Origin: a virus
DNA length: 38,876 nt
Virus record (IMG/VR): IMGVR_UViG_3300023198_001644
Location: 1-38,876 of that record
Reading direction: 5' to 3' (one strand)
Both the position numbers and the translations under genes were made by a program. Position 1 is the stretch's first letter, and each line of letters starts with the position of its first letter. Below are positions 1 to 38,876 of the stretch, in pieces. The notes beneath the pieces were generated by a model. It made no database searches and was not told where the DNA came from. It worked only from the letters and a program-made list of their open reading frames with translations.

Positions 1-85
1 CATCGCCGCCGATTTCTTCGCCCTCTACTTCAAGGACGAATGTAGGCGCCATATTGTCGGTTCCGCCTAGTCCAAGGTCTACCAT
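1..85 (-). CDS. Baseplate hub protein, gpD-like (5' part only)
   Basis: Only the first 28 codons are inside the window. They begin with ATG at 85 and read into a segment APTFVLEVEGEEI. Phage late-control gpD and related hub proteins (Mu gp44, T4 gp27 family) commonly open with such a short strand pattern, where the protein names its own internal beta strand and 'I' turn. The start lies one base after the stop of the LysM/CIS-tube gene, so the two are probably translationally coupled. Its position directly after tape measure and LysM protein is the normal place for gpD. The identity is inferred mainly from order, because the rest of the gene is outside the window. Confidence 0.55.
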   Translation of the reverse strand, partial: MVDLGLGGTDNMAPTFVLEVEGEEIGGD

Positions 86-86
86 G

Positions 87-857
87 TTAATGCGAGATCA
101 GCACGTGGCTTACGTGCGTTGTGTTGCGCCTGTCGAACATGTCCTTTCGGAGCAATACTTGGGGCGTGAGTTTCTTACCGGTCATGGTCCTGAGCGCTAT
201 GCTCGACGGTTGTGCTTTCTCCTTTCGGATGGCTTCCATCGACGGAAGCTTGATGATGTTGCCAACTTGTATGTTCGGTTTCGTCGGGTGGCGATTACGT
301 ATCGCAATTCCCAGCATCGGATTTTTGTATTCTCGATACGCCAACAACTCGTAGTAATCCCTTGCTACGGCGCGGTGATATCGCGTTTCGAATAATCCGC
401 CGCCTTCAAGGGAGAATGGCGCATACGCCCTCAGATTTATAGTCAGACTCAATCCGCGTATACTACCAATTATCGTTGGATCTTCATATTGTATATCGGA
501 CAGCCCGTCGATTACGCAATCCATCATCTCCCAACCTTGGCCGACCCAGAAGGTCAGCACCGGCGGTCGATTCCCATACAGTTCGTCCGGTCTCGCCCAT
601 GACTCTAATAATTGAAAATCGGTTTCGGTCGAACCGGTTATTGAATCGTAATCGTGCATCACAATCCTAAACGAAAGCGTGTCGGCCGCTTGGTTCAAGA
701 ATTGCAGTATCTCTTTATTTCGACTCAACGCCATATGAGACGCGTAGTTGGGTTTTACATTTTTGGTAAGGTTTTGCGGCGCAAATTTACCTTGCATGGT
801 CTGGAACGTCGTTTGATTAAGAAGAAACCACGCCTTCATCGTAGGGAATAAACTCAT
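87..857 (-). CDS. Tail/baseplate protein with CIS-tube and LysM-like domains (XkdP/gp53-like)
   Basis: A protein of 256 residues. The N-terminal half has the pattern of the contractile-injection-system tube domain: an FAPQNLTKNVKPNYASHMAL-like segment, then an ILQFLNQAADTLSFR strand and a long hydrophobic beta region ending near SLTINLRAYAP. The C-terminal part (about residues 190-230: NRHPTKPNIQVGNIIKLP) resembles a LysM-like module. XkdP of PBSX and Afp7-type proteins join the shaft to the baseplate hub with this architecture. The ATG at 857 overlaps the stop of the tape measure gene (ATGA), which rejects a longer reading starting at 914 inside that gene. It is a virion part; the exact baseplate role is inferred. 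Confidence 0.7.
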   Translation of the reverse strand: MSLFPTMKAWFLLNQTTFQTMQGKFAPQNLTKNVKPNYASHMALSRNKEILQFLNQAADTLSFRIVMHDYDSITGSTETDFQLLESWARPDELYGNRPPVLTFWVGQGWEMMDCVIDGLSDIQYEDPTIIGSIRGLSLTINLRAYAPFSLEGGGLFETRYHRAVARDYYELLAYREYKNPMLGIAIRNRHPTKPNIQVGNIIKLPSMEAIRKEKAQPSSIALRTMTGKKLTPQVLLRKDMFDRRNTTHVSHVLISH

Positions 858-3800
858 CCAGCCGCCCTCTTGACCGGCGCCGCTCCGTGTTCCAACATCG
901 CGCGGCGCTGCCACGGAGTCGATTTGTACCCGGCCCTGTCGTGTATCTCTTGTTTGTGCCGCGCGGTCGCTACGTTCATCCCTTCGCCGTCAACGCACAT
1001 TTGATTCTTGATATCTAAAGTTCTCTTGTCTTCTAAGTTCACCCCAACGTCGACCTTGGGCTGCTGCGCGGCCTTCCTCTTTTGTTGCGTTTTCAAATCG
1101 CCGATTGCTTCTACAAGTCCTTTCTTCTCTGCGATTTGCGCGGCGAAATTCGGGCTGCTCGATTGTACATCGACTTTCACAGCTTTCTCTTTGCTCTTCT
1201 CGTCAAGTGTTTCCGATGCTTTCCGCGCGGCCGTCTCAGAAGCCTTCTGTCTCTTTTCGTATTTGCTTTCCCCTTCGTACTTCATGCCTTCGTCCAACCA
1301 GCTCTGAATGCTGTTGATGTCGACGCCCATGAACTTCAAGCCTTCTTCAACATACGGTATCTTTCTAACGAGCTTCAGCAGCCCTCCAAGCGCTGCGCGA
1401 ATCGGAAGCGTCAGCGCGTTGAATATCGCGATGCCGATTCGCTTAATGCCGCCCAGGAAGTCGCCTTCCATTATCTGCATGATACCGCCAAATACGTTTT
1501 CGAAAACCTTCTTGACTCCGATTATCGTGTTCTTTATTATGTGTACGACCGTGCTGATAACGTGGCCTACGCCTTTTACGACCCACTTGATTACCGTGGC
1601 GACCGTATGTAGTATCGCCAGTATCGCGGCGCCGACGACTTGGCCCGCTTCCGCCCATGCCGTGCTTGCTTGTTCGCTGGAACCAAATAGTTCTGCTGAG
1701 ATTTCCGCTATTGCCGCTTTGATTTCTCCGAACACAGTTAAGAATGTATCTTTAACGGAATTCCACATATCAGCGACGACTTCGATAAACGAATCAAGGT
1801 TGACTCTTATTGTGTCGATCACGGACACCAGGAATTCCAACGGCCCTTCAAGAACATTCATTATCACTTCCGCGACGGTTGTCACGACGCTTACGATAAG
1901 GTCTATTACTGCGATGAGCGCGTCAGACACCCAAACGATTCCGTCGACTATTGCGCCGCCAACAGCGCCCCAACTTATCTCCATTTCCGAAATACCTTGG
2001 AACCAATGCCCGAAGATTTCGTTGAATTTCGCTTTGATCTTGGCTGCTGTATTTTCGATACGGGAAACAACACTGGTCCAAAGCGCCATCCATCGTTCTT
2101 TGATTCCTCCAACGACTTCATCCCAACGCGCCTGGAAGCCCGCGATGATTTCCTTTGCAGCGTTATAAAAATCCATCGCTGCCGTTTTGATATCGCCCCA
2201 CAACCGCGTCATCGTTTCGCCGAATGATTCGCCCTCTTTCCGATAGAACGCGAAGGCGACTCCCAACGCTACAATCGCCAATGTAATAGGCCAAAAAGCT
2301 GCGGCGAGAGCGGCGAGCGCGCCCTTGATAACCGTCAAAGCGCCGACGGCGATCATCTTCAACCCAACGAACGCTTTTGCCAATCCGCCTATGATGAAAC
2401 TGAACGCGTAGGCGGCGAGCGCGACGGGAACGATTGCGGCCGCGATGATGGCGAAGTACGTTGCGTACTTTCCAAGGGATCGCAACCCGTCCTTTCCCAA
2501 CCTCGATTCGAGAACCTTGCCGAATTCCTTGACGTTCGAAACGAGACCTTCCCAGGCTTCGATGATACCGTTAACGGCGTCCTGTACCCCTAACGCTATT
2601 TGTACCGCCGCCGCGCCGTGTTTCCGCTCTATCTCTTGTAGTTTCTCGATGCTGAAGATTTCGGCCCGAAGCTTGTCGGCTTGTTTCGCCTTTTCGGCTT
2701 CGATCATCATGAGATTATCCATGGATTGAATCATGGCTTCTCTCTCGGCCTTCGTCATCGTCTTGTTGCTCGCCAAGGCTTCTTCTAAAACGCGCTGTCT
2801 CAACCACTTCTGCGCTTCGGCCGCGCCTTTGGCACTGCTGAAAGCGATGTCGACGTATTTCTGCGCTTCGGTTTTTCGCGCTGCCGTCATCGACTTGATT
2901 TGGCTATCCATCATCTTTCGGCGAGCGTCGCCAAGCTGATCTTCGGTCTTTACGTTGGCCGCCGCCAACTGAGCGGTCTTGATCATTTCCCCGCGTCGCC
3001 GCGACTCAGCTTCGAAGGAAGCCAAGACACCGCGCTTGCGTGCTTCGATTTGAGCGCGCGATAAATCCTCTTCACTCATCTGCATGCGGTTTAGAACCTG
3101 TATAGCGCTGCGCGTAGACTTGGCGTAATTTTCCATCGCCCCGGCCGCTTGCAGACGTTCATTCGCCGTCTTGGCGATAAGCTGGGCGCTCGCCGCGTTC
3201 TGTTTGCTTTCTTCCGCTTTAATATCGTTCAGCGCATCAAGGCTAAATAGGACGTTATTCAACCCGGTTGTCATCTCTTCTACGACCGGCGTGAAAGACT
3301 TCAACATCGGCGCGAATAGCCCGATACTCAACGACTCGACCGAAGCGCCAAACAGCGTCAAGCGACCCAAGAAATTATCCAAGCGTTTTTCGGCCGCTTC
3401 CGCCGCCGCGCCGATTCCGTAAGACGCCGCGATGAGCTTGTTCTCCAAGTCGTCTATCGCTTCTTTCCCTTGAATCTTTAAAGCGTTGTAGGCTTTGACG
3501 CCTCTCAATCCGAAAAACTCCACGGACATTGCGGCGCGCTCTGCCGCGCTTGGTATCGCGTCCATCTTCGTAGAGATTTCGTGGATTATAGTCGAAATCG
3601 GTTTGAGTTCTTTGTTGCTATCTTCTAGAGAAATTCCCCATTTCTCCATAGCGGCTTCAGCTTTACCGCTCGGTTTAACAATCTTGTTCATCATATTTAC
3701 AAACGAGGTACCAGCGATAGAACCTTTCAGACCGGCGTCGCCAAGCTTGCCGAATATAGCAGAAGTCTCTTCCAGAGATATATCGAGACCTTTTGCCATT

Positions 3801-4474
3801 GCAGCGCCATATTTAAATGACTCCCCTAACATAGTTATATTGGTGTTCGCGCTGGCGGATGTAAGTGCAAGGACGTCTGCGACGTGCGCGGCGTCGCTCC
3901 ATTGTAGGTCCATCGCCTTGACGGTCTGGGCGACAATATTCGATGCTGTTGCTAGGTCGATAGAATCGGCGGCGGCGGCATTCATCGTACCGCCCAGCGC
4001 TGCAATTATTTGGTCGGCGTTCGCGCCCGCCCGCGCGAGATGCTCCATGGCTTCCCCGGCCTGGGTCGCGCTAAAGACCGAAACGATTCCCATTCGCTTC
4101 GCTTCTTTATTCAACTTCGCCATGTCCTGTTCGTTCGCGCGCGTAATAGCGCCGACGGCAGACATCTGTTTCTCGAATTGGGCAGCCTTTACGATTCCAG
4201 CGCCGACGGCCACCGTAAGCGGCAAGGCTCCTAGTGCCGCGTTACGAAGCCCCGCACCCAATTGTCGGGCGCCTGCTGCCATTTGCGTAGCGCCCTGTCG
4301 CATCACCATTGACGCGCGGCTTACGGCAGCTCCCATACGCGAGACGGCAGCCGGCGCTTGGTTCGCCGTTTTTACAAATTGTGTTAATGAGTTGCGTGCT
4401 TTACCGGTCTCGGAAACGAACGGCTTGCTATCAGCCGTGATAATGGCGCCTAAACCATATCTCTCTAATGCCAC
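854..4474 (-). CDS. Tail tape measure protein, TP901 family
   Basis: 1206 residues. It sets tail length and occupies the tube lumen before DNA ejection. Residues about 90-330 match the TP901 tape-measure core: FEKQMSAVGAIT, VFSATQAGEAMEHLARAG, NITMLGESFKYGAAMAKGL and LGDAGLKGSIAGTSFVNMM. Coiled-coil, Ala/Lys/Glu-rich segments follow. A block of hydrophobic stretches lies near residues 665-740, as is usual for proteins that contact or pierce the host membrane. The start is GTG at 4474, preceded by GAGGG. At the usual rough 1.5 angstrom per residue this predicts a tail of about 180 nm. It follows the frameshifting chaperone, with an HNH gene inserted between. Confidence 0.95.
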   Translation of the reverse strand: MALERYGLGAIITADSKPFVSETGKARNSLTQFVKTANQAPAAVSRMGAAVSRASMVMRQGATQMAAGARQLGAGLRNAALGALPLTVAVGAGIVKAAQFEKQMSAVGAITRANEQDMAKLNKEAKRMGIVSVFSATQAGEAMEHLARAGANADQIIAALGGTMNAAAADSIDLATASNIVAQTVKAMDLQWSDAAHVADVLALTSASANTNITMLGESFKYGAAMAKGLDISLEETSAIFGKLGDAGLKGSIAGTSFVNMMNKIVKPSGKAEAAMEKWGISLEDSNKELKPISTIIHEISTKMDAIPSAAERAAMSVEFFGLRGVKAYNALKIQGKEAIDDLENKLIAASYGIGAAAEAAEKRLDNFLGRLTLFGASVESLSIGLFAPMLKSFTPVVEEMTTGLNNVLFSLDALNDIKAEESKQNAASAQLIAKTANERLQAAGAMENYAKSTRSAIQVLNRMQMSEEDLSRAQIEARKRGVLASFEAESRRRGEMIKTAQLAAANVKTEDQLGDARRKMMDSQIKSMTAARKTEAQKYVDIAFSSAKGAAEAQKWLRQRVLEEALASNKTMTKAEREAMIQSMDNLMMIEAEKAKQADKLRAEIFSIEKLQEIERKHGAAAVQIALGVQDAVNGIIEAWEGLVSNVKEFGKVLESRLGKDGLRSLGKYATYFAIIAAAIVPVALAAYAFSFIIGGLAKAFVGLKMIAVGALTVIKGALAALAAAFWPITLAIVALGVAFAFYRKEGESFGETMTRLWGDIKTAAMDFYNAAKEIIAGFQARWDEVVGGIKERWMALWTSVVSRIENTAAKIKAKFNEIFGHWFQGISEMEISWGAVGGAIVDGIVWVSDALIAVIDLIVSVVTTVAEVIMNVLEGPLEFLVSVIDTIRVNLDSFIEVVADMWNSVKDTFLTVFGEIKAAIAEISAELFGSSEQASTAWAEAGQVVGAAILAILHTVATVIKWVVKGVGHVISTVVHIIKNTIIGVKKVFENVFGGIMQIMEGDFLGGIKRIGIAIFNALTLPIRAALGGLLKLVRKIPYVEEGLKFMGVDINSIQSWLDEGMKYEGESKYEKRQKASETAARKASETLDEKSKEKAVKVDVQSSSPNFAAQIAEKKGLVEAIGDLKTQQKRKAAQQPKVDVGVNLEDKRTLDIKNQMCVDGEGMNVATARHKQEIHDRAGYKSTPWQRRAMLEHGAAPVKRAAG

Positions 4475-4483
4475 AATTCCCTC

Positions 4484-4990
4484 TTAACTAACATGTTTCC
4501 AAGTATTTCTATTTATAGCGTTAAACATAGCAGGAGTTGAAACGCCGTATTTAATAGCTAAAGAAGTTATGGACGAACCTTGGTTATGTTTATCTCTTGC
4601 GTTTTTCACGATAATTTCGGTCAATTTACTTAATGGATTTTCACTCCCTCTTTTAAGTTTATTTGGGCGCTTCCTCGAACCATTATTATCGCCGTTCGCC
4701 GTTCTCCCCTTCCGAACGCAATCCTTCATATTCTCTTTTTGAGTTCCTAACCAAAGATGATCAGGATTTACGCATCGAGGATTGTCGCATGTATGGCAAA
4801 CCATCTTCCCTTCGGGAATCAAACCTTTAAAAAACTCGTAAGAAAAACGATGCGTTCGTTTTTGTTTGGTATTACTAACGCGAAAAATTCCATAATCGTC
4901 ACCATCTTTACCGGCAGTCCATTCCCAACAACCGTTTGGCGCGTTTTTATCGACCTTTTCAAAAAATCGCTGTTCGACTGTTTTCCTCAT
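4484..4990 (-). CDS. HNH homing endonuclease
   Basis: 168 residues. The HNH_3-type fold is visible at residues 47-88: HRFSYEFF, then CHTCDNPRCVNPDHL with H66, N75 and H78, and Cys 65/68/73 likely binding zinc. The C-terminal third (SSITSLAIKYGVSTPAMFNAI) looks like a NUMOD-type helix-turn-helix used for DNA recognition. It sits exactly between the -1 frame stop of the tail chaperone (4994) and the tape measure start (4474), which normally adjoin. Its A+T-richer sequence than the neighbours also supports an inserted, selfish free-standing endonuclease. No intron or intein remnants are evident around it. Confidence 0.92.
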   Translation of the reverse strand: MRKTVEQRFFEKVDKNAPNGCWEWTAGKDGDDYGIFRVSNTKQKRTHRFSYEFFKGLIPEGKMVCHTCDNPRCVNPDHLWLGTQKENMKDCVRKGRTANGDNNGSRKRPNKLKRGSENPLSKLTEIIVKNARDKHNQGSSITSLAIKYGVSTPAMFNAINRNTWKHVS

Positions 4991-4993
4991 TCA

Positions 4994-6042
4994 TCACCTT
5001 CGACGGCCGGATTTCCCTTTCGTCGATTTCTTTATTTCGTCTGTTTCTCTTTTAAGCTGTTTGTGCAGCCTATCCAAGTACCACCTTCTATCAATCGACA
5101 ACATAGTTTCCACATCTCTGTAAGTCATTCCTTCCATACAATAAGTCAACGCGAAAACTTCTTCCCTCAGGTCGTCGACGGAGTTCAGCGGGAAGAAGCG
5201 CCGAAAAAATTATCATAAGACCAATCGATAGGCATCACGTATTTCGAACGACATTTGGGGCATTCGCCCTCGATAGCCATGTTCGGACCGATGGCGTTCT
5301 TGTCCATCTGCACCGTGATGCTTTCTATATCGGCCTTTCCCATTTCGTCCAACTCGTTCACGGAAAGAACGACTTGTTCGGCGTCGCTTTTATTTCCGAT
5401 TCCGATAATGCAACCGAGTATCATACCGGCTTTCGCCGTCCCGATATTCAACCCGCCGATTCCCTTCATGTTCTCCAACGTCGTCCATCGCGGCGGTCCC
5501 ATAAGCAATTCCGAAACCATATTGCTGCGTATCTCGAAAGGCTCCCGGAGCTTGTACACCCACTTCGCAGCCTCCAGCGTGTCGCACGTATCGACTTCGA
5601 GAGTGGTAAGATTCGCAACGAATTTGAAGTCATTCGAACAATTTGGACATTTGATGCTGAGCTTGAGTTCCTCTCCGAGTGATTTGAATCTCAACCACGT
5701 GTAGAGGTAGAATACATCTCCGACGAACATCTGCGATATGTGGATGAGTTTTTCCGGATGTTTGAGTTTTTCGAAATCGTGGTTGCCGACCGACGTACAC
5801 ATCGACGCAAGAACCGATGCGACGAATTCCCCGACACTATCGCCTCGCTGTTGATCGCGAAGCTCGCCAAGTTGACGTTCTTCTTTCATCCTCCATCGTT
5901 TGACTTCGAATGACTTCGCGTATCCGCCGTCCGGCGTCAGTATCCCGAGCGGCATCGTCGGACCGAGTTCACTCAGTGTTGTGCGTTTGATCTTCTTTTC
6001 GGAACCCTTGCCCTTGACTTCTTTGTTTTTCTCTTGAGTCAC
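4994..6042 (-). CDS. Tail assembly chaperone, long -1 frameshift product
   Basis: Joins 6042..5203 to 5203..4994 by a -1 shift at T TTT TTC (5209..5203). After F280 the new frame reads RRFFPLNSVDDLREEVF and continues for 69 codons to TGA at 4996..4994, giving about 349 residues. The extension contains DVETMLSIDRRWYLDRL, which resembles the helical, Trp/Arg-rich tails of phage chaperone extensions that contact the tape measure (as GT in lambda). It has no start codon of its own near the junction. The extension ends two codons before the HNH gene. Production in vivo is inferred, but slippery site, downstream stem and protein-like extension all agree. Confidence 0.82.
5158..5209 (-). promoter_or_regulatory. 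Programmed -1 ribosomal frameshift signal
   Basis: The heptamer T TTT TTC (5209..5203) is in the correct X XXY YYZ phase with zero-frame codons TTT TTC. Four bases later starts CTTCTTCCC (5198..5190), which pairs perfectly with GGGAAGAAG (5166..5158) across a 23-base loop. The loop itself holds the palindrome CGTCGACG. Spacing and stem are as expected for a stimulatory element, and a pseudoknot is possible. The zero-frame stop lies inside the loop region. Confidence 0.82.
5185..6042 (-). CDS. Tail assembly chaperone, short product (T4 gp26-like zinc protein)
   Basis: 285 residues in the zero frame. GTG start at 6042 with GGAGGTGAACC just upstream. A Lys-rich N-terminus is followed by a helical body with two CxxC pairs, C132/C135 (CPNC) and C261/C264 (CPKC), and a C-terminus IDWSYDNFF. 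This layout is that of the T4 baseplate/tail assembly family (PF12322-type) that occupies the lambda G position before the tape measure in many myophages. The final codons overlap the frameshift signal, so this is probably the abundant partner of a longer fusion product. Assignment to gp26 or to a generic chaperone is uncertain, but position and frameshift make chaperone the better name. Confidence 0.75.
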   Translation of the reverse strand: MTQEKNKEVKGKGSEKKIKRTTLSELGPTMPLGILTPDGGYAKSFEVKRWRMKEERQLGELRDQQRGDSVGEFVASVLASMCTSVGNHDFEKLKHPEKLIHISQMFVGDVFYLYTWLRFKSLGEELKLSIKCPNCSNDFKFVANLTTLEVDTCDTLEAAKWVYKLREPFEIRSNMVSELLMGPPRWTTLENMKGIGGLNIGTAKAGMILGCIIGIGNKSDAEQVVLSVNELDEMGKADIESITVQMDKNAIGPNMAIEGECPKCRSKYVMPIDWSYDNFFGASSR

Positions 6043-6110
6043 GGTTCACCTCCAATTAGCTGTGCTTTTGTAAAGCCCAACCGTGTTTGTTAATCGGCTT
6101 GCGCCTTTGT

Positions 6111-6548
6111 TTACAGCGGTAAAATTTGGTCAACGCTGAGCGTCCATTCTACCAACGCCAGCTCGCCTTCATTGACCATCTCTCTATCCGGAAGAACCCG
6201 CTTCTTCGGAAAGAGACCCACCAACGATTTCGAAGCGATCGTGGAACCGCTGATTGACATCGCCAGCAACGTTGCGACCTTTTTATAGGTCGGAAGTACG
6301 GGGTCAGTCGACTCTTGCAGCCACAACGCCATCGCCGCTTGTTCGACGACATGGTGTTCGGGAATCATGATGGTGAACTCCGAAGCCTTTTGCTGGCCGC
6401 CCGAAACCACTGTTCGGTCGGGCATTTCGGCCGTCACGAGTTCCGTTTCCAAACCGCTGATTTCGACAACGGTCAGCGGCGGTAACCCGAGTACCAGAAA
6501 TTGGTATTTGTTCGTCGGGATGTGATCGGGATTGATATCGCCTAACAT
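6111..6548 (-). CDS. Tail tube protein (gp19/XkdM-like)
   Basis: 145 residues. The segment KYQFLVLGLPPLTVVEISGLETELVTAEMP follows the typical tube pattern: an N-terminal strand, then an 'x-x-x-V-x-E-I-S-G-L' turn. After it come GGQQKASEFTIMIP and a C-terminal strand EGELALVEWTLSVDQI. The protein polymerises as the inner tube of a contractile tail. It is transcribed after sheath and a 194-residue virion protein, and before the assembly chaperone, which is normal order. A GGAG ribosome site lies near ATG 6548. Confidence 0.85.
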   Translation of the reverse strand: MLGDINPDHIPTNKYQFLVLGLPPLTVVEISGLETELVTAEMPDRTVVSGGQQKASEFTIMIPEHHVVEQAAMALWLQESTDPVLPTYKKVATLLAMSISGSTIASKSLVGLFPKKRVLPDREMVNEGELALVEWTLSVDQILPL

Positions 6549-6585
6549 TTATTTATCTCCTTTTGCGGTCGCGCAACACAACCAA

Positions 6586-7170
6586 TTAAAATTGTTTCCC
6601 GACAACAAAGACCGAAAGAACAAGAGTCGTTGCCGTGCTGTCATCCAATTCGACGTTCGCATACAATGTGTCGTCGCCCGCAATTTCGGACGCGGCCTCT
6701 GCCAGCGGAATACGTCGTGATTTGCCTGCTGCATCTAATCCGGTTAACGCTTGCGCCGAAAGAATTTCAGCGCCGTCCGATGTGATTCCAACATTGACCG
6801 TACCATCCCCAGCCACGGAACCGGTAGCGGAAATCACGGTGATAACAACTTCCGACGGAACGAAAACTTTCCCCGAATTGCCGCTGATAACACCGGATAC
6901 TTCCGCTTCATCGGTTTGCGCCGGAAGATTTTCGCACGCTGCTTGCGCTTGATTGTCTTGCGCCGCCAAACCGTCGATTGCGCCTTGTACGGTAGTCGGA
7001 GACGCGTTCCAATCCGCCGGTGTCGTCGGAGTATAAGGGAATTCGGACGTAGTGTCCATCCCGTTTACTTTTGCTATCAGGGCGTTTAAACGCTCTTTCG
7101 CCACACCGTGTTCCGGACCGATGCCAATTCCAGAAATATCATCATCAGTAAATTGAGATATACTCGCCAT
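6586..7170 (-). CDS. Virion-associated protein between sheath and tube
   Basis: 194 residues, no recognised family. The N-terminal half is helical with a Pro/Thr linker (FPYTPTTPADWNASPTTV) followed by QGAIDGLAAQ, a phrase frequent in phage fibre and structural proteins. The C-terminal half (from about 105) is beta-rich and reads like a small jelly-roll or Ig-like domain. ATG with GGAGG upstream. Position between sheath and tube suggests a tail structural or decoration protein. Function unknown. Confidence 0.6.
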   Translation of the reverse strand: MASISQFTDDDISGIGIGPEHGVAKERLNALIAKVNGMDTTSEFPYTPTTPADWNASPTTVQGAIDGLAAQDNQAQAACENLPAQTDEAEVSGVISGNSGKVFVPSEVVITVISATGSVAGDGTVNVGITSDGAEILSAQALTGLDAAGKSRRIPLAEAASEIAGDDTLYANVELDDSTATTLVLSVFVVGKQF

Positions 7171-7223
7171 AATTTCCTCCGTTCATAAGTTCGGACTAAT
7201 CGCCGAACCAGTTACAATCAGCC

Positions 7224-9512
7224 TTACCCGGCCGCTTCGAAAATTCCCTGTTTACCGATACGGATGATGAATCTCTCGATGGTATCGGCGAGTCTCAGTT
7301 TCACTTCGGCGATCATATCACCCGCCGCTCGAACTGCGTCGGTGTTGAGCTCCTCATCGAGCTTAATGACCGCCGCTTCGTCAAAGGTGTCGCCCCGAAT
7401 CGCCCGTTTCGGCAACCACTCGGGAATGAAGAAGCTCTTCAAAGCTGCTAGCGCAAGCTTCTCGTTTTCCTTGTCGTTGATCATAAACACGATCCAATCG
7501 AAGGACTCTTGTAGAACATGTTCGTAGTAGGACATCTGCTCTCGTTGGTGTTTCCATTTCCATGTCGGGTCTGTATTGAGCGTACGATCTCCCCAGATGA
7601 TGAAGTTCCCCTTGCTCTTCTTGATGACCGCGATTCCGACCGGGTTCAACATTTCCTCGTTCAGTATCGCGTCTGCTGTCGGTATGTCCAACAACCGAGG
7701 CAGTTTGGCGTCGATACCGGCCTGGGCCTTATGGTAGCCGTTGTAGTCGGCGGCGATGCGCGCTTCGCGACCGTGAATCATCCCGGTCGCCGGAATGGTT
7801 TTCGTCTTGCCGTCAGAACTCGCCGGGTCAGGAACGTCGCCGTAACTCGGGAAGGCCACCACGGCGAAATCGGAACGCCCCAGCGTGTCGTTGATCTGCG
7901 CGATGGCGCCGTCTTCCGTCACGACGTTCGAAGGAATTTCGTAACGGTACTGATGATTCTTGGCTTCCGCGTACGCCACGCCCGCTTTCTGAACCGCAGT
8001 CGAAGTGATTCCCGGCGTCGCGAACTTCACCAACCCCATGTTCTTCCCGAAGATTCGGTTGAACGGCGAACTTCCGACGTCCCAAGCTTGCTGCGTGAAG
8101 TCGGTGTCGACGATGTCGGCGTGACCGTCCCGTCCGCCGGCCATTTCCAATGGAGCGACGATCATGAATTCGTCGCCGGGCGCGCCGTCAACCGTCATAT
8201 CCGAACCGTCCGCAACAGTCACGCTGTCGTGGTCGTTGTCGACGATTCGGAAACGGGTCGATTTCGCGTTCGCCTTGTCCGGGTAACAATACCCGCCGAT
8301 GAGCGCGTCCGCAACGAATGGCTTGTAGTTGATGACGAGGGTGTCGGCGGCGACCAGCGGCGTGGTGCCCGCAGTTATGGTGAATTCCGGCGTCCACTTA
8401 TTACTGGGAACGTAAGTCGTACCCAAAGCGATCGTTGCGCCCAAATCGCCGAACTTGTCGCTGGCGACCGTTCCCGTGATCGGGTCGGTCATCGTGACGG
8501 TGATTTTCTGCGCGACCATATCGTCATCGGTAGCATCGAAAGCGAATGTTGGATCGCCGGCGCCAACGGGCGAGTTGATCGTGAAATCGTGAATTATCGC
8601 GGTGAGGACCGTTGCCGTCGCGGTATCGATGATACCGTAATGGTTCGCAGGTCGAACCGCCGGAACGTGAGCGCCCGTCCAAAGGTCCGTTGCGGTGACT
8701 TCGTCGTTCCCGCCGTCGTTGTTGATTACGTCGACCCAATACCGTCCGCTGGCTGGGGCCGTGCTCAGGTTGCCGTACTTCTTGACGAAGTTGCCGTCAA
8801 CGAAAACGGTCATCGCGAATTCGGTGGTGGGGTTTTCTTCCCCGTCTTCGAACATGATGCTGAGCGCCTTTTCGTCGTTCTCTACCACGAGGTAATAACG
8901 CAAGCTGCTTCCGCTGAGGCCGTTGTAGTCGTCCAGCATCGTTTGGTCGGCGGCGACCGTGACGACACCTGCGTCGTCGTTTCCGACGATGGGATAGCGC
9001 GTGTTCGGGACATCTTCCAATTCGATGTAACCGCCGACCCATTCATCAGTCTGCATCGCCGTCCCCGTATCGAGAGTGATGTTGGTAAGGTCCGTGATAA
9101 GCGCCATCTCGTCCGTCAAGCGGTTTTCTTTCCCGCCCCAACGCCCGCCGTTCTTGGCTTGCAACGTTCCCATCGGGGTAAGAAGCGAACCCATGCGAGC
9201 GTACAACGTCATCGATGCCTGTTGCTCGTTTCCGTCGGTGACGCGAATCAACATGAGGCCGCCGGCGCCTGCTGCTAGGCCGTAATAGTCCGAAGCGCAA
9301 TCGGGAAGCATGGAATCGTCGATGAGTCCGCCGCACTTCTTCTCGAAGACTTTCTTGTTTTGCGCGTTGATGAGTTCGCCAACCGGTCCCTTTTCTAACA
9401 ACCCGGCGTATCCGGCCCAACCGAGCGCGCCCGGTTCGATTGCTTTCTCGCCTTCCAACTCGATAACCGCGACGCCTGCGCCCCTTGTCGGGCCGTATCG
9501 TTTCTGTGCCAT
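7224..9512 (-). CDS. Contractile tail sheath protein
   Basis: 762 residues. The N-terminus shows the conserved sheath opening: GVAVIELEGEKAIEPG, GYAGLLEKGPVGE, VFEKKCGG and SDYYGLAAGAGGLMLIRV. The C-terminal sheath core is equally clear: NPVGIAVIKKSKGNFIIWGD, the RTLNTDPTWKW arm, the VLQESFDWIVFMIND stretch, and a final helical EVKLRLADTIERFIIRIG. Between them lie several hundred residues of beta-rich, Thr/Asp-rich insert, making it longer than most sheaths, so surface-exposed Ig-like domains are likely. ATG at 9512 is preceded by AAAGGAGAAA. It forms the contracting outer tail layer. Confidence 0.93.
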   Translation of the reverse strand: MAQKRYGPTRGAGVAVIELEGEKAIEPGALGWAGYAGLLEKGPVGELINAQNKKVFEKKCGGLIDDSMLPDCASDYYGLAAGAGGLMLIRVTDGNEQQASMTLYARMGSLLTPMGTLQAKNGGRWGGKENRLTDEMALITDLTNITLDTGTAMQTDEWVGGYIELEDVPNTRYPIVGNDDAGVVTVAADQTMLDDYNGLSGSSLRYYLVVENDEKALSIMFEDGEENPTTEFAMTVFVDGNFVKKYGNLSTAPASGRYWVDVINNDGGNDEVTATDLWTGAHVPAVRPANHYGIIDTATATVLTAIIHDFTINSPVGAGDPTFAFDATDDDMVAQKITVTMTDPITGTVASDKFGDLGATIALGTTYVPSNKWTPEFTITAGTTPLVAADTLVINYKPFVADALIGGYCYPDKANAKSTRFRIVDNDHDSVTVADGSDMTVDGAPGDEFMIVAPLEMAGGRDGHADIVDTDFTQQAWDVGSSPFNRIFGKNMGLVKFATPGITSTAVQKAGVAYAEAKNHQYRYEIPSNVVTEDGAIAQINDTLGRSDFAVVAFPSYGDVPDPASSDGKTKTIPATGMIHGREARIAADYNGYHKAQAGIDAKLPRLLDIPTADAILNEEMLNPVGIAVIKKSKGNFIIWGDRTLNTDPTWKWKHQREQMSYYEHVLQESFDWIVFMINDKENEKLALAALKSFFIPEWLPKRAIRGDTFDEAAVIKLDEELNTDAVRAAGDMIAEVKLRLADTIERFIIRIGKQGIFEAAG

Positions 9513-9533
9513 GGGTCATTTCTCCTTTAGTCT

Positions 9534-10781
9534 CTATACGGTCACGTTCATGTCGCCCGCAATTTTGAAGTTTCTAACGGCGAATACATCCACCGCGCCT
9601 CGTTCATAATATAACGTACCTACTAGGCGAAACCGAAGTTTTCCAGCATGTATCCCATTACCGCTTACCCCCGTTTGACCGTCATATTCATCCACTAACC
9701 ATAATCTGAATTTCTCATCGATACCCCATGACGTTAACGTGGGATTATTCGCAAAAAATCTTTTCAGTTCGTCTGCCGCCCGCGCTTGATCTCTTGCGCT
9801 ATCTGTGACGACGCTCAAAGTCACTTCCATATCGCTTCTATCGGGCGGCAGCACTTTCACCCCTTCGCCGGTATCCTTGTTTGTTACGGAATCGCTTCTG
9901 GACAATTCGGTGGTGTTGATGAGATTTACATTACTCAGGATCAGCGATGGAACTTTATCCACTTCGTGGTATTCCAATCCGGTTGTAACGGCAACTTCCG
10001 GTTCGTATGTGAATTTTATCCAAACGATTTTTCCCGTGTCAACGGACGACGATAGCGTTATCACTTGATTTACATCGTCGTATGACTGCAACAAATCAAC
10101 AAAGTGATCCGGATCGTCGGTGTGGTCGTATACAGAATCGATGTCTATTATGTTATACGGCGTCTCCAACGGGAAATCGTTTATCAAATCTATGGTCGTT
10201 GTAGCCGAATCAAGCGTGATCGGATAATCCGTAATCGGACGAACTTGCGCTTTCAGTTGTCGCACTATCGTACGATACAAATAATCGTCTTGGTGCGATA
10301 CGTTAGACGAGTACAAAATCTTTACAGCTTTAACTATCGGCGTTTGCGTTTCATCGGTCGTGTATAAATTTATGACGACGCCAAGCATCTTTGAAGTTAC
10401 AGGGAACGTCGAAATGTTGTTTGCGATTTCGGCTTCGGTATTCCAATTGACAGTATCAACCACCCACGTCGAACCGTTGTGCCAATATTCATCCGTCCCG
10501 TCATGTAGTCGAAAATTAACACCAGTTACGATTGTAATGTATTCGTCCGCATCGCGTCCGTTCTCAACTACACACTCGAACCCCAACCATTGTTTAATGC
10601 TATTCGGGTTTGCCGCCCAAGTCTTCGCGTACAAATCGGCGGCTGTTGGGTAAACGCTCGCCGTCTCGACAAGTTTCAAATAGTGATCCTTAGCGTCCAA
10701 CCTAACGTTGGTTCCGAATTCCATATCCCCGCGAACATCGTTCGTGAAGTTGAAACGCTTTATAAGCTTCTTCAGCCTCAT
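9534..10781 (-). CDS. Neck/tail structural protein of unknown family
   Basis: 415 residues, not recognised. Mostly beta, with acidic, aromatic segments (DGTDEYWHNGSTWVVDTVNW; YNIIDIDSVYDHTDDPD) and a segment VITLSSSVDTGKIVWIKFTY that resembles the beta insert of the sheath and capsid proteins. The C-terminal 100 residues (DQARAADELKRFFANNPTL, KLRFRLVGTLYYERG) could be an adaptor or tail-terminator-like domain. ATG at 10781 overlaps the stop of the tail completion gene (ATGA). Its place between tail completion protein and sheath suggests a neck or tail-terminator role. This is inference from order only. Confidence 0.6.
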   Translation of the reverse strand: MRLKKLIKRFNFTNDVRGDMEFGTNVRLDAKDHYLKLVETASVYPTAADLYAKTWAANPNSIKQWLGFECVVENGRDADEYITIVTGVNFRLHDGTDEYWHNGSTWVVDTVNWNTEAEIANNISTFPVTSKMLGVVINLYTTDETQTPIVKAVKILYSSNVSHQDDYLYRTIVRQLKAQVRPITDYPITLDSATTTIDLINDFPLETPYNIIDIDSVYDHTDDPDHFVDLLQSYDDVNQVITLSSSVDTGKIVWIKFTYEPEVAVTTGLEYHEVDKVPSLILSNVNLINTTELSRSDSVTNKDTGEGVKVLPPDRSDMEVTLSVVTDSARDQARAADELKRFFANNPTLTSWGIDEKFRLWLVDEYDGQTGVSGNGIHAGKLRFRLVGTLYYERGAVDVFAVRNFKIAGDMNVTV

Positions 10782-11401
10782 GACTGTCTCATTTCTTTAA
10801 ACGCCGTTGCCAGTGCTCCGTCCCATAATCGAGATGCGATTTTCTGTAATTCGCCTTTGTTCCAAACGTTTTTTATAAACGGTCTGGACGTCATGGTTAT
10901 AACCGTCGTGCTCGCTTTCAATGGGTACCATCCTCCGGGCATTTTATCCCAAAGCTCTTTGGCTCTCCCTACCAAGTCTACAGACGGCCGCTGCCCCTTT
11001 AACCACAAGACGTAAAACAACCCTCGCATCTTCTTAGTGACTTTAATCGACACGCCTTCATGTATTGTAAGAGCTATGTCGTAATCGTCGTCAGTTTGTA
11101 ACACGCCGATGAATACAGTGAAATCATTTACGACCTTCGATGTTATTGCTTTGAAAAGCGGCGCGCCCGGCCTGTCGCCTTTCAAAGGTTCATTCTTCCC
11201 GCCCTTCAAAGCAACTGTAAGCGGCCGATTCGGTTCGTAATTGCCACTGGATATTTCGTCTCTGATAAGAGCTTCCCCCTTTTTGCCGATTAACATCGTG
11301 GCGCGCTTGATATGTTTACGCACCGTAGGACCGCTTCTAACCAAAGCTTTCTCAAGCCGCTTCCAGTCCTTGGAGAGTTTTATTTTCGTTGCTCCCGGCA
11401 C
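10778..11401 (-). CDS. Tail completion/virion morphogenesis protein (P2 gpS / Mu gpG-like)
   Basis: 207 residues with GTG start. Features of the phage virion morphogenesis family (PF05069-type): a helical, basic N-terminus (DWKRLEKALVRSGPTVRKHI), a central RPLTVALKGGKNEPLKGD turn followed by APLFKAITSKVVNDFTVFIGV, and the motif TSRPFIKNVW before a C-terminal helix. In P2 and Mu relatives it acts at the tail-head junction. It lies between the connector pair and the sheath, as expected. The family match is by pattern and context. Confidence 0.65.
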   Translation of the reverse strand: MPGATKIKLSKDWKRLEKALVRSGPTVRKHIKRATMLIGKKGEALIRDEISSGNYEPNRPLTVALKGGKNEPLKGDRPGAPLFKAITSKVVNDFTVFIGVLQTDDDYDIALTIHEGVSIKVTKKMRGLFYVLWLKGQRPSVDLVGRAKELWDKMPGGWYPLKASTTVITMTSRPFIKNVWNKGELQKIASRLWDGALATAFKEMRQS

Positions 11402-11404
11402 GGT

Positions 11405-11806
11405 CTAGGTATCCCTCGATGGCGCTCTGTCGCTGAAGTACACCTTTACCATCGTCGAACCGCCTTGGTCCGTGTAGTGTCCACAGGGCTTCGTCGCGAT
11501 GATGTACAATTTCACGTCTTGCCAACCGATTTTTTTTATCTCGTCTTGCCGTTTCGGCACGACGCTTTTCGAATTCAAATCCACCCACCTAAATAGAATG
11601 TAACCGCTGGCGCTCAACTTTGTTCCGCCTGGACCTATAACTACATCATCTTTCAGGTCCCAAGATACTTGCCCCATCACCGTTTCGGTCGAAGCGCGGG
11701 CGGCTTGTTTTATCGGCTCTCTCGTATCCTCGTCATATATCGTTTCACCGGCGATCCATTGCGATATTATGATTTTGACCGGATGTAGGAGATTGGGAAG
11801 TACCAT
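11405..11806 (-). CDS. Neck protein (head-tail joining, putative)
   Basis: 133 residues. The open frame extends upstream to 11980 inside the connector gene, but ATG 11806 has TAGGAGCGACG directly before it and follows the connector stop at 11815, so it is the real start. Beta-rich with a TMVKVYFSD C-terminal strand. It lies between the head-tail connector and tail completion protein, where head-closure or stopper proteins usually lie. No family recognised. Role inferred from order. Confidence 0.6.
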   Translation of the reverse strand: MVLPNLLHPVKIIISQWIAGETIYDEDTREPIKQAARASTETVMGQVSWDLKDDVVIGPGGTKLSASGYILFRWVDLNSKSVVPKRQDEIKKIGWQDVKLYIIATKPCGHYTDQGGSTMVKVYFSDRAPSRDT

Positions 11807-11814
11807 CGTCGCTC

Positions 11815-12924
11815 CTATTTGTAAGACCAATGCGCCGGAGTCGCCAACCCGATAGGCGCCCGAAACATCTTGATGATCTCGATTATCTCTTGATCGTCGG
11901 TGATTCCTGTCATATACGGCGAACGCTTCGAGACTTCCGCGCCCGACTGCGCATACTTCCTCTTGTGGCTGTCGGTCCATTCTTCCATTATCGTGCCGAT
12001 TATCGGCGGCGGCGGCGTGGGCGACGAACCAGGGTCTTCCACATACACCGGTTTCGTCAATTTCTCTATCACCAATTTTAACAACGCTCGCTGGATTGGT
12101 TTGGGAACCGTCATATCTTCTTCGACATAACCGAACACGCCCTTGATTTCGTGATTCTGTCTTCCCTTTCGAAAGCGCATATCCCCGGCTTGAATCGGCG
12201 CCGAAAAAATATCGCGATTATTACAAGAGCGAATCAGCTTGATGCGCGGATTTCTACGGTCATCGGGATATGTAATCCCGTTGTACGCTCTGTACATTGT
12301 GGTTTCGAGAGCGTTAACGTCGTTATTCAGTTTTACGTATTCTATGCTTATGATCGGAACGCCGAAATGAATTGTATCGGAATCGGTACCATCCAAGCCA
12401 AGCACCAACGTTTTCGGAACGAACCATTGTCTACAAGCCCTATCAAGGATAGATTGCCACAACTCGATTGACGATTGAACTGCTGCGTCCGGATACGCCG
12501 TTATATCCGCGAGACCGGCGTCGCGAACGTCCTGGACCGTTATGTAAGTGTCTACGGTCGAACCGGCCGATTGCACTAACACTTCGAAGTCTTCCGCTGC
12601 TTGCTGATACGGCGCTCCGGAGCTTATTTTCCATCGCCAAAAAATCCGATGCGTTCCGACGGTTGCCGAGATTGGCGGCGTATACCCGTTACCTGCCGTA
12701 TTGTCGTACGCATAGTAGGACCCAGGACTGAAGTTCCCCGGCGCGATAGTAACACCCTCCCAATCGCCTGGTGTAGACGGGAACACTTGAGTCCCTGGAA
12801 GCCCGCCGGTGATATCGAATATTTGGAATCCAACCTCGTAAGCGTCCGTGAGAACGCCGTTTACAGTTATGAACCAATTCAATATCGAAGTGGTGTTTTC
12901 TTGTTCTCTCGCTAAAGCGGGCAT
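11815..12924 (-). CDS. Head-tail connector protein with N-terminal Ig-like domain
   Basis: 369 residues. Residues 1-115 look like an Ig-like beta domain (VNGVLTDAYEVGFQIFDI, TVGTHRIFWRWKI). From about 125, YITVQDVRDAGLADITAYPD, AAVQSSIELWQSILDRACRQ and then LDGTDSDTIHFGVPIISIEY follow the pattern of gp6/gp15-type connectors: an alpha helix, an ELWQ..LDRAC helix and a beta edge strand. A Pro-rich linker (SSPTPPPPIIG) precedes the C-terminal helices. GGAG lies before ATG 12924. It should form the ring under the portal. The family is inferred by pattern; the extra domain may be displayed on the virion. Confidence 0.65.
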   Translation of the reverse strand: MPALAREQENTTSILNWFITVNGVLTDAYEVGFQIFDITGGLPGTQVFPSTPGDWEGVTIAPGNFSPGSYYAYDNTAGNGYTPPISATVGTHRIFWRWKISSGAPYQQAAEDFEVLVQSAGSTVDTYITVQDVRDAGLADITAYPDAAVQSSIELWQSILDRACRQWFVPKTLVLGLDGTDSDTIHFGVPIISIEYVKLNNDVNALETTMYRAYNGITYPDDRRNPRIKLIRSCNNRDIFSAPIQAGDMRFRKGRQNHEIKGVFGYVEEDMTVPKPIQRALLKLVIEKLTKPVYVEDPGSSPTPPPPIIGTIMEEWTDSHKRKYAQSGAEVSKRSPYMTGITDDQEIIEIIKMFRAPIGLATPAHWSYK

Positions 12925-12933
12925 AGTTGCTCC

Positions 12934-13419
12934 TTACAGGACACCCATCCAAAAGCTCTTATGTGTCTCTTTCCAACCGCCGAATATTTCCGGTTCTCCC
13001 AGAGCCTTCTTCGTCTTGTGACTGCCGCTACACCCTTTCTCTTCGTCTTCGTCTTCCATTTCCTCTTTCTTCTTCGCCTTGGCGACAGTCATTCCGGGCT
13101 TGGGTTTGAAAGAGGTGACGCGTTCAACTTCCACGGTATCGCCGAATTCGAATTTGCCCAACTTGTCGCGCGTGTACGCGAAGGCGTAATACTTCGACAC
13201 GTCTTCGCTTTTGTACGCCGACATGACGACTTTATCGCCGAACGCTTCGACCATCCACGCGCCGCCGCTCCCTTTCGCGACATTGAGCTTTTTCATAACG
13301 TGCTCTCTGGCTGCTCCGGAAAGGCGTTGGGTAAACATCCCCAGCGATTCTCCCGTGCCCAACGTAACTGCCGCCTTGTGAACTATAACATCCATCGTTG
13401 TCGTTTCTTTTTTGCTCAT
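12934..13419 (-). CDS. Neck-region protein with C-terminal KSFWxGVL tag
   Basis: 161 residues, not recognised. A compact beta-rich N-terminal domain (residues 10-105, e.g. GAWMVEAFGDKVVMSAYKS and KFEFGDTVEVERV) is followed by a charged Lys/Glu/Asp linker with one Cys. It ends in HKSFWMGVL. The same end occurs on the scaffold protein encoded at 20508-21374 (EKSFWSGIL), and the two genes' final 26 bases differ at only four positions. AAGGAG precedes ATG 13419. It may be a head-assembly component that docks on the same partner as the scaffold. Confidence 0.65.
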   Translation of the reverse strand: MSKKETTTMDVIVHKAAVTLGTGESLGMFTQRLSGAAREHVMKKLNVAKGSGGAWMVEAFGDKVVMSAYKSEDVSKYYAFAYTRDKLGKFEFGDTVEVERVTSFKPKPGMTVAKAKKKEEMEDEDEEKGCSGSHKTKKALGEPEIFGGWKETHKSFWMGVL

Positions 13420-13429
13420 TTCGTACTCC

Positions 13430-13717
13430 TTATGGATACGCGTTATTCGGATGGAAGGGCGAACCGACCACGCCCTCCAATTCTATTATTTCTCGATAAA
13501 AGGCTTGTAATGTGTCTCCTACTTGCGGTGCGATATCAGTCGTTATGGTTATCGGCGGAGTTTCAACCCAACCTTGTAATTCATCCCCGGGCTCAGCAAT
13601 TACTTGCCCATTCCATATCAATCGTAATGTACCGCCAACATATTCCGATGGGGTCGTAAACACTCTATTTACGCCATCCACATCGCCGTTCAACGATAAT
13701 ATACTTGAAGTCGTCAT
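13430..13717 (-). CDS. Small beta-rich virion protein
   Basis: 95 residues. The segment LNGDVDGVNRVFTTPSEYVG then GTLRLIWNGQ is a pattern seen in phage fibre/decoration modules, which carry a 'dG.N..FTTP' strand and a 'nG' turn. It ends TDIAPQVGDTLQAFYRE. ATG 13717 overlaps the stop of the upstream fibre-like gene (ATGA). A GTG three codons earlier lies inside that gene and is less likely. Probably a fibre-associated domain protein. No precise role can be given. Confidence 0.6.
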   Translation of the reverse strand: MTTSSILSLNGDVDGVNRVFTTPSEYVGGTLRLIWNGQVIAEPGDELQGWVETPPITITTDIAPQVGDTLQAFYREIIELEGVVGSPFHPNNAYP

Positions 13718-15549
13718 ACCAACCACGCTCCGCTTCTCTGTTTACGAAAATCGAGATAATCATTTCCGTCTTCAAGCGTTCGAAATCTAGCCAAGGGCGT
13801 ATTCACATACCCAGTAGACGTTTGCACTATCATCCCCCACAACGGTACGTATTCTACAAATGCCATCCCTGCTTTAGATAAAGCATTCAGCTCCGTTTTC
13901 ATTCCCTCCCTGGCTTGTCCCAAATTCGTATAAATATTTTGACCTTGTACGCCCATAATGTGTTTAGTTATATCAGTTGTAGAGAAATATAACATTATAA
14001 AGAAATCGTTATTGGGAGCTTCCACCAAATCCCAAATCGAACCGTTGAAATAATTGTAAGGCGGCCTAACGCCGGAGTAACCGGCCGTCCCATCGTATAT
14101 CAATGGAAAATTATCGGCTGATTTCTCTCTCCAATCGCCGCCGCCGTATCTATAAAATATGGGTATGTTGGCTGGGAACGAATACTCCGGTATCACTTTT
14201 ACCACATCTTCGTCCCCCATTTCTCCTACGGTCGAAGAAAACTGTATTGACGAATCCAAATCGCCGCTAGCATCCGTATTTATGTTTTCCACTTCCATTC
14301 CCGAATTATAAACAGCGCCCAACTTGTGTAAATGTAAATGAGTTTTCCCGGACATATGGTAACCATGTCGTTCATCAGCAAAAACAATAGCTTCTTGCGC
14401 CGATACAGACCAATATACGTAAGCAACGAAAGCATATCTTATTATCACGTCTGTTGAAATCGACGCAGCATCTTGTAAAACGCCGTTATCATCATAATAA
14501 ATAGCGTGCGTCCCCTCCACATCGCTTATTACAATATTTTCTGATGTTTCCTTTACAAAGCGTCTCCCCGATGTATAAAACCAAAAATTCGGTTGGCCGC
14601 CTTGCGGTTCGATAGTAAATGTACGCGTCGCATTTGAAAAAGATATATCGCCATCGGATAAACCGCCCTTGTTATCAACACCTCTATGAAATCCCGATGG
14701 ATCGTAATCATCTACGAGCCATTTCATTTCATATTTATCCCACGCGGGAACGGACGAATTATATTTCAGAAATTGATTGCTATCTAATGTAGAATTCCTT
14801 ACATTAACGTCATTCAAGTTTGCTAAATCTTGTATTATTCGCACGCGGACGCCAATTAACCCGTCATTAGGGTGGGAATACAGAACTATTCCGCACACGA
14901 CGCCAGGGTTAGGAGACGCCGGTTGTGTTGTTTGAAAACTGCCCGGCACGGTCTCTGAAACGTATAATATATCTCCATTGCCGTATGTCGAAGTATCAAC
15001 GTCGCGAACGGCTCCGAATGTAGTTACCAAACCAACTGTATTATTAGGAATATCGTGTGTTGCGACGCCGATTGTAAGTCTAGCATACGCCGATGACGCA
15101 TCGGCGAGAACAACTGTCGGGATGCTCCCTATTACACCCGCGTAACGCACCGATTGGCCGTTCAATATTGTGGCGCCGGTTGTATTTCTCGCCTTCATCA
15201 TCATCTCTTGGCCGACTTGAATTATAACGCCCGTTTGGTCGGTATAAACATCCAGGGTCCCGGCGTCGTCATTCCATTGCATCCTCCCGGGAACGTGAGA
15301 AGACGGATCGGATGGGGTTAGATCAAACCCCATGTGATTTATATTTTCAAAACTTGGATCGGACGTTGATATCAACGTCCAAACGTTTGGCGCGATGGAA
15401 TTAAGCATCCACAGCGAACCATCTTCTTGCCACGCGAATCCTCCGAGATCATAATCATCGAAATCAGTTGCTGCTTCCCGTTCGGCCGTATCCACATACG
15501 TCCAATTTATCGGCGGGTGACGCCGTTGTAATTCTCTGTGTCTTACCAT
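13714..15549 (-). CDS. Fibre-like virion protein
   Basis: 611 residues. Residues 85-260 match a module common in phage structural proteins: WNDDAGTLDVYTD, GATILNGQSVRYAG, VGLVTTFGAVRDVDTSTYGN, GDILYVSE and GLIGVRVRI. This module occurs in head fibre and tail fibre proteins. The C-terminal half is Tyr/Asp/Ser-rich, as in receptor-contact regions. ATG 15549 directly follows the upstream stop with GGAAG before it. A longer reading from 15576 has no ribosome site and overlaps the previous gene. It could be a host-contact fibre, but whether on head or tail is unclear. Confidence 0.7.
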   Translation of the reverse strand: MVRHRELQRRHPPINWTYVDTAEREAATDFDDYDLGGFAWQEDGSLWMLNSIAPNVWTLISTSDPSFENINHMGFDLTPSDPSSHVPGRMQWNDDAGTLDVYTDQTGVIIQVGQEMMMKARNTTGATILNGQSVRYAGVIGSIPTVVLADASSAYARLTIGVATHDIPNNTVGLVTTFGAVRDVDTSTYGNGDILYVSETVPGSFQTTQPASPNPGVVCGIVLYSHPNDGLIGVRVRIIQDLANLNDVNVRNSTLDSNQFLKYNSSVPAWDKYEMKWLVDDYDPSGFHRGVDNKGGLSDGDISFSNATRTFTIEPQGGQPNFWFYTSGRRFVKETSENIVISDVEGTHAIYYDDNGVLQDAASISTDVIIRYAFVAYVYWSVSAQEAIVFADERHGYHMSGKTHLHLHKLGAVYNSGMEVENINTDASGDLDSSIQFSSTVGEMGDEDVVKVIPEYSFPANIPIFYRYGGGDWREKSADNFPLIYDGTAGYSGVRPPYNYFNGSIWDLVEAPNNDFFIMLYFSTTDITKHIMGVQGQNIYTNLGQAREGMKTELNALSKAGMAFVEYVPLWGMIVQTSTGYVNTPLARFRTLEDGNDYLDFRKQRSGAWLV

Positions 15550-15550
15550 T

Positions 15551-15868
15551 TCAACTTCCAACCACGACGTTGCCATCCGATATTACAACAGTCGCTTCGT
15601 CCACTACGATGGTATCGGCATCGAAGTGATTAGAAGCAATTGATAGTAAATTTTTAAGCGACGCGGGCGATGCAAAAACAGTCGCTATATTGTCGTGCCA
15701 ATTCCCTTCGTCGTCGCCATGGATGATTCTTTTGATCTGACTTAAAAGTGCGTGTGATACTGTCTCTAACGATTCGGCGTTTTCAGAATCAACAATTGCA
15801 GCAGCATCCAACGTGTCATCGAAATCATCCAACGGATGTATCTGTATCAGCCTTTGTCTCGTAGTCAT
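15551..15868 (-). CDS. Small structural protein with LSQxKRIIxG motif
   Basis: 105 residues. It contains ETVSHALLSQIKRIIHGDDE followed by GNWHDNI, a phrase often found in phage virion proteins located beside fibre genes (pattern 'l.QLKRI..G...gNW.d'). The end is rich in Val and Asp. AAGGGAATTATAG precedes ATG 15868. It is immediately upstream of, and coupled to, the fibre-like gene. Probably an adaptor or short fibre segment; function inferred. Confidence 0.6.
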   Translation of the reverse strand: MTTRQRLIQIHPLDDFDDTLDAAAIVDSENAESLETVSHALLSQIKRIIHGDDEGNWHDNIATVFASPASLKNLLSIASNHFDADTIVVDEATVVISDGNVVVGS

Positions 15869-15970
15869 CTATAATTCCCTTATATATATTGCAGTTGTCT
15901 GGATTTTCGCTACAAAACTGTACCACGATAGCGATCCGCGTTCCTCCCCACTGAGCAGCTTATCCTCCAT
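15869..15970 (-). CDS. Possible 33-residue micro-protein
   Basis: ATG at 15970 opens 33 codons (ending SFVAKIQTTAIYIREL) that fill the 107-base gap between two virion genes. Its stop lies one base before the next ATG. The composition is protein-like with an aromatic and aliphatic helix. No clear ribosome site precedes it, though it follows the previous stop by only a few bases and could be coupled. It may equally be spacer DNA. Confidence 0.35.
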   Translation of the reverse strand: MEDKLLSGEERGSLSWYSFVAKIQTTAIYIREL

Positions 15971-15975
15971 TTACT

Positions 15976-16503
15976 TTAATCTTGCACGCAGTGAATGTGC
16001 GTACCGTTTGGGTTGCCGATAGTACAAAAATCAACCCGCGCATTATTCCACCCAGCACCCCAGGAAGCTACGGCACCACGCAAAGCAAGATGATTCACGT
16101 TAGTGTCTGCTGAGTTTGGATACCATACGTTACTGTAGATAGTCATTCCGCCTAAATCTCCAGGATCGGATTCGGAACTTGCCTCTCTATAAGTGGTTAT
16201 GTCGTCCTCTGTTGCGTCCCCGGTTGCTTCACGACCAAGCGCACGGCCTTTGGTTCCCGTGGCCGAACAGATCTCCGGATACCCAAACAAATTACAGGTT
16301 ATCACTGCATGAGTTTTGACAGCGACGTCAGTGGACAAAATACCAACCGCCTTACCTAGTGATACCGAATTGTCTTCAATGTCGATAACATCCCCGCTTA
16401 GGATAGCATCAATCAAAAAAGTGTCGTTGATCTCCTCCTCTGCTTCGCAAGCGAAAGAAAACATAAACACAAACACAAACATAAATAGGGTTAATTTTTT
16501 CAT
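15976..16503 (-). CDS. Secreted protein with signal peptide, virion operon
   Basis: 175 residues. A typical signal peptide opens it (MKKLTLFMFVFVFMFSFACEA), with a Cys at 19 that could be lipidated, though SFAC is a poor lipobox; a type I cut after CEA is also possible. The mature part has repeats of Asp/Ile-rich strands and ends NPNGTHIHCVQD, with a Cys pair that could form disulfides. ATG overlaps the stop of the upstream gene. A secreted protein among virion genes is odd. It may be a host-surface, superinfection-exclusion or fibre-processing factor. No family recognised. Confidence 0.6.
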   Translation of the reverse strand: MKKLTLFMFVFVFMFSFACEAEEEINDTFLIDAILSGDVIDIEDNSVSLGKAVGILSTDVAVKTHAVITCNLFGYPEICSATGTKGRALGREATGDATEDDITTYREASSESDPGDLGGMTIYSNVWYPNSADTNVNHLALRGAVASWGAGWNNARVDFCTIGNPNGTHIHCVQD

Positions 16504-16769
16504 CTTGTTATTTCGTACCTTTCTGGGGTTTCCTTGTTTTTTATTTTTCGATCAATTGCTGTCCGCGTGTCTTCGTTGTGGCAACGCAAAACTTTGCCCG
16601 GCGGAATCAACACGTGTGGGTTGATCGGATCTCCGTTACAGTCGGTTTGCTGTGACTCTTGTACTTCTCCGCCTTCAATGATTTCCCCTGATTCGTCTAT
16701 TTCAACAAAAAATCTTTTTTTTGCAACCCTTATGCACCCTGCTTCGATCATGTCATCTTCAAAAGCCAT
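16500..16769 (-). CDS. Hypothetical 89-residue protein
   Basis: AGGAGATCACAG precedes ATG 16769. A short beta-rich protein with an acidic middle (FVEIDESGEIIEGGEVQESQ) and C-terminal Lys/Arg. It contains NPHVLIPPGKVLRCHNEDTR and three Cys, but no clear metal motif. It lies between the LRR protein and the secreted protein in a tightly spaced set of accessory virion genes. Not recognised. Confidence 0.55.
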   Translation of the reverse strand: MAFEDDMIEAGCIRVAKKRFFVEIDESGEIIEGGEVQESQQTDCNGDPINPHVLIPPGKVLRCHNEDTRTAIDRKIKNKETPERYEITR

Positions 16770-16779
16770 CTGTGATCTC

Positions 16780-17493
16780 CTAATTTAGATGTAACGTGCA
16801 TCCGCGCAATACCAAAGCTGCGACTGCTGCGTCACTAGCAGTCGTACGTGCTGGGTTTGTTCCGTCTAAACGTATTGTGCAACCCGACCAACTAGCAGCA
16901 TTTAAATCAATCAGCCACCGATCAACCTCAGCCGCTGTCGTTACTGTGCTATTGAAACTAAACGTGCCTGAATTTGCGGTTGACCAAGTATACCCAGCAT
17001 ATGTAACTGGATTGGAATATATTGAGCACGTGGTCAATGGCAGTAGTACTAGAGGCGATATATCTATTATCGAGTTACCTCGAGCAGAAATCAAAGTAAG
17101 ATTTGAAGATTTTCTTAATGAAGATATCTCAATTATGTTGTTGTCGTAAATATAAAGTATTTCCAACAAAATGAAAGCATTTTTATACAATGATATAGTA
17201 TTTCCGCTAATGTCGACTGACGAAACCGCATCAATATCGCCTGTTACGGAAACTATTCTTTCTGTTCCGTCATTAACGTAGGAAAAAACAACACTTATAC
17301 CAGGTCCAAGTAAAGTTTTTTCCTGTTTGCCCGTACCGTCACCAGGATCACAGTAGATCACCGCACCGTTAGTCCCACGGAATGTAGAGGTAAACGTGCC
17401 AGAGTGGGTGTGCGTAATAGTCGAAGTTGGAACGCCAGCAGCGGCCGCCCCGCCGCGCCACCGGTCAAGCACGTGTTTTGGCAGAGGAAGCAC
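16780..17493 (-). CDS. Leucine-rich-repeat surface protein
   Basis: 237 residues. GTG start, with the G shared with the TAG stop of the preceding gene, and GAGG upstream. An N-terminal Thr/Ser-rich part (THTHSGTFTSTFRG) leads into GAVIYCDPGDGTG, a PKD-like beta domain, then at least three LRR-like units near residues 88-165 (VSSVDISGNTIS, LEILYIYDNNIIEISSL, NLTLISARGNSIIDISPL). The C-terminal segment (AAEVDRWLIDL, IRLDGTNPARTT, VLRGCTLHLN) resembles the end of bacterial and phage LRR surface proteins. Such proteins bind ligands on the cell surface. A virion adhesin or decoration role is inferred. Confidence 0.7.
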   Translation of the reverse strand: MLPLPKHVLDRWRGGAAAAGVPTSTITHTHSGTFTSTFRGTNGAVIYCDPGDGTGKQEKTLLGPGISVVFSYVNDGTERIVSVTGDIDAVSSVDISGNTISLYKNAFILLEILYIYDNNIIEISSLRKSSNLTLISARGNSIIDISPLVLLPLTTCSIYSNPVTYAGYTWSTANSGTFSFNSTVTTAAEVDRWLIDLNAASWSGCTIRLDGTNPARTTASDAAVAALVLRGCTLHLN

Positions 17494-17828
17494 TACAACC
17501 TCACGGTTGTTTCTAACAATTCAGAAACCCACAATTTGCCGTCAGAAGTTTCATCGGCACCTCTTATTATAGCGAGATCAACATCCTTATCGGGAGTAAC
17601 GGCGTAAAATTGATTTGGCGGAAGATAAAAATCGTCAGCAGTAACAGTCGGAGCGCTACCCGAAGTACCAAATTTAAGGTGCGCTGTTTCATTAGATATA
17701 AGAATATACATTTTTCCGGCAAGAAGATTCCCGGAATATGGCTGCGAAGCGTCCGTTGTGGCTTGGGGCGTAAGCGACTTTGGAATCCCAACAATTGATT
17801 GATTTAATTTTTGTATATCGACGGGCAT
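17493..17828 (-). CDS. Small beta-rich virion protein
   Basis: 111 residues. The core YILISNETAHLKFGTSGSAP then DFYLPPNQFYAVTPDKDV has the pattern of short phage decoration/attachment domains (strand, 'ikfG..g', 'lPpn'). Ribosome site GGGAGAGAAG before ATG 17828. It overlaps the LRR gene by one base, so the two are probably co-translated. Likely a virion surface or fibre-base protein. No named family can be supported. Confidence 0.55.
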   Translation of the reverse strand: MPVDIQKLNQSIVGIPKSLTPQATTDASQPYSGNLLAGKMYILISNETAHLKFGTSGSAPTVTADDFYLPPNQFYAVTPDKDVDLAIIRGADETSDGKLWVSELLETTVRL

Positions 17829-17852
17829 CTTCTCTCCCTTCTTGAATGGTCG

Positions 17853-18317
17853 TCATCCGACGTTAGGATTATAACGTTGTTCTCCAATTTCTCGTAAGGT
17901 TACTCTTGCGGAGGGCTGATGTGCGTACGCCATTATCTGAAGTTGAACGTTCCCGGCGCTACAAACCAATTTTTCGCCGCCGTTAACGCCGTTTTCGCCA
18001 TTACTTACAGAGTTTTCTATAGCAAAACTAATTCTGTCAAATGAATGCGGGCGCACCAACGTATATTGGTTGCCTGTATAGCTGAAACGCCCATTGTCTT
18101 CTATCTCGCCGCATACGGGACAGACCAAGGTTGCCACTCGCTTACAACCTTGCGTAGGACATCGGTGACGGCGCGTATAACGACGCATTACCGTTATACC
18201 GGTTACCGACTTTTGGAAGTCGTAATTGCTCATCATTCCTACAAGCTCTCTTGCTTGTTCTTCGTTTCCTAAGTCAAGTCTGAAAGTCTTACCGTCTGAT
18301 GTGTTTATTCTTATCAT
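17853..18317 (-). CDS. Zinc-ribbon hypothetical protein
   Basis: 154 residues. A Cys-rich central element (CPTQGCKR then CPVCGE) fits a zinc ribbon of the C-x4-C, C-x2-C type. It is preceded by a basic RRYTRRHR stretch. The C-terminal half has a beta-rich Ser/Asn region. AAGGATACC lies before ATG 18317. It sits between virion genes, so a structural zinc-binding role is possible, but no family is recognised. Confidence 0.55.
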   Translation of the reverse strand: MIRINTSDGKTFRLDLGNEEQARELVGMMSNYDFQKSVTGITVMRRYTRRHRCPTQGCKRVATLVCPVCGEIEDNGRFSYTGNQYTLVRPHSFDRISFAIENSVSNGENGVNGGEKLVCSAGNVQLQIMAYAHQPSARVTLREIGEQRYNPNVG

Positions 18318-18369
18318 GAGGTATCCTTATTGGCTAACAACCAAACAAGGTTCGCTGTAAGTAAACGGG

Positions 18370-18774
18370 CTACTTTTTCTTTTTGCCGCTCCTGCTCTCG
18401 GGCTCAGGCTCGGGAGGCGGCGGACTCATCGCGGGCACGGGCGCCGGGTTTCCTTTCCCCTTCCCCTCTACCAACGCCTTCGCCCTTTGCTTAGCCTTAG
18501 ACATTCGGTCTTTCGGCCGCTTCTTCGCGGGCGCTTTCTTCGCTTTAGCGGCCCTTTCGAGCACCAAACGTGACGGTTTGTCTTCCATTTGGATTACCGA
18601 GAGAAGCTGAGAGAATCGCTTGTGGTTCTTCTGAATCCACTCCAATTCTCCCTTGGTGATTCTCTTTGTCGTCCCTGGAACGAAATATAGGGCGCCGGGT
18701 TTCGAACGATCAACATCTTCGCCAAATTCAATCTGACGAGGTTGAATGTTCTTCGGCACTTGTACTAACGGCAT
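18370..18774 (-). CDS. Small virion protein with Pro/Lys-rich tail
   Basis: 134 residues. The N-terminal 70 residues contain KPGALYFVPGTTKRITKGEL then EWIQKNHKRF, a 'vPGTt..iT..El.wi' pattern seen in small proteins near phage capsid genes. The last 60 residues are Ala/Lys and Pro/Glu rich and probably disordered. Good ribosome site GGAGGTTGCC before ATG 18774. Transcribed soon after the capsid gene. Role unknown, possibly head-associated. Confidence 0.55.
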   Translation of the reverse strand: MPLVQVPKNIQPRQIEFGEDVDRSKPGALYFVPGTTKRITKGELEWIQKNHKRFSQLLSVIQMEDKPSRLVLERAAKAKKAPAKKRPKDRMSKAKQRAKALVEGKGKGNPAPVPAMSPPPPEPEPESRSGKKKK

Positions 18775-18801
18775 GGCAACCTCCGTCCAATCCGAATGTT
18801 G

Positions 18802-19173
18802 TTACTGATCGTTATCCACGATTCTATCGATCAGTTCTTTCTTGGTACCGCCGACGTCCAAGCCCATCTCAGCGGCGATTTCTTTCAACTCCGCTTTCTT
18901 GTGGCCTTCCAAGTCCTCTGCGGTGTAAGCTTCTTCGCCGTCGCCATCGTCGGCGTTGTCCTCGGGATCAACGTCCTTCGAAGGATCGGGTTCCGGCTCT
19001 TTCACTTTAGGCTTCTTGGCATCTAGGACGGTTACCGAAAAACACGCTTGACCTTTGTAGTACATGATGTCGGCCGGAACGGTCAGAATTTTCGGCTGAC
19101 CTTTCGTGAACTTCCGACCATTCCCCTCGTGGGTCAAGCTACCTTTTAATTCCACTCTTGCTCTCATCACCAT
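18802..19173 (-). CDS. Capsid-adjacent protein with C-terminal SAP-like domain
   Basis: 123 residues. The N-terminal part is basic and beta-rich (RARVELKGSLTHEGNGRKF, KILTVPADIMYYKG). A very acidic linker (EPEPDPSKDVDPEDNADDGD) joins it to a SAP/HeH-like helix pair AELKEIAAEMGLDVGGTKKE then LIDRIVD. This motif binds nucleic acid or is used as a peptide module in several phage structural proteins. ATG 19173 has GGAGGCAAAA before it; an upstream TTG in frame is less likely. Immediately downstream of the capsid gene, so a head completion or decoration role is plausible. Confidence 0.65.
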   Translation of the reverse strand: MVMRARVELKGSLTHEGNGRKFTKGQPKILTVPADIMYYKGQACFSVTVLDAKKPKVKEPEPDPSKDVDPEDNADDGDGEEAYTAEDLEGHKKAELKEIAAEMGLDVGGTKKELIDRIVDNDQ

Positions 19174-19250
19174 TTTTGCCTCCAATTAATGGCTACTATG
19201 TTTCACCTTGTGGCGTAACGGGCAGCGATTTTACCGCCCCACCGCAGATG

Positions 19251-20447
19251 TTAGACGTTCTGCCCGATGTTACGTACCTTGACGAGCGCATCTACTTCTT
19301 CGATTTGGACGGCGACCTTCGCGCTGATGGCGTACTGGTTAACGCCCTTGAAAATGTCTCGGTCTTTCTCAATTCGAACATCCCGCCCGATTCCGACGAC
19401 GAAGTTGTTCATGTGCGTGAGCATGAGCTGCGGGTTCGAACGATACGTCACCTTGACGGTGTCGCCGTCGCCGATGGAACCGCCCGCATCTCTTGCGATG
19501 GTTCCGGCCGCTGCGTCGAGATTATAGTCAGTCCCGTCGATGTACGGAGTCGTCGGCGTTCCGTCCAGCGTGTTGGGAGTTACCACGACATCTTGGACTG
19601 GACCGTTGATGAGCGCGACCGCCGTGGTGCCGTTGAGAACGACGTGTTCGACCACGAGCGGCAGGAAGTCCCAAAGCGGGACCGGATTGATGGCGACGCC
19701 GAAAGGCCCGACGCTCCCGCCGCCGGCTGCCTGATCGCCGAGCGCCGTCGCTCGGGTCGCCAGTTTCTCGTTGTAAATTTGCTCTAGGTCGGGACTCATG
19801 ATCCAGCGGAGCAGCGCCTTATTTCGACGAAACTTCGTCGGCATGGCCCGAAGCGCCTTGCTGAAGATGCTGAGCCCGATGTTAGCGCCTTCAGCGTCGA
19901 CGGTATGGCCGCCGTTACCCAGCTTCTGCCACCCGTTCTGAAGAGCCAGATACGAGTCTTTGACGTACTGAGTCGTGCTGCCGCCGTCGACAATGGCCCC
20001 TTCCAGTTGCGCCGGGCCCAGCTGGTCGCCGGTGATGTAGAGTTCCTCGATGTCGTTCGCTGTCTGTGCGGCGAACATCTGTATGATGTGATTTTCCACA
20101 TCCTCCCCTTCGATGTTGATCTCGCGGAACGTGTCGCCAATCTCGATTGGGACCATGATCTCGCTCGGAGTCAGGGTGATCTTCGAGGTGTTGACGCCCC
20201 TGCGGATGCCGGGGTCGCGGGCTTCCGACTTCGGGACCGCCGCGCGGGTGCCGATACCGATCTTGTCGATATCCAGGTCCTCATTTCGGAATCTCACGAC
20301 GCGCGCATTGTCCTTCAAGGACGTTTCGTCCACGACATAGTCGATGAACTTATCCGACTGCGCCGGATTTAATTTACCCGAACTGGCCAGCGTATCCGCC
20401 GTGATGACCGCCTTTTGAACCAGTTCTTCGTTCGTGATCTCAGCCAT
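19251..20447 (-). CDS. Major capsid protein (HK97 fold)
   Basis: 398 residues. It has the HK97-type layout: N-terminal arm (FIDYVVDETSLKDNARVVRF), a beta strand leading to the spine helix region (MAEITNEELVQKA; DVENHIIQMFAAQTANDIEE), the P-domain LALQNGWQKLG, then the A-domain (VEHVVLNGTTAVALINGPVQ), an extra beta-rich insert ending GDTVKVTYRSNP, and a final IEKDRDIFKGVNQYAISAKV strand. It assembles into the icosahedral head. ATG 20447 has AGGAGGTAAAGAATC before it. Downstream of protease and scaffold, as normal. Confidence 0.85.
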   Translation of the reverse strand: MAEITNEELVQKAVITADTLASSGKLNPAQSDKFIDYVVDETSLKDNARVVRFRNEDLDIDKIGIGTRAAVPKSEARDPGIRRGVNTSKITLTPSEIMVPIEIGDTFREINIEGEDVENHIIQMFAAQTANDIEELYITGDQLGPAQLEGAIVDGGSTTQYVKDSYLALQNGWQKLGNGGHTVDAEGANIGLSIFSKALRAMPTKFRRNKALLRWIMSPDLEQIYNEKLATRATALGDQAAGGGSVGPFGVAINPVPLWDFLPLVVEHVVLNGTTAVALINGPVQDVVVTPNTLDGTPTTPYIDGTDYNLDAAAGTIARDAGGSIGDGDTVKVTYRSNPQLMLTHMNNFVVGIGRDVRIEKDRDIFKGVNQYAISAKVAVQIEEVDALVKVRNIGQNV

Positions 20448-20507
20448 GATTCTTTACCTCCTATGGTAACTTTTTTCACTACGCCATCACCATTGGACGC
20501 GCGTCCT

Positions 20508-21374
20508 CTACAGGATGCCGCTCCAAAAGCTCTTTTCTGTTTTCTGAGTATCCGTTCCGCCTTCGCCTTCGACGCTCTTGGACGGCATCCTCGTGTCCTC
20601 GATTTTCTCGACTCTTTCGCCAAGACTTTTTGTGGTTTCCTGGACGCCCGAAACCACCGCCTCGATTTTCCCCGTCAACTCTTCCAACGCTTTCGCGATG
20701 GGAACCGAGCTTGCGCCGTACATCGCGCCCTTGGGCGTGCTTACCGGCGGGGAAGCACCCACGGCGATTTCCATCATCCCCAATTCCTTTGCGAGACCGG
20801 TGAGAGCTTCCAGCGCGGCCTTGAACGCTTTTTCGCGCTTGGGCGTGAAGCGCTTCGCCTTCTCGACCGCGAGCGCGAGCGCGCCCAGCGTTTTCTCCAC
20901 GTCGGCTTCCGTGTCGGCGGCATCCGCTTCGGCGGCATCCGCTTCGGCGTTGTCGTCCTTCTGTACTTCCTGATCGCCTTCCGCCGGTTTTGCCTCGGTT
21001 CCTTCCGCCTTCTCCGTGGGCTTTTCCTCAACGTCGCCGTCGGCGGACTTCTCAACCGATTTTTCACCGGCGTTCGAAGCGCTTTCCGCGACCTTGGAAA
21101 TGTTCCCGATCATCGCGGATACCTGCTCCATGGCGGCCACGATGGCCGCATCATTCGACTTCTGGACTTCGACGGGAACCCTCTCGGGAGACGTGTCCTT
21201 TTGGGCGTTCTCTTCGCCCGCATTCTTTTTCACGTTATCGTCGGCCATTTCGCCTACCTCCTCAGTTGTTAAATTTTTGATTACCACGAATTCTTGTTCG
21301 TTGGCGCCGTTGTCTACGAGCGAAACTTCGTTTACATCCAACTCAACGAACCGTTGCTTTGCTTTGTTTCCCAT
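20508..21374 (-). CDS. Scaffold-like protein carrying the protease C-terminal SLVD motif
   Basis: 288 residues. It begins VELDVNEVSLVDNGANEQEF, the sequence that normally closes the protease domain of XkdF-type enzymes. Then follows a long charged Ala/Glu-rich coiled region with repeats of AEADAAEADAAD, typical of scaffolds. Residues from about 200 contain a further helix. The end is EKSFWSGIL. The gene overlaps the protease stop by one base (TAATG), so the two are translated together. It lies directly before the capsid gene. It probably guides head assembly and is cleaved by the protease; this is inferred from family patterns. Confidence 0.75.
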   Translation of the reverse strand: MGNKAKQRFVELDVNEVSLVDNGANEQEFVVIKNLTTEEVGEMADDNVKKNAGEENAQKDTSPERVPVEVQKSNDAAIVAAMEQVSAMIGNISKVAESASNAGEKSVEKSADGDVEEKPTEKAEGTEAKPAEGDQEVQKDDNAEADAAEADAADTEADVEKTLGALALAVEKAKRFTPKREKAFKAALEALTGLAKELGMMEIAVGASPPVSTPKGAMYGASSVPIAKALEELTGKIEAVVSGVQETTKSLGERVEKIEDTRMPSKSVEGEGGTDTQKTEKSFWSGIL

Positions 21375-21955
21375 TACGCAGCCTTGTCGCTTACCTTTTT
21401 GGCTCTCGCCTTACCGCCGATAGAGAAGCCCTTTATTTTAGCGGCCTTCACCAACTTCCAAATCTTTCGATCCCCCACGTAAACAGTCATCACCCAAGAA
21501 CCCGCTTTGACGGTAGTTCCGTTTATCACCACGTCTTGCGGCGCTATCCACGATTGATAAAGTTCGAATTTGTATTTGCCGAAGATTTTGTGCATGAAAC
21601 CGAGTTTCGTAGCTTTATTGTACTTCGACAAGAAATTATGGGCGGCTTTTCGAATTACTTCGGCGCTCATAATGTCGCCCTGCGCATCTACAACTTCCGG
21701 TTGCAGAACGACACCGGTGACCGTTTGTTCCTCGATGTTGGCTTTAAGCAACGGTACGAAAATGTTCTTCGTAACGCTCTTTTCGTCTTCTTCCTCTTTT
21801 TTATCCATCAGTTCTTTCAAACCGCTTCCGACGGATGCAGGCTTCTTCTTACCCGACTCGGCTAAATCGGCGGCGCCTATCTGCTTGGTGGATGTAACGC
21901 GCTTCCCCTTTTCGTCGGATGGTATTGCTTTTCGCGGTTTTCCTGGCATCGTCAA
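21374..21955 (-). CDS. Prohead maturation protease, XkdF-like
   Basis: 193 residues. A basic, disordered N-terminus leads to a clear XkdF/Peptidase_U35_2 core: VTGVVLQPEVVDAQGDIMSA, EVIRKAAHNFL, KLGFMHKIFGKYKFELYQ, SWIAPQDVVING, TTVKAGSWVMTVYVGDRKIW and IKGFSIGGKA. The catalytic His is probably H120 of GFMH and the Ser lies in GFSIGG. The family usually continues into a SLVD stretch, which here opens the next gene. TTG 21955 is well spaced from GAGGTG; ATG 21949 is also possible. It processes scaffold and capsid proteins. Confidence 0.85.
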   Translation of the reverse strand: MTMPGKPRKAIPSDEKGKRVTSTKQIGAADLAESGKKKPASVGSGLKELMDKKEEEDEKSVTKNIFVPLLKANIEEQTVTGVVLQPEVVDAQGDIMSAEVIRKAAHNFLSKYNKATKLGFMHKIFGKYKFELYQSWIAPQDVVINGTTVKAGSWVMTVYVGDRKIWKLVKAAKIKGFSIGGKARAKKVSDKAA

Positions 21956-22145
21956 ATTCTCACCTCAACAACTTTAAGAGTAGACTGACTTTCAAAAAAA
22001 TAAAAATGTATGAGGCATTCCGTGATGAAGTTGCGCGCTACATTTAAGAGGAAATGTTATACAGGAGAAATATTTTTATGTACGTTGGAAACGCCAACGC
22101 GTTTGTCAACTTCTTAGTCTTATGTATGTTGTTACGCTGCGACTT
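21956..22145 (-). promoter_or_regulatory. Intergenic region with a possible promoter before the protease-capsid operon
   Basis: 190 bases between MuF and protease. It contains a consensus-like -35 TTGACA (22109..22104). A possible -10 TACATA lies at 22082..22077, but the spacer is 21 bases and thus long. Between them is the inverted repeat CGTTGG/CCAACG with a 5-base loop, which could be an operator. Downstream A/T-rich DNA leads to the GAGGTG ribosome site of the protease. A capsid-operon promoter is likely here but not proven. Confidence 0.4.
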
Positions 22146-23213
22146 TTACGGGACTGGGAACTGTATCGGTATCAATTCTTCATACGATTCGATTTCGGTT
22201 GAGACGTCTACCGTGCACCTGCAACGAAAATGATACGGCGGAAGCGATAGCCCTTGGGCGGCGAGCGCGTCAGAGTCTTTCCCGATCACTTCGGAAGCTT
22301 TCGGCCATGGGTGGATTTGCTTTATGTCTTCTGGCTTTTTCGCCCCGTATTCGTTCTGTATCTGTTCTAAACCTTGTTTTACTTCGAATGTAGTTCCTTG
22401 TATCGACGCGCAGACAGGGCAAATTCTGGAACCGCCGGGATTGACGATTGTATATTTGGTGATACCGATTTCGGCGAACGAACGCAGTTGCCCGTACACC
22501 CTTCCGACCGTCATCGCGTTGGCCGTCAATCCTTCGAAGTATTGTTTTTGGGTGCCCGTGTAGCCTAATGGAGTTACAAACGTACTTAATACGCCCTTGA
22601 TACGTTCACCCATAAGCTTACCAGCTTGCGTAGTCGACTGCCCTGCTTCCACCATCGTCGTTTTCGCTGTATCTCGCACGGTATCCGAGATGTTGGCATC
22701 GTAATGATTCCCTACCCAGAAGACATTTTTCTCTTCTAGCATAGCAATAGCTTGTTCGTCAACTACATCAAATGCTGGTATCGCTCTTGCTTTGGGCTTC
22801 TTGGCTTTTGTAACGGTCCTTGTATCGCCTTCAGTTTTGGGAACGTTGAATTGCAGCGAAGCTTTCGTTTGCCCTGTCGCCTTCTTGTGGCCGGCAACCC
22901 GAGCAAGACGATAGACGCGGGCCAATTCCGTATTGAATGTTGGAAGCACGTTGGCGGGCCATTTATTCATTTCCCTTCCGACAGCAGCGGCAATTTGCGC
23001 GTGCGGTTTAAATTTTTTCGCCATGGAAGCGGCGACACGGACCGCCGCCGCTTTCTTCCTATCCCATTTCACTTCAAGATAACGTCTGAGACGGATTTCG
23101 GCTTTGGCTATCCGCGCCACCTCGGTTATGCCTACGACCTTCTCAACGAGAACATCAGCCGATACTAATGCCGCGTAAGCAACGTCGATGCTGTCTCCGC
23201 ACCCCTTACACAT
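22146..23213 (-). CDS. MuF-type head morphogenesis protein
   Basis: 355 residues. The N-terminal Cys-rich start (MCKGCGDSID) leads into a helical body. The C-terminal half holds the MuF (SPP1 gp7) signature: ITKYTIVNPGGSRICPVCAS, IQGTTFEVKQG and LPPYHFRCRCTVDV, with conserved Cys and His. MuF proteins lie inside the capsid at the portal and are often linked to ejection. The ATG overlaps the last codons of the portal gene by eight bases, which is the normal gene order. Confidence 0.85.
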   Translation of the reverse strand: MCKGCGDSIDVAYAALVSADVLVEKVVGITEVARIAKAEIRLRRYLEVKWDRKKAAAVRVAASMAKKFKPHAQIAAAVGREMNKWPANVLPTFNTELARVYRLARVAGHKKATGQTKASLQFNVPKTEGDTRTVTKAKKPKARAIPAFDVVDEQAIAMLEEKNVFWVGNHYDANISDTVRDTAKTTMVEAGQSTTQAGKLMGERIKGVLSTFVTPLGYTGTQKQYFEGLTANAMTVGRVYGQLRSFAEIGITKYTIVNPGGSRICPVCASIQGTTFEVKQGLEQIQNEYGAKKPEDIKQIHPWPKASEVIGKDSDALAAQGLSLPPYHFRCRCTVDVSTEIESYEELIPIQFPVP

Positions 23214-24969
23214 CGTCCGGTACCGTCGTATCCATATCCGCGTCCGTTGTTTCTAACAGCGCTCTGTTCTTCTCTACTTCCAATTCGAAATCCCCGCCGA
23301 TTCTCTTCTGAACTTCTAATAACGCGTCGACGACGGCTTTCAACGCCGTAACCTGTTGACCGGGTTCCGAAGCGTCGGCTTGATTCTTGACGGCTTCAGC
23401 CATCGTCAAACTGAACGGAACATCCGACGGGAATTCGCCCGAAATCGGAGGAAGTTCTTTACTCAGGATGTCCTCAAGGATTTCCCTTGCGATGTCCGGC
23501 GTCATACCGCCGGTCTTTTCGGCGCCGCCCAATATCCTTACGAGTTGTTGATTGTCGGTCGTGTTCGGGCTATTGCTCTTGTAACAGTGATAGATCATCC
23601 CCATTTCCGGAAAGAGGATGCGATTCATAAAATCGTCCCAATTCAAACGTTCCGGTGCGAAGACTTGTTCATCGGCGAGAACGCGACTTGCTTCCGCCGT
23701 TGTGCGGGTGTAATCGTCCGCCTTGCCTACGAAGATTGGAGGCAGGCGCCAAACACGCCGAATCCGATCTTGATTTTTAGCACTGTACTCTTGAAACAAC
23801 GCGTCTTTATGTTGCTGTTCCGTAAGCGGTTTGATTTCAACCTTGACGTTGGAACCGCTTTCTTCGCCCTCCATCAACTCTTCTGCTTCTATTAAAAGGA
23901 ATTTGCTGTAATTATCACTTCCCTGAATTTGAGATTCGACGAAATCGTTGATACGGTCAACCGAGCCTTGCGTGAGTTGTCCGTTGCTCACCATGATCGC
24001 CATCGAAGGGATATTGTTATTTTTGAACGTCGTGTAGTTGATTTCCTCTGCCGCCCTGTCGCCGAATATCGAAAGGAGATTGCCGATGTATCTAGGAAGT
24101 CCGTACGGCGTGCGCGGTGAATAAATAGAAAGATGTACGACTTCGTTCGCCTTGCCCTCTTGTGGATGGCTCTTTTTCACGCGGCCGCCGGTCTTCACGT
24201 CATAATCTCTCGGGTCGCCAAATTCCTTGAACCAACTCATCTTGTAGCCGCCGACTGTCGAAAGACTTCGATTGTAGACAACTTTGCTCTGTACAAATTT
24301 CCGAAAACGCCGATGTTCTTTTATGGTTTTCGCCTTGACGCTGCCGTCCAGTTGTAGTTCGAGTATTTTCCTATCAACCAGTTGGTAATTATCGTCCAAT
24401 CGTCCGAGTCTAATCTGGTAACTCGGGAGATGTACGAATGATTGTATCTCCCCGGTTTCGTCTCTTATGATTTCGAAATACGCATTTCCGGTTGTCTCTT
24501 TATCAGCTCTCAACTTCTTTCTGAACTCCACGAAACTTTCACGCGTACAATATTGAAAGAAATTCGTGAGTTTGACATTCTCCTTTCGGACCGCCAACTT
24601 CACATCGTCCGGCGCTTCTTTCCCGTCGACCTGTTTCTTTATCCTGGAGACAAATCTATGGCCGAAGCCGTCTATGTTGACTTTCATCGTGTCGACACAT
24701 TGCGTCATTTCGCCGCTGTGTTCCGGAAGCATCGCGAGAGTTAACATGTCGAAAGGCGGTTCTATGACGTCGCCGGCGGCAGCGAGCGTATGAAATGGGT
24801 CTTGCGGAATACTTTGTGACTTTCCGGGTTTCCCGCTTTTTTGTACGGAAAAAACGCGCGCGTTCATTTTCCTCATAGTCTTTTGGTTTTCGTTTGAATG
24901 GCGCACGTTCGCCGCTTTCTCAATCGAAACCACTTTATCATCTTTCTTTTTCGCTTCCTTACGGGGCAT
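23206..24969 (-). CDS. Portal protein (PBSX family)
   Basis: 587 residues. After a Lys-rich lead it has the portal pattern DPFHTLAAAGDVIEPPFDML, LPEHSGEMTQCVDTMKVNI and DGFGHRFVSR, a stem/wing region and the motif IYSPRTPYGLPRYIG, seen in many PBSX/SPP1-like portals. The core FLLIEAEELMEGEESGSNVK then FQEYSAKNQDRIRRVWRLPP is also typical. It ends acidic. It forms the dodecameric DNA gate. ATG 24969 lies six bases after GGAGG; ATG 24972 is an alternative. Confidence 0.88.
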   Translation of the reverse strand: MPRKEAKKKDDKVVSIEKAANVRHSNENQKTMRKMNARVFSVQKSGKPGKSQSIPQDPFHTLAAAGDVIEPPFDMLTLAMLPEHSGEMTQCVDTMKVNIDGFGHRFVSRIKKQVDGKEAPDDVKLAVRKENVKLTNFFQYCTRESFVEFRKKLRADKETTGNAYFEIIRDETGEIQSFVHLPSYQIRLGRLDDNYQLVDRKILELQLDGSVKAKTIKEHRRFRKFVQSKVVYNRSLSTVGGYKMSWFKEFGDPRDYDVKTGGRVKKSHPQEGKANEVVHLSIYSPRTPYGLPRYIGNLLSIFGDRAAEEINYTTFKNNNIPSMAIMVSNGQLTQGSVDRINDFVESQIQGSDNYSKFLLIEAEELMEGEESGSNVKVEIKPLTEQQHKDALFQEYSAKNQDRIRRVWRLPPIFVGKADDYTRTTAEASRVLADEQVFAPERLNWDDFMNRILFPEMGMIYHCYKSNSPNTTDNQQLVRILGGAEKTGGMTPDIAREILEDILSKELPPISGEFPSDVPFSLTMAEAVKNQADASEPGQQVTALKAVVDALLEVQKRIGGDFELEVEKNRALLETTDADMDTTVPDDV

Positions 24970-24984
24970 CATCTACCTCCTGGC

Positions 24985-26442
24985 CTATAACAATCCCGGT
25001 TCTTTTCGTCTGGACCGGCGCTTCTTTAGTTTACTCGCTCTCACCGCTAAATCAAGAGCGTCGAACAAATCCTTGTATCGATAGTTCGGAAACAAAACAA
25101 GTTGTTCGATGAATAAATGTATATTCCCCCCCTTTTTGAAAAACATCTTACCGTCTTCGAAAAGAGGAGACAACTTCCACGCCCTTGTTATTTTGTCCTT
25201 ATCTTGGTTGATAGGCTTTAACCTTATGTCGGAATCGTACGAATCTTTGAGATGCTGATATTGAGCTTTCTGATACGCATTCGTTTCTATACAACAGCGA
25301 ATAGGCTTCCACCGTTCGTAGAATTCAACAATCGATTTTGTTTGGTCTCCAAATCGCGCTTGCTTTTCGAGAAAATCAAGAACATACCGATTTTTGCTAC
25401 TATCCATTCCGATAACACAGATTGCGAATTTGTCGCCGGTCTCCTTTTCCGTAATAGCCAAATCTACGCCCATGAAAATCTGTAAACCTGACGGCATATT
25501 GTCACGGTCTATCACCTGACAATGGTCAAATTGGAATATCTCGCCTTCCATCGCCTTCGTGTCGCATTGGTATTGCGCGTTGAAGATGATGATGCCGGAT
25601 TTCTTCTTCTTCTTCAAGAACCATTCCGGCGTGTATTTTTCAGGCCACGGACTTCTTCCCTTTTCATCCAACGCCGCGATGATATGGTGGTCATTTTCTA
25701 ATTCATTAGCGATAAGATGACCATACAAATCATCGTAATGGTAGCGGGTTCCCAGCCTGTGGTGCTCGCCGCGATGTTCCATTTCGTCCGGCGGTTCCAA
25801 GGTCGGATCTAACGTCTGATAGTACCATGTTCTTATCTTGTCTCGCTGGTGTTGCGTACGGGAGTTGTCTTCGTCTACAAGGTCATCGCTTATGATGATA
25901 TCGTAGTGTTTGCCGACAACCTGGGAGAGAACGCCCGTAGTGGTGACGCTCGCTTCTTTCGCCTTCAGCGTTCTCGGCAACACCTCGATTTCGCTATTGT
26001 CCCATTTTTTTACCAAGCGCGGATCGTAATACGGTCCGAAAATCTCCGTCAACAATTCATTGTCCTCGAACTGCGCTTTGATTTCCTTCAAGAACGCTTC
26101 GGCCGCGCTCGATGTTTTGGAGACGATGAGAATCCTCAAATTAGGATTCTTCAGAAGGTAATGTATAGTCTTGGTTATCGTACAAACGGTGGATTTCCCG
26201 GCGCCGCGAAATGCTAACTGTAAGCTGTCGGGGTGTACGAACTGATATTTCATCATGGATAAATGGAACGGTTGTGCTTGGTACCCTAGCACTTCCGTAG
26301 CCAATATATCAATTCGATTATTCTTTAAGACTTGGCGCTTAATCCATTCATTTCTGATTTTATTGCAATGGTCAAGCGCATGCGTAAGTTCGCTACGTTC
26401 CGCCTTGTCTAGGTTCTTGGTAATCGGTACGACAGACCCCAT
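24985..26442 (-). CDS. terL: Terminase large subunit
   Basis: 485 residues. Walker A is FRGAGKST (K83). Walker B is YDIIISDDLVDED with D186 and D187. The coupling/arginine-rich segment follows. The C-terminal RNase-H-like nuclease opens with FMGVDLAITEKETGDKFA (D327) and continues with CIETNAYQ and a C-terminal DALDLAVR motif. It packages and cuts phage DNA with the portal. It precedes the portal by 15 bases. The start at ATG 26442 has no strong ribosome site, but upstream frame closes nearby. Confidence 0.95.
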   Translation of the reverse strand: MGSVVPITKNLDKAERSELTHALDHCNKIRNEWIKRQVLKNNRIDILATEVLGYQAQPFHLSMMKYQFVHPDSLQLAFRGAGKSTVCTITKTIHYLLKNPNLRILIVSKTSSAAEAFLKEIKAQFEDNELLTEIFGPYYDPRLVKKWDNSEIEVLPRTLKAKEASVTTTGVLSQVVGKHYDIIISDDLVDEDNSRTQHQRDKIRTWYYQTLDPTLEPPDEMEHRGEHHRLGTRYHYDDLYGHLIANELENDHHIIAALDEKGRSPWPEKYTPEWFLKKKKKSGIIIFNAQYQCDTKAMEGEIFQFDHCQVIDRDNMPSGLQIFMGVDLAITEKETGDKFAICVIGMDSSKNRYVLDFLEKQARFGDQTKSIVEFYERWKPIRCCIETNAYQKAQYQHLKDSYDSDIRLKPINQDKDKITRAWKLSPLFEDGKMFFKKGGNIHLFIEQLVLFPNYRYKDLFDALDLAVRASKLKKRRSRRKEPGLL

Positions 26443-26453
26443 GCGCCGTACCG

Positions 26454-26837
26454 TTAAGAGAATTGGTGGCGCTCGAAACCTGATACTAATACATCGACGT
26501 TGCCGGCCGCTATCGCGGCCACTTGGACGAAGAAAATTCGACCCCTTGGTTCGATGGTGAATTCGTAAGGCGTATCAACACCGACACCGGCTTTAGCAAT
26601 TGGCGTGTGTTCTTGGATGAAAGCGCCGTTTCCGGAATTCACCGCTTCGCTCCACCACCAAACTGCAACATCGGGATTAGCACCACTTTTCGGCGCGACT
26701 TGGATGTGAGCGTAATTATACATATACGCATTACATCCATGTTTCTTTATCACGTTTGCCATAACATCTGCGGCCGTTACACCTTCGCGATGAAGGGCAT
26801 ATTCGGGCGCTGAATGTGGCGATGATTGCCCCGACAT
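26454..26837 (-). CDS. Small beta-rich protein upstream of terL
   Basis: 127 residues. CACAGGAGGAACC precedes ATG 26837. Beta-rich with VAVWWWSEAVNSGNGAFIQE and TPYEFTIEPRGRIFFVQVAA, a pattern reminiscent of small virion domains. It lies directly upstream of terL and downstream of another small virion-like protein. Not recognised. It may be a decoration protein, not a small terminase, since no DNA-binding helix is seen. Confidence 0.55.
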   Translation of the reverse strand: MSGQSSPHSAPEYALHREGVTAADVMANVIKKHGCNAYMYNYAHIQVAPKSGANPDVAVWWWSEAVNSGNGAFIQEHTPIAKAGVGVDTPYEFTIEPRGRIFFVQVAAIAAGNVDVLVSGFERHQFS

Positions 26838-26852
26838 GGTTCCTCCTGTGGA

Positions 26853-27152
26853 CTATTCGTGAGCCGTCCAGAGGATGGTTTCGTCGGCCACATTCAAATC
26901 GGTGTCGGCGCCGACCGTGAAGCCGTCGGAAAGCGGCGTGATTCCGTTCGCCGAAAGATAACTGGACGTTCCGGCCGCGACTTGTTTGTGGCCTTCGGCG
27001 TCTGCCATCTTGTCCGTCCACGTCAACTTGTCGTGGCTGTCCTTGTTGATGAGTTCGACTTTGCTGGGTCGGAAGCCGACTGTCCGAACGTTTAGCGCAG
27101 AACCCGTTCCGAGCACCGAACCGTTTTTGATTCTCGTTCCGCCTGATGCCAT
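26853..27152 (-). CDS. Small virion-like protein
   Basis: 99 residues with GGAGGTGAAAA before ATG 27152. The sequence FRPSKVELINKDSHDKLTWT, KMADAEGHKQVA, YLSANGITPLSDGFTVG and DLNVADETILWTAHE has the compact beta pattern of small phage decoration or joining proteins. It is transcribed before terL. No named family supported. A structural role is the best guess. Confidence 0.55.
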   Translation of the reverse strand: MASGGTRIKNGSVLGTGSALNVRTVGFRPSKVELINKDSHDKLTWTDKMADAEGHKQVAAGTSSYLSANGITPLSDGFTVGADTDLNVADETILWTAHE

Positions 27153-27284
27153 TTTTCACCTCCATAAATGTGATTAGCCCTTGACGGTCAGCGCCTCATG
27201 GCGTTTTGCGCTTCCCTGTGTTTCCACTGGGGCCGTGGTTACAAGAATAGTTTAATCTCGTTTGGGATTTTAATCTAGTTTTGA

Positions 27285-27638
27285 TTAGTGAAGCTCGTCT
27301 TTGTTCGGATGGTGACAAGCGATATGTACGGGAAGCGGCGGAACTGCGCTTGTGAATTCTTCGCCGAACTTTTCGCTCATGGTACTACATACTATATCCA
27401 AAGTATTAATCAGGTTTATGAATCGCATTACGAGGTGTTTGTATTGCACGTCGAAGTATTTCACCTCAATCGCGGCATAGCGAATTTGCGCATACATCGC
27501 GTTCGCTTCGGGGCTTCTTTCGATAAGGTTGCCGACCGACTCTGTGTTTTCCAGAGTCGCTTTTGCCCAAGCCGCAAATATTTCCAACAAGGCAGCTATA
27601 TCGGGATTCTCTATTTTCTCGTTCATTACTTCATTCAT
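27285..27638 (-). CDS. Hypothetical helical protein
   Basis: 117 residues with AAGGAAGAAA before ATG 27638. Mostly helical and hydrophobic-acidic; the middle (ANAMYAQIRYAAIEVKYFDV then QYKHLVMRFINLIN) could form a helical bundle. Not recognised. It is the last gene of the early-type cluster before the packaging genes. A 131-base gap follows, with no clear terminator. Confidence 0.6.
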   Translation of the reverse strand: MNEVMNEKIENPDIAALLEIFAAWAKATLENTESVGNLIERSPEANAMYAQIRYAAIEVKYFDVQYKHLVMRFINLINTLDIVCSTMSEKFGEEFTSAVPPLPVHIACHHPNKDELH

Positions 27639-27646
27639 TTTCTTCC

Positions 27647-27868
27647 TTAAAGGCTTCGCGCAAACTCCGTCTTCTTCCTTATCGCTTCTTCCGTTTCTTC
27701 TTCGCTATCATACTCGCCTTGTCGAAACAGCACTTCACATTTTCCGTTCACGAACACGCACGCTTCTATCGTCCAATAACCGTCGCGTTTCACCGGACGC
27801 ATATGAAACGCCCCATACGAATTTGGGTCTTTATCCTTCGCGCATCCCAATTTAGAATGTTTCTTCAC
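27647..27868 (-). CDS. Hypothetical 73-residue protein
   Basis: GTG start at 27868, overlapping the preceding small gene. A short beta-rich protein: YWTIEACVFVNGKCEVLFRQ followed by EEETEEAIRKKTEF. No family is recognised. It is in a tightly packed cluster of small genes, with nine bases to the next gene. Confidence 0.5.
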   Translation of the reverse strand: MKKHSKLGCAKDKDPNSYGAFHMRPVKRDGYWTIEACVFVNGKCEVLFRQGEYDSEEETEEAIRKKTEFARSL

Positions 27869-28022
27869 CGGTAATTTCCAACATCCTTTCCAAGAGCTTC
27901 ATCAGCTCTTTCGAGAGCCAACCGACTTGAGCAAACGTTCTTGACGACGCTCTATACAACAGAGCATGGTGTGGTTCCAAATTACGTTCTCCCAGCTTTT
28001 CCAACATCTCACGTGTTTCCAT
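27852..28022 (-). CDS. Small 56-residue helical protein
   Basis: ATG at 28022 opens 56 codons to TAA at 27854..27852. The sequence is METREMLEKLGERNLEPHH and so on, with a helix VGWLSKELMKLLERMLEI. It overlaps the end of the upstream gene by 14 bases and the start of the downstream gene by 17, filling the only gap in the operon. This coupling and its protein-like composition support a real gene. Function unknown. Confidence 0.6.
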   Translation of the reverse strand: METREMLEKLGERNLEPHHALLYRASSRTFAQVGWLSKELMKLLERMLEITGEETF

Positions 28023-28383
28023 TCGCTCGTTTCGCCTTCCATTTGTCGCTCTTGAAAAGAGCGCTTTGATCTTCCGGTTTCCTTTGGTATTCTTTCCCCT
28101 CCGAAACTACGGAACGGAACATCGCTACATACTCCCTTATCGTCTTGTCGTCAAGCTTTCTTTTTTCAGCTTTCGATTTTTCCACGTCCTCAGCAAGAAT
28201 AGCGAATTGTCTCGTCCAACTCCCGGCTGTTTCCAAACCATATATCGAGGCTATCATCCCGGCGACGCGCATGAAACGAATCCGTATCTCATTGGCCGCT
28301 TCGACACTTTCGCTTTTAGAAAGTATAGGGGCCCAAAAACTAGCATAGTTGCGTTCGAAATATTTATAACTATCATCCATCAT
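28009..28383 (-). CDS. Hypothetical 124-residue protein
   Basis: The ATG overlaps the stop of the upstream gene. Aromatic N-terminus (MMDDSYKYFERNYASFW), a helical body with RIRFMRVAGMIASIYGLETA, and a Lys-rich C-terminus. No family recognised. One of a run of overlapping small genes that probably form one early transcript. Confidence 0.55.
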   Translation of the reverse strand: MMDDSYKYFERNYASFWAPILSKSESVEAANEIRIRFMRVAGMIASIYGLETAGSWTRQFAILAEDVEKSKAEKRKLDDKTIREYVAMFRSVVSEGKEYQRKPEDQSALFKSDKWKAKRANGNT

Positions 28384-28637
28384 ATCTTCCCGACTAGCTT
28401 CCTAATTTCGTAAGCATACAACCGTATTCTCATCGCCATCGCATCTCGATCGGCGTGGATGTAACACGCGGTCATCCCGGGCAACTTCTTGTTCGTACAT
28501 CTCCCTAGGGACGAACCGCCAAATTTGATGCTTGGATGGGTACACACTCGATGGATATAAGTACATCGTTCTTCGTCGTCATCGTCCGGGCCTACCTCGA
28601 ACCGAAACACCCCAGGGTCTTTATATTTGATCTCCAT
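28380..28637 (-). CDS. Cys/His-rich hypothetical protein
   Basis: 85 residues, GAGGTACGGA before ATG 28637. Acidic N-terminal half (FEVGPDDDDEERC), then CTHPSIKFGGSSLGRCTNKK and LPGMTACYIHADRD, where spaced Cys and His could bind zinc. Ends with a helix AYEIRKLVGKI. Not recognised. Confidence 0.55.
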   Translation of the reverse strand: MEIKYKDPGVFRFEVGPDDDDEERCTYIHRVCTHPSIKFGGSSLGRCTNKKLPGMTACYIHADRDAMAMRIRLYAYEIRKLVGKI

Positions 28638-28683
28638 TCCGTACCTCGTATTTATTTACTCGAATCTGACCGGCGCCGATGAC

Positions 28684-28896
28684 TCAATCGACGTCCGCGT
28701 ACTCCATCGCTACGCTGATCAGATTGTCGTAATTTCCTGTTTTTGACCGCTTCTTGTACTCTTCTATCACGGTACTGGGAACCTTCGCCTTACGCAACGC
28801 CCTCGCGACCCTAGACACAACCGAATACGCGTTGGCGTCTTTTCCTATCAACTTCACCTTCGGTTTGCGTACTTCAGCCCCCGGCACTAGATCCAT
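28684..28896 (-). CDS. Small conserved phage protein (LIGKDANAYSVVSRV type)
   Basis: 70 residues. VKLIGKDANAYSVVSRVARA then LRKAKVPSTVIEEYKKRS and GNYDNLISVAMEYADVD follow a pattern widespread in phages and plasmids ('LiGkDgNAf.i...v..alrkag...ee....sgdYd.ll'). Its function is unknown in general. The ATG overlaps the previous gene by 23 bases. The pattern match is from memory of the family, and no domain name is claimed. Confidence 0.65.
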   Translation of the reverse strand: MDLVPGAEVRKPKVKLIGKDANAYSVVSRVARALRKAKVPSTVIEEYKKRSKTGNYDNLISVAMEYADVD

Positions 28897-29137
28897 CTTC
28901 CAATCCTTGTTTGTAATACGCCGCGTTGACGGCGTCGACGGTTCCGCCGCACTTCTTACAGCGTTCCTTCCTCATCGGTCCCGTTCCGTAAGGCTCGAAA
29001 TCGTGAGGACGTTTGCATTCGGCCAACGTCTTATGGTTAGCTTGTGCGGCTTTCCAAAGTTGGCCAACCATTTCCCTGTCGACGCCGGTCGCTTTCGACA
29101 ACATCCCGAGCGGATCATCTATGATTTTATCGGACAT
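28874..29137 (-). CDS. Small protein with C-terminal CxxC
   Basis: 87 residues starting at ATG 29137, which has AAAGGAAAGGCGA before it; the longer reading from 29170 lies in the upstream gene. The core MVGQLWKAAQANHKTLAECK, then HDFEPYGTGPMRKERCKKCG, suggests a half zinc ribbon. Not recognised. Part of the small-gene cluster downstream of the ligase. Confidence 0.6.
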   Translation of the reverse strand: MSDKIIDDPLGMLSKATGVDREMVGQLWKAAQANHKTLAECKRPHDFEPYGTGPMRKERCKKCGGTVDAVNAAYYKQGLEDGSSAGG

Positions 29138-29289
29138 TCGCCTTTCCTTTCGCTCGCCGGACACGAGCATTCGTCATTTTTGAAATAACACTTTACGCAC
29201 CGAATACAACTTTCGCCATCCCATTCGTCTTCTTCGCCGCATACGGGACACGCTACACTTCTTTCATCACAAAAACCGTAAAGTCGCAT
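29119..29289 (-). CDS. Cys-rich zinc-ribbon micro-protein
   Basis: 56 residues from ATG 29289, which shares its A with the ligase stop (TGATG). Nine Cys appear in 56 residues, including CPVCGEEDEW, CIRCVKC and CSCP, so one or two zinc sites are likely. The longer reading from 29322 lies inside the ligase. Co-translated with the ligase. Function unknown. Confidence 0.65.
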   Translation of the reverse strand: MRLYGFCDERSVACPVCGEEDEWDGESCIRCVKCYFKNDECSCPASERKGECPIKS

Positions 29290-30215
29290 CACATATCCTT
29301 CGGGTCTCGAAACCCCAACCATATCGGTATTCGAGGAAGTTCCTTAACGCCGTGCGGTTGGTATTTGTACTTGAAAATTTTCCCCATATAGTCTTGTTGG
29401 TTGTCCCATATTTCTTGTCGAAGTTCCATTGTAAGCCCTTGGCCACTTCCGCATTTGAATTCCACGCCGGAATGTACGTCGCGCGCCAAGAACTTCCCGA
29501 GTCTTCCAGCGAGAACTTTTCCGGCTTTCTTACCGGAACGCTTCGCTTGTCCGAACTCATTTTTCTCAAGCGTATTTTGGTTGCTGAGTTGCTCCTCCAT
29601 CCCGATGACTTCTGCTTCCGAATCGAGGAAAATCTTGAGCTTCAACAAGTACCGTTCCTTCCACGTTGAGCGGCCGCACTTGTACGGGCTCTCCGGCGTG
29701 CGTAGGATGACGCCCTCGAATCCGTCGGCCAATACCCTGCGTTCGTATGCGCGCAGTTCTTCGGCCGATTCTATCACTTTAAAGGGGAGTATTTTGATGA
29801 TTCCGTTAACCTCAGGCGCTGTCTGACGGTACCAAGCCATCATTCGCTCTAACCGTTCTACGTATGGCGTTTCGAGATTTCCATCCGGAACGTAATCGAA
29901 CATCTGGAAAGTGAACTCGGGTTCCCCGTTGTGCGACATGACGTCGGAAGTTACCTTCTGGAAGCTATTCGATGAGAAAAGCTCCCCATCGGCGCCGACG
30001 GGAAGACACCCCTCCAGCGTTGTCCTGATATGGTGGTTCGGTATCGGCTTGAATGAACGGGAAAGAATTCGGCCATCGGGATTCAGACACCGGATTCCGT
30101 CCACTTTCGGAGTCGCTATCATCGGCCAATCGAGCGCTTCCAAATCGGGTTCGTAATTCATCCCTTTCGGATTCTTGCTCTTCACTTCAGTAGCCAACAT
30201 CGGTTTCGTTATCAT
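29289..30215 (-). CDS. ATP-dependent DNA ligase
   Basis: 308 residues from ATG 30215, which has AGGAGACGAAA before it and overlaps the upstream stop (ATGA); an earlier ATG at 30245 is inside that gene. Motif I is KVDGIR with the adenylated K37. Motif III is GADGELF (E78), motif IIIa FTFQMFDYV, motif IV DGFEGVILR (E167) and motif V LLKLKIF (K192/K194). A C-terminal OB fold follows, with GRLGKFLARD. It seals nicks in DNA replication and repair. The size fits small phage ligases such as T7 (359) or shorter viral forms. Confidence 0.95.
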   Translation of the reverse strand: MITKPMLATEVKSKNPKGMNYEPDLEALDWPMIATPKVDGIRCLNPDGRILSRSFKPIPNHHIRTTLEGCLPVGADGELFSSNSFQKVTSDVMSHNGEPEFTFQMFDYVPDGNLETPYVERLERMMAWYRQTAPEVNGIIKILPFKVIESAEELRAYERRVLADGFEGVILRTPESPYKCGRSTWKERYLLKLKIFLDSEAEVIGMEEQLSNQNTLEKNEFGQAKRSGKKAGKVLAGRLGKFLARDVHSGVEFKCGSGQGLTMELRQEIWDNQQDYMGKIFKYKYQPHGVKELPRIPIWLGFRDPKDM

Positions 30216-30478
30216 TTTCGTCTCCTCTGCCTGTTTCTGCGGCAATTCGCTGCTTTGCGTCTTTCGTCGACGTCGTTGAGAAATTCCCCTGCGTCGTATG
30301 CCGCCTCTTTCACCTTCTTATCGACTCGGGCGGAATCCGCTTTGCGGCTAATTTTCACACCGAGCGCTTGAAGAGCTTCTATCTTTTGTATCCTCGTTGC
30401 GTCGATAGCCATCGCCCGTTCGAGCGCCAGAATCTTCAATGTCTTTTCGTTCCTTTTCGCCTTGTGTCTTCGAGCCAT
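30212..30478 (-). CDS. Small basic protein
   Basis: 88 residues with GGAGAACGAAATAA before ATG 30478 (TAAATG with the receiver gene). Rich in Lys/Arg at both ends (MARRHKAKRNEK; RRKAANCRRNRQRRRK), with a helical middle IDATRIQKIEALQALGVKIS. It could bind nucleic acid. Co-transcribed with the receiver and the ligase. No family recognised. Confidence 0.55.
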   Translation of the reverse strand: MARRHKAKRNEKTLKILALERAMAIDATRIQKIEALQALGVKISRKADSARVDKKVKEAAYDAGEFLNDVDERRKAANCRRNRQRRRK

Positions 30479-30847
30479 TTATTTCGTTCTCCCTTTCGCG
30501 CACGCTTCCATGAGCGCTTTGCAAATATCCTCCGTGTCTACGGGTTTACTCAATACTTGAACGCCCGGACACGTTACGCCGATAGTTCCTGTTTGCACTA
30601 CCACCGGCAAATCGGTCGATTGGACTACGCGGTATCCGCTGCCTTCGCTCGGGCAATCCCAATCGGTCAACACTGCGTCGAAACCTCCGGACTTTATCGC
30701 CTCGACTCCTTCATCGGCGGAAAACGCCAACGTAACGCTTTTCCATTTCCGTCGCAACGTTCTTTTCAGCATCCTTGCGACGCATTCTTCGTCGTCCACA
30801 ACGAGCAAATTAAGCTCAGCGCTATTCACTTTCGTCTCGTCAAACAT
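30479..30847 (-). CDS. Stand-alone response-regulator receiver (REC) domain protein
   Basis: 122 residues, a complete REC fold without any output domain. The acidic pair is D18/D19 (LLVVDDEE), the phospho-acceptor is D62 in AVLTDWDCP, the switch Thr is T86 in VVVQTGT, and the Lys is K101 in VLSKP. All key residues of the CheY/Spo0F fold are present, so it could be phosphorylated by a host histidine kinase. It is preceded by GGGGAGAGAAG. The phage gene cluster makes it a likely modulator of host two-component signalling; this is inference. Confidence 0.85.
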   Translation of the reverse strand: MFDETKVNSAELNLLVVDDEECVARMLKRTLRRKWKSVTLAFSADEGVEAIKSGGFDAVLTDWDCPSEGSGYRVVQSTDLPVVVQTGTIGVTCPGVQVLSKPVDTEDICKALMEACAKGRTK

Positions 30848-30869
30848 CTTCTCTCCCCTTCCCCTTATC

Positions 30870-31049
30870 TTAGCTGATAGTTTCGGGCGCGGTGATTACG
30901 GTTGCCTGAGGATTTGAAATCGGCGGCGGCGCATAGCTGCTTAAAGAAGTCGCTTTGGTGTAGACCGGTTCCCCGAAGAATGTCCCGCGCAACACCATCG
31001 GGACGCCATTCATATATTTGATTTTCTCGAAATTTGTTTCGGTATTCAT
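30870..31049 (-). CDS. Small 59-residue leader-position protein
   Basis: ATG at 31049 directly follows promoter module A and its GGGGAGAACGAAA ribosome site. It opens 59 codons to TAA (30872..30870), with an aromatic N-terminal half (YMNGVPMVLRGTFFGEPVY) and a Ser/Pro-rich C-terminus. The position right after a repeated promoter and before the receiver gene argues for a real gene. No family recognised. Confidence 0.65.
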   Translation of the reverse strand: MNTETNFEKIKYMNGVPMVLRGTFFGEPVYTKATSLSSYAPPPISNPQATVITAPETIS

Positions 31050-31156
31050 TTTCGTTCTCCCCTTCGAAGGGCGCCTATTCCCTTCGTCTATATTATAAGT
31101 ATAAGGCTTGTCGAATGTAAGTAAAGGAGAAAATCATACTAAGTACAATATTTTTT
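31050..31156 (-). promoter_or_regulatory. Promoter/leader module A
   Basis: One of four copies of a conserved module. -35 TTTACT at 31125..31120, 16-base spacer, -10 TATACT at 31103..31098. Upstream lies the conserved ATGATTTTCTCC segment and a TTGTACTTAG box. The leader contains the hairpin CGAAGGG/CCCTTCG (31086..31080 with 31071..31065) just before GGGGAGAACGAAA. It drives the 59-residue gene and probably the receiver-ligase operon. Confidence 0.75.
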
Positions 31157-31157
31157 G

Positions 31158-31592
31158 TTATCTCACGTAAACTTCTTCCACACATACTTCTTTTATAACC
31201 ACGCTTTCGCCCGTTCCGTGCCAGCGATAATCCCGGCCGGTTACTTCGCTGACGATTTTCGACAAACGCTTTGCTACTCTAAGGGAGATAATACAACCAG
31301 AATTCACCCATGAAAGAAGCGAAACCGTAACTTTCGGCCGGTCGTTTTCGTCGAGTTCCACTAGGCACCCGATGTGCTTGAATTCTTTACAAATATCGTC
31401 CATGGATTTCGAAACAGCTACGATTTCTTTGCTCCCAAAATCTCCGAATACATCGTCAGCGACGTCAAGCGGTTCCGTACCACACGCATTACATTCGAAA
31501 CGACCGTCAACGCGTCTTCCGCAACACCGACAAATTACTTTAGCCGCATCATCGTCACGTACTACGTCGCCAATTTTTTCATAAATATTCAT
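31158..31592 (-). CDS. Zinc-ribbon protein, 144 residues
   Basis: AAGGAGAAGTC precedes ATG 31592. An N-terminal zinc ribbon is clear: CRCCGRRVDGRFECNACG with two CxxC pairs. The remaining part is a mixed alpha/beta domain (FKHIGCLVELDENDRPKVTV then SLRVAKRLSKIVSEVTGRDY). No family recognised. Zinc-ribbon proteins of this size are often phage regulators. It is followed by promoter module A. Confidence 0.6.
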   Translation of the reverse strand: MNIYEKIGDVVRDDDAAKVICRCCGRRVDGRFECNACGTEPLDVADDVFGDFGSKEIVAVSKSMDDICKEFKHIGCLVELDENDRPKVTVSLLSWVNSGCIISLRVAKRLSKIVSEVTGRDYRWHGTGESVVIKEVCVEEVYVR

Positions 31593-31601
31593 GACTTCTC
31601 C

Positions 31602-31814
31602 TTATCCCTTTATATAGAAAGGCGAACCCGGATTATTCATCGCGCGGAAATCGTATCCGAGCGAAATGACCGCGTCCATTTCCGTGATATCGTCGGTCGC
31701 GTCGTAAATGCCCGCCTTTGCCAACGCGATTCGTTCGGCCTTTTTCCGGCGATACGCGATTTGCGCTTTGATATACTTCGTTGCCAACGCTAATTTTTTC
31801 TTAGATTTCGTCAT
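31602..31814 (-). CDS. Hypothetical 70-residue basic protein
   Basis: A Lys/Arg-rich N-terminal helix (KSKKKLALATKYIKAQIAYR) is followed by ITEMDAVISLGYDFRAMNN. The ATG at 31814 shares one base with the stop of the upstream gene. GAAAAGAGCGAATA precedes it. Not recognised. Part of the operon under promoter module B. Confidence 0.55.
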   Translation of the reverse strand: MTKSKKKLALATKYIKAQIAYRRKKAERIALAKAGIYDATDDITEMDAVISLGYDFRAMNNPGSPFYIKG

Positions 31815-32047
31815 TATTCGCTCTTTTCAACTTCGTCGCCAGCGCGTCGATGGTTCGAAATTATTCCACTTCCTACGATGGAAATAAATCCCGCATCCGT
31901 AGAATTCGAAAAGCTTTTAAGGACTTTCGGCCCACGCGTTCTTTTATAAAGAAGAGAATATACGCCGTCATCATCCGTGATCGTCAAAACGCGCGTTTCG
32001 CCGGTTTCGAGGTTTCCAAAAACGAATTTTTGAATATTTTTAGACAT
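31814..32047 (-). CDS. Hypothetical 77-residue protein, first gene after module B
   Basis: ATG 32047 follows the module B ribosome site GGAGAACGAACG. A beta-rich protein: FVFGNLETGETRVLTITDDD then GVYSLLYKRTRGPKVL, which looks like a small barrel. No family recognised. Its place directly after a promoter module supports early expression. Confidence 0.6.
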   Translation of the reverse strand: MSKNIQKFVFGNLETGETRVLTITDDDGVYSLLYKRTRGPKVLKSFSNSTDAGFISIVGSGIISNHRRAGDEVEKSE

Positions 32048-32155
32048 CGTTCGTTCTCCTTTTCCGGGTTTCCCCTTCGCCTATTTATAAGTATAACTCT
32101 TGCCGCGTGGAAGTAAAGAAGAAAATCACATTAAATACATCTTTTATTGTAAGTA
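32048..32155 (-). promoter_or_regulatory. Promoter/leader module B
   Basis: -35 TTTACT at 32117..32112, 16-base spacer, -10 TATACT at 32095..32090. Upstream TGTGATTTTCTTC and TGTATTTAATG boxes match modules A, C and D. The leader has GGGGAAACCC followed by GGAAAAGGAGAACG. It drives the 77-residue gene and its two followers. Confidence 0.75.
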
Positions 32156-32165
32156 TTGTAAACGA

Positions 32166-32504
32166 TTAAAGATTTTTCGCTGCCTTCTGGGAGAGGGCGA
32201 AATGATCGCCGCAGCCGTATTTCGGGCTCCAATAATTCTTACAACCCATGTAAATAAAACGAGCTTTCGGGTGTTTGTTAATGAGTTGGGCGACTGCTTC
32301 GATGACGGGCGTATCGGAAGGAACGGGATTACTCCCATCGAGAACGTCTTCAACGTTGTGGCACAAACAATCATATTTGAAAGAGCGTACGTCCGAACAC
32401 GTACAATAAAACCAAGGCTTGCCGTCCGGACAAACGCACCCTTCGACGACAGTAACGGGAGCGGTAAGACATTCTTCCAATTTTTTCTCTAATTCGTTCA
32501 TCAT
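32166..32504 (-). CDS. Cys-rich hypothetical protein, 112 residues
   Basis: GGAGAACGAAA precedes ATG 32504. Cys-rich centre (VEGCVCPDGKPWFYCTC, YDCLCHN) with further Cys and aromatic residues near the end (YMGCKNYWSPKYGCGDHF). These could bind metal ions. No family recognised. It is preceded by a structured leader and by promoter module C. Confidence 0.6.
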   Translation of the reverse strand: MMNELEKKLEECLTAPVTVVEGCVCPDGKPWFYCTCSDVRSFKYDCLCHNVEDVLDGSNPVPSDTPVIEAVAQLINKHPKARFIYMGCKNYWSPKYGCGDHFALSQKAAKNL

Positions 32505-32594
32505 TTTCGTTCTCCTTTTCGGCGTTTCCGCCGGTTGCCCGTTGCGGACGTTTTGGCCGTCCGCCTGCCTTTCGTTTCGAAGTAGCTATGTCAT
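32505..32594 (-). promoter_or_regulatory. Structured leader with two-codon ORF
   Basis: Directly after the module C ribosome site (AAGGAGAACGAAA) the first frame reads ATG ACA TAG (32594..32586), then stops. It is followed by hairpins GCGGACG/CGTCCGC with a 7-base loop and CGGCG-GAAA-CGCCG, then a second copy of AAGGAGAACGAAA before the 112-residue gene. The arrangement could be an attenuator or a decayed gene. No proof of either. Confidence 0.4.
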
Positions 32595-32705
32595 TTTCGT
32601 TCTCCTTTTCTTTCCGGGTTTCCCCTTCGCCTAACTATAACATAGCTCTTTGTAAGGCGGAAGTAAAGGAGAAAATCACACTAACTACAATATATTTTGT
32701 AATAG
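32595..32705 (-). promoter_or_regulatory. Promoter/leader module C
   Basis: -35 TTTACT at 32667..32662, 17-base spacer, -10 TATGTT at 32644..32639. Upstream TGTGATTTTCTCC and TTGTAGTTAG boxes match modules A, B and D. A very A/T-rich upstream stretch (32690-32745) could act as an UP element. The leader holds GGGGAAACCC and ends AAGGAGAACG. It drives the two-codon leader and the 112-residue gene. Confidence 0.75.
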
Positions 32706-32822
32706 ACAGAAATTATTAAGAATTAATTTACAGGAAAGATTGTATCGTAGCACGCACTAGTCTCGTATACCTTATATAAGGCATTCAAACAACGGCCGTT
32801 GGATTACCGAATCCAATCGATT
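32706..32822 (-). other. Palindrome-rich intergenic stretch
   Basis: Three perfect inverted repeats stand close together: CCTTATATAAGG (32770-32781), CAACGGCCGTTG (32790-32801) and the hairpin TTGGATT-accg-AATCCAA (32799-32816). The latter two follow the stop of the 76-residue gene and might act as a terminator, but no clear U-run is seen. The first may be an operator for the next promoter. Confidence 0.4.
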
Positions 32823-33053
32823 TCATAGGTGCGCATCCCAAACGTCGCTGGGACGGCCGTCCGCTCGATATTCCGCTTGGAATACGTCACGACCATTCAC
32901 CAACATAGGTTTTTCGTTCGCCTTCCGAAATCCGAGTTGCCCGCAAGTCGGACACCTCACCGCCGTTCCCTCTACACCGAGACGACGATGGTAAACCGCA
33001 CAGACTACGCTCCAAGCGTGTGCGCATTCCGTCGCTCTCTCCAACGCGTACAC
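32823..33053 (-). CDS. Zinc-finger hypothetical protein, 76 residues
   Basis: GTG start at 33053 with GAGAGGTGTATT before it. The centre VRCPTCGQLGFRKANEK is a CxxC half-ribbon, with further Cys and His upstream (ECAHAWSVVCAVYHRR). The end is GRPSDVWDAHL. No family recognised. Eleven bases separate it from the preceding gene. Confidence 0.55.
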   Translation of the reverse strand: MYALERATECAHAWSVVCAVYHRRLGVEGTAVRCPTCGQLGFRKANEKPMLVNGRDVFQAEYRADGRPSDVWDAHL

Positions 33054-33063
33054 AATACACCTC

Positions 33064-33360
33064 TCAATCTTTCTCTATCGCGCGGGGCATGACGCTATCG
33101 CGCGGTCTTTCGAACTTCTTTCCCAAATACGGGCATTCCTTCCGAACCGGGCAACCGTCGCAAAAATGGGTATTCATCTCCTCCATCGATTTCCCGTTGG
33201 CATCCAAATAACACTTCCACGGTTCGCCATGAGGCGGAACCGGAACAAAGTTAGCGGCCAGCATACAAACTCGCTGGAGGGCTTCCCGGCTCTCTTCTTC
33301 GACCTTCGCCGGTTCTATAAGGAGCGCCTTATATTCATCTTCACTTAAACAATAACGCAT
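33064..33360 (-). CDS. Four-Cys protein (WhiB-like spacing)
   Basis: 98 residues. The Cys cluster CDGCPVRKECPYLGKKF with an upstream Cys at KCYLDANG resembles the C-x2-C-x5-C spacing of WhiB-type iron-sulfur or zinc proteins. The rest is helical and acidic. It has GGGG before ATG 33360. Full WhiB homology cannot be claimed, since the Trp-containing motif is missing. A metal-binding regulator is possible. Confidence 0.5.
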   Translation of the reverse strand: MRYCLSEDEYKALLIEPAKVEEESREALQRVCMLAANFVPVPPHGEPWKCYLDANGKSMEEMNTHFCDGCPVRKECPYLGKKFERPRDSVMPRAIEKD

Positions 33361-33372
33361 GTTAATCCCCTA

Positions 33373-33540
33373 TCAAATTGCTGTTACCGCAGCAACTAAA
33401 AAGCACGCTACAAATAGGACCCCATTCGAGGTTTTCTTCATGAGCGTGCGCGCGCAACGAACCGTTACTGTTCCCTTACGGCGAACATTCAGGGCGGTTG
33501 CCCTGGATGACCATTCTTTATTTGCGTCTTCGTAATACAT
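33373..33540 (-). CDS. Small membrane protein, 55 residues
   Basis: ATG 33540 opens 55 codons to TGA (33375..33373). A basic N-terminal half (RKGTVTVRCARTLMKKT) is followed by one hydrophobic segment VLFVACFLVAAVTAI at the very end. The AAAAGAGAAA ribosome site is weak. It fills the gap before the four-Cys protein. It may be a small inner-membrane or host-takeover protein; too short for a typical holin. Function unknown. Confidence 0.55.
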   Translation of the reverse strand: MYYEDANKEWSSRATALNVRRKGTVTVRCARTLMKKTSNGVLFVACFLVAAVTAI

Positions 33541-33614
33541 CGTATTTCTCTTTTCATATCGTTTATCCTAACCGTGTTCGTCCGCCAACTTCGCTTTACC
33601 AAATTCAACAACGT

Positions 33615-34280
33615 TTATTCTACTTCTTTTTTTCTTTTTACCACGCGGCGCCCTTTTCTCACCTTGTCTCTTCTTTTTGATCTCTTCTTTTTCCCGCTTT
33701 CCTTCTCCTCAACGGCTACATCCGTTTCTGGATTAAGCACCGCTTCTGGAATCCCGCGCCCGCGATGTGTATTTCCAGGAGTCACATCTATTATATCCGA
33801 TTCTCCATATTTGGATATCATTTCGTTGAGTCCGCCCAAAGCGCCTGTGATTTCTTTCTTGAGTTCCTTGTTCGTAAGGTTGGCGATTACCAGGCCAGCC
33901 ACCATCTCATTTCTGTTCGGGACTTTTTTGATGAGACCGAATTCCTGTCCGCGCGTTATCAACTTGTCTCTGATTTCGCTTCGCGCGCGTATCGCCCCTA
34001 CAAGAGCTGTTGCTTGTTTGGTCTTGCGATAATTCGCGATGATGTCGTCAAGCGCCGATATATTGCGAAGTTGGTCTATCATGTATTCTACGTACACGTG
34101 TTCGATAGGCTTGGAACGAACTTCATCGGTCTTCACTTCGAACATCGCGACTTTGAGGCTTTCGTATTCGGTCGCCGTCAACCCCATGTCGTCCAAGATG
34201 TCGCTTTCGTCTTCCCCGGAACAAAGCAACCCGTAGACTTGTAAAACCGCTTCTCTCATCTGTTCTTTAGTCAGCTTCAT
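33615..34280 (-). CDS. Possible small terminase-like DNA-binding protein
   Basis: 221 residues from ATG 34280 with AAAGGGGAATA before it; the longer open frame (to 34406) lies inside the deaminase gene. N-terminal QMREAVLQVYGLLCSGEDES then DILDDMGLTATEYESLK looks like a helix-turn-helix. A helical core (RARSEIRDKLITRGQEFGLI) and a very basic C-terminus (KKKRSKRRDKVRKGRRVVKR) follow. TerS-like proteins of some phages share this layout, but it is 7 kb from terL, so this is only a candidate. Confidence 0.5.
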   Translation of the reverse strand: MKLTKEQMREAVLQVYGLLCSGEDESDILDDMGLTATEYESLKVAMFEVKTDEVRSKPIEHVYVEYMIDQLRNISALDDIIANYRKTKQATALVGAIRARSEIRDKLITRGQEFGLIKKVPNRNEMVAGLVIANLTNKELKKEITGALGGLNEMISKYGESDIIDVTPGNTHRGRGIPEAVLNPETDVAVEEKESGKKKRSKRRDKVRKGRRVVKRKKEVE

Positions 34281-34992
34281 TATTCCCCTTTTCGTCTGCC
34301 GATTCAAATACAATACGCTCTGTACGTATGCCGGCATTTTCGAATATGTCGGCGGCGAGTTCATCGTGATAGTCTTCCATGTAACAAACTTTTTCGACGC
34401 CGCCAAGTTGTATCAAGCGTTTGGCACACATCTTACACGGATACGTTGTCGTGAACACAGTCTTCGGCGTTATCGCGGGTTCCGAACACGAGATGGCCGC
34501 GTTCTCTTCTGCGTGTAAACAGCCGCAAGCTCCGGACACTTCCGGTTCGTCGCAGCAATTAGGTAGCCCTGCGGCGTTTCCGTTGTATCCCGACGATAAG
34601 ACGCGCCGGAAGTCGCTGGAAACAATAACGCAGCCTATTTTGCGCCTAGAACACGTAGAACGCTTGGCAATTATCACCGCCAATTGCATATGGACTTCGG
34701 CGAACGACGGACGGCCCGCGATATTCGGCAAGCCATCGTTTATTGTGATCCCTATCGCATCCAACGCGTCGTAAGCTTCGTCAAGCTCGGGTTCGCGTTT
34801 CGGTATCAGCGCGCGCGGCGGCGGTTTCAGTCGTTCCGTCGGAACGAACATCGCCCTGCCTTGTGGAATTGGTCTCGGAGCGGGTTCTGTCTCCGCATCG
34901 GCGCCGCAAGCGGGACAGGTATGTAATTCGCTTTTTCGCCCGCTGATGTATCCGCACGTACACTCACCGCTGTAGTAGTTGAATGTGTTCAC
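34267..34992 (-). CDS. dCMP deaminase with N-terminal zinc ribbon
   Basis: 241 residues. The catalytic core is clear: AEVHMQLAVIIAKRSTCSRR, RKIGCVIV, SSGYNGNAAGLPNC, CLHAEENA (H160, E162) and YPCKMC (C186, C189). It converts dCMP to dUMP for thymidine synthesis. A zinc ribbon (CTCGY..., CPACG) precedes it, joined by a Pro-rich linker. GTG 34992 overlaps the stop of the upstream small gene and has GCGAGG before it. The frame also runs to ATG 35067, but that start has no ribosome site. Confidence 0.85.
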   Translation of the reverse strand: MNTFNYYSGECTCGYISGRKSELHTCPACGADAETEPAPRPIPQGRAMFVPTERLKPPPRALIPKREPELDEAYDALDAIGITINDGLPNIAGRPSFAEVHMQLAVIIAKRSTCSRRKIGCVIVSSDFRRVLSSGYNGNAAGLPNCCDEPEVSGACGCLHAEENAAISCSEPAITPKTVFTTTYPCKMCAKRLIQLGGVEKVCYMEDYHDELAADIFENAGIRTERIVFESADEKGNNEAD

Positions 34993-35168
34993 CACCACCT
35001 CGCTTTCGGCGGCGATGAGGATGATCGCCCGTAAAACGCCCGCGCCTCGATTCGCGAGCGATACCATTTATAACCGTACCAAGGGATTATGCGTTCGTAC
35101 CATTTCGGCCGTACGGCATATTGCTCGCCAGCCATTTTGTGTTGCCAAAAATTGAAAAGCGGAAACAT
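34989..35168 (-). CDS. Small aromatic-rich protein, 59 residues
   Basis: ATG 35168 opens 59 codons to TGA (34991..34989), overlapping the GTG start of the deaminase. The sequence MFPLFNFWQHKMAGEQYAVR and PKWYERIIPWYGYKWYRSRI is very rich in Trp, Tyr and Arg. TAGG lies seven bases before the ATG, and the gene follows the caspase stop by eight bases. It looks real but has no recognised family. Confidence 0.5.
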   Translation of the reverse strand: MFPLFNFWQHKMAGEQYAVRPKWYERIIPWYGYKWYRSRIEARAFYGRSSSSPPKARWW

Positions 35169-35176
35169 CGTTTTGC

Positions 35177-35920
35177 CTATTTTACCACTTCCAATTGCGG
35201 CACTTGATCGAAACCGGACGCCACGAGCTTGGTTCGCACTCTCTTCAGCAACTTATGTCGAAGAATGTTCGGGTCATCTCGAAGGCAACTCGCCCAAAAA
35301 TACGTAAATGCCCCGTTGTATTTTCCGCCCAGCCACGCGTCGGAGGACAACTGATCGTCAGCGCATCCGGCCCACAACACGCTGTTCGGCGTTCGTCCGT
35401 GGACTGCTCGGCGCATCCTCCGAACAGGAAGTTTCATATCGACATGCGGAGAGATGATGTGCTTAGCTTCTCCCGATGGAGTCGTCCGCAAAGCTGTTCC
35501 CGAGTGACAGCTGTCGAGAAGCACTTCGATGTAGGCGTCTTCGGGAACGCCCTGTAATATAATCGCCAAATCGTCATCGGTAATGTAACGACCGGCGCCC
35601 CAATTCATGTTGTGCGGACAAATCAGCTCGTCTTTTCTGTCCGCCTCGTCGCCGTCTTTATCGGCGACTTGCGACCCGTGGCCTGAGAAATGGAAGAAGC
35701 CGATGTCGCCCTTCGCCAATCGCCCGACCAAAGCGTGAAGCTGTGTAATGATGTTAGCCATTGTAGCTTCTCCGTCCTTGAGAACGACGATTTCGTTTGG
35801 ACGATACCCCAAGATGTCTACCAATATCCCGTTCGCGTTGTCGACATCGTTACAACAACCGCGAAGGTTGTTGCCATTTTCGTACTCGTTAACACCAACG
35901 AGTAATGCTGCGTTAGTCAT
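35177..35920 (-). CDS. Caspase-like peptidase (metacaspase type, C14)
   Basis: 247 residues with the full p20 core: LLVGVNEYENGNNLRGCCND, IGFFHFSGHGSQ (catalytic H81), the loop DGDEADRKDELICPHN, YITDDDLA and IEVLLDSCHSGTA (catalytic C138). An acidic loop of that type normally binds Arg/Lys at P1. A p10-like part (VLWAGCADDQLSSDAW, YNGAFTYFWASCL) follows. It is a cysteine protease with trypsin-like specificity in this family. AAAGGGGACAAA precedes the start. It lies 12 bases after a lipoprotein gene, so the two are one unit. Its role in phage biology is unknown. Confidence 0.9.
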   Translation of the reverse strand: MTNAALLVGVNEYENGNNLRGCCNDVDNANGILVDILGYRPNEIVVLKDGEATMANIITQLHALVGRLAKGDIGFFHFSGHGSQVADKDGDEADRKDELICPHNMNWGAGRYITDDDLAIILQGVPEDAYIEVLLDSCHSGTALRTTPSGEAKHIISPHVDMKLPVRRMRRAVHGRTPNSVLWAGCADDQLSSDAWLGGKYNGAFTYFWASCLRDDPNILRHKLLKRVRTKLVASGFDQVPQLEVVK

Positions 35921-35932
35921 TTTGTCCCCTTT

Positions 35933-36310
35933 CTATTCTTCTATCCCGAAACATCCGGCGGTCGCCGGACACGACGCCGCCGTCTCCAAACATCCAAAAT
36001 TGAGTTGCTCGTTCGGAAGCTCCGCGTAAATTGCTACGAGACTTTCGCATCGCTCGCCGCAACCTTCGCCTTCGAGTTGTTTGCCGACCGGAAGCGCTTT
36101 CATCACCACCGAAACGCAATCGGTAAACGCAAACCCGGAACACGCCCTCTCGCACTCCGTATCCAATTCCGTTCCAGGCGGTTCTTCCGTATCGACCGGC
36201 CCGACTACCTCTGTATCGTCGCCGGTCTGCGTGGTTCCGCCACCATTGTCGAAGAAACCGCCGCAACCGTTACACCCAATACAGAAAACCATCAACATAA
36301 TCCACTTCAT
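35933..36310 (-). CDS. Cys-rich lipoprotein
   Basis: 125 residues from ATG 36310 with GGAGCAAAGA before it; an earlier ATG (36337) is less likely. Signal peptide MKWIMLMVFCIGC with probable lipidation at C13, a Gly-rich segment, an acidic Thr/Glu/Pro linker (TQTGDDTEVVGPVDTEEPPG) and a Cys-rich domain with CERACSG, CGERCES and CPATAGC. It should be exported and anchored to a membrane. It directly precedes the caspase gene. A role in superinfection exclusion or host-envelope change is possible, but no family is recognised. Confidence 0.7.
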   Translation of the reverse strand: MKWIMLMVFCIGCNGCGGFFDNGGGTTQTGDDTEVVGPVDTEEPPGTELDTECERACSGFAFTDCVSVVMKALPVGKQLEGEGCGERCESLVAIYAELPNEQLNFGCLETAASCPATAGCFGIEE

Positions 36311-36559
36311 TCTTTGCTCCTTTCGCCCCAGCCGCACCCACTATGCCGTTAGTCAGCATCTCCTAATACTACCGTATTATTTTTCAATTCGTGGGTACAA
36401 TCATTTAATAAGCATATTTGGCCGCCGGTTACGAACGAGCGACATCGTTCTCGTACCGTCCTTCTTTCTTCGGGAAGGAGAACGACGCTCTCCAGATACT
36501 CCTTAGGAGCGTAACGCCCTAAACACCTGGGAACTTACTTATTGGCTTGACGCTATGTT

Positions 36560-36588
36560 ATCGAGACTAAGCTTAACTTAGTCTCGAT
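36560..36588. other. Perfect 12-bp inverted repeat
   Basis: ATCGAGACTAAG and CTTAGTCTCGAT are exact reverse complements around a 5-base loop (CTTAA). No T-run follows on either strand, so a terminator is not supported. It may be an operator or a structural RNA element. It is the strongest hairpin in the noncoding region. Confidence 0.6.
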
Positions 36589-36865
36589 ATTTGCTCGTCT
36601 TATATGCGAAGCATGTGCTTGCGAATTCGACAAGGGAAGAAATACCACGATTACTTTCCCTAGAAAAATGCCCACCCCTTAAACGAGCGCTGGGAACTCT
36701 TCTTCGCCCTGTAAATTCCCTCGTGCCGTAATTGGTTATCTGTGCGCTTGGTGTTATTTGTGTTACCCCTCTTAGGGATAATTGACACTCTTGGTTCTTG
36801 TAACTACATAGCCTTGTGGGTTTGGAGTGAAATGTTTTCTTGCGGTTTGTTTACCGGTTACCTTT

Positions 36866-37018
36866 GGTGCATTATTGGTGCATTGTATAGCATGGTCCGG
36901 TTCGTGTCGTCTTCAGTTCTGCAGTTCCGTCGTCTTGGGTTCTGTCGTCGTGGGTTCCGTCGTCGTGTCGTCGCGTCGTGGAAGCGTGGACTCTATTGGT
37001 GCATTATTGGTGCATTAT
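36866..37018 (+). repeat. Iteron-like GGTGCATTAT repeats (two pairs)
   Basis: Four near-identical decamers lie at 36866, 36877, 36998 and 37009 (the second is GGTGCATTGT). Members of each pair are 11 bases apart, one helical turn, and the pairs are 132 bases apart. Another copy lies on the minus strand at 38228-38238. The spacing fits binding sites of an initiator or other dimeric DNA-binding protein. Confidence 0.75.
36922..36966 (+). repeat. Three tandem 15-bp repeats
   Basis: Units at 36922, 36937 and 36952, consensus GGGTTCYGTCGTCKT, followed by further GTCGTC runs. They lie between the two pairs of GGTGCATTAT repeats. Repeats plus iterons together resemble a replication origin. Confidence 0.6.
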
Positions 37019-37284
37019 AATAACCGCCCTCCCTGTGGTGGCACGGATTCGGCGGCACCCAGACATACCACGAAAATTCCACAAGGCGGCCGGTTCCTCC
37101 ACCAGTACCGGGGGCCAGCGCACGCCACCATGACCAAACGACATAGTACCAACACTATGCAGACCAAGCATCTACATCTCAGACATTACAAGACCGCAAG
37201 CCCGCTCTCTACGTTATAGCCTACACGCTCTCTTGTAGCGTTACAGAGCGCTGGCAACGGCGAGCTTCCTGCAACGTCGAAGTA

Positions 37285-37376
37285 CCACGTGGAAGCGCCT
37301 GGTATCCCTGGACGCTCGCCTGCTAGACAACGTAATGCATGAGGGGTCACGTGACGGTTTGACGATCCACGTGGAT
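37285..37376. repeat. Three CACGTG palindromes
   Basis: CCACGTGG at 37285-37292, GTCACGTGAC at 37346-37355 and ATCCACGTGGAT at 37365-37376. All share the CACGTG core. A wider inverted repeat TGGTATCC/GGATACCA also flanks them (37300-37307 with 37373-37380). They could be protein-binding sites. Confidence 0.5.
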
Positions 37377-37861
37377 ACCAGATGGTACACCTGATACTAC
37401 ATGCGCCATAGGTCGAAGCGCAAGCAAGGCAATCCCCAACATCACACAGTCACGACATAATCGCCACGGGGCACGCCACAACGACACAGCTACACCCGAT
37501 TTTCCCTATACATAAGCATTATCCAGAGGACGTTCTCTTCTTCTTTACCTTCTCAGACTGTGAATAGGGGAGTTACAGAGAGACTATTAGGGCGTTCTTA
37601 CTTACTCTTTACTCTATTATACATATCCTTCTCTCTTAAGCCTATACGCTTATGTCTCCTTCCTTTCCTAGGGTTTCTGGGGGTATATGGTACAATCTCC
37701 TTCTTTCTTTTGTTTCTCCAGCGTTTCGGATTTCTCTTTCTTTGATCTGATCACGCGTGGTGGGATTGATAGGGCTGGTTGGTCTGGTTATGGGTGGTGA
37801 GTGGAAATCCCCCTAGGGCTCCTATCTCCCCTATATGGTTGCTTGGTTCTTGGATGAGCTT

Positions 37862-37895
37862 ATGTAGTTAGGTTATTCCTGTTCGCTAACTACAT
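37862..37895. repeat. Inverted repeat of the promoter box TGTAGTTAG
   Basis: ATGTAGTTAG (37862-37871) and CTAACTACAT (37886-37895) are exact reverse complements. The same TGTAGTTAG box stands upstream of the -35 in modules C and D, and in variant form in A and B. A regulator that binds this box would have a two-site operator here. Confidence 0.5.
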
Positions 37896-38161
37896 TATAC
37901 ATAGGCTTATACGTCTATCCGTATGAGCGGTGTAAGTAGGTGCCTTAGGACGTTCGCGTTGGTCTCCCTTATACGTACGTAACGCTGTTTGGCGCTCTAT
38001 GGCGTTATGGTTGGGGTTTCCCTCGATTACCCTACAGGGTCGCGCCTTACACTACTCATAATCTCTTTACGAAAGGCGGACATAATACATTTCGATTACT
38101 CTTTTGCTTAGGCATACTACCTCTATCGGGCTCCTGGGAAGAACTTCTTTTTGCGGTCTGT

Positions 38162-38219
38162 CTCTCTTTAGGGGTTTTCCTATCCATTCCCCTCTTTTGT
38201 CTTTCTTCCAGCGTTTTAG
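38162..38219. repeat. 58-bp direct repeat, copy 1
   Basis: Begins CTCTCTTTAGGGG and ends CCAGCGTTTTAG. The second copy at 38692-38750 is identical except for one extra G in the G-run. A weaker third version is near 37715-37735 (CTCCAGCGTTTCGG). The function is unknown. Confidence 0.8.
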
Positions 38220-38253
38220 GATATGGGATAATGCACCAGGTGGGCAGACTTGA

Positions 38254-38490
38254 TCAATATACGTATAACGTCCCCAAGCTAACTTCTATCGAATATGAGG
38301 GCAGCATTTCGTCGAGTTCATCTTCTAATTTCAAAGTCGACAACAAACTTTTTTTCGAAATCAAAAACAAATTATCCAACGTTGGATTATATATCATTAT
38401 TTCCCTTACGGCCGTACTGGTTACAAGACTAATTAATTGACGACGCGTTACATTTCTAGTCTCTTTTCGAGATAATTCAAAAGTACTCAT
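38254..38490 (-). CDS. Hypothetical 78-residue protein, only gene after module D
   Basis: ATG 38490 follows the module D ribosome site AAGGAGAACGAAA. The sequence MSTFELSRKETRNVTRRQLI then LVTSTAVREIMIYNPTLDNL and KLEDELDEMLPSYSIEVSLG suggests a small helix-rich protein. No family recognised. It is followed by a long noncoding region, so it seems to be transcribed alone. A regulatory or host-takeover role is a guess only. Confidence 0.65.
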   Translation of the reverse strand: MSTFELSRKETRNVTRRQLISLVTSTAVREIMIYNPTLDNLFLISKKSLLSTLKLEDELDEMLPSYSIEVSLGTLYVY

Positions 38491-38600
38491 TTTCGTTCTC
38501 CTTTTCTTTCCGGGGTTTCCCCTCGCCTATTTATAACATAACTCTTTGTAGCGTGGAAGTAAAGGAGAAAATCACACTAACTACAACTTTTATTGCTTCT
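38491..38600 (-). promoter_or_regulatory. Promoter/leader module D
   Basis: -35 TTTACT at 38563..38558, 17-base spacer, -10 TATGTT at 38540..38535. Upstream TGTGATTTTCTCC and TTGTAGTTAG boxes are shared with modules A, B and C. The leader has the hairpin GGGG-AAA-CCCC (38522..38512) before AAGGAGAACG. It drives the 78-residue gene. Confidence 0.78.
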
Positions 38601-38876
38601 TACCCAAAAACGACATAATATTAACAGAGCTACACAACTGGCGACTTCGACTTACAAGACGCTTCTGGGATACTTCCCTTATCGGGCTATCCTCTCTTTA
38701 GGGGGTTTTCCTATCCATTCCCCTCTTTTGTCTTTCTTCCAGCGTTTTAGCTCCTTGCTTGTCTCCCTTCGTATCGGTTATAAAGTTCATTAAATTTATG
38801 GTGCTTTTCAATGAGTTCTTTCCACGTGATTCTTCGACTTACAGGGTGTTACAACGGCGGGCTCTATGTAAAAAAC
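38601..38876. other. Noncoding right end
   Basis: No supported gene. It contains copy 2 of the 58-base repeat. A startless minus-strand frame (38747-38848) reads RRITWKELIEKHHKFNELYN and looks protein-like, but an in-frame stop precedes it and no start is present. It may be a decayed gene or chance. Confidence 0.4.
38692..38750. repeat. 58-bp direct repeat, copy 2
   Basis: Same sequence as 38162-38219 with one additional G in the G-run (GGGGG instead of GGGG). The copies flank the promoter D gene cassette (38254-38490) on both sides, 530 bases apart, so recombination between them could delete it. Confidence 0.8.

Follow-up and report, generated by a model that had tools for sequence, protein, structure and literature searches.

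Metacaspases have been linked to regulated death in plants, fungi and protists, and bacteria use caspase-like proteases to defend themselves against phages. Metacaspases, including those of giant viruses, are already known; a stand-alone set in large tailed phages, for which we found no description in the open-access literature, seems to be undescribed. The member considered here lies in a window of 38,876 bases, the whole stretch of DNA analysed and an entire IMG/VR virus record. It shares its fold, catalytic dyad, Arg/Lys S1 pocket and p20 and p10 parts with the eukaryotic type I metacaspases (Mca1, PDB 4f6o; Candida glabrata, 7qp0; T. brucei MCA2, 4afr), but differs from them in having no N-terminal prodomain, in carrying Arg145 in place of Asp220 of T. 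brucei MCA2 (TbMCA2) and in being encoded by a tailed virus. Archaea and bacteria also have small, single-domain C14 enzymes that stand alone (Methanomicrobiales L011, L041 and L032; Geobacter GSU0716, PDB 3bij). Those from Methanomicrobiales have Arg or Lys at the same Ca2+ ligand and are the closest in the tree, although all these enzymes are cellular and only about 34% identical to that of the window. Giant-virus metacaspases (fadolivirus, clandestinovirus, medusavirus and others) are virus-encoded and the best structural matches among viral proteins, but come from viruses of eukaryotes, an unrelated viral lineage. P2-like prophages (L023, L024, L026 and L030) also carry caspase-family genes, placed within their tail region; the products are longer (about 450–540 aa), with a long C-terminal part, and distant in sequence. 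An initial annotation of the locus had drawn parallels with TPR-CHAT of type III-E CRISPR and with the gasdermin proteases, likewise clan CD cysteine proteases found in anti-phage systems. The window metacaspase belongs with neither: TPR-CHAT is of another family with other domains, no TPR or CHAT match was obtained with Pfam and, at the sequence level, no gasdermin-like gene lies beside it, the adjacent 125-aa ORF having no match in Pfam, PHROGs, NCBIfam or PADLOC.

Searches with PHROGs and Pfam recognised a large terminase (TerL; 24985–26442), portal, minor head protein, head maturation protease, major capsid-like virion protein, tail sheath, tape measure and baseplate hub in the window, together with DNA ligase, dCMP deaminase and HNH nuclease. 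This gene content is that of a contractile-tailed virus of bacteria or archaea. Neither an integrase nor an endolysin could be recognised in the window proteins scanned, and the window has no tRNA or Rfam match. All called genes are oriented leftward. The metacaspase and the Cys-rich ORF upstream of it follow an ORF-poor stretch (36.3–38.25 kb) and head a block that runs into the dCMP deaminase and a terS-like gene. The features of this region are as follows:

35177–35920, minus strand: stand-alone type I-like metacaspase (p20 and p10), 247 aa, from Pfam, PDB, AlphaFold2 (AF2) and Foldseek
35926–35932, minus strand: Shine–Dalgarno sequence AAAGGGG of the metacaspase
35678–35680, minus strand: codon of catalytic His81 (FHFSGHGS), a His aligned in all members
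35507–35509, minus strand: codon of catalytic Cys138 (LLDSCHSG), a Cys in 42/42 phage loci, the window and L014
35399–35482, minus strand: disordered basic p20–p10 linker, residues 147–174, pLDDT below 50
35933–36310, minus strand: Cys-rich lipoprotein-like ORF, probably exported, 125 aa with 11 Cys, no relative found
36317–36323, minus strand: Shine–Dalgarno sequence AAAGGAG of the lipoprotein-like ORF
36559–36589, minus strand: 14-bp perfect hairpin, 5' of both genes, fold z-score −7.75
34267–35067, minus strand: dCMP deaminase (phrog_174, E = 6e-42), kept in L053–L056
33615–34280, minus strand: conserved terS-like gene, with a homologue in the related record L107 that immediately follows a metacaspase and precedes TerL

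The hairpin, a possible terminator or operator, is absent from the fetched portions of four related viruses, and sigma-70 matches 5' of the two genes are not above chance. Approximately 2 kb with few convincing genes (36340–38250) adjoins an exact 49-bp direct repeat (38171–38219 and 38702–38750). A leader repeat of about 100 nt (38483–38595, 32591–32690, 32050–32149 and 31042–31157), also matched in related viruses, precedes four other units or early genes (starts near 38490, 32504, 32047 and 31049) and is not present before the Cys-rich ORF and metacaspase. Elsewhere in the window, a stand-alone response-regulator receiver domain (30479–30847) is kept in 4/4 relatives.

The metacaspase, which starts with ATG, matches Pfam PF00656 (Peptidase_C14) over residues 4–244 with E = 1.2e-26, which excludes a chance match, and PDB metacaspases match it with E-values down to 3e-31. 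This single C14 domain spans the whole protein; many cellular C14 proteins have sensor or effector domains fused to it, and this one has none. The AF2 model (16 aligned sequences as input) has a pLDDT of 84 and a pTM of 0.84. In a Foldseek search of the PDB the first 29 matches are metacaspases or Geobacter GSU0716, followed by MALT1 and caspases. The dyad of an SGHG His and a D-x-C-H-S-G Cys is present on the caspase fold, and a p10 half follows p20: the Pfam match extends to residue 244, the region aligns with the p10 of Mca1 and MCA2, and modelled strands and helices continue to residue 245. The Arg/Lys S1 pocket of TbMCA2 is made of Cys92, Asp95, Ser156 and Asp211 (PMC4357240), and alignment places C22, D25, S79 and D136 of the window enzyme at these positions, giving a complete acidic pocket. 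The initial annotation, which had read the gene as a phage caspase-like peptidase with complete catalytic His and Cys and an acidic S1-type loop, is thus borne out by the C14 match in a record with tailed-virus genes, by His81 and Cys138 in the contexts described, and by D25 and D136 in the TbMCA2-equivalent pocket.

The Ca2+ ligands D173, D189 and D190 of TbMCA2 are retained as D97, D115 and D116, while D220 is replaced by R145. We do not treat the four-Asp site as defining for prokaryotic members, because its loss is typical of those compared here. The p20–p10 linker is a candidate autoprocessing site, with seven Lys or Arg in residues 146–178 against 19 in the remaining 214. The gene resembles the rest of the genome in codon usage (z −0.7), so it is a resident gene. 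Judged from sequence, this is a genuine and probably active peptidase of family C14B; fold, dyad, S1 pocket and p10 half are all present in sequence and model, and neither predicts a signal peptide or membrane anchor. We infer that the enzyme would work alone in the cytosol, cutting after Arg or Lys, and would mature by self-cleavage in its basic linker. With Arg145 as the fourth ligand, it would probably not need Ca2+, unlike the yeast and trypanosome enzymes.

Single-sequence scans of viral data with either protein yielded no matches, and profile scans were needed to find relatives of the metacaspase. Among 50,697 GenBank phages just one, LR745208 (485 kb), encodes a relative at E ≤ 1e-5, and profile scans of IMG/VR yielded 42 tabulated metacaspase contigs (5–485 kb, a few of them near-copies) plus one truncated copy. 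Stand-alone metacaspases are thus encoded by approximately 43 viral contigs, mostly of large phages; TerL was detected in 10 of the 26 large records tested with one Pfam model. PHROGs matches to the window enzyme are weak and unnamed. When its model was compared with BFVD, nearly all matches at E ≤ 0.001 were caspases of giant viruses and other eukaryotic viruses, the first tailed-phage entry being weak (E = 3e-3).

An alignment of all members has the catalytic Cys and His in every one, and the S1 residues in nearly all, the exceptions being three fragments and one Ala for Ser79. A hydrophobic C-terminal tail anchor is predicted in 18/42 phage metacaspases (L008, L009/L074, L016/L079, L020/L080, L075–L085 and L088–L092). 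The position of TbMCA2 Asp220 is D, E or N in 18/18 tail-anchored enzymes and R or K in 22/24 without an anchor; the window enzyme, with Arg145 at this fourth ligand, is of the soluble type. The tail-anchored enzymes cluster in the tree, with one soluble member nested among them, so the link between anchor and Ca2+ site is a property of a clade and does not represent independent events. In cyanobacteria, too, a metacaspase has been reported to bear a C-terminal anchor (PMC3501461). Genes beside or near phage metacaspases include an L,D-transpeptidase-like gene (L016:7602–7964, a weak match below the Pfam cut-off), a C92 amidase (L098:6888–7478) and a mechanosensitive-channel-like protein (L111:4958–5308).

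The window enzyme falls outside this main phage clade. A PMSF tree groups it with stand-alone enzymes from Methanomicrobiales MAGs (support 98/91), as does a larger quick tree (support 91) in which the main phage clade excludes it; bacterial stand-alone metacaspases are poorly sampled in the tree, by plasmid proteins only. The phage copies may therefore differ in role. The window TerL has relatives in archaeal-phylum genomes (L113 and L114), with 43–45% identity in G289 and 33–38% in G184 (on a 176-kb contig), whereas the best GenBank phage TerL found is about 31% identical. An archaeal host, which would also suit the tree, is therefore possible on TerL similarity, bacterial phyla lying outside that comparison.

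The upstream ORF begins with ATG at 36310 and ends 12 nt before the metacaspase start. It has 21 acidic and five basic residues, no basic residue between 3 and 54, and a Gly/Thr/acidic linker (residues 17–52) with zero Lys or Arg. Its lipobox is F-C-I-G/C, with Cys at −3; MKWIMLMVFCIG/C fits a relaxed box and fails the strict PROSITE-type pattern, so ‘lipoprotein’ is probable rather than sure. No relative was detectable among the 50,697 phage records, in IMG/VR or in 18 related records, although short, fast-evolving proteins of this kind can escape homology searches. The AF2 model of the ORF is unusable (pLDDT 45). The initial annotation had placed a lipoprotein 12 bases upstream of the peptidase: the gap stands, and the lipoprotein identity is probable.

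The same annotation had taken the two genes for a functional pair, with the lipoprotein as membrane partner or as a substrate cut after Arg or Lys. The short gap and the separate ribosome-binding sites fit such a module, the two genes probably sharing one transcript, and unrelated lipoprotein genes likewise lie immediately upstream of, or close to, the metacaspases of L095, L022 and L007. Pursuing its suggestion to look for the pair in other genomes, we found no conserved pairing: a homologous lipoprotein lies beside the metacaspase in 0/15 metacaspase records (14 other viral and one archaeal MAG) and is present in 0/4 virus relatives, one of which (L054) has an unalignable lipoprotein and no caspase. 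Membrane or lipoprotein genes in general flank 6/22 soluble phage metacaspases against a null of 3.3 (P = 0.07, from crude gene calls), and 2/13 in the new sample alone (null 1.5). A first count of 9/13 (P = 0.0016) was an artefact of tail anchors and one false lipobox, and the clustering failed in this cleaner count on a larger sample. The products would be expected on opposite sides of the membrane, and cleavage of the lipoprotein is unlikely because its linker lacks Lys and Arg and the protease lacks an export signal. A two-component module is the least probable reading that we weighed, and a highly unlikely one; the Cys-rich lipoprotein would instead be a separate accessory product of the same transcript, neither conserved partner nor substrate.

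Four relatives of the virus emerged when TerL and dCMP deaminase were used as queries (L052/L053, which are one contig, L054, L055 and L056), some of the records being fragments. All lack both metacaspase and lipoprotein. The dCMP deaminase is a conserved downstream border, upstream of which the relatives vary, so the window pair sits in an accessory slot. In L052/L053 (TerL 83%) the slot contains one gene for an HTH protein and one for an Acb2/Tad1 hairpin protein (L053:4974–5309; PF24729, E = 1.4e-10, above the Pfam cut-off) and no caspase; the hairpin domain is characteristic of cyclic-nucleotide sponges that counter CBASS and Thoeris. The slot of L054 (4960–5969) is taken up by a cysteine peptidase of C39 type and a lipoprotein of 64 aa, which has a good lipobox and could not be aligned to the window ORF as a homologue; here, too, a cysteine protease lies near a lipoprotein. 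In L055 the slot is filled by small membrane proteins, DUF5658 among them, and in L056 by an HTH-like gene, assigned by eye. In a more distant record, L107 (91.7 kb; TerL 49%, terS-like 27%), a separate metacaspase takes the equivalent position, immediately ahead of the terS-like gene.

What favours a host-directed accessory role is the slot itself, the patchy occurrence of the gene and the fact that the nearest relative has an Acb2/Tad1 gene there. Our tentative reading, which we hold with something less than even confidence, is an accessory host-directed protease, with counter-defence first. As a virus-made effector it would act in the infected cell to inactivate host proteins, the likeliest targets being those of defence or stress responses, and its gene sits at a position that related viruses give over to other small accessory genes, including one of Acb2/Tad1 type. 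Against counter-defence, the Acb2 link consists of one homologous slot and one close neighbour (in L022, two genes after the metacaspase); in two other metacaspase-bearing records Acb2 lies at a distance, and the majority lack it. Taken over all records, the association with Acb2 was weak (3/32 metacaspase records, one adjacent only) and was set aside.

Other observations point to lysis instead. In L107 (5588–7524) a holin gene (PHROG match, E = 1e-6) overlaps the metacaspase start codon by one base (TGATG), just before the terS-like gene and TerL, and in L095 a lipoprotein precedes the metacaspase and a holin-like gene and two lipoproteins follow it. A helper in lysis or host death, made late with envelope-acting proteins and dismantling the host, for example when switched on at membrane opening, would also suit the C-terminal anchor and retained Ca2+ site of 18/42 phage metacaspases, the lipoprotein or membrane genes that fill the slot in L054 and L055, and the window itself, where an endolysin is recognised nowhere else. 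The window genes, however, head a nucleotide-metabolism block and are not among late genes, the flanking of soluble members by membrane or lipoprotein genes is not significant, and the window enzyme lacks both the anchor and one Ca2+ ligand. We regard this role as rather unlikely for the window, and place counter-defence, the most likely reading, slightly ahead of it.

Protection of the infected cell from competing phages, by the metacaspase, the lipoprotein or both, would make the locus a superinfection-exclusion or virus-borne defence system. The PADLOC generic caspase model matches the metacaspase (E = 4e-17), P2-like prophages carry larger caspases as cargo, and receptors are blocked by small phage lipoproteins that contain Cys, T5 Llp being an example. 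The P2-type enzymes are nevertheless distant and longer (≤36% identity over part of the query), and no sensor domain, toxic effector partner or lysogeny gene was recognised in the window, which makes this explanation improbable. Phages also use proteases for head maturation, and several phage metacaspases adjoin fibre-like genes (L008, L012 and L015). Yet the window already has a head maturation protease (21374–21955), and the metacaspase lies away from the structural genes and is missing in close relatives whose virion genes are the same; processing of the virion or tail fibres is thus very unlikely.

Returning to counter-defence by a host-directed protease, we propose, again tentatively, that tailed phages may carry widespread, undescribed stand-alone metacaspases, comprising a tail-anchored clade with the Ca2+ site and a soluble set without it, whose task would be to cripple host defence or bring about host death. 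The window would be a small-genome member in an accessory slot common to anti-defence genes. Recurrent and partly membrane-anchored, phage metacaspases offer a way to ask whether phages turn a host-type death protease on the host, and include small, soluble, easily expressed enzymes for testing that question.
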